This document shows, piece after piece, positions 1-64,000 of a DNA stretch of 64,000 nt (position 1 is the stretch's first letter; every line of letters begins with the position of its first letter). The notes below the pieces were generated by a model. That model searched no databases. It was not told where the DNA came from and was given only the letters and a program-made list of their open reading frames with translations. This stretch comes from Beijerinckiaceae bacterium (lineage in GTDB: Bacteria; Pseudomonadota; Alphaproteobacteria; Rhizobiales; Beijerinckiaceae): NCBI GenBank assembly GCA_004564215.1, contig CP024846.1:1984001-2048000 (forward strand). The letters run 5' to 3'. The translations under genes were made by a program, and so were the position numbers.

Positions 1-813
1 CCCGGACAGGACGAGCACGCGACTCATGAAGGATTTGGAACTTATGTGCCGCACATGCAGCGGCTCGGCATGCGCACCGCCGAAATGCATAAGGCGCTGG
101 CAACGCCCACCGCCGATCCGGGATTCAAAGCCGAGCCGCTGACCCTCGACGATGTGCGTCAGAGCGCGGACGAGGCGAGGGCCCTCGCCAAGCGCGCTTT
201 TGCGCGGTTGCGAAAGATCGGCCCGGAGACCAGCAAGCAAACGCGCGCGACCGCCGAACGCCTCTTGGCCAGACGCCAGGAATGTTTCGGCCTGATCGAC
301 GAGCTCGCGCAAGAGCCGCAAGGCGCGATCAAGATCCGCATTCACGGCGATTATCGGCTCGATCGGCTCCTTGTCGTGAAGGATGATGTCATCATGGTCG
401 ATTTTGCGGATTCGCCTTCGGCCAGCCTCTACCAGAGACGCGCCAAGGCCTCGCCCTTGCGGGATGTCGCGGTCATGCTGCGTTCCTTTGCGCAAGCGGT
501 CGCCGCCGCTAAACGTGATCTCGCGGGGCGCGTGCCGGATTCGACGCTGGCGGCGGCGGGGCTGCGCGAGGAACTGGTCGAATTCTCGCAAATTTTCATC
601 CGGTCTTATATGGATGCTGCCCGCGACAGTCCGATTTGGATCGAGGATAAGGAAACCCGGGTTCGCCTCCTTGTCCTCTATCTGCTTGCCGAAGCCCTTG
701 AGGAAATTGATCACCAGGGGCAATTCCGCCCGGAGTGGCTGGACACGCCGATCGAAGGGGTCATTGCGATACTGGACCGCATGGCAAGGTTCCCTGAGCG
801 AGGTTCAGATTGA
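1..813 (+). CDS. Trehalose synthase/maltokinase-type protein, C-terminal part (partial)
   Basis: The reading frame is open to the left edge, so only the C-terminal ~270 residues are present. The sequence matches the maltokinase-like (aminoglycoside-phosphotransferase fold) tail of TreS-maltokinase fusions: an RTAEMHKAL segment, an IRIHGDY block (nt 334-354), a VDFADSP block, then [13 protein letters not shown]. In the family this part phosphorylates maltose to maltose-1-phosphate, feeding alpha-glucan synthesis. Oddity: the usual HGDYHLGQ-type loop reads [10 protein letters not shown], so the conserved His and the Gln normally near the metal are replaced; activity may be altered. Family assignment is confident, full architecture unseen. 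Confidence 0.8.
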
Positions 814-849
814 ACCTCCAGTAGAGAGCACTCTATGCCTAAAATCCAA

Positions 850-894
850 TAACGCCGCACAAGCTCAGCGACGAGCGCGCGGGCGTTAGCTTTT
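850..894 (+). terminator. Possible weak terminator after the TreS/maltokinase gene
   Basis: A 7-bp inverted repeat (TAACGCC at 850-856, GGCGTTA at 882-888) with a long GC-rich loop is followed by GCTTTT, 37 bases after the preceding stop codon. The loop is longer than usual, so this is only a candidate. Confidence 0.3.
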
Positions 895-941
895 CAACAC
901 CAGTTCGTTTGGCAACGTTTTGATATCTATTTGTCGGCGGC

Positions 942-949
942 CCGTTGTT
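942..949 (+). repeat. Target-site duplication, left copy
   Basis: CCGTTGTT abuts the left terminal repeat and is identical to 3057-3064. Confidence 0.9.
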
Positions 950-975
950 GGCGATATTATACTTGACGTAGCACA
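950..975 (+). repeat. Left terminal inverted repeat of the IS1595 element
   Basis: 26 bp, perfectly inverted relative to 3031-3056. It contains TATTATAC followed by TTGACG, so it carries promoter-like hexamers. Confidence 0.9.
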
Positions 976-995
976 AATCGCAAGGGGGTGCTAAG

Positions 996-1883
996 ATGAG
1001 CGCCGACGCCGAGGGATTCGCGCCCGGTAGGCTGTGGAGCCTATGGGATATAATGATTCATTTCGATGTTCGATTGCTTATCTTACGAATGCGCCACATT
1101 GAGGATTTCGAAGAATTACTCTCGACTGGAGCGCCAATCGGAGGTTCCCCACCGGTTGATGGCTCTGCGCTAACGATGCGGTTGACGCCTTCAAACTCCC
1201 CAAACGAGCGGCTTAGCGCGGACGGCCGAAAGTGGCTATGGGCGCACATAGGCCCGCTTCAAGTCGAGCTAAGTCCACTCGCTTTGACCGTGGCTCAGAC
1301 GGAAGTTCAGCACATATGGAACAATGCCCATATTTGGACAGCTAAAGAGATGGCCGGTCGGTTAAAAGAATTTCGACTGAAGTTAACGAATGAATTGAAT
1401 GATCGGTTTTTTGTCTACTTAACTCCAGAGGAGGCGCATTATTTTCGTGAAACGCAGCCGTTTGGTAAGGAAACAATCGGCGCATTCCATTCATCGGAAG
1501 TCGATATTGGCGAAGCGTCAAAGTGTTTCGCAATTGGGCGAAATACCGCATGCGTTTTTCATTGCATGAGGATTCTTGAAACTGGCCTTCGGGTTATGGC
1601 GGCTGATGTGGGTATAGCGTTTGACGTGCAAAACTGGCAAAATGTGATCGATCAAATTGAGTCAGAAGTGAAGAAGATTGGGAAAACACTTCCGTCCGGA
1701 GCTACTAAAAGTCAAAGATTGCAACAATTGTCTGAAGCCGCTGTGCAGTTCACTTATTTCAAAGATGCTTGGCGCAACCATGTCTCGCACAATCGATCTC
1801 GTTATGATGCTAATCAGGCGCTAAGCATATTTAATCATACCAAGGAATTTATGGGCGCTCTGGCCAAATGGCTCCAAGAGTAA
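996..1883 (+). CDS. HEPN-like passenger protein of the IS element
   Basis: A 295-residue soluble protein with no signal peptide or membrane segment. ATG at 996 is preceded by AGGGGG at 7-base spacing and begins 20 bp inside the left terminal repeat. The C-terminal third resembles HEPN-type helical bundles: a segment CVFHCMRILETGL, then AWRNHVSHNR near the C-terminus with the R-x4-H signature (R260, H265) that forms the RNase active site in catalytic HEPN proteins. I recognise related 'hypothetical' proteins with the same FKDAWRNHVSH ending but know no proven function. Its stop codon (1881-1883) directly abuts the stop of the convergent small gene. Composition is unlike the surrounding genome, so it arrived with the element. 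Toxin, defence or regulatory activity is inference. Confidence 0.7.
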   Translation: MSADAEGFAPGRLWSLWDIMIHFDVRLLILRMRHIEDFEELLSTGAPIGGSPPVDGSALTMRLTPSNSPNERLSADGRKWLWAHIGPLQVELSPLALTVAQTEVQHIWNNAHIWTAKEMAGRLKEFRLKLTNELNDRFFVYLTPEEAHYFRETQPFGKETIGAFHSSEVDIGEASKCFAIGRNTACVFHCMRILETGLRVMAADVGIAFDVQNWQNVIDQIESEVKKIGKTLPSGATKSQRLQQLSEAAVQFTYFKDAWRNHVSHNRSRYDANQALSIFNHTKEFMGALAKWLQE

Positions 1884-2063
1884 CTAGCGGTTAGGCATCT
1901 TTGATCGTGGGGGCACTATTTTCGCAAAGGCATTCTCGAATGGCTGACCAACCTCTTCAACGCCAAGCTTTCGAGCGGTCTCTATAAACCGCTCGGATTG
2001 GGCTTTGTCAGTGAACTTAGGTTTCGGCTTTGCCGTTGGTTTTGGTTTTGCGGCTTTTGCCAT
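1884..2063 (-). CDS. Small conserved 59-residue protein downstream of IS1595 transposase
   Basis: ATG at 2063 lies 11 bases after the transposase stop on the same strand; the frame ends with TAG at 1884. The product starts MAKAAKPKPTAKPKPKF, a Lys/Pro-rich N-terminus, and continues with an amphipathic stretch (SERFIETARKLGVEE) and a basic tail. Similar short proteins sit beside ISXO2-like IS1595 transposases in other genomes (from memory). Being co-directional and nearly contiguous, it is probably co-transcribed with the transposase; a regulatory, DNA-binding or antitoxin role is possible but unproven. Confidence 0.65.
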   Translation of the reverse strand: MAKAAKPKPTAKPKPKFTDKAQSERFIETARKLGVEEVGQPFENAFAKIVPPRSKMPNR

Positions 2064-2074
2064 AGGGGCGCTCG

Positions 2075-2992
2075 CTAATGAGTCGTTCGGTAGGTGAGCC
2101 TCTTACCGACAACGCCTTTGAGAGCGCGATCCGCGCGCTCTACATCGTCACAGCCAAGACGAACGCGATTGCTGTAGCGGAAGTCGAATTCCGCAAGATA
2201 GCGATGCAAATGGCGCTCACCACAATGCTGATATACGCCTTTCATGCCCCGTTTGAAAATGGAGAAAAAGCCTTCAACAGTGTTTGTAGTCACGGTGCCG
2301 CGCACATATTCATCGGCGCTGTGATTGACAGTTTCATGGCTTGCGAATTCTCCCCCGACCTCGCGATAACAATTGGCTTCATCAGTCATCAACGCAGTTT
2401 CGCGAACGACATTCGCGCGCACAATCGGTGCAATGTCCGCAACGCGAGTGCTATCGATATGAAAACTGCGGGAACTGCCGTTGCGCTGAAGAAGGGTTAA
2501 GACTGCGTTCTTATGACCGGCACCTGCCTTGCGCTTGGGCTGGCCTTCAACGCGGCCGATAAAGGTTTCGTCGACTTCCACAATCTCGCCAGCGCCGCCC
2601 ATTGGCTCAAGCCCGACGGTTTGCATGGCAGTGCGGATGCGGTGCGACATAAACCATGCGGTTTTGAGAGTTACGCCAAGGGTACGGTGAAGCTGGTTAG
2701 AGATAATGCCCTTCTTGCTGGAGGTCATGAGGTGCATCGCCTGCAACCAAAGGCGCAGCGGAACATGGCTGGACTCAAAGATGGTTCCAACCTTCACGGT
2801 AAAGGGCTTGCGGCACTCATTGCACTGGCGGACGCCCAGACGGGTAGACTTGCCAGCCATCAATTTCATGCGCGACGCATCGGCATTTCCACAATGAGGG
2901 CAAGTTGGCCCATTCGGCCAAACCCGAGCCTCAACATAGGCATAGGCGGCGCGCTCACCGTGGAAATGTTTGTCCGAAAGGACGGATGACAT
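2075..2992 (-). CDS. IS1595-family (ISXO2-like) transposase
   Basis: A 305-residue DDE-type transposase. An N-terminal zinc ribbon is visible (CPHCGNAD ... CNECRK, residues ~32-62), followed by a helical region and the catalytic core: VDETFIG (first Asp), TDEANCYRE (second Asp), then TTNTVEGFFSIFKRGMKGVYQH, typical of the ISXO2 group. Length is normal and there is no frameshift, so it should be active. GAGGAG precedes the ATG at 8-base spacing. The family moves by cut-and-paste or replicative transposition with 8-bp duplications, matching the flanks here. Confidence 0.95.
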   Translation of the reverse strand: MSSVLSDKHFHGERAAYAYVEARVWPNGPTCPHCGNADASRMKLMAGKSTRLGVRQCNECRKPFTVKVGTIFESSHVPLRLWLQAMHLMTSSKKGIISNQLHRTLGVTLKTAWFMSHRIRTAMQTVGLEPMGGAGEIVEVDETFIGRVEGQPKRKAGAGHKNAVLTLLQRNGSSRSFHIDSTRVADIAPIVRANVVRETALMTDEANCYREVGGEFASHETVNHSADEYVRGTVTTNTVEGFFSIFKRGMKGVYQHCGERHLHRYLAEFDFRYSNRVRLGCDDVERADRALKGVVGKRLTYRTTH

Positions 2993-3014
2993 GGCTGACT
3001 CCTCAATGGAATCA

Positions 3015-3043
3015 AACTACTCCAATCGCTGTGCTACGTCAAG
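3015..3043 (-). promoter_or_regulatory. Predicted transposase promoter at right IS end
   Basis: On the minus strand TTGACG (3038-3043, inside the terminal repeat) is followed after exactly 17 bases by TAGTTT (3015-3020), giving sigma70-type spacing just upstream of the transposase start at 2992. Confidence 0.5.
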
Positions 3044-3056
3044 TATAATATCGCCC
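3031..3056 (-). repeat. Right terminal inverted repeat of the IS1595 element
   Basis: 26 bp, perfectly inverted relative to 950-975. Its TTGACG (3038-3043, minus strand) is the likely -35 element for the transposase gene. Confidence 0.9.
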
Positions 3057-3064
3057 CGTTGTTT
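3057..3064 (+). repeat. Target-site duplication, right copy
   Basis: CCGTTGTT abuts the right terminal repeat and is identical to 942-949. Confidence 0.9.
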
Positions 3065-3104
3065 AGAGAACAAATAATGAACAAATTGTCACGTATAATT
3101 TTTC

Positions 3105-3719
3105 TCAAATCAGATAAATCCGGTCCGGCAGCGCGTCCTCGCCTTCGCCCTTGGGCGGAAAATGTTCGGCCAGAACCCGGCCGCATTTCTCGACCGCGAT
3201 CACGAAGCCTTCTGCGATTGCCCCTTCGCTGATATGGCCGCGCAAAGCATCGACCGCATCCTGCCAAACCGTTGGATCGACTTTGGACGCGATGCCCTCG
3301 TCGGCGACTATCCGCACGTAATGTTCGGCCAGCGAAACGAAGATCAGGACGGCCGCACGATTCTGTTTGCGCGCCATGCCACGGATCATGAATTGCTCCG
3401 TCGCGGCGCGATGCGCCTCGGCCCGGCGAATGCGGCGCGGGACGAGAATTCGGCCCAACGGCGTTTCGGTCAGGACTAAAAAGAGCACCACGAAAATGAC
3501 AATCTGCGCCAAAAAGATTCCCCGCACCGAAAGGTTTGTGACGGCGAGCAGAATCCAGGGAGCGATCAAGGCGAGGAGGGCCGACCAGGCCGTTGCGTAG
3601 GTTCGTGAATCGGACGACGAGCGCGCCAGCACGCAGACGATTTCGCCCGCGGTTCCGGCCTCGGCAGCTTTGATCGCGGCGCCGATGCGACTTTGGTCTT
3701 CCGCCGACAAATTCGCCAT
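3105..3719 (-). CDS. TPM-domain membrane protein (second TPM gene)
   Basis: About 204 residues. The N-terminal part (NLSAEDQSRIGAAIKAAEAGTAGEIVCVLAR) is a TPM-type fold start, then two hydrophobic segments (~residues 40-85), then a cytosolic or periplasmic part with FVSLAEHYVRIVADEGI and VDPTVWQDAV. TPM proteins are poorly understood envelope proteins; plant relatives act in photosystem II repair. ATG at 3719 overlaps the TGA of the upstream TPM gene (TGATG), implying translational coupling; GTG/TTG codons just upstream are alternatives. It is the last gene of the lemA operon. Confidence 0.8.
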   Translation of the reverse strand: MANLSAEDQSRIGAAIKAAEAGTAGEIVCVLARSSSDSRTYATAWSALLALIAPWILLAVTNLSVRGIFLAQIVIFVVLFLVLTETPLGRILVPRRIRRAEAHRAATEQFMIRGMARKQNRAAVLIFVSLAEHYVRIVADEGIASKVDPTVWQDAVDALRGHISEGAIAEGFVIAVEKCGRVLAEHFPPKGEGEDALPDRIYLI

Positions 3720-4543
3720 CACCAACTCCCTGAGGCTCCGCCACCGCCCGACGACCCGCCGCCGCCGGACCAGCCGCCCCCGGAACTGCCCCCTCCGGAA
3801 CTTCCGCCGGAGCTCATGAGCATCCCGAGCAAGAAGGAGAAAACATCGCCGCGAATCCCGCGCGGCAGAAGCATGAATATCAAAAGCAGAAAGAGTCCAA
3901 TCGCAATCAACGGAGCGATGCCGTCCGTCGTCGACTCCTGGTCATTGACGATGCGTAGGTCCGGGCGCTTTCCCCATTCGGCGGAATCCGTCGTCAAAAC
4001 CGTGATGATGTCATCGACGCCGCGCTCAAGGCCGCCGCCATAATCGCCCGTTTTGAAACGGGGGGTCATCGCATTGGTGATGATGATCTTGGACAGCGCG
4101 TCGGTCAGCGTGCCTTCGAGGCCGTAGCCGACCTCGATCCGCACCTTGTGCTGTTGCGGCGCAACCAGAACGAGCACACCATTGTTCTTGTCTTTCTCGC
4201 CGAGGCCCCAGGCGCGAAACAGAGCGTTGGCGTAGGGCTCGATCTCGTCGCCTTCGAGCGATGTCACGGTAGCGACGACAAGCTGGATGCCGGACTTGGC
4301 TTCGAGCGCGGCGAGCTTTTGGGTAAGCGTCTCGGCCACGGCTTCCGGAATGACATTGGCCTGATCGACCACCCGACCCGTCAGCGGCGGAAAATTATAG
4401 GCGAGACCCGCGCCGACGAAGGCGAGCACCAAGAGCAGCGCCGCGATAAGGCTTGTTGCGGCCACGACAGGGAGCGCATGGCCGGGACCCAACCGGCCGC
4501 GCCGCCAAACCCGAGCCAGATCGTAAGCCCCCGCCGGGGGCAT
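3719..4543 (-). CDS. TPM-domain protein, YgcG-like, with Gly/Ser-rich tail
   Basis: 274 residues. An N-terminal hydrophobic segment (VVAATSLIAALLLVLAFVGA) acts as signal or anchor, followed by the TPM domain: FPPLTGRVVDQANVIPEA ... GIQLVVATV ... NNGVLVLVAPQQHKVRIEVGYGLEG ... IITNAMTPRFKTGDY. A C-terminal membrane helix (PLIAIGLFLLLIFMLLP) precedes a nearly pure Gly/Ser tail ending GASGSW, as in YgcG-type proteins. ATG at 4543, with CGGAG upstream and 17 bases after lemA, is preferred over a longer frame starting inside lemA. Pairing with LemA is widespread; the function is not established. Confidence 0.85.
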   Translation of the reverse strand: MPPAGAYDLARVWRRGRLGPGHALPVVAATSLIAALLLVLAFVGAGLAYNFPPLTGRVVDQANVIPEAVAETLTQKLAALEAKSGIQLVVATVTSLEGDEIEPYANALFRAWGLGEKDKNNGVLVLVAPQQHKVRIEVGYGLEGTLTDALSKIIITNAMTPRFKTGDYGGGLERGVDDIITVLTTDSAEWGKRPDLRIVNDQESTTDGIAPLIAIGLFLLLIFMLLPRGIRGDVFSFLLGMLMSSGGSSGGGSSGGGWSGGGGSSGGGGASGSW

Positions 4544-4560
4544 GCCCGGAAACTCCGCCG

Positions 4561-5208
4561 TCAAAATTTGACTTGCGGCGGCGTCTGCGCCGATTCGCTG
4601 GCGGCGAACTCCGCCATGGGCTTGTTGGCACGAAACAACGTCGCCGCCCAAAGCAGGGTCGGGAACGTCTTGAGGCTCAGATTATAAGCGCGGACCGCTT
4701 CGATATAGTCGCGCCGGGCGACGGAAATTCTATTTTCCGTGCCTTCGAGCTGCGACTGCAACGCGAGGAAATTCTGATTTGATTTCAAGTCGGGATAATT
4801 TTCGCTGACCGCAAGCAAACGGCCGAGCGCGCCGGACAATTGGGATTGGGCCTGCTGGAACTGCTGGACCTTTTCCGGATCGGTCAATTGCGAGGCGTCG
4901 ATCTTGACCGAAGTCGCCTTGGCCCGCGCTTCGATCACCGAGGTCAACACATCCTTTTCCTGCTTGGCATAGCCCTGCACCGTGGCCACCAGATTGGGAA
5001 TGAGGTCGGCACGCCGTTGATATTGATTTTGGACATCGGCCCATTTGGCCTTGGCCTGCTCCTCGAGCGTCGGAATCGTATTATAGCCGCAGCCGGAAAC
5101 GCAGACGCCCAAGATCGCCAGGACGAAAACAGCGCGCAAGCTCGCAAACATCCGATTCGCGCGAGACAGTGGCAGCGTATCTTGAGATGCATTGATCGAA
5201 AAATTCAT
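4561..5208 (-). CDS. lemA: LemA family lipoprotein
   Basis: 215 residues. The N-terminus carries a signal with lipobox (GVCVSGCGYN), so the mature protein is probably a lipoprotein. The LemA helical core follows: YNTIPTLEEQAKAKWADVQNQYQRRADLIPNLV, a long coiled region, then SQLEGTENRISVARRDYIEAVRAYNLSLKTFP. Length and motifs fit the family. ATG at 5208 is chosen because GGAGGG stands 9 bases upstream. First gene of a three-gene operon with two TPM-domain proteins; the LemA-TPM pairing suggests a shared envelope role, mechanism unknown. Confidence 0.9.
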   Translation of the reverse strand: MNFSINASQDTLPLSRANRMFASLRAVFVLAILGVCVSGCGYNTIPTLEEQAKAKWADVQNQYQRRADLIPNLVATVQGYAKQEKDVLTSVIEARAKATSVKIDASQLTDPEKVQQFQQAQSQLSGALGRLLAVSENYPDLKSNQNFLALQSQLEGTENRISVARRDYIEAVRAYNLSLKTFPTLLWAATLFRANKPMAEFAASESAQTPPQVKF

Positions 5209-5397
5209 AGGCAAGCCCTCCAGCGTGACGAAGTTAATCGGTTCGCGTGCATTAAGCAAAACTCCGTGGACGCGCATATCGCCCAAGACTCAAAGATCAA
5301 ATTACGGCGCAGGCCATCGGCGCCGTTTACCGAACTTTTTAATATATACGTTCAATCGTCTTGTTTTAGAAACACAAGGCCCTAATTTCGCTGGGGT

Positions 5398-5425
5398 AAA
5401 GCGCCGCCGATCGAGGCGGCGCTTT
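5398..5425. terminator. Symmetrical GC-rich hairpin flanked by A and T runs
   Basis: An 11-bp stem (AAAGCGCCGCC / GGCGGCGCTTT) with loop GATCGA followed by T on both strands. It lies between the divergent lemA operon and the Trp-His-Arg mini-protein gene, where no gene ends. It may end a short leader or small RNA, or be a protein-binding palindrome. Confidence 0.45.
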
Positions 5426-5481
5426 TCGGCTGGGCTGCTCGTCGAATGGCCGGCGAGATAACCTACGGAAGTGAGACTCTG

Positions 5482-5685
5482 ATGACGATGAAAGCAACCT
5501 TCTTGGCGGGCGCCCTGGCGTTCGCGGCAGTGGCGCTCCCTGCTGCAACCGCCTCCTCCATGCCGCAGGTCGCCCCGGGCATTGCGCGCGGCGATTCGGT
5601 CAACCATGTCGAAAAGGCCTATTGGCATAGGTGGCATCGCTGGCATAGGTGGCACCGTTGGCACCGCTGGCATCGCAGATGGTGA
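5482..5685 (+). CDS. Small secreted protein with Trp-His-Arg tandem repeats
   Basis: 67 residues. ATG at 5482 has GGAAG about 9 bases upstream. A signal peptide (MKATFLAGALAFAAVALPAATAS) is followed by a short linker (DSVNHVEKAY) and a C-terminus of five WHR triplets ending WHRRW. I recognise the general type, small exported His-rich proteins with a conserved 'VEKA' linker common in Rhizobiales, but no function is proven. Five regularly spaced His and Trp residues suggest metal (Cu, Ni, Zn) or heme binding, or interaction with the envelope. A strong hairpin follows the stop codon, so it is probably a single-gene transcript. Confidence 0.65.
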   Translation: MTMKATFLAGALAFAAVALPAATASSMPQVAPGIARGDSVNHVEKAYWHRWHRWHRWHRWHRWHRRW

Positions 5686-5725
5686 TGCAGGCCTGAATTC
5701 AGGGCGGGTTAGTTTGCAGGCATGA

Positions 5726-5759
5726 TCGAGGCGGGACGCACCAAACCGTCCCGCCTCGA
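5726..5759 (+). terminator. Strong hairpin after the Trp-His-Arg gene
   Basis: A 13-bp perfect stem (5726-5738 with 5747-5759) and an 8-base loop, 40 bases after the stop codon. The following T tract is poor, so efficiency is uncertain. Confidence 0.5.
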
Positions 5760-5874
5760 CGCTTATTTGCCATGAACGGAGCCTCATTCTAATACTGATT
5801 GGGCGAGACTCGCCATTCGCATCGGACGCCTGGGCCAATCTCGATCCAAGCCGAACAGGGATTCGTATAGCCCG

Positions 5875-6759
5875 ATGAACCCCAAGCTCAGTCATCTGAC
5901 GTTTCAATTGTCCGATGTTTCGATCCACGCGGTCGCCGCGGGCCCGCAAGACGGCCCCTTGCTCATTCTCCTGCATGGCTTTCCCGAATTCTGGTACGGC
6001 TGGCACGCACAGATCCTGCCGCTTGCCGAAGCCGGCTTTCGCGTCGTCGTTCCCGATCAACGCGGCTATAATCTGAGCAGCAAACCGCAGGATTGGCAGG
6101 CGTATGAAATCTCCCGCCTGACCGGTGACGTGTTCGCGATTGCAGACCAGCTTTCCCGCCCGCGTTTCTCGCTGGTCGGCCATGATTGGGGCGGCGCCGT
6201 CGCTTGGGGCTGCGCCCTATCCCGGCCCGAGCGCCTCGAGCGTGTGGCGATTTTGAACGCACCGCATCCCCGCGTGATGGTGGACTATATCCGCGCCCAT
6301 CCGACGCAGCTTTTGCGCAGTTCGTATATGTTGTTTCTGCAGCTGCCTTGGCTGCCGGAATTTCTGCTCGGGCTCGCAAATTTTTGGCTCCTGGCCTTGA
6401 CGGCGAAGATCACCAGCCGTCCGGGCACCTTCTCCGAACAGGATCTCAAACATTATCGCGAAGCGTGGCGCCAACCTGGCGCGCTGACGGGCATGGTTAA
6501 CTGGTATCGCGGGCTGCGCGCCAAAAGCAAAAATAAGCGCGAGGGTGCACGCAGCAGGCCGACGATCGACATTCCCGTCAAGATTTTATGGGGAAAGAAA
6601 GATCGTTTCCTGGAAAGCGCAATGGCCGAACTCAGTTTGCGATATTGCCCGAAGGGCGAATTGACCCTGGTTCCCGGGGCGGGCCATTGGCTGCAGCACG
6701 AGGAACCGACACTCGTGACCCAGGCCCTGAAGGATTTCTTCTCAACTTCAGGTAAGTGA
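5875..6759 (+). CDS. Alpha/beta hydrolase, epoxide-hydrolase-like
   Basis: 294 residues. The order of motifs fits soluble epoxide hydrolases and haloalkane dehalogenase relatives: HGFPEFWYGW (oxyanion hole), PDQRGYNLSS, nucleophile elbow VGHDWGG with Asp as nucleophile, late acid in WGKKDRFL, and catalytic His in GAGHWLQHEEP. Such enzymes hydrolyse epoxides or C-halogen bonds through an ester intermediate; HGFPE plus GHDWGG favours epoxide hydrolase. No signal peptide, so cytoplasmic. It converges with the lysophospholipase gene across a shortened dispersed repeat. Exact substrate cannot be read from sequence. Confidence 0.85.
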   Translation: MNPKLSHLTFQLSDVSIHAVAAGPQDGPLLILLHGFPEFWYGWHAQILPLAEAGFRVVVPDQRGYNLSSKPQDWQAYEISRLTGDVFAIADQLSRPRFSLVGHDWGGAVAWGCALSRPERLERVAILNAPHPRVMVDYIRAHPTQLLRSSYMLFLQLPWLPEFLLGLANFWLLALTAKITSRPGTFSEQDLKHYREAWRQPGALTGMVNWYRGLRAKSKNKREGARSRPTIDIPVKILWGKKDRFLESAMAELSLRYCPKGELTLVPGAGHWLQHEEPTLVTQALKDFFSTSGK

Positions 6760-6778
6760 AAGAGCGGTTCCGGGCGAT

Positions 6779-6848
6779 TAGAGCCTGTTCCAAAAAAGTT
6801 GACCGACTTTTTCGATCAGATGATTCCATCTGATCGGGAAGCGCTCTA
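6779..6848 (+). repeat. 115-bp-family dispersed repeat, shortened copy (A)
   Basis: 70 bp starting TAGAGC and ending GCTCTA; it matches copies at 9342, 21586, 29000 and 53505 but lacks the central ~45 bp. Its right-hand end supplies the TAG stop (minus strand, 6846-6848) of the lysophospholipase gene. Confidence 0.85.
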
Positions 6849-7817
6849 GCCGGCGGGCGCGGCAGCGGCCTTCTCAATTGCGACTTCGCCGGGAAGAAAC
6901 CCATCGAACGCCGCCCAAAACTGTTCCCGAAAAGCGTCGCGCTCCATCAGGATCTCATGCCGTGCGCGCAGCAGAGTGATGCATTTGCCGGCTTTGAGGC
7001 GGCTCGCGAAAAGTTCGGCTGCGGCAGTATCGACCACGCGGTCGTCGCCGGCCGCCAAGATCAAAGTCGGGGTCAAAATCCGGCGGGGATATTCGACGTC
7101 CTCGAAGCGCTGCATGAGCCGGAAGGCGGCATTGATCCACCCGATCGTCGGATCGCCGATGGCCAGCTCCGGCACCGCCTCGACGACGGCCGCCGAGCGG
7201 ACATGGCGCCTTGGATCGGAAGTCAACACATTCCCCTCGAAAGGGCCGGCCATATAGGGCTTCGGTTTGCCTCCAGGCATAAAGCGGCGGCTCTGGCCGA
7301 GCAGAACCAGCAACCGCGCAAGAATCCGCAGGCTTGTCCCGAAACGTAGCCCATAGAGATCGACCATCGGCGCCGTCAAGACCAGGCGTTCGAAGGGCGA
7401 TCGCCCCGTGTGCGCCGCGGCAAGCGCAATGGCGGCCCCCATGGAATGGCCGAGCGCGAACCAGGGGCGCGGGCAGTAAGGTTCCAGGATTTGCTCCACC
7501 AAAGCGTCGAGATCGAGGTCATAGGCCTGAAAAGTGGCGACATGGCCCTTCCGGGGATTGTCGAGGAGGCGGCTGGAAAGGCCTTGCCCGCGCCAATCCA
7601 GGGCGACGACGTCGAAGTTTCGGCTGAGCAGCTCGCCGATGACTTCAAAGTATTTTTCGATGAATTCGGCGCGGCCAGGCAAAATCGCGACCGTTCCAAC
7701 GCAAGCATCGCCGCAGCTCCAGCGCGCCGCCCGCAGGCCGCGGTGATCCCGCGTGGACAGCGCCGAAACGACCCCCCCAGGGGGCGCAGGGTTTTCGGGA
7801 AGTGAACAGAGATTCAT
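6846..7817 (-). CDS. pldB: Alpha/beta hydrolase, lysophospholipase L2 / monoacylglycerol lipase type
   Basis: 323 residues. Motifs: ILPGRAEFIEKYFEVIGELLSR and DWRGQGLSSR typical of PldB and monoglyceride lipases, nucleophile elbow GHSMGAA, late acid GDDRVVD and catalytic His in RARHEILMER. The family cleaves acyl chains from lysophospholipids or monoglycerides. No clear signal peptide. The gene diverges from the Hsp20 gene and ends in a dispersed repeat that provides its stop codon. Confidence 0.85.
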   Translation of the reverse strand: MNLCSLPENPAPPGGVVSALSTRDHRGLRAARWSCGDACVGTVAILPGRAEFIEKYFEVIGELLSRNFDVVALDWRGQGLSSRLLDNPRKGHVATFQAYDLDLDALVEQILEPYCPRPWFALGHSMGAAIALAAAHTGRSPFERLVLTAPMVDLYGLRFGTSLRILARLLVLLGQSRRFMPGGKPKPYMAGPFEGNVLTSDPRRHVRSAAVVEAVPELAIGDPTIGWINAAFRLMQRFEDVEYPRRILTPTLILAAGDDRVVDTAAAELFASRLKAGKCITLLRARHEILMERDAFREQFWAAFDGFLPGEVAIEKAAAAPAG

Positions 7818-7921
7818 AAGGAGTCTTCGATGCTCGGGGCTTGGCCGCGGAGGGAAATGCCACGGTTCGTGGCCTGCGCGCCGGGGACTTTAACGGGAGA
7901 AGATTTGCTTGTCTCGCCCCT

Positions 7922-7949
7922 CTTGCAAACCGAATCCCTGTTCCCACAT
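7922..7949 (+). promoter_or_regulatory. Possible sigma32-type promoter for hsp20
   Basis: CTTGCA (7922-7927) and CCCACAT (7943-7949), 15 bases apart, resemble RpoH elements. They would start a ~120-nt leader, the size expected for a ROSE thermometer. Confidence 0.35.
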
Positions 7950-7954
7950 CAGCT

Positions 7955-8075
7955 GTGCGCGGGCCATGCGAGGCCGCGTAGGAGCGGCGGCGAAGGTTGC
8001 AGGATAACTCGTCTCGTGCCGCTTCGTGAACTTGGTTGTTTCAACTCGTGTCGCTTCATCAAGGAGGATAGTGAG
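7955..8075 (+). promoter_or_regulatory. ROSE-like RNA thermometer in the hsp20 leader
   Basis: The leader ends with UCGCU (8051-8055) a short loop upstream of AAGGAGGA (8061-8068). This is the UYGCU/AGGA arrangement that masks the Shine-Dalgarno sequence in ROSE elements of rhizobial small heat-shock genes. Additional stems such as GCCGC/GCGGC lie upstream. At high temperature the weak final hairpin would open and allow translation. Structure not computed. Confidence 0.6.
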
Positions 8076-8546
8076 ATGCGTCAGTTCGATCTGTCACCGC
8101 TTTACCGTTCGACCATCGGCTTCGATCGTCTGTTCAATATGATTGATCAGGCCGCAGGTCTCGAAACCATGCCGAGCTACCCGCCCTACAACATCGAGCG
8201 CACCGGCGATAATGCGTATCGGATTTCCGTGGCGGTCGCTGGCTTCGGCGAAAAAGATCTCTCGATCGAAACCAAGGAAAACAACTTGACCATTCGCGGT
8301 TCGAGGGAAATCCGGGAAGGGAGCGAGGCCGCCAAGACCGAGGTTCTTTATCAGGGAATTGCCGCCCGCGCGTTTGAGCGCCGCTTCCAGCTGGCCGATC
8401 ACGTCCTAGTGACCGGTGCAAGCCTTGAAAACGGCTTGCTTCATGTGGATCTTGTGAGGGAGCTGCCAGAGGCCCAAAAGCCCCGTCAGATTCCGATCGG
8501 AACCGAAGCTGCAAAGCCCACGATCGCGACGTTTAGGGCAGCCTAA
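8076..8546 (+). CDS. Small heat-shock protein, Hsp20/IbpA family
   Basis: 156 residues. The N-terminus MRQFDLSPLYRSTIGFDRLFNMID is typical of class A rhizobial Hsp20. The alpha-crystallin domain covers ~residues 35-130 (YPPYNIERTGDNAYRISVAVAGF ... ERRFQLADHV ... GLLHVDLVRELPE), followed by the conserved tail KPRQIPI with the I-x-I oligomer contact. ATG at 8076 is chosen over an upstream frame because AAGGAGG stands just before it. It binds unfolding proteins in the cytoplasm under heat stress; regulation probably by the leader described separately. A rho-independent terminator follows. Confidence 0.95.
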   Translation: MRQFDLSPLYRSTIGFDRLFNMIDQAAGLETMPSYPPYNIERTGDNAYRISVAVAGFGEKDLSIETKENNLTIRGSREIREGSEAAKTEVLYQGIAARAFERRFQLADHVLVTGASLENGLLHVDLVRELPEAQKPRQIPIGTEAAKPTIATFRAA

Positions 8547-8587
8547 CGGCTTTCCGGGTGTCTCTCCCAGGCCCGGTTAGTCGAGGA

Positions 8588-8618
8588 AAGGGCGTCTCCA
8601 ACGAGGCGCCCTTTTTAT
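8588..8618 (+). terminator. Rho-independent terminator of hsp20
   Basis: 9-bp stem (AGGGCGTCT / AGGCGCCCT with one wobble), 6-base loop, then TTTTTATT. Confidence 0.85.
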
Positions 8619-8639
8619 TGGTCTGAACTTCACTTTGCT

Positions 8640-9251
8640 TCAAAGCGGGATGGGATCCGACGGGGTTTCGTCGGGTCGTCCTTTGGGTGGCAGCGCGCGC
8701 TCAGGCTTGGCCTGGGGTATTGCCGGTTTTTCCGCCGCTTCCGGATTTACCTTGCCGGCGGTCGCGGCCGGTTGGCGGGCCGGTTTGCTCGAAGGTTGGG
8801 CGGAAAGATCGGAGGGTCGAGGCTTCGGCAAGTCTGGCGGAGCTTCTTTGGCCGGGTTTGGCGCAGCGAGGGAGGCGGCAGGTTTCGGCCAAGCCCCCAG
8901 CGGAACATTTTGGATGATTGTTCCATCGAATGCATCAAACACGACCCTGCGCCGCTGGCCCTGGGGGTCTTCGGTTTCCGCCAGATAGATGCGGCCCTTT
9001 TTGCGAGGGGCGGCAACGAGGCGCAGCCCCATCTCCGAGACCCATTTTCGGATCGTGGCAGGCGGAATAGGCGGATCGCCCGGCTGTTCTGCCTCCGGAT
9101 AGGCATAGCGCGGTGCCGGCCCGGGCAAAGGATAATACGGTCCCCATCCACCGTAGAATTGGGCTTGGACCGGGGTTTGGAAAATCATCGCCGCGAAACC
9201 AAAGGCCGCACCCGCGGCCCGCCGTCGCCATGGCGAATTCCTGCGCATCAT
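8640..9251 (-). CDS. Secreted Pro-rich protein of unknown function
   Basis: 203 residues. ATG at 9251 has AAGGAG 8 bases upstream; the longer open frame runs through a dispersed repeat and is not real. A signal peptide (RRRAAGAAFGFAAMIFQTPVQA-Q) is followed by a Tyr/Pro-rich segment and a compact core (IPPATIRKWVSEMGLRLVA ... GRIYLAETEDPQGQRRRVVFDAFDGTIIQN) whose 'RRRVVFDAFDGTII' strand pattern resembles PepSY-like folds. The C-terminal third is Pro/Ala/Lys-rich and probably disordered. Product periplasmic or surface-associated; no specific function recognised. Confidence 0.65.
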   Translation of the reverse strand: MMRRNSPWRRRAAGAAFGFAAMIFQTPVQAQFYGGWGPYYPLPGPAPRYAYPEAEQPGDPPIPPATIRKWVSEMGLRLVAAPRKKGRIYLAETEDPQGQRRRVVFDAFDGTIIQNVPLGAWPKPAASLAAPNPAKEAPPDLPKPRPSDLSAQPSSKPARQPAATAGKVNPEAAEKPAIPQAKPERALPPKGRPDETPSDPIPL

Positions 9252-9341
9252 GCGCTCTGCTCCTTCGCCCCGTTCGTTAGCCCTTCCAAAGTATCGGGGA
9301 GAAGCGTGAGAGAATTGAGGCGGCGGCAAGAAGGGTTTGGC

Positions 9342-9456
9342 TAGAGCAGGTTCCGAAAAAGTTGACCGACTTTTTCGATCAGAACATGCTCCAACTCCTT
9401 GAACTTGAGCGATTCCTTTTCGATCAGATGATTCCATCTGATCGGGAAGCGCTCTA
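9342..9456 (+). repeat. 115-bp dispersed repeat (copy B)
   Basis: Starts TAGAGC, ends GCTCTA, same orientation as 21586-21700. It contains several nested palindromes (AAAAGTTGACCGACTTTTTC, GATCAGATGATTCCATCTGATC). The right end provides the TAG stop of the threonine aldolase gene (9454-9456, minus). Confidence 0.9.
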
Positions 9457-10518
9457 AGCGGCGCTCCATACGATCGACAAAAAGCGCTCAATGTCGGAAG
9501 GTTTGGTCGCGAAAGACGTAACCAGACGGACGAACGCTTCGTCCATGTTTTGATTGCCGATTTCGGCTTCGAAACCATGAAAGTTCCAGTCGTAATAGAG
9601 TACGCCGGCGGCTTTCAGGGCCATATCGACACGATTGGGCAGGATCGCGAAAATTTCATTCGCCTCGCTCGGCCAAACCAGGCGCACCCCAGGAACCGCG
9701 GCCAAGCCTTCGGCGAGACGCCCGGCATGCGCGTTCGCGCTCCCCGCAAGGTCGAGCCAATGGCCATTTTCCAGATAGGCGATCATTTGCGCCCCGAAAA
9801 ACCGTCCCTTTGAGAGGGTATGACCGCTCCGCTTACGCTGAAAGGGAAGGCTCGCTGCCGTCGCGGGGTCGAAAAAGATCACGGCCTCGCACGCCAGCGC
9901 CCCATTCTTCGTCGCGCCGAAGGATAAAACGTCGATCCCCGACTTCCAGCTCATTTCGGCAGGCGTACACCCGGACGCGACAAGGGCGTTGGCGAAACGC
10001 GCGCCGTCCATGTGGACCATCAGGCCGGCGCCATGCGCGATCGCGGCAAGTTCGGCGAGTTCTTCGCGCCTATAGATGGTCCCGCATTCGGTCGCCTGCG
10101 AGAGCGACAGGGCGGCCGGCTGGACCTGTTTCACCAATCCGCGCGGAAACCCCTTGAGGATTGCCGAAAATTCCCGCGGATCGATTTTCCCGGCGTGGCC
10201 AGGGATGCCGACGAGCTTGGCGCCACCTGTGAACATTTCCGGCGCGCCGCATTCATCTTCGTTGATGTGGGCTCGGCTGTGACAGAAAACCGCGCCATAA
10301 GGCGGCGAAATGGCGCTCAAGGCCAGGGCGTTCGCGGCAGTCCCAGTAGGGACAAAAAAACAGGCGGCTTCGCGTTCGAAAACTTCGCCGAGAATGCGGA
10401 TCGCCTTGGCGGTCAGAAGGTCGCAGCCATAAGCCGCATCCGAGCCTTCGTTCGCGGCGATAATGGCGTCGAGTATTTCCTGGCTGGCTCCGACGGTATT
10501 ATCGCTTGCGAAGTTCAT
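9454..10518 (-). CDS. ltaE: Low-specificity L-threonine aldolase
   Basis: 354 residues, PLP fold type I. It begins MNFASDNTVGASQEILDAI; conserved blocks include HINEDECGAPEMFTGG, the Asp-containing VHMDGARFANAL and the PLP-lysine block SFGATKNGA. It cleaves L-threonine or L-allo-threonine to glycine and acetaldehyde in the cytoplasm. ATG at 10518 matches the family start; the frame extends 49 codons upstream with non-conserved residues. The stop codon lies within a dispersed repeat. Confidence 0.9.
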   Translation of the reverse strand: MNFASDNTVGASQEILDAIIAANEGSDAAYGCDLLTAKAIRILGEVFEREAACFFVPTGTAANALALSAISPPYGAVFCHSRAHINEDECGAPEMFTGGAKLVGIPGHAGKIDPREFSAILKGFPRGLVKQVQPAALSLSQATECGTIYRREELAELAAIAHGAGLMVHMDGARFANALVASGCTPAEMSWKSGIDVLSFGATKNGALACEAVIFFDPATAASLPFQRKRSGHTLSKGRFFGAQMIAYLENGHWLDLAGSANAHAGRLAEGLAAVPGVRLVWPSEANEIFAILPNRVDMALKAAGVLYYDWNFHGFEAEIGNQNMDEAFVRLVTSFATKPSDIERFLSIVWSAA

Positions 10519-11050
10519 TGTTCTCAACGCCAAGCGAGAGCTTAACAGATTTGCGGGACGGAGGTCGAGCGGAGTGCTCCCCGGCCCCCCTAACCTGCCC
10601 GTCAAAGGTTGTGGCTTATTTAACGGGGCCTCGCAATGCGCTGCCCGTCGCCGCTGGAGCTCCAACTGGGGGGCCGAGTCGAGCGCCGGAAATGTTTGCG
10701 CCCGGCGCTTGTTATGGACGCTGGAATCTGCAATGTTACTTGCTTAGGACAGTGTTGCTGACCATTTTAAGGGGGCACACATTCCCGCCGCCGCTTCGGT
10801 TTTTCTGCGCGCATCGAACGTCTCAAGGTTTAATGCGAATAGGCGCAGCCGATCCGACGCCAAGCGCGCGCGATGGGGGTAGGAGCCGGCGGGACCTGAC
10901 CGCGTGGCTCGGTTCTTGCCAGAATGGCCAGCGCTGCTTAGAGCATAATCAGCGCGCGCAAAAATCGGTTTTGCCGGAAGGCAAAGCCCAAAAAACAAGC
11001 TGCGGCACGCTATTTCCCGGCGACAACCGCTTTTTGATGGAGGCTGAGAG
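10519..11050. other. Intergenic region upstream of gltB
   Basis: 532 bases between the divergent ltaE and gltB starts. No protein-like frame is seen; the open frames here have shadow-like composition. It must hold the gltB promoter, but no convincing -35/-10 or sigma54 pair was found. GGAGG stands 7 bases before gltB. Confidence 0.5.
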
Positions 11051-15727
<4,677 letters not shown>

Positions 15728-15923
15728 TCCAAAGCCGGGCTAGGCGCCGCGCGTCAGCTTGACCCATAGAGCGGAACAGAAGACAGGGACCATGAGCGTT
15801 TTTGAGCGATCACGGTCTTAAGGTTTGGACGCGCGACAAGCGCGGGTGTATGCGCAAGGCTCAGGACCTCCGCAACGGAGGGGCGGCTGTGTAGGCTTGA
15901 TTGTTCGAGGATGATGAGAAGGC

Positions 15924-17342
15924 ATGGGCAAGGTTACGGGGTTCCTTGAAATTGACCGGCGCGACCGGCGCTATGCACCGGCGTCCGACCGGATTCGTCA
16001 CTACAAGGAATTCATGATTCCTCTGTCGGAGGAAGCAACCAAGGATCAGGCCGCGCGCTGCATGGACTGCGGCATTCCGTTTTGCCACACTGGTTGCCCC
16101 GTCAATAATCAGATTCCGGACTGGAACGACCTCGTCTACCGGAGCGATTGGGAAGAGGCTTCTCGCAATCTTCATTCGACCAACAACTTCCCCGAGTTTA
16201 CCGGCCGCATTTGTCCGGCGCCCTGCGAAGCCGCCTGCACATTGAACATTGACGACAGTCCGGTCACCATCAAAACGATTGAATGCGCGATCGTCGACCG
16301 TGCCTGGGCGAACGGCTGGGTGAAACCCGAACCCGCCGACACCAAGACGGGCAAGAAGATCGCGGTGGTCGGTTCGGGGCCGGCGGGGCTTGCTTGTTCC
16401 CAGCAGCTCGCGCGCGCCGGGCACGAGGTCCATCTTTTCGAGAAACATGCCAAGCCCGGCGGTTTGCTTCGCTATGGCATTCCCGACTTCAAAATGGAAA
16501 AGCATCTGATCGACCGGCGCGTTGCCCAGATGCGGGCGGAGGGCGTGCATTTCCATAACAATGTGAATGTCGGCATCGACATTAGCGCCGCCGATTTGGT
16601 GGACGGCTATGATGCGGTCGTCCTGGCCGGAGGCGCGGAAAAGCCGCGCGATCTTCCGGTTCCGGGCCGCGATCTTGCGGGCGTGCATTTTGCCATGGAT
16701 TACCTGCCGCAGCAAAATCGGCGGATCGGGAATGAGCCGATCCACAGCAACGAGCCGATCCTGGCCGGCGCCAAGCATGCCATCGTCATCGGCGGCGGCG
16801 ATACAGGTTCGGATTGCATCGGAACTGCAATTCGCCAGGGTGCGCTGTCGGTGACTCAGCTTGAAATTTTGCCGCGGCCGCCGGACAAGGAAGATAAGCT
16901 TCTAACCTGGCCGAATTGGCCAATGAAGATGCGCACCTCTTCTTCGCAGGAAGAAGGCGCACACCGGGACTTCTCCGTCCTCACGAAGGAATTGCGCGGC
17001 AAGGACGGCGTGGTCAATAAGCTCGTTTGCGTGCGGCTCGACTCGAACCTGAAGGAAATTCCCGGCACCACCTTCGAGCTCAAGGCCGATCTCGTCCTGC
17101 TTGCCATGGGCTTCGTTTCACCCCTGCATGAAGGGCTTTTGCACGATCTCGGCGTCGCCTTCGATCAGCGTGGCAATGTCGCCGCCGACCAGACGCACTA
17201 CAAGACCTCGGTTGCGAAGGTGTTCGCCTGCGGCGACATGCGGCGCGGCCAATCCCTGGTGGTCTGGGCAATCCGCGAAGGCCGCCAGACGGCACACGCC
17301 GTCGATGCTTTCCTGATGGGCTCGAGTCTGTTGCCGAGATAG
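15924..17342 (+). CDS. gltD: Glutamate synthase (NADPH) small subunit
   Basis: 472 residues. N-terminal 4Fe-4S cysteines are in [23 protein letters not shown] and [15 protein letters not shown]; the FAD-binding motif is [20 protein letters not shown]; the NADPH-binding motif is [19 protein letters not shown]. It passes electrons from NADPH to GltB. AGAAGG precedes the ATG. Co-directional with gltB, most likely one operon. Confidence 0.97.
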
Positions 17343-17348
17343 AGGCTT

Positions 17349-18122
17349 CTACATCACCACGACTTTTGTCCCCACGCCGACGCGCTCATAGAGATCCATC
17401 ACATCGGCGTTCATCATCCGGATGCAGCCGGACGACACGGCCTTGCCGATCGAATCCGGTTCATTGGTGCCGTGGATGCGAAACAGCGTGTCCTTGTCGC
17501 CTTTGAACAGATAGAGCGCCCGGGCGCCGAGCGGATTTTCGAGCCCGCCCTCCATCTGCTCAGGAAGATCGGGGCGCCGCTGCAGCATTTCCTTAGGCGG
17601 AATCCAGCGCGGCCATTCGGATTTGCGGCCGACCCGCGCGATGCCTCTCCACTCAAACCCCTGGCGTCCGACGCCGATGCCATATTGAATCGCGGATCCA
17701 TCGGACTGAACCAAATACAAATAGCGCGAGCGGGTATCGATGACGATGGTCCCCGGCGACTCGCTGGTCGGATTTTTTACGACCCCGGCGGTTTTTTGCC
17801 TGAGGTTGACGCTGACCTCGGGATCGCCGCGATCGGAATATTCGCCGCCGCGCCTTTGCCGCGCATAGGGATCCTCATAGAGCGGTTCGCCATAGGCATA
17901 GGGACGGCCGCGATACCGGCGTGCCGGTGGCGGATCCGCCGGATAGGCTGAGTAGGGATCGGAATAGCCCCGATTGGAATAAGCCGGATACGCCGGATAG
18001 GTCTCATAGCCGGAATAGTTTCGCCATTGTGCAAAGGCCGGAGCCGCCGGTATGAGAAGAGCGAAGGACAGCATGAGGCCGGCCCCGCGCCTTGCGGTCT
18101 TGCTGATTTGTTTTGCACACAT
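17349..18122 (-). CDS. L,D-transpeptidase (YkuD), Tyr/Pro-rich N-terminal linker
   Basis: 257 residues: signal peptide ([17 protein letters not shown]), a Tyr/Pro/Arg-rich linker ([20 protein letters not shown]), then a YkuD domain with [22 protein letters not shown] holding the catalytic His and Cys of the HGT...SxGCIRM motif. These periplasmic enzymes form 3-3 peptidoglycan cross-links or attach proteins to peptidoglycan. It is a tandem paralogue of the gene at 18313. Start ATG at 18122. Confidence 0.9.
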
Positions 18123-18247
18123 GTGAGACTCGACTTCGTTTTTTCCTGACGAAAAGACGCATCATTTTCTCAATAAATCGCAAAAACAACAACTCGCTTG
18201 ATATGGACCTTGTTCACCTCTTGAAACAAAAAGACCGATTTATTGAA

Positions 18248-18285
18248 ACAAAAAAAAACCGGTTTGGCAACGTGCCAAACCGGTC
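18248..18285 (-). terminator. Rho-independent terminator of the second L,D-transpeptidase gene
   Basis: On the minus strand a 12-bp perfect stem (18258-18269 / 18273-18284) with a 3-base loop is followed by eight or more T. It lies 28 bases beyond the stop at 18313. Confidence 0.9.
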
Positions 18286-18312
18286 TTCCGCTCTCCTGAA
18301 ACGAGCACTCTA

Positions 18313-18918
18313 TCAGAGGACCACGACCGTGGCACCGACCTTCACCCTTTGGTAAAGATCGACGATATCCTCATTTAGAAGGCGGATGCAGCCGGAGGAC
18401 ACCGCGTGGCCAATGGTATTGGGCTCGTTGGTGCCATGGATACGAAACATCGTATCGCCGTGGCCGTTATAGAGATACATGGCGCGGGCGCCGAGCGGAT
18501 TGGCAAGGCCGCCAACCATCACACGGGGCAGTTCCGGCCGGCGCTTCAACATGGCGGCGGGCGGGTTCCAGGTCGGCCATTCGGCGCGCCGGCCAATATA
18601 GGCGCGGCCCGACCAAGCAAAGCCTTCCCGGCCAACGCCGACGTCGTAGCGCATCGCGCGGCCGCCTTCCATCGACAGATAAAGATAGCGGTTCTTGCTG
18701 TCGATCGTGATCGTGCCGGCCCGTTCGCCAGTGGGATCATCGACCAAGGTCCGGGTCGGCTGAACATCGCGCCGAAGATCGGTTGGCAGATTGACCGGCT
18801 GAATTTGGCGGTTGACGAGGCCTGCGGGCGAACCGCCGTCGAAAGCCTGCGCGCCGGTGGCAAGAAGAGTCGCAATGCCAGCCACGGCAAACAAGTGAGT
18901 CGTAGAAACTTTGAACAT
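18313..18918 (-). CDS. L,D-transpeptidase (YkuD)
   Basis: 201 residues. The signal peptide begins MFKVSTTHLFAVAGIATLL; ATG at 18918 has GGGGA upstream and is chosen over a longer Arg-rich frame. The YkuD domain covers ~residues 70-200 with [24 protein letters not shown] (catalytic His and Cys). About half the positions are the same as in the product of the gene at 17349, but the Tyr-rich linker is missing. Separate terminator between the two genes, so they are transcribed independently. Confidence 0.9.
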   Translation of the reverse strand: MFKVSTTHLFAVAGIATLLATGAQAFDGGSPAGLVNRQIQPVNLPTDLRRDVQPTRTLVDDPTGERAGTITIDSKNRYLYLSMEGGRAMRYDVGVGREGFAWSGRAYIGRRAEWPTWNPPAAMLKRRPELPRVMVGGLANPLGARAMYLYNGHGDTMFRIHGTNEPNTIGHAVSSGCIRLLNEDIVDLYQRVKVGATVVVL

Positions 18919-19063
18919 TATTTTGGCGTCCCCGTTCGAAAACTGCAATTCAGAGTGTTCGACTGAGAACGCAACAGCTGTGCGGTTTGTTCCGTTGCAA
19001 ACGGGCGAGGTAACGATTTTTTTGTTTTTTTTTGGGCGGCGACGTCGCCGAACCGCGGCATTC

Positions 19064-20338
19064 CTATTTTGATGCGGGTGCGTCGGCGCGCGGCCAGGAG
19101 AAATCATCCGCTCGGCCCGGTTTGGGCGGCAGCGGTTTGCCTTGCTGCAAGGTCTGGTCGATCAATCTCTGCGCGTCGGTCGGGGTGGACCCGGCGGTCG
19201 TCACCCGCGTGGCGAGTTCGCCGCCCGGCGATAGTGCAGGGCCCGTCAGCGGCAGGACCGGTCCGGCAACGGGTTTGACGCGCGGCGGCGGTGCTTCGCC
19301 TGGCAATGCCGATACGTTCGCCGGCGTTTCCTCCGATGTCGAGCCATTGGCCGGGTTTGTGGCGATATCCGGAGTCATGCCCGGTTCGATCTTTGGAAAC
19401 ACTTCTTCGAGCTTGCGTCGGATTTCGGGTTCGACAAAATGCGCGAGCTTGCGCGCGCCGGCTTTGGTGAAATGGACGCCGTCGGCAGCGCGCAACTTCA
19501 CGGTCTGGCCGTTGATGTCGGGACCAACCGCGCTGTACTGCCCGTTCTCATCGGCAAACGCTTCCCAGACATCGATATAAGTGGCGCCCGCCTTCTCTGC
19601 GTAATCATGATAGAATTCATTGAAGGCCAGCGCATCGGCGGAAAGGCGGTCGCTCTTCAGAATCGGCAGACCGACCCAGATGAGCGGGATTTTCTTGTCC
19701 CGGAACATCGCCGCAATGGTTTCGATCCGCTGCACATAAGCGGCCTTCCACTCGGGCGAGCGCGGCTCATAGGCGCCCGCGGCGTCGCGCAAGCTTTGCC
19801 GGTCGTTGCTGCCGATCATCATGACCGCGAAATCGATCTTCTCCCCGCTGGCGAGCAGATCCTGCGCGGCCTTGGTCCAATCGTAGAAATCGTCGCGCAC
19901 AAGCCCCGAACTGTCGCGCGCCTTGCGCAGAATGGCGACTTCCGGCCGGTTTTCAAACGCCTCGGTCAGCCCCTGGCCGAGCATCTGCCCCAGGCCGTCG
20001 CCCAGCACGGCGACGAAAAAGGTAGGCGCGACAGCCGGTGTCGCGGGCGCCTTGGCAACCGGCCTTTCGCTCGCGGGACGACTTGGCTTTGGCCGCGCCA
20101 CACGCGGTTGCGGCGCGGTCCGGCGCATTTCCGGCCGCGGCCGCGCCACCCTGGCTTGAGGGGGCCGGAAAAGCTGCTCGAACCAGCCGAACGGATCGCC
20201 CTGCGCCAACGCCGGCTGCTCGCCCGCGGTCCCCATCAGGGCGATTGCCGCCAGAATAGAAAGCGCGGCGAACTTCGCCATTTGGTGCCAAGCACGGCTT
20301 AACAAGTCTGGACCAAGATTATGTGCCATAGCTTTCAT
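19064..20338 (-). CDS. DUF459 SGNH-hydrolase-like envelope protein
   Basis: About 424 residues. A hydrophobic signal (AALSILAAIALMGTAGEQPALA-Q) is followed by an Arg/Pro-rich linker and a DUF459/SGNH-like domain (FFVAVLGDGLGQMLGQGL ... FAVMMIGSNDRQSL ... PLIWVGLPIL ... AADGVHFTKAGARKLA), with a Pro-rich tail. Block V (DGVHFT) keeps the Asp and His, but the nucleophile position reads GDGL rather than GDSL. That suggests a non-classical or inactive esterase. Likely periplasmic, perhaps acting on surface polysaccharide acylation. The start is uncertain: ATG at 20338, 20329 or 20281, none with a clear Shine-Dalgarno. Confidence 0.75.
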   Translation of the reverse strand: MKAMAHNLGPDLLSRAWHQMAKFAALSILAAIALMGTAGEQPALAQGDPFGWFEQLFRPPQARVARPRPEMRRTAPQPRVARPKPSRPASERPVAKAPATPAVAPTFFVAVLGDGLGQMLGQGLTEAFENRPEVAILRKARDSSGLVRDDFYDWTKAAQDLLASGEKIDFAVMMIGSNDRQSLRDAAGAYEPRSPEWKAAYVQRIETIAAMFRDKKIPLIWVGLPILKSDRLSADALAFNEFYHDYAEKAGATYIDVWEAFADENGQYSAVGPDINGQTVKLRAADGVHFTKAGARKLAHFVEPEIRRKLEEVFPKIEPGMTPDIATNPANGSTSEETPANVSALPGEAPPPRVKPVAGPVLPLTGPALSPGGELATRVTTAGSTPTDAQRLIDQTLQQGKPLPPKPGRADDFSWPRADAPASK

Positions 20339-20488
20339 TATAACGCTCAATCGCTGCCGATGCACGTCATGCAATGGCGGCGGTGCCATGGCCGAGCTGG
20401 CGGCGGATCACCCCCCTAGCCGCACCGCCGCCAAACTGTTAAACAAAGCCAAGGCTTCGCGCCGGGTTTTTCAGGTGGAAACGGCCTT

Positions 20489-21046
20489 ATGGCACCAGGT
20501 CATTCGGTCCGTCCCGAGCCAAACAAAGAATTGTGTTGCCTGCTGGAAGCGGTAGCTTCAGGCGACCGCTCGGCATTTCGAGCCCTTTACGACAAATCCG
20601 GACCGATCCTCTTTGCGATTTGTATGCGCCTGATGCGGGACCGCGAGCTGGCGCAGGATGCCCTGCAAGAGGCGATGACAAGAATTTGGCAGAAGGCGCA
20701 TCTTTTCGATGCTTCCAAAGGTAATGCTATTGCGTGGATGGCCGTGGTGACCCGCAATTGCGCCTTGAGCCGGATCGCCGCCGCCCCTCCGCCTTCGTCA
20801 TCGCTCGACGAGAATGGCGTAATGGCAGCGGTTGAAGCATCCTCCGGTTATGATCCGGTCACTGCAGCCGATGTACGGCAATGTCTGAAAAAGTTAAGTG
20901 AAAAATACCGAAAATGCGTAACCCTTATTTACCTTCATGGGTTGAGCTATGAGGAACTCGCTGTCCAAATGGATGCCCCCCTGGGAAGTGTGAAGTCCTG
21001 GGTTCATCGTGCGGTGCGTGAGCTCGCCGTTTGCATGGGAAAATAA
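20489..21046 (+). CDS. ECF-type RNA polymerase sigma factor
   Basis: 185 residues with both ECF regions. Region 2: FRALYDKSGPILFAICMRLMRDRELAQDALQEAMTRIW. Region 4: LKKLSEKYRKCVTLIYLHGLSYEELAVQMDAPLGSVKSWVHRAVREL, ending with the helix-turn-helix. Sequence style is nearest SigK/ECF19-like groups. Its TAA overlaps the ATG of the next gene (TAATG), typical of a sigma/anti-sigma pair. No signal-sensing extension. Probably autoregulated; the promoter lies in the short gap upstream. Confidence 0.92.
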   Translation: MAPGHSVRPEPNKELCCLLEAVASGDRSAFRALYDKSGPILFAICMRLMRDRELAQDALQEAMTRIWQKAHLFDASKGNAIAWMAVVTRNCALSRIAAAPPPSSSLDENGVMAAVEASSGYDPVTAADVRQCLKKLSEKYRKCVTLIYLHGLSYEELAVQMDAPLGSVKSWVHRAVRELAVCMGK

Positions 21047-21588
21047 TGTCCGAGGATCTCGACCAGACCGCCGCCGATTATGTGCTGGGCATTGCGCGCG
21101 GTGTCGAGCGCTCCGTAATCGAGTCTCGGCTTGAAAACGATGCGGCCCTGAAAGCCAGGGTGAACCTTTGGCAGGAAAAATTTGTCGCTCTCGATCTTGC
21201 GGCCGGCGAGCACCCCCTTCCCTCCGGGCTTTTCGACGCGATTATCGCCTCGGTTGACGCCGAGGCCAAGGAATTTCAAGGCACCTTGACGCGGCGCGCC
21301 GGCAGCGGGGTCTGGATCGAGATGTCGCCCGGCATAACTTATACGGTGCTATTCGAAGACAGCGTCGAGAAGCGGCGCTCAATTCTCATCCGTGCCTTGC
21401 CCGGAGCGACCTATGAATCGCATGCCCACGACAAGGGCTATGAAGAGTGTCTTGTCCTCGAAGGCGATCTGATCATGGGCGACTTAGCAATGTCGGCCGG
21501 GGATTTTCACGTCGCCGCCAAGGGCAGCACGCATCCAGCCGCCACAACCGTTTCGGGGTGTCTTCTTTATCTCTCGACCGCAATCTAG
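21046..21588 (+). CDS. Cupin-type anti-sigma factor (RskA-like N-terminus, ChrR-like C-terminus)
   Basis: 180 residues, cytoplasmic. The N-terminus (QTAADYVLGIARGVERSVIESRLENDAALKARVNLWQEKF) resembles the anti-sigma domain of RskA proteins, but no membrane helix follows. The C-terminal half is a cupin (SILIRALPGATYESHAHDKGYEECLVLEGDLIMGDLAMSAGDFHVAAKGSTHP) with His-x-His, Glu and a later His that could bind a metal, as in ChrR. It would bind the upstream ECF factor and release it on an oxidative or metal signal. ATG overlaps the sigma stop codon; its TAG stop is the first three bases of a dispersed repeat. Confidence 0.85.
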   Translation: MSEDLDQTAADYVLGIARGVERSVIESRLENDAALKARVNLWQEKFVALDLAAGEHPLPSGLFDAIIASVDAEAKEFQGTLTRRAGSGVWIEMSPGITYTVLFEDSVEKRRSILIRALPGATYESHAHDKGYEECLVLEGDLIMGDLAMSAGDFHVAAKGSTHPAATTVSGCLLYLSTAI

Positions 21589-21700
21589 AGCATGTTCCGA
21601 AAAAGTTGACCGACTTTTTCGATCAGAACATGCTCCAGCTCGTTGAACTTGAGCGATTCCTTTTCGATCAGATGATTCCATCTGATCGAAAAGCGCTCTA
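21586..21700 (+). repeat. 115-bp dispersed repeat (copy C)
   Basis: Full-length copy from TAGAGC to GCTCTA, oriented as copy B. The first three bases are the stop codon of the cupin anti-sigma gene. Confidence 0.9.
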
Positions 21701-21892
21701 GGCTTGGTCACAAGGACCAAGCTGAACGGTCAACCTGCTCTTGACGCAATCCCTCCAATCGGACGATCTGATTGTCTCGTAGACCAAAGCGTCGGTCCAT
21801 CTCAACAGGAACGGCTCCGGTTTCCTTCAGCCGTTTGCTTGGGGCTCGATCGACCATCGAGGCTTTTCATATTGCCGCATGAGCCGTCTCCC

Positions 21893-23548
21893 ATGCCAGT
21901 CGACGTCCTTTTCCTCTTTGCAGGAATGGGGACCGCGCTTCTCCTCGCCCTGGCGCTTATTACGCTGATCTATCGGCGCAGGGCCCGCCGCAAGCTTCAC
22001 GTCCCGGTTCCTTCGGGGCGACTTGGCGCTGTGACGAGCTTTGCCCTGGATCATCGGCGAGACCTTGTCGTGATTCGTCGCGACGATGTCGAAGATCTCA
22101 TTTTGATAGGGGGGCCGAACGACCTGACCATCGAATCGGACTTTATGAGCAGAGGTCCGTGGGAACCCGATGAGCCGGGCGAAGATGGGCTGGATCAGGA
22201 CAAGTCCGAAGCCCCGCTTGCATCGATCCGCCCCCGTTTCGAACTGGCGCAGCGGCTCTTGATCGGTCCGGGCCTGGTTCCGCTGGCCTTGCTGTCGGGT
22301 CTCGCGGGGGCAGGAGCAGGGTTGATTTGCGGACTTTTCCGGCTGGCGCTCGTACAGGCCGACCAGCTTCGCCTCGCTTTACCCGGCTGGTTGGCGGATC
22401 GGCCGCTTCTTGGCTGCACGCTGATGATCGTTGGCGCGGCGACGGCTGCCGGCTTCAGCGCCTGGCTGGTGCATCGTTTCAGTCAGAACGCCGCGGGGAG
22501 TGGCATTCCGCACGTCGAGGCGGTGTTGGGCGGCGAACTGCCGCCGGCTCCTTTCATTCTGATTCCCGTCAAATTCTTCGGGGGCCTTTTGGCGATCGGC
22601 GCTGGCCTTGCGCTGGGCCGCGAAGGTCCCTGCGTGCAAATGGGCGCAACCCTCGCGGAACGTCTTGGCCGGATTTTCGGTCGAAACCTCGCCGACTGCC
22701 GGTCATTGCTTGCGGCGGGCGCCGGTGCCGGTCTCGCGGCCGCGTTCAACGCACCCTTTGCCGGGTCTGCCTTCGTCCTGGAAGAACTCATTCGACGCTT
22801 TGAAACCCGCAACGCCATCGCCGCGCTCGGAGCATCCGGCAGCGCGATCATGGTCGTACGCTTACTCACCGGTCCAGCGCCCGACTTTGCCGTCGCGAAC
22901 ATCCCCTATCCGGCCCCGATCGATAATCTTTTGTGCATCGCCTTGGGCGTCGTCGCAGGACTGCTTGGGACTGTCTATAATCGCGTGCTTCTGGGCGCGC
23001 TTTCGATTGCGGACCGACTCGGGGCGTGGCCGGTCGAACTGCGCGCGGCCATCGTTGGGGCGGCAGTCGGCGCGCTAGCCTGGTTTGCACCGGGCCTCCC
23101 GGGAGGCGGCGATCTCCTTACGCAGCAAACGCTGAATGGTGCCGAGACGCTTGCGCTGCTCCCGCTCATTTATGTGCTTCGCCTGGTGCTGGGGGCCGCC
23201 TCCTACGCCGCCGGAACACCTGGAGGATTGTTCGCCCCTCTTCTCGCGTTAGGGGCGCAAATGGGATATTTGTTCGGCGGGCTGTTCGATCCCGGCGGGG
23301 TCGACTCCACTTCTCATGCGGTATCGTTTGCGCTGGTCGGCATGGCCGCCTTGTTTACCGCCGCCGTGCGGGCGCCGCTGACCGGCATGATTTTGGTCAC
23401 CGAGATGACCGATAATTCCCGGCTTCTCCTGCCGATGCTGGCGGCCTGCTTCTCGGCGATGGCGGTGGCGACCATGCTGCGCGAACCGCCGATCTACGAT
23501 TCACTGAAACAGCGGACTCCGGCGCTTTCCGAAAAGCGCGTGAGTTAA
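21893..23548 (+). CDS. ClC-family chloride channel/antiporter with N-terminal FliO-like domain
   Basis: 551 residues from ATG 21893. Residues 1-85 look like FliO: a membrane helix (LFLFAGMGTALLLALALITLIY), basic residues, then RRDLVVIRRDDVEDLILIGGPNDLTIE. After an acidic linker (~85-115) comes a complete ClC channel: GSGIPHVEA (202), GREGPCVQMG with gating Glu244, NAPFAG and Glu-Glu at 297-298 (proton-path Glu), and GTPGGLFAP (441). The position of the anion-coordinating Tyr (Y445 of E. coli ClC) reads Ser509 in MTDNSRLLLP. There are no CBS domains. The retained glutamates favour a Cl-/H+ antiporter. The start is uncertain (weak Shine-Dalgarno), but the fusion frame is continuous. No flagellar genes are nearby. 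Confidence 0.88.
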   Translation: MPVDVLFLFAGMGTALLLALALITLIYRRRARRKLHVPVPSGRLGAVTSFALDHRRDLVVIRRDDVEDLILIGGPNDLTIESDFMSRGPWEPDEPGEDGLDQDKSEAPLASIRPRFELAQRLLIGPGLVPLALLSGLAGAGAGLICGLFRLALVQADQLRLALPGWLADRPLLGCTLMIVGAATAAGFSAWLVHRFSQNAAGSGIPHVEAVLGGELPPAPFILIPVKFFGGLLAIGAGLALGREGPCVQMGATLAERLGRIFGRNLADCRSLLAAGAGAGLAAAFNAPFAGSAFVLEELIRRFETRNAIAALGASGSAIMVVRLLTGPAPDFAVANIPYPAPIDNLLCIALGVVAGLLGTVYNRVLLGALSIADRLGAWPVELRAAIVGAAVGALAWFAPGLPGGGDLLTQQTLNGAETLALLPLIYVLRLVLGAASYAAGTPGGLFAPLLALGAQMGYLFGGLFDPGGVDSTSHAVSFALVGMAALFTAAVRAPLTGMILVTEMTDNSRLLLPMLAACFSAMAVATMLREPPIYDSLKQRTPALSEKRVS

Positions 23549-23570
23549 TCGCGCGGGCTCTTCCACAAAC

Positions 23571-24344
23571 TCAAAGCCCGCTGAACCAATTATAGCCGTA
23601 GGTCTCCCAATAGCCGCCGTTAAAATCATTGCCGATCTCGATCTCCCCGATATGTTTCGGATTCTTGAAGCCGAGCTTGGTTGGAATTCGTAGCTTCATC
23701 GGGAACCCATATTTGCGCGGCAATACCTCTCCGTCGAACCAAAAGGTCAGCTGTGTCTGCGGATGAAGCGCCGTCGGCATGTCGATGCTCGTGACGAAAT
23801 TGTCGTCGCAACGGAAGGTCACATATTTGGCGCTAGTGTCGGCACTGATCCGCGCCAGAAACTCCGAAAAGCGCACACCGGTCCATTTGCCGATCGCGCT
23901 CCAGCCCTCGATGCAGATATGCCGGGTGATCTGCGTGAACCTCGGCAATGCGTATAGTTCATCGAGCGTCCAGGGTTTGTTGTTTTCGGCCAACCCGGTG
24001 ATGTCGAGATGAAAATCCGCTGGATCGATAATGGGGGCTTTGTCCTCCGAGTAATAGGCATTGAAGGGGAAAGGCCGGGTGATTGCGCTTTCCGGGTATT
24101 CGCGCGCGAGCTTGTTCGGATCGAACAGAAGCGCCTGCACCTTGTCGTTGAAGTCGGACATGGTCCGAAGCATTCGCTCGGCCGAAAAGCCATCGACAAC
24201 ATCGCAGCCCGAAAGCAGCGTCAGCGAACCAAGGCCAACAGCGTTGCGGATGAACAATCTGCGATTCGGCATATCGAGACGCCGCGCGACTTCCTTCATA
24301 ATTGTCTCGGCATCCTTGTCGCGCGGGCGGGTTTTCCCGAACAT
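23571..24344 (-). CDS. MsrP/YedY-like molybdopterin oxidoreductase, predicted Tat lipoprotein
   Basis: 257 residues of the sulfite-oxidase/MsrP fold. The N-terminus has a twin-arginine motif (RRLFIRN) before a hydrophobic stretch ending LLSGC47, a lipobox; so it is a probable Tat-exported lipoprotein. Cys144 in RHICIEGWSAIGKW is the likely molybdenum ligand. The C-terminal part (PMKLRIPTKLGFKNPKHIGEIEI ... YWETYGYNWFSGL) is typical of MsrP-like proteins. Last gene of an operon with a cytochrome b and a fasciclin protein, which would supply electrons. ATG at 24344 with GGGAG upstream. Substrate unknown (protein Met-sulfoxide or another S-oxide). Confidence 0.85.
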   Translation of the reverse strand: MFGKTRPRDKDAETIMKEVARRLDMPNRRLFIRNAVGLGSLTLLSGCDVVDGFSAERMLRTMSDFNDKVQALLFDPNKLAREYPESAITRPFPFNAYYSEDKAPIIDPADFHLDITGLAENNKPWTLDELYALPRFTQITRHICIEGWSAIGKWTGVRFSEFLARISADTSAKYVTFRCDDNFVTSIDMPTALHPQTQLTFWFDGEVLPRKYGFPMKLRIPTKLGFKNPKHIGEIEIGNDFNGGYWETYGYNWFSGL

Positions 24345-24361
24345 TTGTTGCTCCCAAAAAC

Positions 24362-24985
24362 TTACCGTCCGCCGATCATCGCCCGAAGACTTTTCGGAAC
24401 GGCCACGGCCATCACGACGTGAATGACGAGAAACAGAGCGATCGCGCACATCGCCAGAAAATGGATGATCCGGGCCTGGTCGAAATCCCCAAACATATTG
24501 GCGAGAAGTTGAAACTGCACCGGTTTCCAGATCGCCAGTCCGGTCAGAATTGCGACAAACCCCGCAAGGATGACGCCGCTATAAAGAAGCCTTTGCACGG
24601 AATTATAGATCGACAGATCATCATGTGAGAGCCGTCTCGAAACAGCCGCCCTTATATCGGCGACGACGTCAGAGGGACGGATCGGCCAGAACTTGCGTTT
24701 GAATCGTCCCGAACCGAATCCATACGCCACATAAATGAGGCCGCTGGTCATCAGCACCCACATGGCCGCGAAATGCCATTGCGTCGCGCCGCCGAGCCAG
24801 CCGCCAAGCGTGATCGCGCGCGAGACCTTGAAAGGCAGGGTCGGATAGGCATTGTGGATCTCCAATCCGCTCATGACCATGATGATGATCGCCGCCGCGT
24901 TGATCCAATGCGTGACCCGAACGATCAGCGGGTGAATGAGGGGACGCCGGGCGAGGGCGCCGGCAGTTGCCGCAGGCGAAGCCAT
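24362..24985 (-). CDS. Cytochrome b561/b6-type membrane protein
   Basis: 207 residues with about four membrane helices: PLIVRVTHWINAAAIIIMVMSGL, WHFAAMWVLMTSGLIYVAYG, YSGVILAGFVAILTGLAIW and RIIHFLAMCAIALFLVIHVVMA. Histidines in helices 1, 2 and 4 (THW, QWHF, IHF, IHV) are candidate heme ligands. It would pass electrons from quinol to the periplasmic molybdoenzyme encoded 17 bases downstream, in the way MsrQ serves MsrP, although it is not an MsrQ homologue by sequence style. ATG at 24985 has GGAGG 8 bases upstream. Confidence 0.85.
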   Translation of the reverse strand: MASPAATAGALARRPLIHPLIVRVTHWINAAAIIIMVMSGLEIHNAYPTLPFKVSRAITLGGWLGGATQWHFAAMWVLMTSGLIYVAYGFGSGRFKRKFWPIRPSDVVADIRAAVSRRLSHDDLSIYNSVQRLLYSGVILAGFVAILTGLAIWKPVQFQLLANMFGDFDQARIIHFLAMCAIALFLVIHVVMAVAVPKSLRAMIGGR

Positions 24986-25051
24986 GACATGAACCTCCAG
25001 AGGGGCAGGCCGGACCATTCCTGCTGGAATGATCCAGCCCGTTCAGCGCCT

Positions 25052-25624
25052 TCAGCTCTTCGGCAAGAGCACCATATCGATAACGTGGATGACGCCGTTC
25101 TTCTGGTTGACGTCGGCGATGGTCACGAATGATTTGTCGCCCTTGGAATCGATGATTTCGAGCCGGCGGCCGCTTTGCATCACGGTCAGCTCGTCGCCTT
25201 CGACCGTTTTGAACATGGCCTTGCCGCCACCGTCCTTGACCGCCGCGACGAAGTCTGCCGCGGAGACCTTTCCGGGAAGGACGTGATAGGTCAACACTGC
25301 GGCGAGCTTGCTTTTGTTTTCAGGCTTCAGGAGGGACTCAACGGTGCCCTTGGGAAGCTTGTCGAAAGCCTTGTTCACCGGCGCGAACACGGTGAAGGGT
25401 CCATCGCTTTGCAAAGTGTCGACGAGACCCGCTGCCTTGACGGCAGCCACAAGTGTCGTGTGGTCCTTGGAATTGACGGCATTCTCAATGATATTTTTGG
25501 AGGGATACATGGGTGCGCCGCCGACTTCCACGGTCATTTCCGCGAAGGCGGGGGAAAGCGCGGTGCCGCCCAGCGCGGCAAAGGCCACGGACGCGGCAAA
25601 AACAGCATTGCGAAATCTGAACAT
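25052..25624 (-). CDS. Secreted fasciclin (FAS1) domain protein
   Basis: 190 residues: signal peptide (RNAVFAASVAFAALGGTALSPAFA), then a single FAS1 domain with the characteristic VDTLQSDGPFTVFAPVNKAFDKLP, LTYHVLPGKVSAADF and NGVIHVIDMVLLP. Such single-domain proteins are periplasmic or surface proteins for adhesion or protein contacts. First gene of the operon with a cytochrome b and an MsrP-like enzyme, suggesting it may dock that redox pair. ATG at 25624 with GGAG at 7-base spacing. Confidence 0.9.
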   Translation of the reverse strand: MFRFRNAVFAASVAFAALGGTALSPAFAEMTVEVGGAPMYPSKNIIENAVNSKDHTTLVAAVKAAGLVDTLQSDGPFTVFAPVNKAFDKLPKGTVESLLKPENKSKLAAVLTYHVLPGKVSAADFVAAVKDGGGKAMFKTVEGDELTVMQSGRRLEIIDSKGDKSFVTIADVNQKNGVIHVIDMVLLPKS

Positions 25625-26053
25625 GAAATTCTCCATCTAAGCTGATGACCGCCTAACCGGCGGGGAGTAAACGAGCGCCGGCCGACAATTCGTCCGTTCC
25701 AGTCTCGCTGCCGACAATTACAGGCGGGCATCGGCAAAAGTTGCGGGCGCTCGTTTGGGCCCAAGGCTATTGTGCCTTTTCGCACGCGGACTGGAGCGCC
25801 GTGTGAGCGGGGCGTGGTTCGCAACTCGCGGCGCGATGGGGAATTAGAGATATGCCGGGCTGCGCGGCAAAGTGTCTGCTATTGCCGCAAATCCCTCTAT
25901 TTCCTAGCTCTCGCGCGCTCTATCTGGCATAATAAATGCTTGCTTATCCATTGAACGCGCCCGCCCGTTCAGGCCCTGCTTGAGGCCCATCGGTTAGCCC
26001 CCTGACCGCTGGTTCGACTTTATTCGCTTGGCCCTCTCATTTCGCGTGGTCCC
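25625..26053. other. Intergenic region between divergent operons
   Basis: 429 bases without a convincing gene. TGGCATAATAAATGCT (25925-25940) has the GG and GC pairs at the spacing of a sigma54 -24/-12 promoter, with mismatches elsewhere; it reads toward the ATP-grasp gene. Otherwise no recognised element. Confidence 0.3.
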
Positions 26054-27598
26054 ATGCAAAATCACATTGTCGAACAAGGCAAAGCCTCCGCCCCCTGGCC
26101 CGAAACGCGATCCGGGCAACCGCCAAAGTCCCGCTGTTTCGATGAAATGACGTTGAGCGACGGCGCCATTCGGCCGGTCTATAGCAAGGTCGCAAGTTGG
26201 CTGGCGGCAACGCCCGCCGAAGTTTTGGCTTCGCGCCGCTCTCAAGCGGAATTGTTGTTTCGGCGCATCGGCATCACCTTCGCGGTCTATGGCGAGGAAG
26301 AGAAAAACGGCGGCGAACGGCTGATCCCCTTCGATATCATTCCCCGCATGATGCTGCGCTCGGAATGGTCGCATCTCGAAGCCGGGCTTGTGCAAAGGGT
26401 GAAGGCCCTCAATCTGTTTCTTGCCGATATTTACGGCGCCCAGGAGATTATCAAGGCCGGCCGGATACCGGCCGACCTCGTCGCGCGCAATGCCGAATTC
26501 CGGCCGGAAATGGTCGGCTGGCACGTGCCGCACGATATTTACGTTCATATCGCCGGCATCGATGTGGTCCGCACCGGCGAAAATGATTTTTACGTTTTGG
26601 AGGACAACGTCCGCACCCCGTCCGGCGTCTCCTATATGTTGGAGAACCGCGAGGTCATGATGCGTCTAGCGCCGGACCTGTTCGCAGAACATCGGGTGGC
26701 GCCGGTGGAGAATTATCCGGACGCTTTGCTCGCGTCCTTGCGGTCGGTAGCACCTGCCCCGGCCGGCGGCGAGCCGACAACCGTGGTCATGACTCCGGGG
26801 CGCTTCAACTCCGCCTATTACGAACATTCCTTTCTGGCGGATAAGCTCGGGGTGGAACTCGTCGAAGGCGGCGATCTTTTCGTCGAGGACGAGATCGTCT
26901 ACATGCGCACCACACAAGGCGCAAAAAGGGTCGATGTCATTTACCGGCGGATCGACGACAGCTTCCTCGATCCGGAGGTGTTCAAACCGGAGTCGGTGAT
27001 CGGTGTCGCTGGCTTGATGCGCGCCTATCGGGCCGGCAATGTGACGATTGCCAATGCCGTCGGCACCGGCATCGCCGACGACAAGGCGATCTATACCTAT
27101 GTGCCGGAGATCATCAATTTCTATCTCGGCGAAAAAGCCATTTTGAAAAATGTGCCGACCTGGCGTTGTCGCGAGCCCGAGTCCTTGCGCTATGTGCAGG
27201 AGCATCTCGCCGAACTTGTGGTGAAGGAAGTCAACGGGTCGGGCGGCTATGGCATGCTGGTCGGTCCGCACGCAACAAAGGCTGACTGCGAGCTTTTCGC
27301 TGCAAAACTCGCTCAGGATCCGGATAATTTCATCGCCCAGCCGACTCTCGCGCTGTCAACAAGCCCGACTTTCTTCGACGCCGGCATCGCTTCGCGTCAT
27401 GTCGATTTGCGGCCGTTCGTCCTAACGAGCGCCAACGGCGTGCGGGTGATGCCGGGCGGCTTGACCCGCGTGGCCCTGAAGGAAAACTCGCTCGTGGTCA
27501 ATTCCAGTCAGGGCGGCGGGACAAAGGACACTTGGATCGTTGAAGATTCCATCTTTGATGAGGTTCAGCCTTTGCAAAGCCAAACTCAGGTGACATGA
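26054..27598 (+). CDS. Circularly permuted ATP-grasp type 2 protein
   Basis: 514 residues of the DUF404/DUF407 type. Diagnostic stretches: FDIIPRMMLRSEWSHLEAGLVQRVKALNLFLADIYGAQEIIKAG, NDFYVLEDNVRTPSGVSYMLENR, MTPGRFNSAYYEHSFLA, VDVIYRRIDDSFLDP, KEVNGSGGYGMLVGP and RHVDLRPFVL. Predicted to ligate carboxylates to amines with ATP; no substrate is established. It precedes an alpha-E protein gene (gap 130 bases), a fixed pairing across bacteria, often with a transglutaminase-like protein that is not present here. Confidence 0.92.
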   Translation: MQNHIVEQGKASAPWPETRSGQPPKSRCFDEMTLSDGAIRPVYSKVASWLAATPAEVLASRRSQAELLFRRIGITFAVYGEEEKNGGERLIPFDIIPRMMLRSEWSHLEAGLVQRVKALNLFLADIYGAQEIIKAGRIPADLVARNAEFRPEMVGWHVPHDIYVHIAGIDVVRTGENDFYVLEDNVRTPSGVSYMLENREVMMRLAPDLFAEHRVAPVENYPDALLASLRSVAPAPAGGEPTTVVMTPGRFNSAYYEHSFLADKLGVELVEGGDLFVEDEIVYMRTTQGAKRVDVIYRRIDDSFLDPEVFKPESVIGVAGLMRAYRAGNVTIANAVGTGIADDKAIYTYVPEIINFYLGEKAILKNVPTWRCREPESLRYVQEHLAELVVKEVNGSGGYGMLVGPHATKADCELFAAKLAQDPDNFIAQPTLALSTSPTFFDAGIASRHVDLRPFVLTSANGVRVMPGGLTRVALKENSLVVNSSQGGGTKDTWIVEDSIFDEVQPLQSQTQVT

Positions 27599-27728
27599 TC
27601 CGCTGATAGCCTGCCGGAGTCATCCCCACTTGCATGCGTCCATCCGAAGGCCCAGCGATGTAAGCCCGCGCATGATTTTGGCGGCTAAGCCCCCGGTCCT
27701 TTTGCGGTTCATGTGTTAGAGGCAGGCA

Positions 27729-28688
27729 ATGCTATCACGCACCGCGGACAATCTTTATTGGCTCGCACGCTATGTTGAACGCGCCGATTTCCTGGCCCGC
27801 ATCATCAAGGCGGCGCAACGCCTGGCGACCTTGCCCGCGAGCTATTCGGGAACCGGCACCGAATGGGAAAGCGCTCTTGAATCCTCCGGCGCGGCTGAGG
27901 GTTTCCGGGCTTCGAGAGGTGCCGCGGAAGAAGCGAGCGTCATCGACTATCTTTCCTTCGCGCCCGACAATCCCTCATCGATCTGCAATTGCCTGAAATT
28001 TGCTCGCGCCAATGCGCGGGCGGTGCGCACCGCGTTGACCTCCGAGATGTGGGAGGCGATCAACGGGGCCTGGATCGAGCTTGGACGATTCGAGACAGGC
28101 AATAGCGGTTCGGGCCGCTACAACCGGGAGGAACTGTCGCGTTTTTTCGAACTGGTCAAAAAGACGTCGCTTGATTACGACGGTTCGGTCGACAGAACCA
28201 TGCTGCGCAACGACGCCTATTGGTTTTCCAAGGTCGGCCTCTACATTGAGCGCGCCGACAATACCGCCCGGATTTTGGACGTTAAATATCACGTGCTCTT
28301 GCCGGAGCATGAGGCCGTCGGGGGCTCCCTCGACTATTTTCAATGGTCGGCAATTCTGCGGGCCGTATCCTCGCTCACGGCCTATCATTGGGTGTACAGG
28401 GAAAGCGTCAAACCGTGGCTGATTGCCGATCTCCTAATCCTGAAGAAGGAGATGCCGCGATCCCTGATTGCTTGCTACGATAATATCGTCCATTTCCTGG
28501 ATGCGATCGGGACCGCCTATGGCAGCGCCGGAGCCTCCCAAAAACAGGCCCACGAGGTGATGGCGCGGCTTGCCAACGCAACAACGAAGGAGATTTTCAA
28601 GATCGGCCTGCACGAATTCATCACCTCTTTCGTGGAGGACAATGATCGACTCGGACGAACCATCAACGAGCAATATTTATTGTACTAA
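27729..28688 (+). CDS. Alpha-E domain protein (DUF403)
   Basis: 319 residues, all-helical. Hallmarks: MLSRTADNLYWLARYVERADFLARIIKAAQRL, MLRNDAYWFSKVGLYIERADNTARILDVKYH and HEFITSFVEDNDRLGRTINEQYLLY. The conserved Glu/Arg-Ala-Asp repeats define the family. Partner of the circularly permuted ATP-grasp protein upstream; probably binds its product or substrate. Biochemical role unproven. Confidence 0.92.
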   Translation: MLSRTADNLYWLARYVERADFLARIIKAAQRLATLPASYSGTGTEWESALESSGAAEGFRASRGAAEEASVIDYLSFAPDNPSSICNCLKFARANARAVRTALTSEMWEAINGAWIELGRFETGNSGSGRYNREELSRFFELVKKTSLDYDGSVDRTMLRNDAYWFSKVGLYIERADNTARILDVKYHVLLPEHEAVGGSLDYFQWSAILRAVSSLTAYHWVYRESVKPWLIADLLILKKEMPRSLIACYDNIVHFLDAIGTAYGSAGASQKQAHEVMARLANATTKEIFKIGLHEFITSFVEDNDRLGRTINEQYLLY

Positions 28689-28999
28689 AAGTTGTTTTGA
28701 AATGAGGTCGGAATCCGGCCGAAACTTTGATAGCTTTAACCAATGGATTGACAAGCGTGTGCGGGACGCCAAGCCCGCGGGATCCCCGGCCAAGAAACTT
28801 GATAAATATGGAATAATATAATAAAATTATCGACTAATTCCTACCTCGGGAAAGCGAGGCTGCTTCTCTTAAAGCCTGGTGCATTCCCGCTCACGGCGGT
28901 TATTTCCTTCTGTTGCAGTCCGATTTGGCGGCAGGACAGGGTCCAAGGTGCGTTAGCAAACGTCTGGTCGCTACGCGGTCTGCTCTTGTAGTCCAAACT
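28689..28999. other. Intergenic region, partly AT-rich
   Basis: 311 bases with no protein-like frame. An AT-rich stretch at ~28801-28835 could be promoter DNA. A dispersed repeat begins at 29000. Confidence 0.4.
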
Positions 29000-29114
29000 T
29001 AGAGCGCTTCCCGATCGGATGGAGTCATCTGATCAAAAAGGAAACGCTCAAGTTCAACGAGTTGGAGCATGTTCCGATCGAAAAAGTCGGTCAAGTTTTT
29101 CGGAACATGCTCTA
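29000..29114 (-). repeat. 115-bp dispersed repeat (copy D)
   Basis: Full-length copy in inverted orientation relative to B and C. It lies 44 bases upstream of galE. This is the only full-length copy here whose TAG edge is not used as a stop codon. Confidence 0.9.
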
Positions 29115-29157
29115 GAGCGCATTTTCGGAATTCCATTCGACAGCTTAGGCAGCGCAC

Positions 29158-30186
29158 ATGGCGGTTTTAGTAACCGGTGGAGCAGGGTATATCGGCGGTC
29201 ACATGGTGCTCGCCTTGCTCGATATTGGCGAGAAAGTGGTTGTCCTTGATGATTTGTCTACCGGCTTCCGCTGGGCGGTTCCGGAATCCGTAAAACTCGT
29301 CGTCGGTGATTTTGGCGACACGGCGCTCGTCAGGCGGATCATTGCCGAGGATCAAATCGACGCAATTGCGCATTTTGCGGCCAAGATCATAGTGCCGGAA
29401 TCGGTCTCCGATCCGCTTCTCTATTACCTCAACAATACCGCCAAGGCGCGTAACCTTTTGGAATGCGCGGTCGCGGGCAAAATCAAGCATTTCGTGTTTT
29501 CTTCGACCGCTGCGGTCTATGGAGAGCCAACGGTCGACCCGATCCCGGAGACGCTGGCCCTTGCTCCGATCAATCCTTACGGCCGCTCGAAGCTGATGAC
29601 CGAATGGATGTTGCAAGATGTCGCCAAGGCCCATGGATTGAAATTCGCGATCCTGCGCTATTTCAACGTTGCCGGGGCCGACCCCAAACGGCGGCTCGGT
29701 CAGTCTTCGCCGCAGGCGACGCATCTCATCAAGGTCGCGGTGCAAGCGGCATTGGGCTATCGCCCAGGACTCGACATCTTCGGGCTCGATTATCCGACGA
29801 GAGACGGATCCTGCGTCCGTGACTTTATTCAGGTCACCGATCTGGTCGATGCCCATGTCACGGCGCTCGACTATTTGAGAAAGGGCGGCGAAAGTTTCAT
29901 TTGCAATTGCGGCTACGGCAGGGGTCTTTCGGTGCTCGAAGTCGTCAATGCCGTCAAACAGGTGGCGGGAACAGATTTCAAGGTCCGGCTGTCCGCACGG
30001 CGTCCGGGTGACCCGGCCTCGCTCGTGGCCAACTCGCAGCGGATCAGGGAATTGCTCGGCTGGAAGCCGAAGTATGACGATCTCTCGACAATGATCAGCC
30101 AAGCGCTCGATTGGGAACGGCGTCTGCACAAACGCCCCCTCGCGAACGAGCACGCGGCGGCGTTGGAGTCGATGGAGCGGATTTAG
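29158..30186 (+). CDS. galE: UDP-glucose 4-epimerase
   Basis: 342 residues of the extended SDR family. NAD-binding motif VTGGAGYIGGH at the N-terminus; FSSTAAVYGEP and the catalytic YGRSK Tyr/Lys; RYFNVAGADPKRRLGQ and the late RPGDPASLVANS typical of GalE. It interconverts UDP-glucose and UDP-galactose in the cytoplasm for exopolysaccharide or LPS precursors. Stands alone, not in a polysaccharide cluster. Confidence 0.92.
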   Translation: MAVLVTGGAGYIGGHMVLALLDIGEKVVVLDDLSTGFRWAVPESVKLVVGDFGDTALVRRIIAEDQIDAIAHFAAKIIVPESVSDPLLYYLNNTAKARNLLECAVAGKIKHFVFSSTAAVYGEPTVDPIPETLALAPINPYGRSKLMTEWMLQDVAKAHGLKFAILRYFNVAGADPKRRLGQSSPQATHLIKVAVQAALGYRPGLDIFGLDYPTRDGSCVRDFIQVTDLVDAHVTALDYLRKGGESFICNCGYGRGLSVLEVVNAVKQVAGTDFKVRLSARRPGDPASLVANSQRIRELLGWKPKYDDLSTMISQALDWERRLHKRPLANEHAAALESMERI

Positions 30187-30265
30187 AACCGCGCGGCGGC
30201 GTCACCACCTTAGCTCATCGGTAGAAGCACGAAGGACCGCCAAACTTTTACGGCCATTTACCTCT

Positions 30266-31534
30266 TTACGTGTTCATCGACTCGAAGAACGCTGCGTTAC
30301 CTTTTGGGGTTTCCCGCAGTTTTCCAAGCAGGAATTCGATGCCATCGACCGTACCCATCGGGTTCAGGATACGCCGCAGCACGTACATTTTCTTCAGCGT
30401 ATCCGACGGCACGAGCAATTCCTCCTTGCGGGTGCCGGATCGGGTGATGTCGATGGCCGGGAATGTCCGCTTGTCGGCCACCTTGCGGTCGAGAATGATT
30501 TCGGAATTGCCGGTGCCTTTGAATTCCTCGAAGATCACTTCGTCCATCCGCGAGCCGGTATCGATCAGCGCGGTCGCGATGATGGTGAGCGATCCACCTT
30601 CCTCGATGTTGCGCGCCGCACCAAAGAAGCGCTTGGGGCGCTGCAGCGCATTGGCATCGACGCCACCGGTCAAGACCTTGCCGGATGAGGGCACCACGGT
30701 GTTATAGGCGCGCCCGAGCCGGGTGATCGAGTCGAGAAGGATCACGACATCGCGGCCATGCTCGACGAGCCGCTTGGCCTTCTCGATGACCATTTCGGCG
30801 ACCTGGACATGTCGCACCGCAGGCTCATCGAACGTCGACGACACGACTTCGCCGTGAACCGATCTTTGCATATCGGTCACTTCTTCCGGCCGCTCGTCGA
30901 TCAGCAGCACAATCAGATAGCATTCGGGATGATTGGCCGTGACCGATTGCGCGATATTTTGCAAAAGCACGGTTTTGCCGGTGCGCGGGGGAGCCACGAT
31001 CAGGGCGCGCTGGCCTTTGCCGATCGGCGCCACAATATCGATTACTCTCGCCGACAAATCCTTTTTGGTCGGATCGTCGACTTCGAGCTTAAGACGCTCG
31101 TCCGGATAAAGCGGCGTCAGATTGTCGAAGTGAACCTTGTGCCGGATTTTTTCCGGATCTTCGAAATTGATCGTGTTGACCTTGAGCAGCGCGAAATAGC
31201 GTTCGCCTTCCTTTGGGCTTCGGATCAAGCCTTCAACCGTATCGCCAGTCCGCAAACCAAAGCGGCGAATTTGCGAGGGCGACACGTAAATATCGTCGGG
31301 TCCCGCCAGATAATTGGCATCGGGCGAGCGCAAAAACCCAAAGCCGTCCTGTAATACCTCGATGACGCCTTCACCGACGATCTCAATGTCGCGGCTCGCC
31401 AGCTGCTTGAGAATCGCGAACATCAGCTCTTGCTTGCGCATGATCGATGCGTTCTCGACTTCATGCTCTTCGGCGAAAGCGAGTAATTCGGTCGGCGACT
31501 TGAGCTTCAAGTCCTGCAGTTTAATTTCCTGCAT
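30266..31534 (-). CDS. rho: Transcription termination factor Rho
   Basis: 422 residues. The N-terminal helical domain ([39 protein letters not shown], in parts) is followed by the cold-shock-like RNA-binding domain ([23 protein letters not shown]), Walker [16 protein letters not shown], Walker [17 protein letters not shown] and the R-loop region. Length is normal for alphaproteobacteria. Lies downstream of hemE-hemJ on the same strand, a conserved order. Confidence 0.98.
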
Positions 31535-31744
31535 GGGAAGGACGTCCTTGGAAGGGTGGCGCGGTGCGGTCGCGCAAGGAGTGGAGCCGATTGGCGCAAC
31601 CGGCTTCTGGAAAAATGGTGCAGCGCTCTAAGGCGGCGCGATGGAGCACCAGAACTAGGTTAGTTCATGAGAGGGGAACATTTTAAATAAGCCAATTTAA
31701 ATGCTTTGACAAGTCAAAATGCTTCAAACGCGGTCGTGTTGTGA

Positions 31745-32176
31745 TCAAAACGGTTTGAGAACCACCAGTATCACGATCCCTATCATCAGGACCGTTGGAC
31801 CTTCATTAAGGATGCGAAAAAAACCAGCGCCATGCGGATTTGTGTTTCGTGTGAAATCCTTCCGGATCACGGCGAAGTAACCATGCAGCGCCGAAAGGAT
31901 AATTACCAGCCCAAATTTGGCGTGAAACCAACCGGCGTGCAAAAACCCGCCCGGGACGACAAGGATAAGGCCGGTCGCCCACGTCACGAGCATGGCCGGC
32001 AGCATGATCGCCCGCATGAGGCGGCGTTCCATCACGGCAAAGGTTTCCGCCTGCGCCGAACCCTGCGGTGCTTGCGCGTGATAGACGAAGAGACGCGGCA
32101 GATAGAGCATTCCGGCCATCCACGAGATGATCGCCAGAATATGAATTACCTTGATCCACAGATAGGCATTGGTCAT
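31745..32176 (-). CDS. hemJ: Protoporphyrinogen IX oxidase HemJ
   Basis: 143 residues, four membrane helices. N-terminal YLWIKVIHILAIISWMAGMLYLPRLFVYHA carries the conserved His; FHAKFGLVIILSALHGYF and LNEGPTVLMIGIVILVVLKPF are typical of HemJ. It oxidises protoporphyrinogen IX to protoporphyrin IX in the membrane. Its ATG overlaps the hemE stop by ATGA, so the two are translationally coupled in heme synthesis. Confidence 0.93.
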   Translation of the reverse strand: MTNAYLWIKVIHILAIISWMAGMLYLPRLFVYHAQAPQGSAQAETFAVMERRLMRAIMLPAMLVTWATGLILVVPGGFLHAGWFHAKFGLVIILSALHGYFAVIRKDFTRNTNPHGAGFFRILNEGPTVLMIGIVILVVLKPF

Positions 32177-33228
32177 TTAGCGGGGCTCTCACGAATAAGA
32201 TTGAGCATAAGCTCAACATGATGGATCGGCGTCTGTGGCAAAATGCCATGACCAAGGTTGAAAATATGTGGACGACCTTCAAACGCCGCGAGTATCTGCC
32301 GGGTGGCTGTTTCCAAGGCGCCACCGCCCGCGAGTAAGGCCAGGGGATCGAGGTTCCCCTGCAAAACCAAGGTTCGATCGAGGGCTTGCGCCGCCCAACG
32401 TGGATCGACGCTGCTGTCGAGACCCAAGGCATCGAGCCGCGTCCGCCGGGCAAAATCAGCAAGTTGCAGACCGATCCCTTTTGGAAAGCCGATCACGCGG
32501 GCGGTTTCATGGCGAAGTCTTACGCCCGCGACAATTGCTTTGATGGGCGCCAGGCACCATTGCTCATACTCGGCAAATGGTAAGACCCCGGCCCAGGTAT
32601 CGAAAATCTGCACGGCGTCGACGCCCGCTTCGATTTGACTGGATAGATAATCGATCGAAGCGGCAACTAGCCTATCGATCAGCCGCTGAAAAAGGGCGGG
32701 GTACTGATAGGCGAAGAGGCGGGCCGGAGCCTGATCGGATGTGCTCTTGCCGGCGATCATATAGGAAGCGAGCGTCCAAGGCGCGCCACAAAAACCGATC
32801 AGCGCGGTTTCTTCCGGAAGGCCCTGCTTGACCCGCTCGATCGTTTCAAAAATCGGCCCGAGCCGATTGGAATCAATATTCTCGTTCAGCCTGGCAAAAT
32901 CTTCCCAGGTTAAAATCGGTTCGAGCTTGGGTCCTTCATTGGGCTCGAAAGTGACTTTTTGCCCAAGCGCATCCGGGATGACCAGAATATCGCTGAACAG
33001 AATGGCTGCATCGAATCCAAAACGGCGAATAGGTTGCAAGGTCGCTTCGGCCGCAAGGGAGGGGGTATAGCAAAAATCCAGAAAGGACGGAGCTTTGGCC
33101 CGGATCTCTTGATATTCGGGCAGATAACGCCCGGCTTGCCGCATCAGCCAAACAGGAGGTGGAAAGCATGCCTCGCCATCCATAACCTTGAGGAACTGTT
33201 TTTCTTGACGGCGCTTTAGCCCTTCCAA
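32173..33228 (-). CDS. hemE: Uroporphyrinogen decarboxylase
   Basis: 351 residues. N-terminal WLMRQAGRYLPEYQEIRAKA with the substrate-binding Arg residues, GFCGAPWTLASYMIAG, QIFDTWAGVLPF, and the C-terminal FNLGHGILPQTP. It decarboxylates uroporphyrinogen III to coproporphyrinogen III. The likely start is TTG at 33228 with GAGG 10 bases upstream; ATG at 33183 is the alternative. Upstream DNA is the candidate replication origin, a neighbour of hemE in several alphaproteobacteria. Confidence 0.96.
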   Translation of the reverse strand: MEGLKRRQEKQFLKVMDGEACFPPPVWLMRQAGRYLPEYQEIRAKAPSFLDFCYTPSLAAEATLQPIRRFGFDAAILFSDILVIPDALGQKVTFEPNEGPKLEPILTWEDFARLNENIDSNRLGPIFETIERVKQGLPEETALIGFCGAPWTLASYMIAGKSTSDQAPARLFAYQYPALFQRLIDRLVAASIDYLSSQIEAGVDAVQIFDTWAGVLPFAEYEQWCLAPIKAIVAGVRLRHETARVIGFPKGIGLQLADFARRTRLDALGLDSSVDPRWAAQALDRTLVLQGNLDPLALLAGGGALETATRQILAAFEGRPHIFNLGHGILPQTPIHHVELMLNLIRESPAK

Positions 33229-33621
33229 AATTGCAATCCTCTAAAATTAAAGAATCTTCTTAGAGAAGTTTTCTTTGTCTTATTGCCAAGCCGATTAGGC
33301 TCATTCGACGGTTCGCACAATGTGGCGTTCCGTTTTGTGCTTATCCTCTATGTAAACAGTCCGGCCCGCAGTTTGACGGCGTTAACTTTTCGTTAATCAT
33401 TTAAGGCGGATAGGCGTTCGCGCGTCCCTAAAAACCACAAGCTTAAGTATTATCACCGGCATTCACAGGCCGAGTTTAACTATAGCCCAGCCTTGGATGG
33501 CGGTGGAGAATTGTTGCCATCTTCGTCTCATAAATGAGTTGCCTTCTGTTCAGAGGGGCGTTTATCCACCTTTGTCCCCAGAAGTCTCCGGGACCGGAAT
33601 TGCGGTGAGGCGCTAACGGCT
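33229..33621. other. Candidate chromosomal replication origin (oriC) between hemE and ppsR
   Basis: 393 bases without a gene, AT-rich near hemE (33229-33290). A perfect CtrA-type site TTAA-N7-TTAA lies at 33382-33396, with another TTAA just beyond. A DnaA-box-like TTATCCACC is at 33562-33570 and a weaker TTATCCTCT at 33341-33349. In Caulobacter and Sinorhizobium the origin maps beside hemE, and ppsR-maf-aroE-coaE-dnaQ starts several rhizobial chromosome numberings (from memory). Genes on both sides are transcribed away from this region. The par locus lies 25 kb away. Function is inference. Confidence 0.55.
33382..33396 (+). promoter_or_regulatory. CtrA-box consensus TTAA-N7-TTAA
   Basis: TTAACTTTTCGTTAA exactly fits the CtrA half-site pair and lies in the hemE-ppsR gap, where Caulobacter CtrA represses replication initiation and hemE transcription. 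Confidence 0.5.
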
Positions 33622-34455
33622 GTGGGGCGGCATTATTTCCATTTGCATTTGATTTCCGACGCGACGGGCGAGACCTTGATCGCGGCGAGCCGTGCCGTTT
33701 CGGCCCAATTCGAAGGCGTCTGCTCCATCGAGCATGTGTATCCCTTTGTGCGCACCAGAGCTCAGCTGGAAAAGGCGATTTCCGAAGTCGATGCGGCTCC
33801 CGGGATGGTTCTTTTTACCCTTGTGGAGCAAGAACTGGGGCAGCGACTTGAAGAAGCCTGCAAAGAGATTGGCCTGCCTTGCCTGTCGGTGTTGCAGCCG
33901 ATTTTGAATCTCTTTCAATCCTACGTGGGGACGTCGTCCACGCCTCGGGCGGGCGCGCAGCACATGCTCAATGCGGATTATTTCAGGCGGATCGAAGCCT
34001 TGAACTTTACGATGATGCATGACGATGGTCAGCAGACCGAGAATTTTGAGGATGCCGATGTCGTTCTGCTCGGGGTAAGTCGGACATCGAAGACGCCCAC
34101 GAGCATTTATCTCGCCAACCGCGGCATCAAGACAGCCAACATACCGCTTGTTCCGGACGTGCGGCTGCCGGAGCAAATCCTGAACCTGCGCAATCCGCTT
34201 GTCGTGGGGCTGTTGGCCTCCCCCGAGCGAATCGTCCAGATTCGCGAGAAACGCCTGTTGTCGCTGAACGCCAGTCCTGATTCGCCTTATGTTGACCGGC
34301 TCCTCGTGGCGGGCGAAGTCGCCAGGGCGCGTAAGATTTGCGCGACGCATGGCTGGCCCATGATCGATGTAACCCATCGTTCGATCGAGGAAACCGCTGC
34401 GGCGATCATCGATCTTTACAAGGTTCATCAGCTGAAATTCATAGCCACATCATGA
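33622..34455 (+). CDS. ppsR: PEP synthase / PPDK regulatory protein (DUF299)
   Basis: 277 residues. HLHLISDATGETLIAASRAV at the N-terminus, the P-loop-like GVSRTSKTPTSIYLANRG and KTANIPLVPDV in the middle, then IDVTHRSIEETAAAI. The family is a bifunctional ADP-dependent kinase and Pi-dependent pyrophosphorylase acting on PEP synthase or pyruvate phosphate dikinase. Start is GTG at 33622. Its TGA overlaps the maf start (ATGA). First gene to the right of the candidate origin. Confidence 0.9.
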   Translation: MGRHYFHLHLISDATGETLIAASRAVSAQFEGVCSIEHVYPFVRTRAQLEKAISEVDAAPGMVLFTLVEQELGQRLEEACKEIGLPCLSVLQPILNLFQSYVGTSSTPRAGAQHMLNADYFRRIEALNFTMMHDDGQQTENFEDADVVLLGVSRTSKTPTSIYLANRGIKTANIPLVPDVRLPEQILNLRNPLVVGLLASPERIVQIREKRLLSLNASPDSPYVDRLLVAGEVARARKICATHGWPMIDVTHRSIEETAAAIIDLYKVHQLKFIATS

Positions 34456-35069
34456 CCAAGCTATGGCGTGGCCCATTTCCCGTCGTTCTCGCCTCGAAAA
34501 GCGCGGCGCGCCGGAGCCTACTGGCTGCGAGCGGCATTCCTTTCGAAATTTTCGAAGCGAAAATCGATGAACGTGGCATGGAAACGCCTCTTCTTGCAGC
34601 CGGCGCCACCGCCGGGGAGATCGCGCTACATCTTGCGCGCGCCAAGGCCTTGTTCGTCAGTGCCAAGATGCGGGAACGGCTTGTCATCGGCGCGGACCAA
34701 ACCCTCTGCCTCGAAAACCGGCTTTTGACCAAGGCGGCGGACAAGGCGGCTCTTGTGGCCACACTGGAGGCTTTGTCCGGGCGTGACCATGAACTTCATT
34801 CGGCTTGTTGCATCGCACGCGCGAATACCGTTCTGTTCGAAACGGTTTTGATCGCCCGACTCACTTGCCGCCGGCTTTCCCGCGCCTTTATCGAGGCCTA
34901 TGTGGCCGAGGCCGGCGAAGCGCTGCTGGCGAGCGTCGGAGGCTATCAAATGGAGGGCCTCGGCATCCAGCTCTTCGAGGTGATCGAGGGCGATCACGCG
35001 ACGATTTTGGGGCTCCCCTTATTGCCTCTCCTAAAATTTCTGCGCGAGGAAGGCAGCCTATTGTCATGA
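34452..35069 (+). CDS. maf: Maf-type nucleoside triphosphate pyrophosphatase
   Basis: 205 residues. Maf motif VVLASKSAARRSLLAASG, then IDERGME, IGADQTLCLENRLLTK and SVGGYQMEGLGIQLFEVIEGDHATILGLPLLPL. Hydrolyses non-canonical or modified NTPs. ATG at 34452 overlaps the ppsR stop (ATGA), and its own stop overlaps aroE the same way. Confidence 0.92.
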   Translation: MTKLWRGPFPVVLASKSAARRSLLAASGIPFEIFEAKIDERGMETPLLAAGATAGEIALHLARAKALFVSAKMRERLVIGADQTLCLENRLLTKAADKAALVATLEALSGRDHELHSACCIARANTVLFETVLIARLTCRRLSRAFIEAYVAEAGEALLASVGGYQMEGLGIQLFEVIEGDHATILGLPLLPLLKFLREEGSLLS

Positions 35070-35920
35070 GCGGTGCGGTGTCCGTCAAACCAAGGGCCTG
35101 CGTCATCGGCTGGCCGGTTGCGCATTCGCGCTCGCCCTTGATCCATAATTTCTGGTTGGATCGCCTCAAGATCGAAGGGTCTTATGAGCGGGCTGCGGTC
35201 AGTCCAGAAGATTTTCAAGCGTTCCTCCGCGATTTTGCACGGAATGGATTTGTCGGCGGAAATGTCACTTTGCCGCATAAGCAAAGGGCGTTCGAACTCT
35301 GCGATGTCAGGACCGAGACAGCGGCGCGTCTGGAAGCTGTGAATACCTTGTGGATGAATGGGGGAAAACTCTACGGCGACAACACGGATGCGGCGGGATT
35401 TCTTGGCGCCTTGGATCAGGATGCTCCAAGCTGGGATTCAAATCCCGGCAACGCGGTCGTGATCGGCGCGGGCGGCGCGGCGCGTGCCATTATTTATGCT
35501 CTTGGGCAACGCAAAATGAAGCGCATATTTCTCGTCAACCGGACCAAGCAGCACGCGGTCGAACTCTCGGCCCATTTTGGGCCAGGGATCGAGGTTGTAG
35601 ATCATTCCGATCTGCCGGCGGCGCTGAAAGTCGCCGATATTCTGGTCAACACCACCTCGCTCGGGATGCAGGGGCAACCCCCGCTCGAGGTCGACCTGTC
35701 GCCGTTGCGGGCAAATGCGGTGGTCAGCGACATTGTCTATGTTCCGCTCGAAACCTTGCTGATTCAAGCCGCAAGGGCGCGTGGTTTGCGGGCGGTCTGC
35801 GGCATCGGCATGCTGTTGCACCAGGCGGTACCAGGGTTCGAGCGATGGTTCGGCGTCAAACCCTGCGTCACGGCGGAGCTACGCGGCTTGGTCGAGGCGG
35901 ATATTTTGGCGGCGGGCTGA
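35066..35920 (+). CDS. aroE: Shikimate dehydrogenase (NADP+)
   Basis: 284 residues. Substrate site VIGWPVAHSRSPLIHNFWL, catalytic Lys and Asn in GGNVTLPHKQ, DNTDAAGFLGAL, and nucleotide loop VIGAGGAARAIIYAL with NRTKQHA. Reduces 3-dehydroshikimate in aromatic amino-acid synthesis. ATG overlaps the maf stop (ATGA), and its TGA overlaps coaE (TGATG); the four-gene run is one translationally coupled operon. Confidence 0.96.
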   Translation: MSGAVSVKPRACVIGWPVAHSRSPLIHNFWLDRLKIEGSYERAAVSPEDFQAFLRDFARNGFVGGNVTLPHKQRAFELCDVRTETAARLEAVNTLWMNGGKLYGDNTDAAGFLGALDQDAPSWDSNPGNAVVIGAGGAARAIIYALGQRKMKRIFLVNRTKQHAVELSAHFGPGIEVVDHSDLPAALKVADILVNTTSLGMQGQPPLEVDLSPLRANAVVSDIVYVPLETLLIQAARARGLRAVCGIGMLLHQAVPGFERWFGVKPCVTAELRGLVEADILAAG

Positions 35921-36516
35921 TGTTCATTCTAGGCCTCACTGGCTCGATCGGCATGGGAAAATCGACCACCGCCGCGGTGTTCCGCGCGGAAGGGATCCCG
36001 GTCCATGACGCCGATGCCGTCGTCCACGAGCTCTATCAGGGGGTGGCCGTACCCGCGATCGAGGCGGCGTTTCCGGGCACCACACGTGATGGCATTGTCG
36101 ACCGGCGCCTTCTTTCCACCCAGCTTCTCAACGATCCGGCGGCGCTGACTCGGCTCGAGGCGATCGTCCATCCGCTGGTGGCCGCGCGGCGCACCGCCTT
36201 CCTGGCGAAAGCGCAAAAAGAGGGGGCAAGGCTCGTCGTTCTCGATGTTCCCCTGCTGTTTGAGACGGGCTTGGACCGAAAGGTCGATGCTGTGGCGCTC
36301 GTCACCGCGCCGGAAGCTGTGCAAAAAGAGCGCTTGATGCAACGTCCGGGCATGACGCCCGAGTGGCTTGCCGTCATACTGGCCAAGCAGATACCGGATG
36401 CTGAAAAGCGGTTGCGGGCGCATTTCATCATCGATACCGGACGCGGATTTGCGGCCGCCGAACGGCAAGTGCGCGGAATTGTGCGAGCACTGGCGGGCGC
36501 CAGCAACAAAACCTAG
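35920..36516 (+). CDS. coaE: Dephospho-CoA kinase
   Basis: 198 residues. P-loop GLTGSIGMGKSTTAAVF at the N-terminus, DADAVVHELY, LDVPLLFETGLDR and RPGMTPEWLAVILAKQIPDAEKRLRAHFIIDTG. Final step of CoA synthesis. ATG shares one base with the aroE stop. The TAG stop is the first three bases of a degenerate TAGAGC element. Confidence 0.95.
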   Translation: MFILGLTGSIGMGKSTTAAVFRAEGIPVHDADAVVHELYQGVAVPAIEAAFPGTTRDGIVDRRLLSTQLLNDPAALTRLEAIVHPLVAARRTAFLAKAQKEGARLVVLDVPLLFETGLDRKVDAVALVTAPEAVQKERLMQRPGMTPEWLAVILAKQIPDAEKRLRAHFIIDTGRGFAAAERQVRGIVRALAGASNKT

Positions 36517-36570
36517 AGCATGGTCCCGAAAAGGTGCAGATAAGACATGACGGATAGAGCATGATCCGCG
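36514..36570 (+). repeat. Degenerate TAGAGC-type element after coaE (F)
   Basis: Two TAGAGCATG motifs at 36514 and about 36556 with CCGAAAAGG between resemble decayed copies of the dispersed repeats. The first supplies the coaE stop codon. Confidence 0.5.
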
Positions 36571-36584
36571 GAGGGGACTGAAAA

Positions 36585-37310
36585 ATGCGGGAGATCATTC
36601 TCGACACGGAGACGACGGGACTGGACCCGGCCAGCGGGCACAGGATTGTCGAGATCGGCTGCGTCGAGCTTTTGAACGCCATCCCGACGGGAGAGATCTT
36701 CCATAGCTATATCGATCCGGAGCGCGATATGCCTGAGGAGGCGTTCCGGGTGCATGGGCTTTCCGCAGCGTTCCTTGCGGGCAAGCCGGCTTTTTCCGCA
36801 ATCAGCCAAGAGTTTTTGAAATTCGTCGAGGGCGCGAAAATCATCGCGCATAATGCCGAGTTCGATCTGCAGTTTTTAAATGCGGAACTCGCCCTTCTCG
36901 GGATTGAACCGATCGGGATGGATCGTGTCATCGACACGCTGGCTCTGGCGCGCCGCAAATATCCCGGTTCCGCGAACAGTCTCGACGCGCTTTGCACGCG
37001 CTATGGGATCGATACTTCGCGCCGCACAAAGCATGGCGCATTGCTCGACGCCGAGATCCTCGCCGAGGTCTACGCCGAACTCACCGGCGGGCGGCAGGCG
37101 GCTCTGGTTTTCGGTAACGAGGCCGCTGCGGCGGGGATGGGGGCGGGAGGCTTGCTGACCCAGCGGCCGACACCTTTGCAAACAACCGTCAGCATCGAAG
37201 AACTTTCCTTGCACAGCGCTTTTATCGCCACGCTCGGCGCGAACCCCATTTGGAGCGCTTATTCATCCGAAGCGCGCGAAAGCGAACTGTCACGGATCAA
37301 ATCGGCGTAA
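36585..37310 (+). CDS. dnaQ: DNA polymerase III epsilon subunit (3'-5' proofreading exonuclease)
   Basis: 241 residues. ExoI IILDTETTGLDP, ExoII HNAEFDLQFLN and ExoIII KHGALLDAEILAEVY supply the DEDD-type acidic residues and the His. Proofreads replication as part of the Pol III core. The C-terminal ~60 residues carry the alpha-binding tail, variable in the family. Near the candidate origin in the conserved coaE-dnaQ order. Confidence 0.95.
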   Translation: MREIILDTETTGLDPASGHRIVEIGCVELLNAIPTGEIFHSYIDPERDMPEEAFRVHGLSAAFLAGKPAFSAISQEFLKFVEGAKIIAHNAEFDLQFLNAELALLGIEPIGMDRVIDTLALARRKYPGSANSLDALCTRYGIDTSRRTKHGALLDAEILAEVYAELTGGRQAALVFGNEAAAAGMGAGGLLTQRPTPLQTTVSIEELSLHSAFIATLGANPIWSAYSSEARESELSRIKSA

Positions 37311-37438
37311 TCTCCGCTTTTTCTATCTACGGATTGTTCCGGCGCAGTGTGTTTCTTCGCGCTTGGATGTAGGAACATATTTGCGGTTCCGGTAACCGCC
37401 CTTTTTTAAGCAACGGTGCCGCGGCAGTGGAGAAGCTC

Positions 37439-38323
37439 ATGCCCTCAAAAATGTCCCTGTTGGCCGCGGTCGTTCTGGGTGTCGTGACCCACGCCTCCGC
37501 GTTTGCTGCCGGCGACGAATGGCAGAAGGTGGCCGATGCCCTGGGGAAGGCTGGCACGGAGACAACCAATGGGGTCTATCGGGTCGGCTTTCCGCGCACA
37601 GATCTCAAGGTTTTGCTCGATGGCGTGGAGCTTAAGCCCGCGTTGGCTTTGGGGTCTTGGCTTGGCTTCCAACCCGAGCAAGGCCAAGCGTTGGTGATGG
37701 GCGATCTTGTCCTTACCGCCGAGGAAGTAAGCCCGGTCATGCAGAAACTGGCGGACGACGGCATAGAGATTACCGCGTTGCACAATCATTTGCTGCGGGC
37801 GGTCCCGGCGACTTTCTATTTGCATATTCGTGGCCTGGGCGATCCGGTGAAACTTGCCACGGCACTGCACGACGCCTTGGTCCTGACCCAGACACCGTTT
37901 GCTCCGGCCACCGTGCCGGCGCCGGACCTTGAATTCGATACTGCGATGATCGACACCACGCTTGGCGCCAAGGGTAAAACGAATGGCGGCGTGTATCAGG
38001 TCAGCCTGAGGCGCGCCGAACCGGTGAGCAGCGACGGGATGGGCGTGCCCGACAATATGGGGTCCGCCGAGCTGATCAATTTCCAGGCGACCGGCGACGG
38101 TAAAGTCGCGATCTCCGGCGATTTTGCACTGACCGAGAAGGAGATCAATCCGGTGCTTCGCGTGCTGCGCAAGAGCGGCATCGAGGTCACCGCCTTGCAC
38201 AACCATATGCTCGACGAGGAGCCGCGGCTGTTCTTCATGCATTTCTGGGCCAATGACGCCCTGACCAAATTGGTCCCGGGATTGAAGGCCGCCCTCGACC
38301 TCATCAATTTGGAGCGCAGTTGA
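37439..38323 (+). CDS. Secreted DUF1259 protein with two repeated domains
   Basis: 294 residues. ATG at 37439 has GGAG 8 bases upstream; a GTG at 37427 in frame lies too close to it. Signal peptide KMSLLAAVVLGVVTHASAFAA. Two similar halves follow: GVYRVGFPRTDLKVLLDGVELKP ... EITALHNHLL and GVYQVSLRRAEPVSSDGMGVPD ... EVTALHNHMLDEEPRLFFMHFWA. The repeated 'TALHNHM' motif is diagnostic of DUF1259/LpqO-like proteins; the paired His might bind a metal. Function unknown. Confidence 0.88.
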   Translation: MPSKMSLLAAVVLGVVTHASAFAAGDEWQKVADALGKAGTETTNGVYRVGFPRTDLKVLLDGVELKPALALGSWLGFQPEQGQALVMGDLVLTAEEVSPVMQKLADDGIEITALHNHLLRAVPATFYLHIRGLGDPVKLATALHDALVLTQTPFAPATVPAPDLEFDTAMIDTTLGAKGKTNGGVYQVSLRRAEPVSSDGMGVPDNMGSAELINFQATGDGKVAISGDFALTEKEINPVLRVLRKSGIEVTALHNHMLDEEPRLFFMHFWANDALTKLVPGLKAALDLINLERS

Positions 38324-39653
38324 GAGCGTCCGCTTCGGTTGAGTCCCTTAGATGGAGGCCGGCCGGCTTTGGGCCGCCATAAGCGAAGTCGAGCAGCTCA
38401 ACGGTATGGACGATGGGAATCGAGGTGCCATCGGCTATCTGAGAGATGCATCCAATATTGCCGGTCGCTATCACATCCGGCGAAGTTGTGAGGATATTCG
38501 CGATTTTGCGATCGCGCAGCCGCATGGCAATCTCGGGTTCCAAAATATTGTAGGTGCCGGCGGAGCCGCAGCATAAATGCCCCTCGGGGATGCTGCGCAC
38601 TGTATATCCGGCGGCTTCCAGGAGCTGCTTTGGCAGCGCGTCAATCCTCTGACCGTGCTGCATCGAACAGGCGGAATGATAGGCGACAATTGCGCCTGGG
38701 AAAGCCTGCGGCTCTGGCAGGTCAAGCGATCCAAGGAGCTCCGTCACATCCTTGGCAAGATCGGAAATGTGCGCAGCCTTGACCGCATAGGAACGGTCAT
38801 TGCGCAGCAAAAATCCATAATCCTTGATCATGGTGCCGCAGCCGGATGCGGTGATCACAATGGCATCAAGTCCAAGCCGCTCGATTTCATCCGTCCATAC
38901 ATCGATATTGTGACGCGCCGCCGCGAGCGCCGCCGCTTCCTTGCCCAAATGATGAACCAGCGCGCCGCAGCAATCTTCACGGCGTGGAACCACCACTTCG
39001 ACGCCTGCCCGGACCAGCAAGCGGATTGCGGCGTCGTTGATATCCGGCCGCAGCACTTTCTGCACGCAGCCGTCGAGAAGCGCGACGCGGGCGAGCGGTT
39101 TGTCGGAGGGTGTGATGAGGCCAGTGCGGGACAGGCTGGATCGCGGCGGCAGGCGTGTCGGTGCAAGCCGCATCATCGCGGCGAGCCGACGCCCGGTTCG
39201 GCCGAGAGAAGGATAAAGCCAGTTGAACAAACGGGCGAATTTTGCGCCCCTGACGGCAAGCCGGAACCGCTTCGGATAGGGGAGAATCGTTTCCAGCACG
39301 GCACGAAATAGCCGGTCCAAGAGCGGCCGTTGATAGGTTTCCTCGATATAGGCTCTCGCGCCGTCGACAAGATGCATATAGTTCACGCCGGAGGGACAGG
39401 CGGTGACGCAGGAGAGGCAGGAGAGACAGCGATCGATATGCTTGACGGTCAGCGCATCGGCCGGCCGGTTTTTTTCGAGCATGTCCTTGATGAGATAGAT
39501 GCGGCCGCGCGGACTATCGAGTTCATCGCCGAGCAACACGAAGGTTGGACAGGTCGCGGTGCAAAAGCCGCAGTGAACGCAGGCGCGGAGGTTTTTCTCG
39601 GCATCCGCGATGGCGGGATTTTCAAGCTGCGCTGCGGAAAAATTGGTCTGCAT
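38304..39653 (-). CDS. glcF: Glycolate oxidase iron-sulfur subunit
   Basis: 449 residues. Two 4Fe-4S ferredoxin motifs, CVHCGFCTATCPTF and CLSCLSCVTACPSG, in the first ~110 residues, then two CCG domains (CCGALVHHLG, CCGSAGTYNI). Electron-transfer subunit of the GlcDEF glycolate dehydrogenase at the membrane. ATG at 39653 is one base after the glcE stop. Its 3' end overlaps the 3' end of the convergent DUF1259 gene by 20 bases. glcD is not in the window. Confidence 0.93.
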   Translation of the reverse strand: MQTNFSAAQLENPAIADAEKNLRACVHCGFCTATCPTFVLLGDELDSPRGRIYLIKDMLEKNRPADALTVKHIDRCLSCLSCVTACPSGVNYMHLVDGARAYIEETYQRPLLDRLFRAVLETILPYPKRFRLAVRGAKFARLFNWLYPSLGRTGRRLAAMMRLAPTRLPPRSSLSRTGLITPSDKPLARVALLDGCVQKVLRPDINDAAIRLLVRAGVEVVVPRREDCCGALVHHLGKEAAALAAARHNIDVWTDEIERLGLDAIVITASGCGTMIKDYGFLLRNDRSYAVKAAHISDLAKDVTELLGSLDLPEPQAFPGAIVAYHSACSMQHGQRIDALPKQLLEAAGYTVRSIPEGHLCCGSAGTYNILEPEIAMRLRDRKIANILTTSPDVIATGNIGCISQIADGTSIPIVHTVELLDFAYGGPKPAGLHLRDSTEADALNCAPN

Positions 39654-39654
39654 G

Positions 39655-40854
39655 TTAAAGCAGAGCCTCCATGCGTTGCGGCTCCAAAACCCCATAGGGA
39701 TCGAATTCGGCCTTCAGCCTTCGCGACAAAGCGGTATGCGCCGGGGCCTGCGGCTCGAACACAGGGATTCGAGCCCTTGTTTCGGCGGGGGCACGCATCA
39801 AGGTGGCATGGCCGCCGCCATGCTCCACGATTGCCTTGCGAATAATGCCCGCCGCTGCATCCTCGCAAGGATCGAGCGCGAGCCAGACGAGACCGCCCGA
39901 CCAGTCGAACAATGCTTCGGCATTATACGCGCGGGCGACGATTTCGGCGACCTTGGGGCCGGCGGTCGGCGCCACAGATATTTTCCAGATGAATTTGTCG
40001 GAAGGCTCCGCAAGCGGGGTCGCATCGCGGATCGCCTGCCAAAGGTTTTGGGTTGCAGCCGGATCCAATCGCTCGGCGGCTGCGAAGATTTTCAGCATCG
40101 CTTCGAGCCGGTCCACGCGCTCGGCGACGGAGGGCGCAAAACCTTCGAGGCGCAGGGCGGTGATCGCGGTTGCAAAACCCAAGCGCTGCGCCGCAAAGGC
40201 GGGCAGGTGCGCGGCGCCCGACACATCGACCGGCGCGCCCATGGCCGTGCAGAGCGCTTCCACCGCGCGGGCCGGATCGAGGTTTTCGAGAATGAGGGTT
40301 GCGGAGGTTTCCGCGCGGGGCAGCACCTTGAGCGTGATTTCGGTGGCGACCGCGAGCGTTCCGAACGATCCAGTAAGACCTCGGGAAAGATCATAGCCGG
40401 TGACATTCTTGACGACCCGGCCGCCGGCCTTGAAGGCTTCGCCCCGGCCCGACACCGCCTTGAGGCCCAACACATGGTCGCGCGCGGCGCCGGCCTTGAT
40501 GCGGCGCGGACCGCTGAGATTAGTCATAAGGCAGCCGCCGATCGTTCCGGCCCCCGTGCCATAAAGCGCCGCAAAGGACATGGGCTCGAAGGCCAGCTCC
40601 TGACAGTTTTGGGCGAGCAGCGCGTCGATGGTCTCAACGGGCGTGCCGGCCAGCGCCGAAATCACCAATTCGTCGGGCTCATAAAATGTGACGCCGGAAA
40701 GCTGCGAGAGATCGAGGCGGCCCGCGTTTTTCATCGGCCGCCCGAGGCCGGCCTTCGAGCCGAGGCCGGTAATCGAGAGCGGCGTCTTCGACGCGATTGC
40801 GAGGGTCACGGCGGCCGCGACCTCGGCCGGATCAGCCGGGATGAAATGGGACAT
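39655..40854 (-). CDS. glcE: Glycolate oxidase FAD-binding subunit
   Basis: 399 residues with an FAD-binding PCMH-type N-terminus: IASKTPLSITGLGSKAGLGRP, then LAFEPM and GAGTIGGCLMTNLSGPRRIKAGAARDHVLGLKAVSGRGEAFKAGGRVVKNVTGYDL. Partner of GlcD and GlcF in oxidising glycolate to glyoxylate. First of a two-gene operon. Confidence 0.93.
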   Translation of the reverse strand: MSHFIPADPAEVAAAVTLAIASKTPLSITGLGSKAGLGRPMKNAGRLDLSQLSGVTFYEPDELVISALAGTPVETIDALLAQNCQELAFEPMSFAALYGTGAGTIGGCLMTNLSGPRRIKAGAARDHVLGLKAVSGRGEAFKAGGRVVKNVTGYDLSRGLTGSFGTLAVATEITLKVLPRAETSATLILENLDPARAVEALCTAMGAPVDVSGAAHLPAFAAQRLGFATAITALRLEGFAPSVAERVDRLEAMLKIFAAAERLDPAATQNLWQAIRDATPLAEPSDKFIWKISVAPTAGPKVAEIVARAYNAEALFDWSGGLVWLALDPCEDAAAGIIRKAIVEHGGGHATLMRAPAETRARIPVFEPQAPAHTALSRRLKAEFDPYGVLEPQRMEALL

Positions 40855-41155
40855 GAAGACCTACGCGCAATAACCGAAAGGAGATGTCTATACCTATTCG
40901 GCTGCACCCGGAACGGGTGGAGTGTTTTTCGGGTTTGGGAAAAGTTAAGTTCCGGTTGGAGTGGCGCGGCACGGCACGGCACGGCACTACTTAAGGCGAA
41001 CAATAAGAGTGCCATGTGACGGCGTTGCGTGGGTGGCCGAAAGGGCGTTCGAGCGCCTCAGCCACGGTGTGTGCCATTTTAGTCTCTTGTGGTCCGATTT
41101 GGTGCTAAATTTCGTATCAATGAATCGCAATATTTAGCCTGGGGAGAAACCGCGC
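40855..41155. other. Intergenic region between divergent glcE and peptidase gene
   Basis: 301 bases without a gene. A short tandem CGGCA run occurs at 40968-40986. GGGGAG at 41141-41146 is the ribosome-binding site of the next gene. The DNA becomes more AT-rich toward 41100. Confidence 0.5.
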
Positions 41156-42037
41156 GTGAGACCGCCCCATCTTTCCACTTTTCCGCTTCATAAGCCGTTC
41201 GAGCGGCAGGATCCAACGACATCCCTTTCCGAGGTCGCACTTCGATTAGTCGTCAATTGCTACTCGAATGAACCCCGTGTAGTCGGCACGGCGGCTGTGC
41301 TGTGCGGGCATCTTTTGGTCACGGCGAATCATATAATCATAGATGCGTTTGGTGCTCCTCCCAACCCCGATGGATCGATTGTCAACGTAGACAAACATCT
41401 TGTTGCCGCCCAAGTGCTTCCTGGCCCAGAATACATCTTCTGGGATGTCCACAGTATAATCGCTGATTGCTCCTCGGATATTGCCCTCCTCAATTTGGGT
41501 AACAACCCATGTCGAAGTAATCCAAACGACGTGCCTCGATGGAGGCAGCTGCCTGTCAATCCGTTTTCCCCGGAAGTGGGAGAGCGAGTGGCCGCTTTCG
41601 GCTATCGGCTCTCATCTGTGCAAGTGTCAAAGAATGAAGATGGCGGTAATCACATCGCCGTCGATGACGAGCCAATGGTCAGTATTGGTGAAGTCAGGGA
41701 AGTTTTTGAGATGCGGCGTGATTCCAATCTTCCTTTCCCCTGCTATCAAGTGAGCGCTCGGTTTGATGGCGGTATGAGCGGTGGCCCAGTATTTGACGAG
41801 ACCGGGTGCATTTGCGGGATTGTCTGCTCCAGCATTGAAGGCTCACACTTGGATGGTGAGCCAATTTCTTACGTGTCGACGCTCTGGCCGCTTTTTCGGC
41901 TAATGACCTCGATCGGCCGTGGTGACAATTATCCCCGTGACGTGAGCTACCCTATAATCGAACTGGCGCGTGGTGGCCAGATTAGCGTTCCCGATCTTCC
42001 AAAGCTTGAGCAATGGTTTGCGAAGCATGTGAGATGA
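41156..42037 (+). CDS. Trypsin-like serine peptidase (S1 fold), stand-alone
   Basis: 293 residues, start GTG at 41156 with GGGGAG 9 bases upstream. The catalytic triad is visible in order: His in LLVTANHIIIDAF, Asp in CSSDIALLNLG and Ser in RFDGGMSGGPVFDETGCICGIV. There is no signal peptide and no PDZ domain, so it is a cytoplasmic, single-domain peptidase unlike DegP. Codon and base use are less GC-rich than neighbours, as in the IS passenger gene, which suggests recent acquisition. Cytoplasmic trypsin-like peptidases of this style occur in bacterial defence and death-effector systems, but no partner gene is next to it. Target unknown. Confidence 0.78.
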   Translation: MRPPHLSTFPLHKPFERQDPTTSLSEVALRLVVNCYSNEPRVVGTAAVLCGHLLVTANHIIIDAFGAPPNPDGSIVNVDKHLVAAQVLPGPEYIFWDVHSIIADCSSDIALLNLGNNPCRSNPNDVPRWRQLPVNPFSPEVGERVAAFGYRLSSVQVSKNEDGGNHIAVDDEPMVSIGEVREVFEMRRDSNLPFPCYQVSARFDGGMSGGPVFDETGCICGIVCSSIEGSHLDGEPISYVSTLWPLFRLMTSIGRGDNYPRDVSYPIIELARGGQISVPDLPKLEQWFAKHVR

Positions 42038-42135
42038 TCGGCTCTGCTTCCTTGGTGATGTTATGTAATGGGATAAACTGTTCCAACCTCAGGCCGGCTT
42101 CGGTTCAAAAGCGCTCTAAGCAGACCGCCCCTCCC

Positions 42136-43092
42136 CTACAGCTTCCGCAGCTCAACCTCTTCGATGATGTGGCTCGGCCCCTTGGTCAGCACGAGATTGG
42201 CACGGGGGCGCGTCGGCAAAATGTTTTCGCGCAGATTGCGGAGATTGATGCGGGTCCAGATATCGCGCGCGACCGCATTTGCTGCCGCATCGTCGAGATC
42301 GGCGTATTTTTTGAAATAAGAAGACGGATCGCGAAAGGTCGTTTGGCGTAGCCGCATGAAGCGCGCGATGAACCATTTTTCGAGATCGCTTTCGGCCGCG
42401 TGGAGATAGACCGAAAAATCGAAAAAATCGGAGACGAAGGGAATCGCCCGCCCGTCGCGCGCGGCGCGTTGGGGCAGCAGCACATTCAAGCCTTCGACGA
42501 TGAGGATGTCCGGGCGGTCGACGATGATGCTCTCGCCGGGGACCACGTCATAGGTCACATGCGAATAGACCGGCGCTTGCACATTGCGGCGGCCGGCCTT
42601 CACATCGGATAAAAAACACAGAAGCTTGGTGCTGTCGTAGCTTTCGGGAAAGCCCTTCTTGTCAAGCAGGCCCTCGCTCTTGAGAACGGCGTTTGGATGG
42701 AGAAAGCCATCGGTCGTGACGAGTTCGACCTTCGGTGTATTCGGCCAGCGCGACAACAACGCCTGCATGACCCGCGACAGCGTCGATTTGCCGACCGACA
42801 CCGAACCGGCGACGCCGATGATATAGGGCATCTTCCCGCCTTCGGCGCCGAGAAAACGCTGGGTCGCCTTATAGAGTCCCTGGGTCGCTGCCACATAGAG
42901 CGCGAGAAGGCGGGAGAGCGGCAGATAGATCGCCACGACCTCTTCCAGCGAAATCGGATCGTTGAGGGATTTGAGCCGCGACAAATCCTCGGCCGAAAGA
43001 GTGAGCGGCGTGTCGGCGCGCAACGCTGCCCATTCGCTGCGTGTGAAACGATGGTAGGGCGAGAGGGCTACCGATGCGGTGCGGTCGTCCAT
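42136..43092 (-). CDS. coaA: Pantothenate kinase, type I
   Basis: 318 residues. P-loop [63 protein letters not shown] and the C-terminal INLRENI-type region. First step of CoA synthesis; the last step (coaE) is also in the window. Follows hisE, as in other Rhizobiales. Confidence 0.96.
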
Positions 43093-43218
43093 GGTACCTC
43101 GGTCAAGCGATCAATCGCGAAAACACGTCTCTCTAAAATAGCATTGTTGTTTGACAAACCCGCTCCAAATCTTCCGCCGAGGCCCCTTTTGCAAAAGCCC
43201 AGCTTTTTCGGTTTTTCT

Positions 43219-43545
43219 TCAAGATGGCTCCATCCGGCGCGCGGCTTTTTCCTCGTGACCCGAACGGCCGGTGCGCTGTTCGAGTTCGGCGCAGACATCC
43301 GCCAATGAAATACCGCGCTGATGCCACACGACCAACAGATGGTACAGGAGGTCGGCACTTTCCTGGGTGATGGCGTGCACGTCCCCTTCGACGGCAGCGA
43401 TCACGACCTCGACCGCCTCCTCGCCGAACTTCTTGGCCGCGCGGGCCGGCCCTGCGTCGAGAAGCGATTTTGTGTAGGAGGCTGCGGCGTCGCTATCCGC
43501 CCGCGCGGCAATAATGGCGGCGAGATCGTCGAGGGTGAAGCTCAT
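43219..43545 (-). CDS. hisE: Phosphoribosyl-ATP pyrophosphatase
   Basis: 108 residues. The all-alpha NTP-pyrophosphatase motifs [18 protein letters not shown] and [19 protein letters not shown] are intact. Second step of histidine synthesis. The start ATG overlaps the hisF stop (ATGA), giving coupling. Confidence 0.95.
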
Positions 43546-44366
43546 GCCCGTGGTTCCATGGCGGCAGCCTCGATTTGAGAGGTCAAAAAGTTGGTTGGCG
43601 GGCTCGCATCGAGGCGCATCGGCAGTCCGTGGCGCGCCATATGACGCTTGGCCTCGGCGATGGTGAATTCTCCGAAGTGAAAAATCGAGGCGGCGAGCAC
43701 CGCCGTCGCGCCGCCGTCGCGGATCCCCTCGACCAGATGATCGAGCGTGCCGACGCCTCCCGAAGCGATCACCGGAACCGGAACCGCATCGGTGACAGCC
43801 CGCGTGAGCGCGATATCGAAACCGCTTTTGGTGCCGTCGCGATCCATTGAGGTCAAAAGAATCTCCCCGGCCCCCAGTGCGACCACCTCCCGCGCATAGG
43901 CGATGGCCTCAAGGCCGGTCGGCTGCCGCCCGCCGTGGGTGAAAATTTCCCATCTGCCGGGCGTGGTTTGCTTGGCGTCGATCGCCACCACGATGCACTG
44001 GCTGCCGAATTTCTGCGCGGCCTCGCGGACGATCTCGCGCCTTGCCACGGCCGCGGTCATGATCGACACTTTGTCGGCGCCGGCGAGCAGCAGCGCCCGA
44101 ATGTCCTCGAGCGTGCGCACCCCACCGCCGACGGTCAGCGGCATGAAACAGGCTTCGGCGGTGCGCTGAACCACGTCGAGTATGATCGCGCGCCGCTCGT
44201 GGCTGGCGGTAATATCGAGGAAGCACAGTTCGTCGGCGCCGGCGGCATCATAAGCGATCGCGCATTGGACCGGATCGCCGGCATCGCGGAGATCGACGAA
44301 GTTCACGCCCTTGACCACGCGGCCGTCTTTCACGTCGAGACAGGGAATGACGCGGCACTTAAGCAT
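43542..44366 (-). CDS. hisF: Imidazole glycerol phosphate synthase, cyclase subunit
   Basis: 274 residues, TIM barrel. [20 protein letters not shown] with the first catalytic Asp, [45 protein letters not shown] with the second Asp and [11 protein letters not shown]. Works with HisH. Normal length with a short C-terminal extension. Confidence 0.97.
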
Positions 44367-44390
44367 TGGTCGGGCTCCCGACGGGCTTGG

Positions 44391-45131
44391 TCATGCGGGT
44401 GCCCTCGCCCGCCGGATCAGCTGCAGCGCTTCGGCCGGATCGAGGCGGCCATCGTACAATGCCCGACCGGTGATCGCGCCCGCGAGTTTTTCGCAATCGG
44501 GTTGCAGCAAGCGTTCGACATCTTTCAGGCAAGCGAGCCCGCCCGAGGCGATGACTGGGATCGTGAGGGTTTGCGCCAGCGCCAAGGTTGCCTCGATGTT
44601 CAAGCCCTTGAGAATTCCGTCGCGGGCTATGTCGGTATAAATAATGGCGGCAACGCCGGCGTCTTCAAATCGTCTACCGAGTTCGACGGCCGAGAGTTGG
44701 GAGGTCTGGGCCCAGCCTTCGACCGCGACCGCGCCGTCGCGGGCGTCGATCCCGACGGCGATGCGGCCCGGATAAAGCCGCGCCGCCTTACGCACGAGAT
44801 CGGGATCGCGGACCGCCGCGGTTCCGATGATGACGCGCGCGACGCCCTTGCCGAGCCAGGCTTCAATGCCGGCCAAATCCCTGATGCCCCCGCCGAGCTG
44901 AAGCGGAATCCCGATCGCCGCCAGAATGGCTTCCACCGCTTGGGCGTTGACCGAGCGTCCGGCGAAGGCGCCGTCGAGATCGACCACATGAAGATATTCG
45001 AAACCCTGCGCCTCGAAGGCGCGCGCCTGTTCCGCCGGGGAATCGTTGAACACGGTTGCCTTGGCCATATCGCCTTGTTCGAGGCGAACGCAATGGCCGT
45101 TTTTGAGATCGATTGCCGGAAAAAGGATCAT
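44391..45131 (-). CDS. hisA: ProFAR isomerase HisA
   Basis: 246 residues, TIM barrel. [21 protein letters not shown] with the catalytic Asp, [36 protein letters not shown] and [14 protein letters not shown] at 45131 overlaps the hisH stop (ATGA) and is preferred to the in-frame codon three residues upstream. Fourth step of the pathway. Confidence 0.97.
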
Positions 45132-45778
45132 GGCCGCCATCTGAGAAAATTTGCGATCAGCGCCAGGCCGAGAGCCTGGCTTTTTTCCGGGTGGAACTGG
45201 GTTCCGGCGATGTTGTCGCGCCCGATCAGCGACGGAAACGGACCGCCGTAATCGGTAGCGGCGACGATATGGTCTTCATGCGCGGGTTTGAACGCAAAGG
45301 AGTGCACGAAATAGGCATGGAGGCCAGTTTCGCCGGTCGCAATCCCGGCCAGCAGCGGATGGTCTTTTCGCGGATCGAGGGTGTTCCAGCCCATGTGCGG
45401 AATCCGCAGCGTCTGCCCCTTTGAATCCATGGCTGCGACATCGCCTTCGATCCAGCCGAGCCCCTGCGTGACCCGGTGTTCGAGACCCCGTTCGGCCAAT
45501 AATTGCATGCCGACGCAAATTCCCAGAAACGGCCGCGCTTTGGCGTGAACCGCGCTCGTCATGGCGTCGATCATGCCGGTCACCGCATCGAGGCCGGCCC
45601 GGCAATCGGCGAAAGCTCCAACGCCCGGCAAGACGATGCGGTCGGCGCTGGCCACCGCGTCGGGATCGCGGGTGACGAAAATCTCGCAAGGCAGGCCTGC
45701 CTCCCGCGCGGCGCGCTCAAAAGCCTTATGAGCGGAGTGGAGGTTTCCGGACCCGTAATCGACGATGGCGACATTCAC
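45128..45778 (-). CDS. hisH: Imidazole glycerol phosphate synthase, glutaminase subunit
   Basis: 216 residues. Class I amidotransferase: [26 protein letters not shown], nucleophile Cys in [14 protein letters not shown], and catalytic His/Glu in [10 protein letters not shown]. Supplies ammonia to HisF. Coupled to hisA by a 4-base overlap. Confidence 0.97.
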
Positions 45779-45788
45779 CGGCCGGTCC

Positions 45789-46208
45789 TCAAATGCCGGC
45801 GCCAGGCGGCGCGGCGATCAATCCGGCGGCAGTGGCGTCGGACGGCGCGACTTTTCGAAAGTATACGGCCTCCGCCTGGTCGAGAGCCGGGGCGGCAATG
45901 ATTTCGACTAGGTGGTAGCCCTGTGCCACGAGCTTTGTTTCTAGAAGCCGATTGGCCTCGAGTCCAAGCAGAAGCTGAACGGCAAATAAAATCATAAAAG
46001 TCGAACTATCCGAAAGGATAGTCGGCGAAGCGAGGATCAAGAGGATAAAGACGCTACCCCAAAGGGTGAAGGCTGCCCAGAGCCGGTGGCGCAGCAGCCA
46101 AAGCGGGCCGAAAAAAAAGGCTTTCCAATTGAAAGCTTGGCGCACGAAGGCTGCCTCGGCGATCGAGTTGAGCCCATCGCCTTGCAAATGGACGGAATAA
46201 ACGGCCAT
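45789..46208 (-). CDS. DUF2628 membrane protein
   Basis: 139 residues. N-terminal [19 protein letters not shown], the hallmark of DUF2628, followed by hydrophobic segments ([33 protein letters not shown]). Conserved between hisB and hisH in Rhizobiales; no histidine-related role is known. Ten bases before hisH, so co-transcribed. Confidence 0.88.
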
Positions 46209-46238
46209 GGTCAGGCTCCTCCGCGCGGTTGCCCCGCC

Positions 46239-46868
46239 TCAAAGCGTCCCCTTGGTGGATGGGATCGCGCCTTTCTGGCGAGCGTCCTGCGCAATTCCCG
46301 CCCGCAAGGCGCGGGCGAGGGCCTTGAACGAGGACTCTGAAATATGATGGGCATTGTCTCCGTACAGGGTCTCGACATGAATATTCATCGCGGCATGCGT
46401 GGCGAAGGCCTGGAAAAACTCACGGACGAGATCGGTGTCGAATTCGCCGATCTTGGCATGCACGAATTTGGTCCGGAAGACGAGAAACGGCCTGCCGGAA
46501 ATATCGATGGCGACCCGGGTGAGAGTTTCGTCCATCGGCAATAGCACATCGGCAAAACGGGTAATCCCGGCCATGTCGCCCAAGGCTTGGCGAACCGCCT
46601 GACCCAGAGCTATGCCGGTGTCCTCGACCGTGTGGTGCTGATCGATATGGAGATCGCCCATGGCGCCGATTGCGATATCGATCAGCGAATGCCGGGCGAG
46701 CTGTTCCAGCATATGGTCGAAAAAGCCGATTCCGGTCGAAATTTTTGCCAAGCCCGTGCCATCGAGATCGACGCTGACCTCGATTTGGGTTTCCTTGGTT
46801 TTGCGCGAAACGGCGCCTTTACGCATGGACTTGCTCGACGTGCGGGCGGGTACGGTTTCTTGAACCAT
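46239..46868 (-). CDS. hisB: Imidazoleglycerol-phosphate dehydratase
   Basis: 209 residues. Metal-binding motifs [51 protein letters not shown] and [19 protein letters not shown]. Sixth step of histidine synthesis. The start is uncertain: ATG 46868 or 46826, neither with a strong Shine-Dalgarno. First gene of the his operon here; divergent from hslV. Confidence 0.96.
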
Positions 46869-47134
46869 TTCAAGTTAACCGGCGCCAAGAAATAGCTCTC
46901 GGCCTTTTGTCAAGGGAGCTTCATGGCAAAGCGGCTTTCCGCTTGGCCGGCTCGTCCTCTCAGTATGCTCTAGCAACTCACTGGGCGCTTGGCTACCCTT
47001 GCGGTTGGCTCGTGGGGGGTCCGGTTTTCGCGCCGCAGCTTGCATGCTTTCGTGCGACGCCATAGATGAACGTCATCGCGAAACAATTCCTTCCCCGACG
47101 GCCCGGTGCTGGGCCCTATTTTTTGAGAGCTTAG

Positions 47135-47707
47135 ATGCAAGATCATCCGTCCGGACGGGAAGCTTGGCATGCCACCACGATCGTCATGGTGAAAAAAGAC
47201 CATCGGACCGTGATCGGCGGGGATGGACAGGTCTCGATCGGCCAGACCATCGTCAAGGGCAATGCGAGAAAGGTTCGACGATTGGCCAAAGGCGAAGTGA
47301 TTGGCGGCTTCGCGGGCGCCACCGCGGATGCTTTCACTTTGTTCGAGCGCCTTGAAGCAAAGCTCGAACAATATCCGGGCCAGCTCATGCGCGCTTGCGT
47401 CGAACTCGCCAAGGACTGGCGCATGGACCGCTATTTGCGCCGGCTCGAGGCAATGATGCTGGTGGCTGACCGCGAGGCGGCTCTCGTCCTGACCGGCACC
47501 GGCGACGTGCTGGAGCCCGAGGGGAGCGGCAACGGCAGCGTCATGGGGATTGGATCGGGCGGCAACTACGCACTTGCGGCAGGGCGCGCTTTGCTCGCCA
47601 CGGATCTCGATGCGGAAGCGATCGCCCGCCGCTCGCTGGAAATCGCCGCTGGGATTTGTGTCTATACCAACAACAGTTTTGTAATCGAGTCGATCGACTC
47701 GAAATGA
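47135..47707 (+). CDS. hslV: ATP-dependent protease HslV, peptidase subunit
   Basis: 190 residues. The N-terminal Thr protease site is WHATTIVMV, so catalytic Thr14 must be exposed by removing a 13-residue propeptide. Further family blocks: [40 protein letters not shown] and [14 protein letters not shown]. Forms the ClpQY proteolytic core with HslU encoded 28 bases downstream. Confidence 0.96.
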
Positions 47708-47735
47708 TCGCGCGGCAACAGGAAAGCTCTTCGAC

Positions 47736-49043
47736 ATGACTGATTTTTCTCCGCGTGAAATCGTTTCCGAGCTCGATCGTTTCATCGTCGGGCAAAAGGA
47801 TGCCAAGCGCGCCGTGGCCATCGCTTTGCGTAACCGCTGGCGGCGGCTGCGCCTCGAAGGCTCGATGCGCGAGGAAGTCTTGCCGAAGAATATTTTGATG
47901 ATCGGGCCCACGGGCTGCGGCAAGACCGAGATTTCGCGGCGGCTTGCCAAGCTCGCGGGGGCGCCTTTCCTCAAGGTCGAGGCGACGAAATTCACCGAGG
48001 TCGGTTATGTCGGCCGAGATGTCGAACAGATTGTCCGCGATCTTGTCGAGACCGCGATCACCATGACCAAGGAAGAGCGGCGCAAGGCGGTTTACGCCCG
48101 CGCGCAGCTAGCTGCGGAAGAGCGGGTTTTGGACGCGCTCGTCGGCACCACCGCTTCGGCATCGACGCGGGACAGTTTCCGGAAAAAATTGCGGGCCGGC
48201 GAACTCGACGATAAAGAGATCGAGATCGAAATCGCGCAGGCAACTTCCGGCATGCCGATGTTCGAATTGCCGAACATGCCGGGCTCGGCGGTCGGCGCGA
48301 TCTCAATCGGCGATATTTTCGGCAAGGCGCTTGGCAATCGCGCAAAACCCCGACGGACCACCGTCAAGGAGGCCCATGCTCCGCTGATCGTCGAGGAAAG
48401 CGACAAGATGATAGACCAGGATCAAATCGTGCAGGAGGCTATCCGGGAAGTCGAAAACAATGGCATCGTGTTTCTCGACGAGCTCGACAAGATTTGCGCC
48501 CGCGAGGGGCGCGGCGGCGCCGACGTTTCGCGTGAGGGCGTTCAGCGCGATTTGTTGCCGCTGATCGAGGGGACCACGGTTGCGACCAAGCATGGGGTGG
48601 TGAAGACCGATCATATTCTATTCATTGCATCGGGTGCCTTCCATGTTTCGAAGCCCTCGGATCTCCTGCCCGAACTGCAAGGGCGGCTGCCGATCCGGGT
48701 AGAACTTTCGCCCTTGAACGAGGACGACTTCCGCCGCATCCTGACCGAAACGGAGGCCAGCCTCATCAAGCAATACGAAGCCTTGCTGCGGACCGAAGGG
48801 GTCGAGCTTACGTTTACGCCCGACGCCATCAGCGCCGTGGCGAGAATTGCGGTGCAGGTCAATTCCTCCGTCGAGAACATCGGGGCGCGGCGGCTTCAAA
48901 CGGTGATGGAGCGGGTCCTTGATGAAGTGAGCTTCACCGCATCCGATCGTTTTGGCGAAAAGATCGAAATCGACGGGGCTTTTGTCGAAAAGAACATTGG
49001 CGATCTGGCCAGGAATACGGATTTGAGCCGGTTCATCCTTTAG
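47736..49043 (+). CDS. hslU: ATP-dependent protease HslU, ATPase subunit
   Basis: 435 residues. Walker [17 protein letters not shown], pore motif [11 protein letters not shown]-domain ~110-235, Walker [12 protein letters not shown], sensor region and C-terminal DLSRFIL tail that docks into HslV. Unfolds substrates for HslV. Confidence 0.98.
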
Positions 49044-49225
49044 GCCTTGATCGCTTGAGGGAAGAGTGGGCACGTTCTTTACCGGCTTCTATCGACGCAT
49101 GAGTTGACTGAGAAGAGTTCCACGCCTTTTTGGGATCATCCTCAAGAACGCCGCTGGACACTTGCCACGCGGGATCAGCGGCGTGATAAGGCGTGTTCGC
49201 GTGAATCATTGGGAGCCGCTCCGGT

Positions 49226-50260
49226 ATGGCAAAGTTCGTTGAACGGGTTTTTTCCGGCGTGCAGCCGACAGGAAATCTGCACCTTGGAAATTATCTCGGC
49301 GCCATCGTAAAATTCGTCGAATTGCAGAACACGCATGATTGCATTTATTGCGTCGTCGATCTGCATGCGATCACGCTGCCGCAAAAGCCGGAAGATCTGA
49401 AGGCGAGCATCAGGGAAGTTACGGCCGCTTTTATCGCCTGCGGCATCGATCCGGAAAAACATATCGTCTTCAACCAGAGCCAGGTCAGCGAGCATGCTGA
49501 ACTCGCCTGGGTCTTCAATTGCGTGGCTCGCATCGGCTGGCTCAATCGCATGACGCAATTCAAGGAAAAGGCCGGCAAGGATCGAGAGAATGCATCGGTC
49601 GGGCTTTATGCCTATCCCTGTTTGATGGCCGCCGACATTCTTGTCTATCGCGCCACGCATGTGCCGGTTGGGGAGGACCAGAAACAGCATCTCGAACTTG
49701 CGCGTGACATCGCCCAGAAATTCAATCTTGATTTTGCGGACTCGATTGCCGCGCGTGGTCACGGTGATTGCTTCTTTCCTTTGCCGGAGCCGTTGATTCA
49801 GGGACCGGCCACACGGGTCATGAGTCTTCGCGACGGGTCCAAGAAAATGTCGAAGTCCGACCCTTCCGACTATTCGCGGATCAATCTGTCCGACGACGCC
49901 GACGCGATCGCGCAAAAGATCCGCAAGGCGAAGACTGACCCGGAAGCGCTGCCTTCCGAAGTCGAAGGACTGAAGCAAAGACCTGAGGCCGATAATCTTG
50001 TCGGCATTTTCGCCGCGCTCAATGGCGAGACGAAGCCCGATGTCTTGCGGGTTTTCGGCGGCGGTAATTTCTCCGCCTTCAAATCGGCCCTTGTCGAACT
50101 CGCGGTGACCAAACTCGGTCCGATCGGGGCTGAAATGACGAGGCTCAAAAACGATCCGGCCTATATTGATCGTGTGCTGATCGATGGTGCCGCGCGGGCC
50201 CGCGCGCTTGCGGCAAAAAACATGGCTTCGGTGAAGGATATTCTCGGCTTCGTGCGATAG
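49226..50260 (+). CDS. trpS: Tryptophanyl-tRNA synthetase
   Basis: 344 residues, class Ic. HIGH-like [22 protein letters not shown] motif [16 protein letters not shown], and family blocks [34 protein letters not shown]. Charges tRNA-Trp. GGGAG precedes the ATG. Confidence 0.97.
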
Positions 50261-50474
50261 GCCAGAGGGGTCGACGCCGCAGGAATATCCAGGGTTTGCA
50301 ACTGGATCATGCATATTGCCTCATTGCCGCATTTCCTGCTGTGCAATTACGCAAACTGTTGCAGAATCGCATCGCGGTCTGGAAGAAGCGTGTTTGGACC
50401 TCCGAGAAATATTGCATTTAGAATTTTGCGGCGCACCCTCCTAGCCAATGATTTGCCGCTTGGAGAACCCGCTC

Positions 50475-51794
50475 ATGTCCCGTTCGCGAAAAACCCTGCT
50501 GGTCCCGGCGCTCTGCACCGGGCTGATGTTCGGCCTCTCCCTGGGCCTTGCCGGGATCGCGCAAGCCGCCGATGTCGCCGCGACCCCGCCGCCCGCCCCC
50601 GCCAATTGGTGGGATACGATCACCGTCACCGGCGTGGTCGAGGGCGGCCTGACCCTCAATCCCGACTATCCGGGCGATGGCTTGAATTTCGGCCATTTGT
50701 TCACCGACAAGGCCAATACGCCGCTCCTCAACCAGATGCTGCTCACCGCCCAGCGGCCGCTCGATCCGAAGGCGACCGATTATGATTTCGGCTTCAAGCT
50801 GCAGCTGATGTACGGCTCGGACGCGCGCTACACCCATTATCTCGGCGAGTTCGATTACATCATCAACGACCGCAGCCAGTTCACCCCGGTCGAGGCGTTC
50901 GGCATCGTCCATCTGCCCTGGCTGTTTGCCGGCGGCATCGACGTCAAATTCGGCCAATATGTGACCCTCGAAGGCGCCGAGACGATCGACCCGACCACCA
51001 ATTATCTCTACTCGCATTCCTACATCTTCAACTTCGGCATTCCGCTGGTCCACACCGGCATCATGACGATCTCGCATGTCGATCCGATGGTCGATATTTA
51101 TCTCGGCGTCGACACCGGCGTGAACACCACCTTCGGCAATCGCCAGGGCGACAACAATGGCGCCGCGGCGTTTCATGGCGGCATCGGGCTCAATCTGCTC
51201 GACGGCAATCTGACGATTTTGGCGACCACCCACATCGGCGCGGAAAACCCCGACACCTTCGGGACCGCCCTCGCCTGCGCCTGCAATCCGAACCGGGCGC
51301 TTCGCTATCTGAGCGACATCACCGCGATCTGGAAGGCCACCGACTCCTTGACCTTCATCACCGACCTCAACTACATCCGCGACGACGGGTTCAAGGCGAG
51401 CGGCTATGGCATCGCGCAATATGCGATCTACACGGTCAACGACTGGCTGAAACTGGTCGGCCGCGGCGAGGTCTGGCGCGACAACAATAATTTCTTCGTC
51501 GCCGCCTTCCCGGGCAATTTCGACTTCGTGAATGTCGAATATGGGTTCCCGTCGACCGCGGTGTTCGGGCCGGCGCCGACGACCTATCTGGAGCTGACCG
51601 CCGGGCTCAACATCTCGCCGGCGTTGCCCGAGGGCCTGCCGTTTTTGAAATCGCTGACGGTGCGCCCGGAAGTTCGCTACGACGCTTCGCTGAACGGCAC
51701 GACGCCGTTCAACGGCCTGGGCTTCCCGGCGTTCGGGGTCGGCACCAAAAGCTCGCAATTCACCTTCGGCGGCGACATCATCGCGAAGTTCTAG
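50475..51794 (+). CDS. Outer-membrane beta-barrel porin, BBP2 type
   Basis: 439 residues. Signal peptide (LLVPALCTGLMFGLSLGLAGIAQA-AD), then a barrel with alternating aromatic strands, a start WDTITVTGVVEGGLTLNPD, and a C-terminal strand ending with Phe (FGGDIIAKF). The family occurs in planctomycetes and Beijerinckiaceae-type alphaproteobacteria. ATG at 50475 has GGAGA 8 bases upstream. A Cys pair (ALACACNPN) in one loop is unusual for a porin. The TAG stop is the first codon of a 118-bp repeat. Confidence 0.88.
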   Translation: MSRSRKTLLVPALCTGLMFGLSLGLAGIAQAADVAATPPPAPANWWDTITVTGVVEGGLTLNPDYPGDGLNFGHLFTDKANTPLLNQMLLTAQRPLDPKATDYDFGFKLQLMYGSDARYTHYLGEFDYIINDRSQFTPVEAFGIVHLPWLFAGGIDVKFGQYVTLEGAETIDPTTNYLYSHSYIFNFGIPLVHTGIMTISHVDPMVDIYLGVDTGVNTTFGNRQGDNNGAAAFHGGIGLNLLDGNLTILATTHIGAENPDTFGTALACACNPNRALRYLSDITAIWKATDSLTFITDLNYIRDDGFKASGYGIAQYAIYTVNDWLKLVGRGEVWRDNNNFFVAAFPGNFDFVNVEYGFPSTAVFGPAPTTYLELTAGLNISPALPEGLPFLKSLTVRPEVRYDASLNGTTPFNGLGFPAFGVGTKSSQFTFGGDIIAKF

Positions 51795-51909
51795 AGCGGG
51801 ATGAGGAAAAGTGGAAACCGGTTTTCCGCCCGCATCCCGCTCTAAGCTTTTGGAACAAGATCACGTTCATGATTTTGGATCGAGTCAATCCAAAATCATC
51901 GTGATCTAG
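51792..51909 (+). repeat. 118-bp dispersed repeat (copy G)
   Basis: Starts TAGAGCGGGATG, with a palindrome to CATCCCGCTCTA (51792-51844) and a second palindrome around GATTTTGGA...TCCAAAATC ending GATCTAG. Nearly the same sequence occurs at 63423-63540. The first three bases are the porin stop codon. Confidence 0.9.
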
Positions 51910-52017
51910 AGCCCGATCCCCAAAAGGCGTTTGACTTTTGGGACAAGATCAGGCGGCAAAACAAAGCCCGATCCCCAAAAGTTGCCCGACTTTTGGGATA
52001 AGATCAGGCGGGACGAT
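51910..52017 (+). repeat. Tandem ~55-bp repeat, two units
   Basis: Units at 51910-51964 and 51965-52017 both start AGCCCGATCCCCAAAAG and include TTTTGGGA(C/T)AAGATCAGGCGG. Each unit can fold through CCCAAAAG / CTTTTGGG. Confidence 0.8.
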
Positions 52018-52025
52018 AGAGCCCA

Positions 52026-52061
52026 AAAATCCCGCCCGGCTGAAACGCCGGGCGGTTTTTT
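52026..52061. terminator. Bidirectional rho-independent terminator
   Basis: Perfect 9-bp stem CCGCCCGGC / GCCGGGCGG (52032-52040, 52047-52055) with six T after it on the plus strand and an AT run on the minus strand. Serves the porin gene and the convergent LTXXQ gene. Confidence 0.9.
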
Positions 52062-52091
52062 AGGTGCTCAAAAACCGGTGGCATGATCCGT

Positions 52092-52706
52092 TCAACGAAC
52101 CGGATCAGCAGGGCCTTTGGGACGGTCGAGATTGCGCTCGTCTCCGGGTGCAAGATCGCCATCTTTGTTCGGGCCGCCGCGCTGCCAGCCGCCATGCTCA
52201 AAGCCGCCATCCATCATCGCGAAATGATGATCGAGGAAATGCGGCTTGAGGGCGTGCAGGAGAACCGGGAGACGACGCCTCTGATCCTCATTCAAGCTGG
52301 CATAAAGAGGTGCTGCGGCATTGGCGATTGCTTGCAGATTTTCGCCCCGCGCAACCGCTCTTTCGCCGCGCTGGCGAAGGCGATCGATCAGATTGTCCGA
52401 CTGTGATTGGCTTTGAACCTTCTGGTGCAACTCGAAAGTTTTCTTGGCCATGTCACGGAGGGAAGCTTCGACATTTGGCCAAAGTTTTTCCTGGTCCGGC
52501 GTCAATTTCAGTCCGGCGTGCAAAGCCGCCACGCGCGCATCGAAGAAGGCCGCACGATCCGCCGGCGTGAAAATGAACGGAGGTTTTTCAGGCGCTTGGA
52601 AGGCTACGGTGATGGGCTGTTGAGCGTTGACGCTAAAGGCGGCGAAGGCGACACTAGCGCCGGCAAGCGCCATCAAAGTAAGAATAGCAGGTAGACCCGT
52701 TTTCAT
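52092..52706 (-). CDS. Spy/CpxP-like periplasmic protein (LTXXQ motif)
   Basis: 204 residues. ATG at 52706 begins a signal peptide (LPAILTLMALAGASVAFAAF). The core is helical: FFDARVAALHAGLKLTPDQEKLWPNVEASLRDMAKK with an LTPDQ motif, and a second SLNEDQRRRLPVLLHALK repeat, as in LTXXQ-family periplasmic proteins. The C-terminus is Gly/His-rich (HHFAMMDGGFEHGGW). Likely a periplasmic chaperone or stress sensor, possibly metal-related. Confidence 0.82.
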   Translation of the reverse strand: MKTGLPAILTLMALAGASVAFAAFSVNAQQPITVAFQAPEKPPFIFTPADRAAFFDARVAALHAGLKLTPDQEKLWPNVEASLRDMAKKTFELHQKVQSQSQSDNLIDRLRQRGERAVARGENLQAIANAAAPLYASLNEDQRRRLPVLLHALKPHFLDHHFAMMDGGFEHGGWQRGGPNKDGDLAPGDERNLDRPKGPADPVR

Positions 52707-52985
52707 GGGAGGACTCCAACTCCTGAACGCGCGTGTTTTATTCGCGAACCCGATCAGCATTTTCGTCGATCATGCTTGAGCAGCATGAACTCGTGAATAG
52801 ACAACATGGATAAGCTCTTCAAATGAACCTTTGGTCATGTTGATGCGCGTTGCATGAGGAGCGGCGTGGTAAGTCACGTGGATTTGAACTTCATTTGTGC
52901 TTTCGAATTAACGCAGGTTCAAAGCCCTGCTCGCATAGTGGCGAGGTCTTTTCGAACCGCGCTTGGATGGAGGCCGGTGACGGCC

Positions 52986-53507
52986 ATGGTCCGCACGAAG
53001 CGAAGCAACGCCGATAATTTCAGCGATATTCTCGCGGCGCTCGATCAAAGCCAGGAAGCAGGCGTGACGTCGCGCGCGCAGAAGGCCGATGACAACGACG
53101 CAGAATTGGAAACCGAACGTCAATCAGGTCCGAGAAACCGGCTTCGGCGCGTGTTGAAAACGATTTCATTTCCTTGGCTGGGTGGCCTCGGGTTTTTTCC
53201 ACATGGCCATGTCTCCTACAACGAAGAGGAAGCCATCGATGTTTCGGCGCAGCCCGCTGCCGAGCCACCCATCGATGAGATCCCGAAATCCGAGGGCGCA
53301 AGATCCGAAGATGAAGAGATTGCCGAGGAACTCGGCTTGAAAAGGGATCTCGCGAGCGGCGAATTGCGACGGATTCGACGCGAATTTGCGAAGAACAACC
53401 ACCCAGACCGTTTCGAACCCTCCCGCCGCGTCCTGGCCGCGCGCCGCATGTCGATCGCGAATATGTTGATCGATGCGCAGTTGAAACAAAGTCGGTCGGG
53501 GCGCTAG
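52986..53507 (+). CDS. Protein with C-terminal J-domain
   Basis: 173 residues. The start at ATG 52986 is moderately supported (GGAGG upstream). The N-terminal half is polar and probably disordered, with one hydrophobic patch (ISFPWLGGLGFFPHG). The C-terminus holds a J-domain: LKRDLASGELRRIRREFAKNNHPDRFEP with the HPD tripeptide that stimulates DnaK, then ARRMSIANMLIDAQL. No zinc-finger or substrate-binding domain, so it is a specialised co-chaperone. Its TAG stop starts a 115-bp repeat. Confidence 0.78.
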   Translation: MVRTKRSNADNFSDILAALDQSQEAGVTSRAQKADDNDAELETERQSGPRNRLRRVLKTISFPWLGGLGFFPHGHVSYNEEEAIDVSAQPAAEPPIDEIPKSEGARSEDEEIAEELGLKRDLASGELRRIRREFAKNNHPDRFEPSRRVLAARRMSIANMLIDAQLKQSRSGR

Positions 53508-53619
53508 AGCGCTTCCCGATCAGATGGAATCATCTGATCGAAAAAGAATCGCTCAAGTTCAACGAGTTGGAGCATGTTCTGATCGAAAAAGTCGGTCAAC
53601 TTTTTCGGAACATGCTCTA
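53505..53619 (-). repeat. 115-bp dispersed repeat (copy E)
   Basis: Full-length copy, inverted relative to B and C, same orientation as D. First three bases form the stop codon of the J-domain gene. Confidence 0.9.
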
Positions 53620-53856
53620 ACGTATAAGGGCCTACGTGATGGCGATTCGCGAAGCCTGGCACGGCGACAGAAAATGGCAATCAACAAATCTTATTTCGTT
53701 TGCTGTCCGGTCACTGTGCTTAATTAGAATGAATCAGCGGATTGCTTGACAGTGGCCTTACGGTCGCGAAAAAGCTCAAGGGACTGCGGCGGATCTTACG
53801 GGTGCCGCACGTTTAACTTGACGTGCCCCTTACCCCAAAGGTGAGAAACAATCCCG

Positions 53857-54474
53857 ATGAAACCTGGATCGACGCGCGCAAATTCGAAGATCGATAGGCG
53901 GCTCGTGGCGCCTACCCGCGGGATCGAGCCCGATGGCGGAGAAAGCGATGTGTTTCTTTTGCCGAACGATCCGGTCAGCCTCGAGGAATTAATTCGCGAC
54001 CTGTTCCAAAACCATTGGGCGGAGATCGTCTTCGGTCCGATCATCGAGGGCGCGGCGTGGGAGATGCGGGCGGCGCATCCGCCTACCTATGTCGGCATGA
54101 TGGACGGGTATTTGACGGTTGCCTTCGGCATTCCGCATTTCCACATCTGTATCGGCGAACATAAGGGCTCGCCAAGAGACCCTGTTCCGGCTGCGCTTGC
54201 GCAGCACCGAAAAACATCGCGCGCCGAGCTGTACCGTCTCCTTGGCCCTTCCGGCACGCCGGTCTCCTGGGGTGTTCGCCTGTTCAATGGGAAGGGCGAG
54301 CAACAAATCACGATTTTGCTGGGAAATCCCTTTCTTGACCCGAAAACCGATAAGGTGCTGAAATCACCCGATTGGTCGCGGCTCGCGCTTTGGGATCATT
54401 TGCGCGCCCGTTGGCTTGGCTTGACCGAACCCGATCAATTCGATCGTTCGGGTCGCGGTTTTAGCCATGTGTGA
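53857..54474 (+). CDS. Conserved protein of unknown function (DUF7676-like)
   Basis: 205 residues, soluble. The pattern LPNDPVSLEELIRDLFQNHWAEIVFGPIIEGAAWEMR, MMDGYLTVAFGIPHFHICIGEHKG, SWGVRLFNGKGEQQITILLGNPFLDP and WSRLALWDHLRARWLG recalls a family I know as DUF7676 (name from memory). The HFHICIGEH segment could bind a metal. Only 41 bases separate it from the next gene, which encodes a membrane protein, so the two probably act together. Function not known. Confidence 0.72.
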   Translation: MKPGSTRANSKIDRRLVAPTRGIEPDGGESDVFLLPNDPVSLEELIRDLFQNHWAEIVFGPIIEGAAWEMRAAHPPTYVGMMDGYLTVAFGIPHFHICIGEHKGSPRDPVPAALAQHRKTSRAELYRLLGPSGTPVSWGVRLFNGKGEQQITILLGNPFLDPKTDKVLKSPDWSRLALWDHLRARWLGLTEPDQFDRSGRGFSHV

Positions 54475-54515
54475 TATATTTATGAAGAAGCGTGATTCGA
54501 GGAGAGAAATTTAAA

Positions 54516-55073
54516 ATGGCTCAGCTATCGATTGTTCCGGTCTCCCGCCGCCCGCTTTGGATAGCTTTGATCGTTTCGGCGAGCGTTATCGTCAGCCTCG
54601 GCTTTGCCTGCGCCGTGCCGCTCGCGGCATTTGCCGCCGTTGCGGCCCTGACTTTGCCCCGACGCGATGCCTTCGTTCTTGTCGGACTGGTGTGGCTCGC
54701 CAATCAAGTCGTTGGCTACACCCTGCTCCATTATCCCTGGACCGCGGAAAGCTTTGCCTGGGGCGCCGTTCTCGGCGGAGTTGCCTTGCTCTCAACCGTG
54801 GCGGCGCAATGGACCAAGGAGCATTTGGCGCAAGGACATATGATCGTGGCCGCAACCGCGTTTGTTGCGGCGTTCGCGGTGTATGAAGGAACTCTCTTCG
54901 TGATTTCCCTGGCGATCGGCAGTGGGCTCTCGAATTATACGCCGTCCGTCGTCAAGCGGATTTTCGCGATCAATGCCGCCGCGTTTGCCGCGCTGTATCT
55001 GGTTCATAGCCTCGGCGTGTTTAAGAGCCTGGCCGCCAAGCCCCAAGGGGTTTCCCGCGAGCGGCGCGCATGA
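54516..55073 (+). CDS. Integral membrane protein of unknown function, partner of upstream gene
   Basis: 185 residues with about five membrane helices: LWIALIVSASVIVSLGFACAVPLAAFAAVAAL, AFVLVGLVWLANQVVGYTLL, WGAVLGGVALLSTVAAQW, MIVAATAFVAAFAVYEGTLFVISLAIG and FAINAAAFAALYLVHSLGVF. Highly Ala/Val-rich, no signature catalytic motif. ATG at 54516 has GAGGAG about 9 bases upstream. Co-transcribed with the DUF7676-like gene; a small transporter or assembly factor is possible, not shown. Confidence 0.75.
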   Translation: MAQLSIVPVSRRPLWIALIVSASVIVSLGFACAVPLAAFAAVAALTLPRRDAFVLVGLVWLANQVVGYTLLHYPWTAESFAWGAVLGGVALLSTVAAQWTKEHLAQGHMIVAATAFVAAFAVYEGTLFVISLAIGSGLSNYTPSVVKRIFAINAAAFAALYLVHSLGVFKSLAAKPQGVSRERRA

Positions 55074-55120
55074 CTTTCGGCCCCTTCCCGGGTTCGTAAT
55101 CCGTAACCAAAGCGTGGATT

Positions 55121-55348
55121 TCAAGCCGGACCGTTCGGCTCATCCGGAGGCGCGGCTTCGCCCGGCTTGGGTGCGCGCTTGAGACGATATTCCCGAATTA
55201 AATGTCGTGATATTCGATAAACGCCATAAATAAGAAAAGCGACGACGGCTATATTTATGGCAAAACGCATAATAACGACGAGAGCATGGATCAATACGCC
55301 TATTATACTACCCGCCGCACCAAATAGAGAGGCTAGAAAATCGGACAT
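55121..55348 (-). CDS. Small membrane protein, hypothetical
   Basis: 75 residues: IIGVLIHALVVIMRFAINIAVVAFLIYGVYRIS forms one or two membrane helices, followed by a basic, Pro-rich tail. AGGGAAG precedes the ATG at reasonable spacing. No family recognised; composition and start context support a real gene, with moderate confidence. Confidence 0.5.
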   Translation of the reverse strand: MSDFLASLFGAAGSIIGVLIHALVVIMRFAINIAVVAFLIYGVYRISRHLIREYRLKRAPKPGEAAPPDEPNGPA

Positions 55349-55407
55349 GTGATCGCAGCTTCCCTATTGGCGCCCTCGTCATGAGATCTTGGGGGGCTTC
55401 CTTTTAG

Positions 55408-57480
55408 CTAACCATGCTCGACGCGCTCTAGCAATGTTTGTTTGTCAAACACAGGCAAGGAGCAGCGCCCCCCCGAACAGACAAAGGCCGCCGCTTCGCC
55501 CGCCAGAGCGCTTTGGGCTTTCGCCGGATGGCCCTCGGGAATCTGGTCCGGCTGATCGAGATCCATCACCACGCGGTCGATAAAGGGCACGCCCAGCGCG
55601 GCCGCATAAAGGGCTTGGCGTTGCGGTCCTGCGGTGACGATCTCCTTGGCCTGAAGCCGGAAATCAAGCGCATTCAAGATCCCGGCATGGCCGACAAAAT
55701 TGCTCCGGACCGATCCGCCGACGACCCGGAAAATCTCGTCGGCCCGCGTCAGCCAGCTCGCGTTGCCGGTGAGCCCGGCGAGGCGAATGAGCGCCGACAG
55801 ATAGACCGGGTGCGCATTCGGAATCGCGTCGTCCGAGGTGGGCGCAAGCCGCAGGATGACGTCATTAGCATCGCTGGCTGTCATATTGAGCAGCCCGCTT
55901 TGCGGATCGCAATGATAGGTCTCAAGCGCTTTCGCCCATTCGATTGCATCGGCAAGATAATCTCGGGTCTGCGGCAGAGCGCCGTTAAAATTGCGCGCTT
56001 CATGCAAGGCCAGGGCGGCGCGGATCATTGCGGCATGATCGAGCGCGAGGCCGGGCGTCACGAGGACACCGGCGCGCCAGCCATGCGCCAGCCGTTTGTT
56101 TCCCGTCGCATCGGTATATTGCATTGTCGTGGCGATGAACGCATAGGCGCGGGCGGCGAGAGCGATCCATTCGGGCTCGTCAAACAGCGTCGCCGCGTTG
56201 ACGAGCGCGGCGATCATCAAGCCGTTCCAGTCGGCGAGAATCTTGTCGTCGAGGCCAGGATGAACACGCTTTTCCCGCGCGTCGAACAGGCGTTGCCGCA
56301 GCGGCGCAAGCCGTTCTTCTTCCGCCTGGGTTGGGGGATTGATATCAAGGCGGTTCAGGATAATAACGCGGGCGCCTCCATGCGCCTCGTCGACCCAATT
56401 GCCGTCCGGCGCGGCATCGTAAAAGCGACCAAAGAATTTTGCATCGTCCTCGCCGAGGAGGGTTGTGATTTCGGCAAAACTCCAGACATAGAATTTGCCC
56501 TCGACTCCTTCGCTATCGGCGTCGAGGCTCGCGCAGAAGGCGCCGGCGTCATTGGTCATTTCGCGGCGGAGCCAGCCGACCGTTTCGCGTGCGCGTGCGT
56601 GGAAAAGCGGGCCCCCATAGTCGTGATGGCAGAGGGCCAGCATTTCGAGAATCTGCGCATTGTCGTAGAGCATTTTTTCGAAATGCGGCACCAGCCAGCG
56701 CGCGTCGGTCGAATAGCGCGCATAGCCGCCACTGAGATGATCGTAAATACCGCCCTCCGACATTTTTGTCAGGGTCAGTTTGACGAGATCGCGATAGGGA
56801 GCCTTGCCCAGTCGCCCACCGGCCCGCCACAGCAATTCGAGAATCGGCGTGTTGGGAAATTTCGGTGCGCCGCGCAGGCCACCCTCGATTGGATCTATGA
56901 AATTCACGATCTGCGGGGCCAGAGTATTGATTTGCTCGAGGCTGAGCGGTGCCTGCTCGTCGTGCGAGGCGAGTTTTGAGAGCTCTCCATGGACGATTCG
57001 GGCATTTTCCGCGATCCGTCCCGGCTCAGACCGGAACACTTCGGCGACCGTCTTCAAGACGCTGACGAAGCTGGGCCTGCCATATTGGCTCTCCTTCGGA
57101 AAATAGGTTCCGCCCCAAAATGGCTCGCCCATGGGCGTGAGGAACATGGTGAGAGGCCAGCCGCCCCGTTCCCCAAAACTGTGAAGCGCCGTCATATAAA
57201 TATGATCTATATCGGGGCGCTCTTCGCGGTCGACCTTGATATTCACGAAAAGCTCGTTCATCACCGCGGCGGTTGCTGCATCTTCGAAGCTTTCATGGGC
57301 CATCACATGGCACCAGTGACAGGCCGCATAGCCGACGGAGAGCAGAATGGGCTTGTTGAGCGCCTGGGCTTCCCGCAGAGCCGCGTCGCCCCACATCCGC
57401 CAATGCACGGGATTTTCGGCGTGCTGCAAGAGATAAGGGCTTGCAGCCTTGCTCAGTTCATTTTGGCCGTGTGCTGACAT
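55408..57480 (-). CDS. DUF255 thioredoxin-domain protein (YyaL/SSP411 family)
   Basis: 690 residues. N-terminal thioredoxin-like domain with HAENPVHWRMWGDAAL and VGYAACHWCHVMAHESFEDAATAAVMNELFVNIKVDREERPDIDHIYM (CHWC redox pair), then a six-hairpin glycosidase-like helical domain (GGIYDHLSGGYARYSTDARWLVPHFEKMLYDNAQ). Function unclear; eukaryotic relatives are spermatogenesis-associated protein 20. ATG at 57480. It diverges from mnmE with an 86-base gap. Confidence 0.9.
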   Translation of the reverse strand: MSAHGQNELSKAASPYLLQHAENPVHWRMWGDAALREAQALNKPILLSVGYAACHWCHVMAHESFEDAATAAVMNELFVNIKVDREERPDIDHIYMTALHSFGERGGWPLTMFLTPMGEPFWGGTYFPKESQYGRPSFVSVLKTVAEVFRSEPGRIAENARIVHGELSKLASHDEQAPLSLEQINTLAPQIVNFIDPIEGGLRGAPKFPNTPILELLWRAGGRLGKAPYRDLVKLTLTKMSEGGIYDHLSGGYARYSTDARWLVPHFEKMLYDNAQILEMLALCHHDYGGPLFHARARETVGWLRREMTNDAGAFCASLDADSEGVEGKFYVWSFAEITTLLGEDDAKFFGRFYDAAPDGNWVDEAHGGARVIILNRLDINPPTQAEEERLAPLRQRLFDAREKRVHPGLDDKILADWNGLMIAALVNAATLFDEPEWIALAARAYAFIATTMQYTDATGNKRLAHGWRAGVLVTPGLALDHAAMIRAALALHEARNFNGALPQTRDYLADAIEWAKALETYHCDPQSGLLNMTASDANDVILRLAPTSDDAIPNAHPVYLSALIRLAGLTGNASWLTRADEIFRVVGGSVRSNFVGHAGILNALDFRLQAKEIVTAGPQRQALYAAALGVPFIDRVVMDLDQPDQIPEGHPAKAQSALAGEAAAFVCSGGRCSLPVFDKQTLLERVEHG

Positions 57481-57566
57481 GGAATTGGAGCCTTTTGGGT
57501 GCGGCAAGCGCGGAATTGGGGCCGGGCGATGCAATCCGGCCCAGTAAATGGAAGATCTGTGCCAGA

Positions 57567-58895
57567 ATGAAACACATAGACGATGACACGATTTTCGCCA
57601 TTGCCACCGGTGCGGGCCGTGCGGCCATCGCGATTCTGCGGCTATCGGGGCCGGCGACGCGTGGGATTGTCAAGAGTCTCGCAGGCAAGTGCCCAGAACC
57701 GCGGGTGGTTGCCCGAGGGATTTTTTCCGATCCTGCGTCGGGGGAGGCAATCGACAGCGGGCTGCTCATTTTTTTTCCCGGGCCAAAAAGTTTTACCGGC
57801 GAAGACTATGCCGAAATTCACGTCCATGGCGGGCGTGCAGTGCTGACCGCGCTAATTGCGGCTTTGGGCGCCATGGCGAACACGCGTCCGGCAGAGCCGG
57901 GGGAATTTACTCGCCGCGGATTCGTGAATGGCAAAATGGATTTGGCGGAAGTCGAGGGTCTTGCGGATCTGATCGATGCGGAAACCGAATGGCAGCGTCG
58001 GCAGGCCCTGCGTCAGACAGAAGGGATTCTTGGCCGCCAGGCCGCGATGTGGCGGGCGAAGCTCATCGAGGCAGCGGCGTTGCTTGAGGCGGAGATCGAT
58101 TTTCCGGAGGAGGAGGGCATTCCGGCCTCGGTGGGGCGGCGGGTCGGGGAAGTGCTGGCTCCGGTGCTTACGGCGTTGAAAGCCGAAATCGCGGCGGGGC
58201 GGGCTGCGGAGCGGTTGCGGGAGGGGGTGGTGATCGTGATCGCCGGGCCTCCCAACGTTGGAAAATCGACACTGTTGAACGCCCTGGCGCGCCGGGAGGT
58301 GGCGATTGTCTCGCCCTTCGCGGGCACGACCCGGGATACGCTTGAGGTGCATCTCGATCTCGGGGGCTGCCCGGTTACCTTGATAGACACCGCGGGGTTG
58401 CGGGAGAGTAGCGACGCGGTGGAAAAAATGGGCGTGGCCCGAGCTCTCGAGAAAGCCCAGTCGGCGGATCTGATATTATGGCTGAGCGAGGCGGGCGCGC
58501 CGGCCTTGCCGCCGGAAACTCGCGGCGCGACCTGGCCGATTTCCACGAAAGGCGATCTGGTGCCGGCGAGCGAGAGGTCGGCTGACGCAGAGGGGCTCTA
58601 TATAAGTGCCGAGAGCGGCGAAAATCTCGATCTGCTCGTCGCCCGTCTGCGGGAGTTCGCGGGAGGGATTGTCAGCGACGGCCATGCCGGCCTTATCACC
58701 CGGGAACGGCATCGAAAAGCGTTCGAATTGGCCGCGCTGGCCCTGGAGCGGGTCCTGGGTGGTTTGGAGGGTCCGGTCGAATTGCTAGCGGAGGACTTGC
58801 GCGCGGCGATATTTTCACTGCAAAGACTAACGGGCGAGGTCGGTGTCGAGGATGTCTTGGACGAGATTTTCTCGCGGTTTTGTATCGGCAAGTGA
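57567..58895 (+). CDS. mnmE: tRNA modification GTPase MnmE
   Basis: 442 residues. N-terminal TrmE domain DDTIFAIATGAGRAAIAILRLSG, P-loop IAGPPNVGKSTLLNALARRE, FAGTTRDTLE, LIDTAGLRES, and C-terminal FCIGK whose Cys is required for activity. With MnmG it makes 5-carboxymethylaminomethyluridine in tRNA wobble positions. ATG at 57567 matches the family start; the longer open frame overlaps the divergent gene. Immediately followed by parS and mnmG. Confidence 0.97.
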   Translation: MKHIDDDTIFAIATGAGRAAIAILRLSGPATRGIVKSLAGKCPEPRVVARGIFSDPASGEAIDSGLLIFFPGPKSFTGEDYAEIHVHGGRAVLTALIAALGAMANTRPAEPGEFTRRGFVNGKMDLAEVEGLADLIDAETEWQRRQALRQTEGILGRQAAMWRAKLIEAAALLEAEIDFPEEEGIPASVGRRVGEVLAPVLTALKAEIAAGRAAERLREGVVIVIAGPPNVGKSTLLNALARREVAIVSPFAGTTRDTLEVHLDLGGCPVTLIDTAGLRESSDAVEKMGVARALEKAQSADLILWLSEAGAPALPPETRGATWPISTKGDLVPASERSADAEGLYISAESGENLDLLVARLREFAGGIVSDGHAGLITRERHRKAFELAALALERVLGGLEGPVELLAEDLRAAIFSLQRLTGEVGVEDVLDEIFSRFCIGK

Positions 58896-58917
58896 GACTG
58901 GCGGGCTACGCCACAAT

Positions 58918-58933
58918 GTTTCACGTGAAACCT
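58918..58933. other. parS site 1 (ParB-binding centromere)
   Basis: TGTTTCACGTGAAACC matches the 16-bp parS consensus with one end mismatch. Lies in the mnmE-mnmG gap, 4 kb before parAB. Confidence 0.93.
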
Positions 58934-58952
58934 TTTTAGAATTATTCCAAAA

Positions 58953-58968
58953 ATGTTTCACGTGAAAC
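58953..58968. other. parS site 2 (ParB-binding centromere)
   Basis: TGTTTCACGTGAAACA is a perfect parS palindrome, 35 bp from site 1 (about 3.3 helical turns). Also just upstream of mnmG, so ParB may affect its transcription. Confidence 0.95.
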
Positions 58969-58986
58969 ATTCTGAGGGGCATGGGC

Positions 58987-60846
58987 ATGGCAGGCGGGTT
59001 CGATGTGATCGTGGTGGGAGGAGGCCACGCCGGCTGCGAGGCGGCCGCGGCCTCCGCGCGCATGGGCGCCCGCACGGCCCTCTTGACCCATTCCTTCGAC
59101 ACCATCGGCACAATGTCCTGCAATCCGGCCATAGGCGGCCTCGGCAAAGGCCATTTGGTTCGCGAGGTCGACGCGCTCGACGGGCTCATGGGACGGATTG
59201 CGGATGCAGCCGGCATCCAATTTCGCGTCCTTAATCGAGCAAAGGGCCCCGCCGTACGGGGGCCACGGGCTCAAACCGACCGTAAGCTTTACCGCCAAGC
59301 GATGCAGGCGGCCATTCGAGAGATCGAAAATCTTTCCGTCCTCGAGGGGGAAGCGGCCGATATCTTGCTCGGGAGCGGCCGGGTGGTAGGCGTCAAAACC
59401 GCAACCGGCGAGGAAATCTCCTGTGGCGCCATCATCCTCACCACGGGGACGTTCCTGCGGGGCATCATTCATATCGGTCAAAAGACCTTTCCGGCGGGAC
59501 GAATGGGGGAAAGTCCAGCCATCGCTCTCGGAGAACGGCTGCAGGAGATGGGTCTGGAGCTCGGGCGGCTCAAGACCGGAACCCCGCCCCGCCTCGATGG
59601 CACGACGATCGATTGGGCGGTCCTGGAGCGCCAGAGCGGTGACGATGAGCCGGAGCCCTTCTCTTTTCTCACCAAGGCCATTGTCACGCCTCAGGTCGAT
59701 TGCTTCATCACCCATACGACGGCCGAAGGCCATGCGGTCATCGCCCGGAATCTTTGCCATTCGCCCGTCTATTCCGGCGCCATCTCGGGCCGGGGCCCGC
59801 GCTATTGCCCCTCCATCGAGGACAAGATCGTCCGCTTCCAAGAGCGCGAGAGCCATCAAATCTTTCTCGAGCCCGAAGGCTTGGACGACACGACCATTTA
59901 TCCCAACGGTATTTCGACCGCCTTGCCGGAGGACGTTCAAGAGGCGTTCCTGCACACCATCCCCGGCCTCGCCAAAGCCCGCGTACTACGGCCGGGCTAC
60001 GCCATCGAGTATGATTTCATCGATCCGCGCGCCCTCACCCCGGGCCTGGAGGTCAAAAGATTTCCCGGGCTTTTCCTTGCCGGGCAGATCAACGGCACCA
60101 CCGGCTATGAAGAGGCTGCCGCCCAAGGCCTGGTCGCCGGCTTGAGCGCGGCGCTCCGCGCCGGCAGCGCAGAACCGCTGAGCTTCAGCCGGTCCGATTC
60201 CTATATCGGCGTAATGATCGATGATCTGATCAATAAGGGTGTGAGCGAGCCTTATCGGATGTTTACCTCGCGCGCCGAATATCGCCTGTCCCTACGCGCC
60301 GACAACGCCGATCAGCGCCTCACTCCACGCGGCGCCTCTCTTGGGTGCGTGGGTGCCGAACGCCAGCGGGCTTTCGAGGCGAAGGCGGCGGAGCTGACCC
60401 AGGCGCGCAATCTTCTGCAAGGTTTGAATCTCACGCCCAACGAGGCGGCGCGGCATGGCTTGCACGTCAATCAGGACGGCGTTCGCCGGAGCGCATTCGA
60501 CCTTCTCGGCCTGCCCGGCCAATCTATTGCAACGCTTCAGGCGATCTGGCCGGAGCTTGGCGGGATCAGGCCGAAAGCCGCGGCGCAGATCGAGATCGAT
60601 GCCAAATATGCGGTTTATCTTGCCCGTCAGACGCGGGACATCGAAGCGTTTCGCCGCGACGAAGCGCTGGAGATCCCCGCCAATGTCGACTACGCGCTTC
60701 TGCCCGGACTTTCCAATGAGATCCGCGCGCGCCTTGAACTTATCCGGCCCCGCACGATGGGCCAAGCCGGGAGAATTGAAGGCATGACGCCGGCGGCCAT
60801 GACCCTCCTGGCGTCGAAGATGCGCCGCGTCAGCGCCGGATCTTGA
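58987..60846 (+). CDS. mnmG: tRNA uridine 5-carboxymethylaminomethyl modification enzyme MnmG
   Basis: 619 residues from ATG 58987, which has GAGGGG 7 bases upstream; ATG at 58981 is one spacer too close. FAD motif [40 protein letters not shown], catalytic Cys-region, [27 protein letters not shown], and the C-terminal MnmE-binding helical domain with [32 protein letters not shown]. Partner of MnmE; also known as GidA, conserved next to the origin. Confidence 0.97.
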
Positions 60847-60849
60847 TCC

Positions 60850-61491
60850 TTGCCGGTGGGACGGGCTCCAATTAACCAGGCAAGGTCGCATCCCTCCTTG
60901 GCAGCTCTGCCGGAGCCGATTCTGCGACGCCTGGAGATCTACGCCGCCCTCCTCGCCAAATGGCAGCGGGCGATGAATCTTGTCGGAGCCTCGACACTAG
61001 ACGAAGTTTGGGTGAGGCATTTCGCGGATTCTCTCCAAGTGTCGGAAGTCGTGCCGGACGCGCGGAAATGGCTCGATCTTGGCTCGGGAGCCGGGTTCCC
61101 CGGTCTCGTCACGGCGATTCGCTATGCTGACGAAAAGGGAGCGAGCGTTCATCTGGTGGAAGCCAACCAGCGCAAATGCGCCTTTTTACGCGAGGTCGCG
61201 CGGGAAACACGCGCTCCGGCGGTGGTTCATTGCGGCCGAATCGAAGAAATCGTGCCCTTATTGGACAATAATTTCGAAGCTGTGAGCGCGCGCGCCCTGG
61301 CATCCCTGCCGGTCCTCCTCGGATATGCCGAGAAATTCATTCAGGATGGCGCCGTCGGTGTGTTTTCCAAGGGGAAACAGCTAGACGCGGAATTGACCGA
61401 CTCGTTAACGATCGGTAAATATTTAATCGCGACTGTAGGGAGCAATACATGCTCCGAGGCGCGTCTGGTCCTCGTCAGGCGCCGTCCATAA
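60850..61491 (+). CDS. rsmG: 16S rRNA (guanine527-N7)-methyltransferase RsmG
   Basis: About 213 residues. NLVGASTLDEVWVRHFADSLQV, SAM motif WLDLGSGAGFPGLVTAIRYA, VHLVEANQRKCAFLREVAR and VSARALASLPVLLGYA are typical of GidB. Methylates G527 of 16S rRNA. The start is TTG 60850 or GTG 60856; no ATG is suitable. Four bases after the mnmG stop. Confidence 0.92.
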   Translation: MPVGRAPINQARSHPSLAALPEPILRRLEIYAALLAKWQRAMNLVGASTLDEVWVRHFADSLQVSEVVPDARKWLDLGSGAGFPGLVTAIRYADEKGASVHLVEANQRKCAFLREVARETRAPAVVHCGRIEEIVPLLDNNFEAVSARALASLPVLLGYAEKFIQDGAVGVFSKGKQLDAELTDSLTIGKYLIATVGSNTCSEARLVLVRRRP

Positions 61492-61655
61492 TAAGCAAAA
61501 GATTTAATCTTGCATCATTACATTGTACGCTAATTAGTTGCCTTCTTCTTTTGGGAGGGCGCGAATCGCACATATCACGTCTCTGCAAGGAAACTGGTTC
61601 AAAATGCAAAATCTCATGAGCCGGCGAGGCTTCAGGGTTTTTCCAGGAGAATAAG

Positions 61656-62477
61656 GTGTCCGTCTCCGCCCCTCTGCGCGTTCTCGTGCTTGCCAATCAA
61701 AAGGGCGGGGTCGGCAAGACTACGACCGCCATCAACCTTGGCACCGCGCTCGCGGCCATGGACGAACGCGTGCTCATCGTCGATCTCGATCCTCAGGGCA
61801 ATGCCTCGACGGGGTTGGGGATAGAGCGTGCCAACCGCCGGATCTCGACCTATGATGTTTTAACGGGGGAGCAGACACTTCAGGCTGTCCTGCAGGAGAC
61901 TGCCGTCCCGCGCCTCTCCATCGCGCCCTCGACGCTCGATCTGCTGGGCCTGGAACTTGAGATCGCCGCGCGCCCGGACCGCGCCTTCTGCCTCAAAAAG
62001 GCGCTGACCGCCTTCGTTGAAGAGCAAAGCATCAAGTCCGAGGAAGAGCGCTTCAGCTATGTGTTGGTCGATTGCCCGCCCTCGCTCAATCTTCTCACCA
62101 TGAATGCGATGGCGGCGGCTCATGCCGTATTGGTGCCGCTGCAATGCGAGTTCTTCGCCTTGGAAGGGCTATCGCAACTGCTGACGACCGTGGACCAGGT
62201 CCGCGATACGCTGAATCCGGGCCTGACCATTCATGGCATCGTCCTGACGATGTTCGATGCGCGTAATTCCCTCGCGACGCAGGTGGTGGCGGATGTGCGC
62301 GGATATATGGGCGACAAGGTCTATGAAACGGTCATTCCCCGCAATGTCCGGGTGTCCGAAGCGCCTTCGCATGGAAAGCCGGTCCTGCTCTACGATCTCA
62401 AATGCAGTGGTAGCCAAGCCTATTTGAAACTTGCGTCGGAAGTGATCCAGCGGGAGCGCCTCTTTCGCGCGGCCTGA
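61656..62477 (+). CDS. parA: Chromosome partitioning ATPase ParA
   Basis: 273 residues. Deviant Walker A VLANQKGGVGKTTTAINLGTALA, Walker B DLDPQGNASTGLG, VDCPPSLNLLTMNAMAAA and PLQCEFFALEGLSQL. GTG at 61656 has AGGAGA just upstream. Works with ParB and the two parS sites to segregate the origin region. Confidence 0.97.
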   Translation: MSVSAPLRVLVLANQKGGVGKTTTAINLGTALAAMDERVLIVDLDPQGNASTGLGIERANRRISTYDVLTGEQTLQAVLQETAVPRLSIAPSTLDLLGLELEIAARPDRAFCLKKALTAFVEEQSIKSEEERFSYVLVDCPPSLNLLTMNAMAAAHAVLVPLQCEFFALEGLSQLLTTVDQVRDTLNPGLTIHGIVLTMFDARNSLATQVVADVRGYMGDKVYETVIPRNVRVSEAPSHGKPVLLYDLKCSGSQAYLKLASEVIQRERLFRAA

Positions 62478-62525
62478 GGCTGGTCCTGCGTTGGCCGGGA
62501 ATTAATGATCTGGAGCGAACGACAA

Positions 62526-63425
62526 ATGAAGCCAGCCAAATCACCAGAGGAATCGCGACCGAGGCTCGGGCGCGGTCTGGCCGCGCTGCTCGGCGGCGAC
62601 GACACCGTCCAAGCCGCCACGCGCGCCCGCACCCCGCAGAAATTGCCGATCGAGTTTCTTCGGCCCAATCCCCGCAATCCACGAAAATCCTTCGCCGAGG
62701 AAGACCTCGAAGAACTGACGGCGTCGATCAAGGAAAAAGGCATTATTCAACCGATCCTCGCGCGTCCGGTGCAAGGATCGGTCGGTACTTTCGAGATCAT
62801 CGCGGGCGAGCGGCGTTGGCGCGCGGCCCAACGCGCGGGCTTGCACGAAGTCCCGATTATCAGCGTCGACGCGGACGACCGTCAGGCGCTGGAATTGGCG
62901 ATCATCGAAAACGTCCAGCGCAGCGATCTCAATCCGATCGAGGAGGCGGTGGGCTATCAGCGGCTTGGCGATGAATTCGGGTATACACAGCTCGATCTCG
63001 GCAAAGTGATCGGCAAAAGCCGAAGCCATGTGACCAATATTTTGCGGCTTCTCAAGCTTCCCGAACGCAGCAAGACCCTCCTGAGCGAAGGTAAAATTTC
63101 GGCGGGGCATGCCCGATTGCTCCTGTCTGCCGACGAACCCGATGCCCTCGCCGAACGAATCGTGGCCGAAGAGCTTTCGGTGCGGGATGTCGAGCGGATG
63201 TTGCAAGGTTCGTCCAAAAGCTCCGGCGCCGCCGGGCCTGGGCCGCGCAAGCGCGAGGCGGAGGAAAAAGACGCCGATACCCGCGCCTTGGAAACGAGCT
63301 TGCTGGAAGTGCTGGGAATGAATGTGACAATCACGCAAAAAGTCGGAGAGGCCGGCGAAATGCTAGTGAAGTATAAAACCCTCGATCAGCTCGAGTTTGT
63401 CTGCCGCCGTCTGCGCGGCGACTAG
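62526..63425 (+). CDS. parB: Chromosome partitioning protein ParB
   Basis: 299 residues from ATG 62526 (GGAG 9 bases upstream). N-terminal ParA-activating peptide RPRLGRGLAALLGGDD, CTP-binding/CTPase motifs GERRWRAAQRAG and IIENVQRSDLNPIEEA, helix-turn-helix (LGKVIGKSRSHVTNILRLLKLPE) and a C-terminal dimerisation domain. Binds parS and spreads as a CTP-dependent clamp. The TAG stop is the first codon of a 118-bp repeat. Confidence 0.97.
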   Translation: MKPAKSPEESRPRLGRGLAALLGGDDTVQAATRARTPQKLPIEFLRPNPRNPRKSFAEEDLEELTASIKEKGIIQPILARPVQGSVGTFEIIAGERRWRAAQRAGLHEVPIISVDADDRQALELAIIENVQRSDLNPIEEAVGYQRLGDEFGYTQLDLGKVIGKSRSHVTNILRLLKLPERSKTLLSEGKISAGHARLLLSADEPDALAERIVAEELSVRDVERMLQGSSKSSGAAGPGPRKREAEEKDADTRALETSLLEVLGMNVTITQKVGEAGEMLVKYKTLDQLEFVCRRLRGD

Positions 63426-63540
63426 AGCGGGATGAGGAAAAGCGGAAACCGGTTTTCCGCTCGCATCCCGCTCTTAAATTTTTGGAATCGATCACGTTCA
63501 TGATTTTGGGTTGAGTCATTCCAAAATCATCGTGATCTAG
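63423..63540 (+). repeat. 118-bp dispersed repeat (copy H)
   Basis: Matches 51792-51909 over its length (TAGAGCGGGATG palindrome, then the AAAATC hairpin, ending GATCTAG). First three bases are the parB stop codon. Confidence 0.9.
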
Positions 63541-63723
63541 GGCCAGCTAAGGCGTGACGCCTTGCGGTGAAATATATGGAGTAGCCACGGCTCGGTTAGC
63601 GCTGTGACAATTGACGCAGTTCAATACGCCTAGACGTATTTGGCTTATGCATTACGTCTTAGGAAGAAGCCGTAGGGCCACGGGTTCCTCCCGTGCCGGC
63701 GACTTTTCAGAAAGGACCGCGTG

Positions 63724-64000
63724 ATGAGTTTTACCGGCGTAGATGGACCAAACACCAATCTTCACTCAGCTGCCCTTGAGTTCGGGCTCGATACCACTCT
63801 TTCCCGCAATTGGTGGGCCGTCGCCTTAAGGGGCGTTTTCGGTATTGCCTTTGGTTTGATCGCGTTTCTTTTCCCCGGCGCCACGATGCTGTCGCTGGTC
63901 GTGGTTTTCTCGGTATATCTGGTCTTTGACGGCGTCGTGGCGATCATCTCGGCCATGCGCGCGGCCAGACATCACGAACGTTGGGGCCTCCTGACGATCG
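63724..64000 (+). CDS. HdeD family (DUF308) membrane protein, partial
   Basis: The first 92 residues are visible; the frame is open to the right edge. AAGGA lies ~8 bases before the ATG. NWWAVALRGVFGIAFGLIAFLFPGATMLSLVVVFSVYLVFDGVVAIISAMRAAR gives two membrane helices and the W-W-x-x-x-x-R-G start typical of HdeD-type acid-stress proteins. Role in this organism not known. Confidence 0.88.
   Translation, partial: MSFTGVDGPNTNLHSAALEFGLDTTLSRNWWAVALRGVFGIAFGLIAFLFPGATMLSLVVVFSVYLVFDGVVAIISAMRAARHHERWGLLTI

Follow-up and report, generated by a model that had tools for sequence, protein, structure and literature searches.

A complete IS1595-family insertion sequence that carries a HEPN-type passenger gene

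Positions 950-3055 of the window, the 64,000-nucleotide stretch of DNA analysed here, constitute an intact IS1595-family element of 2106 bp that is almost certainly a transporter insertion sequence (IS) with a HEPN-type passenger gene. We consider it rather likely that the whole is to be read as a complete IS1595 transporter IS with swappable conflict cargo, in which the HEPN protein is a probable RNase that benefits the host or the element. The features of the locus are as follows.

942-949, no strand: left copy of the 8-bp target duplication, CCGTTGTT (sequence)
950-975, plus strand: left terminal inverted repeat, 26 bp (26/26 with 3030-3055)
996-1883, plus strand: passenger gene encoding a HEPN-type protein of 295 aa, P0001 (open reading frame; family evidence)
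1476-1880, plus strand: residues 161-295, HEPN-fold domain of the predicted model (model)
1773-1790, plus strand: RNHVSH, the Rx4H motif (R260 and H265, invariant in 18/18)
1884-2063, minus strand: small accessory gene of 59 aa ('P2' family), its 3′ end facing that of the HEPN gene (open reading frame; family profile)
2075-2992, minus strand: IS1595-family transposase of 305 aa, zinc ribbon and ISXO2-like DDE domain (Pfam/NCBIfam)
3030-3055, minus strand: right terminal inverted repeat, 26 bp (26/26 with 950-975)
3056-3063, no strand: right copy of the target duplication, CCGTTGTT (sequence)

The left terminal inverted repeat (TIR) reads GGCGATATTATACTTGACGTAGCACA and is complementary to the right one at 26 of 26 positions, a match that the same finder reached in none of 300 block-shuffles (best shuffle, 15). 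The target site duplication (TSD) is identical on both flanks (8/8). An 8-bp duplication is typical of the IS1595 family, in which movement is catalysed by the transposase. The initial annotation had read two intact ends, 26-bp inverted repeats and identical flanks from the sequence, and all three are confirmed, although its end at 3064 and its length of 2107 bp were one base too long. Its assignment to the IS1595 family is likewise upheld, as the transposase scores above the curated cut-offs of PF12762 (ISXO2-like DDE domain; 121 bits, cut-off 27), NF033547 (189.9 bits, cut-off 75) and, through its N-terminal zinc ribbon, PF12760 (43.8 bits, cut-off 25.4). The G+C content of the element is lower than that of the window (0.513 versus 0.589), as expected of an arrival, and that of the HEPN gene is 0.482. 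The 3.33-Mb genome contains one copy of the element. Scans for sigma-70 promoters and terminators gave matches at chance level only, and an Rfam scan returned nothing at gathering scores.

A TPM-domain gene pair (window 3105-4651) adjoins the insertion and is also found in 13 other genomes of the genus. Inspection of the DNA beside this pair (up to 1.5 kb in each genome, 0.86 kb in one) shows no HEPN or transposase match in any of the 13. The gene on the left flank was not found beside the pair in those genomes, and the exact empty site was therefore not seen. The case named in advance as contrary, a HEPN gene at the same locus in relatives that lack the transposase and the repeats, was looked for and did not turn up.

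The passenger protein matches no family in Pfam, NCBIfam or PADLOC, with no hit at E ≤ 1 in Pfam or PADLOC. Three of 18 members of its family, which are roughly 260-340 aa long, match the Pfam HEPN family PF05168 at E ≤ 0.1 (best 9e-5), and when the predicted model is compared with structures, HEPN proteins occupy rows 1, 2, 3 and 5 of VIA-align. A Foldseek search of the model against the PDB and viral models returned nothing significant, and a profile search of PDB sequences gave a best E of 0.015, which is not convincing. The Rx4H motif is present in all 18 aligned members, with R260 and H265 invariant at a mean column identity of 28%; the residue that follows the arginine is Asn in 16 members, Asp in L009 and Ala in L036 (L numbers denote loci). 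The part of the superfamily survey available to us describes an Rx4-6H motif with a mostly polar residue after the Arg and proposes an RNase role in conflict (PMC3710099). The window protein shares this motif, as RNHVSH, and probably uses the RNxxxH site to cleave RNA; that it serves as a conflict RNase is a reading we lean towards slightly. As a guess, sensing or self-restraint could be the task of the N-terminal helical half (about residues 1-140). PADLOC, run over the 18 family members, gave one match to QatB (0.0046) and one to KwaA (0.04), and no homologue was matched in phage records.

The association with IS1595-type transposases recurs. From 46 distinct C-termini we dropped L003 and L057 (fragments of the proteins of the window and of L021) and the second L024 piece, and an IS1595-type transposase has its midpoint within 5 kb of 21 of the 43 distinct HEPN homologues that are left, a count that leaves out L008 (transposase IS1-like by eye) and takes in L107 (transposase only 27-28% identical). 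Among loci unselected by transposase, such a transposase is present at 3 of 7 from the family search and 8 of 11 from the order search, the window being in both. Fifteen HEPN-carrying IS1595 elements have both ends and 8/8 duplications: those of the window, L004, L006, L021, L022, L073, L074, L076, L077, L079, L081, L105, L106, L110 and L114, with L022, L076 and L114 counted with a one-base offset of one end. Fourteen belong to the class of the window (the record of L004 is labelled Proteobacteria) and one, L006, is from an Acidobacteriaceae MAG (Acidobacteriota) whose transposase is 37% identical to that of the window. Comparison of the 15 flank sets by blastn gave one match only, 29 bp between L105 and L106; the proposed check for copies with the same layout at different flanks was made, and such copies exist in other bacteria. 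That a host gene came to lie beside an IS by chance is ruled out by the bracketing TIRs and TSDs here and in the 14 further elements. L109 has both ends without a matching duplication, and no pair of ends is shown in L005, L007, L082, L107 and L108, of which L007 and L108 lie at contig ends.

HEPN genes of this family also occur in other settings. At L009 (2962-3896, Zixibacteria MAG) the HEPN gene is the sole gene of a 935-bp unit whose ends are IS1595-like (19/26; 0/300 shuffles) and whose TSD is TTGTATTA, probably a transposase-free cassette. At L008 (3238-6982, Ignavibacteria MAG) it lies in 3745 bp between repeats matching at 23/26 with TSD ACGTTATT (0/300 shuffles); the transposase inside those repeats is IS1-like, named by eye. 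None of 11 HEPN loci tested has ends that bracket the gene (exact TSD, at least 16/26). One IS1595-like end (17/24) lies beside the HEPN gene of L020, and at L113 (3395-5208), treated as outside elements, the gene adjoins a 30-aa piece of an IS1595 transposase and an ORF like the small family P3 described below, possibly an element remnant. Given the L020 end and the two L113 features, some of the 'outside' loci may be remnants.

The occurrence of family members outside elements, and the breakage of some copies (in two frames in L079 and L072, in two separated pieces in L110 and L024), would suit neutral hitch-hiking, in which a bystander gene was caught between the repeats and confers no benefit. 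Three of the 15 elements with both ends and duplications are damaged: L079 in its HEPN gene, L074 in its transposase, which is in two frames, and L110 in both genes, each in separated pieces. We nevertheless regard hitch-hiking as unlikely, because the association is repeated and the Rx4H residues are invariant in so divergent a family.

To define the layout of the element, delimiting was tried at 58 loci, 18 seeded by HEPN and 40 by transposase (picked among the 98 transposases). Elements at 33 loci (10 HEPN-seeded, 23 transposase-seeded) were complete, with a TIR of at least 17/24 and a TSD of at least 7/8, and they measure 1.96-4.3 kb. The P2 family is found in 20 of the 33, on the transposase strand in all 20, and 11 of these elements do not contain this HEPN. 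The second small family, P3, is found in 9 of the 33, on the strand opposite the transposase in 9/9; no element has both and four have neither, some hits in these counts being the family seeds. A distal ORF of at least 85 aa converges on P2 in all 18 P2 elements that have one (two have none); these ORFs were picked by length, and a few of the shortest may fail to be genuine genes. Layout variants are seen in L175, L188, L191 and L201, in which opposite-strand cargo also lies between the transposase and P2. Relatives of the transposase, mostly from Alphaproteobacteria, occur in 39 plasmid records, 30 of them Pseudosulfitobacter. A P2 profile match is present in all four annotated plasmid loci examined and this HEPN in none of the four; the P2 protein of the window (P0002) gave no match to plasmids by tblastn. 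On Methylobacterium oryzae pMOC1 the order is transposase, a 288-aa gene, VapC, a small gene and then a convergent gene. The fixed layout that the initial annotation ascribed to the HEPN and short genes holds, with the correction that the short gene, P2, tracks the transposase group and not HEPN.

In all 8 HEPN elements measured, the HEPN and P2 genes meet at their 3′ ends, with an overlap of 0-68 nt, and the available portion of PMC7157771 reports that TnSod9 has a HEPN toxin paired with an antitoxin. Both observations would fit a toxin-antitoxin pair with the 59-aa P2 as antitoxin. This pairing is very unlikely, and as the main reading it is ruled out by the P2 genes without HEPN, in elements and plasmid loci alike, and by the HEPN loci without P2 (0 of 16 loci treated as outside elements have P2 within 1.2 kb). 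Moreover, the two genes are convergent and do not form one operon, so that P2 is not the adjacent same-operon partner of a type II HEPN-MNT system. The pattern GS[RHYF]A[RK]G, which we take to be MNT-like, is absent from 352 neighbouring ORFs of 16 loci.

The similarities of HEPN and transposase are uncorrelated (Mantel r = 0.006, p = 0.44, 17 pairs; second set, r = 0.06, p = 0.32, 13 pairs), and HEPN therefore behaves as exchangeable cargo; HEPN-transposase co-evolution is not supported, as there is no overall correlation. The nearest transposase, that of L022 (75%), has as its companion a HEPN whose C-terminal domain is only 31% identical, and in Acidobacteriaceae the HEPNs reach 43-45% identity alongside transposases at 37-38%; L005 and L006, mutual nearest for both proteins, are a counter-case. 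On a HEPN tree of 38 rows, with L107 and L113 labelled outside and 11 of 35 inner branches open, the element label needs 8 changes, 6 of them forced by well-supported (starred) branches, against a shuffled mean of 13; the label is clustered, yet it was gained or lost several times. This HEPN lies inside the ends and is absent from other elements of the group, accompanying at least 9 of 98 distinct transposases (E ≤ 1e-80, family and class sets; a lower bound). A HEPN that regulates transposition as a working part of the element, for example by damping transposase mRNA, could draw on the tail overlap and convergent orientation for RNA-level control, but the count of 9 in 98, a lower bound, and the missing correlation make such a role highly doubtful.

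The preferred reading of a transporter IS with swappable conflict cargo can be put as a working model. The transposase would move everything between the repeats. The transposase and P2 share a strand, and in some elements a toxin-antitoxin-like pair separates the two; beyond P2 an opposite-strand gene, here that for HEPN, converges on P2. Cargo would be swapped between elements, and HEPN is probably retained for an advantage that it gives to cell or element in conflict, be it phage infection, competing elements or addiction.

The HEPN-type passenger reported earlier beside the transposase is upheld, with the correction that it is one cargo among many. Pfam was run on 40 hand-chosen cargo ORFs among 75 of at least 85 aa, and 21 of the 40 have no match at E ≤ 0.01. 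Cargo on the transposase strand before P2 includes a HigB-like toxin with an HTH protein (L077), SocA/Panacea (L021), PIN (L176, L196, L208) and DUF433 with PIN_10 (L207); on the opposite strand beyond P2 are FRG (L178), an N6_N4 methylase (L196) and an ion channel (L187), and elsewhere in the elements DUF3800 (L175, L188, L191), a D12 methylase (L201) and HNH_5 (L204). PADLOC matched 7 of 10 cargo proteins, a set picked since most looked defence-like. L201 (4350-8125, reverse complement; TIR 19/24, TSD 7/8) encodes PD-Lambda-5 A (1e-167) and B (7e-119), and the convergent cargo of L178 (4026-7410, reverse complement; TIR 23/24, TSD 8/8) is an FRG-domain PDC-S15 gene (4e-101). When PADLOC was run on the longest cargo ORF of each of the 23 complete elements seeded by transposase, at least 3 of 23 had a match among the 25 listed of 104 families, a raw count without a control set. 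A conflict theme is visible among the cargo of the group, as judged from hand-chosen ORFs. Cargo ORFs of L177, L195, L199 and L203 bear Rx4H-like motifs (by eye) and have no Pfam match at E ≤ 0.01; they are possibly further HEPN-like passengers.

The IS1595 family and its 'transporter IS' members were reportedly set out by Siguier, Gagnevin and Chandler in 2009. The accessible text of PMC3129680 uses the name transporter IS for insertion sequences with passenger genes and cites the 2009 IS1595 paper. Passenger-carrying members of the family are known, as the initial annotation stated. The element shares with them, so far as that text goes, the transposase family, the TIRs, the 8-bp duplication and passengers unrelated to transposition; it differs in the HEPN passenger, the layout of P2 and convergent cargo, and the conflict-type cargo. 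No IS1595 element with a HEPN passenger is described in the literature searched (titles and abstract starts, with ISfinder and the 2009 founding paper outside its scope), and so far as these searches go, three features are new: a lone HEPN gene that recurs as a passenger of IS1595 elements, the arrangement with P2 or P3, and conflict cargo in so compact a form. Tn3-family transposons, in the portion seen of PMC7157771, likewise acquire RNase-type toxins repeatedly within toxin-antitoxin passengers, including one HEPN-MNT pair in TnSod9; their transposase is a different one of about 1,000 aa, whereas here a single HEPN gene has no MNT partner. Tn7-like transposons, as excerpted from PMC8649781, also have cargo with defence and toxin genes decoupled from the transposition core (HEPN is listed in 37), but their median is 14-29 kb versus 1.96-4.3 kb for the complete elements here. 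HEPN genes are recorded in integron cassettes in the consulted section of PMC3710099; in contrast to the HEPN proteins there, integron-borne ones included, the window protein lacks a Pfam match and its family sits in IS elements.

If the reading holds, insertion sequences of 2-4 kb, which annotation can readily reduce to a transposase and nothing else, act as vehicles that bring one or a few defence or toxin genes from one bacterium into another, unrelated one. Because exact boundaries (TIR and TSD) make the cargo unambiguous, the unknown genes inside amount to a small set of candidate conflict systems that can be tested. More tentatively, and short of an even chance in our judgement, the group may be a general minimal conflict-cargo transposon with a transposase, P2 or P3, an optional toxin-antitoxin bay and a swappable effector bay, in which HEPN would act as a so far undescribed RNase against phages or elements, and other unnamed cargo genes would be candidates for new defence systems.

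The same genome holds two further IS1595-type loci. A second, more distant element of 4.1 kb (L026:4299-8398; C1:1564798-1568897; TIR 23/26, TSD TTTAAAAA) carries an N6 methylase (type IIG restriction-modification by PADLOC) and a specificity subunit, and a third IS1595-type transposase (L027:2901-5605) adjoins a DNA methylase of 581 aa whose C-terminus is Mrr-like.
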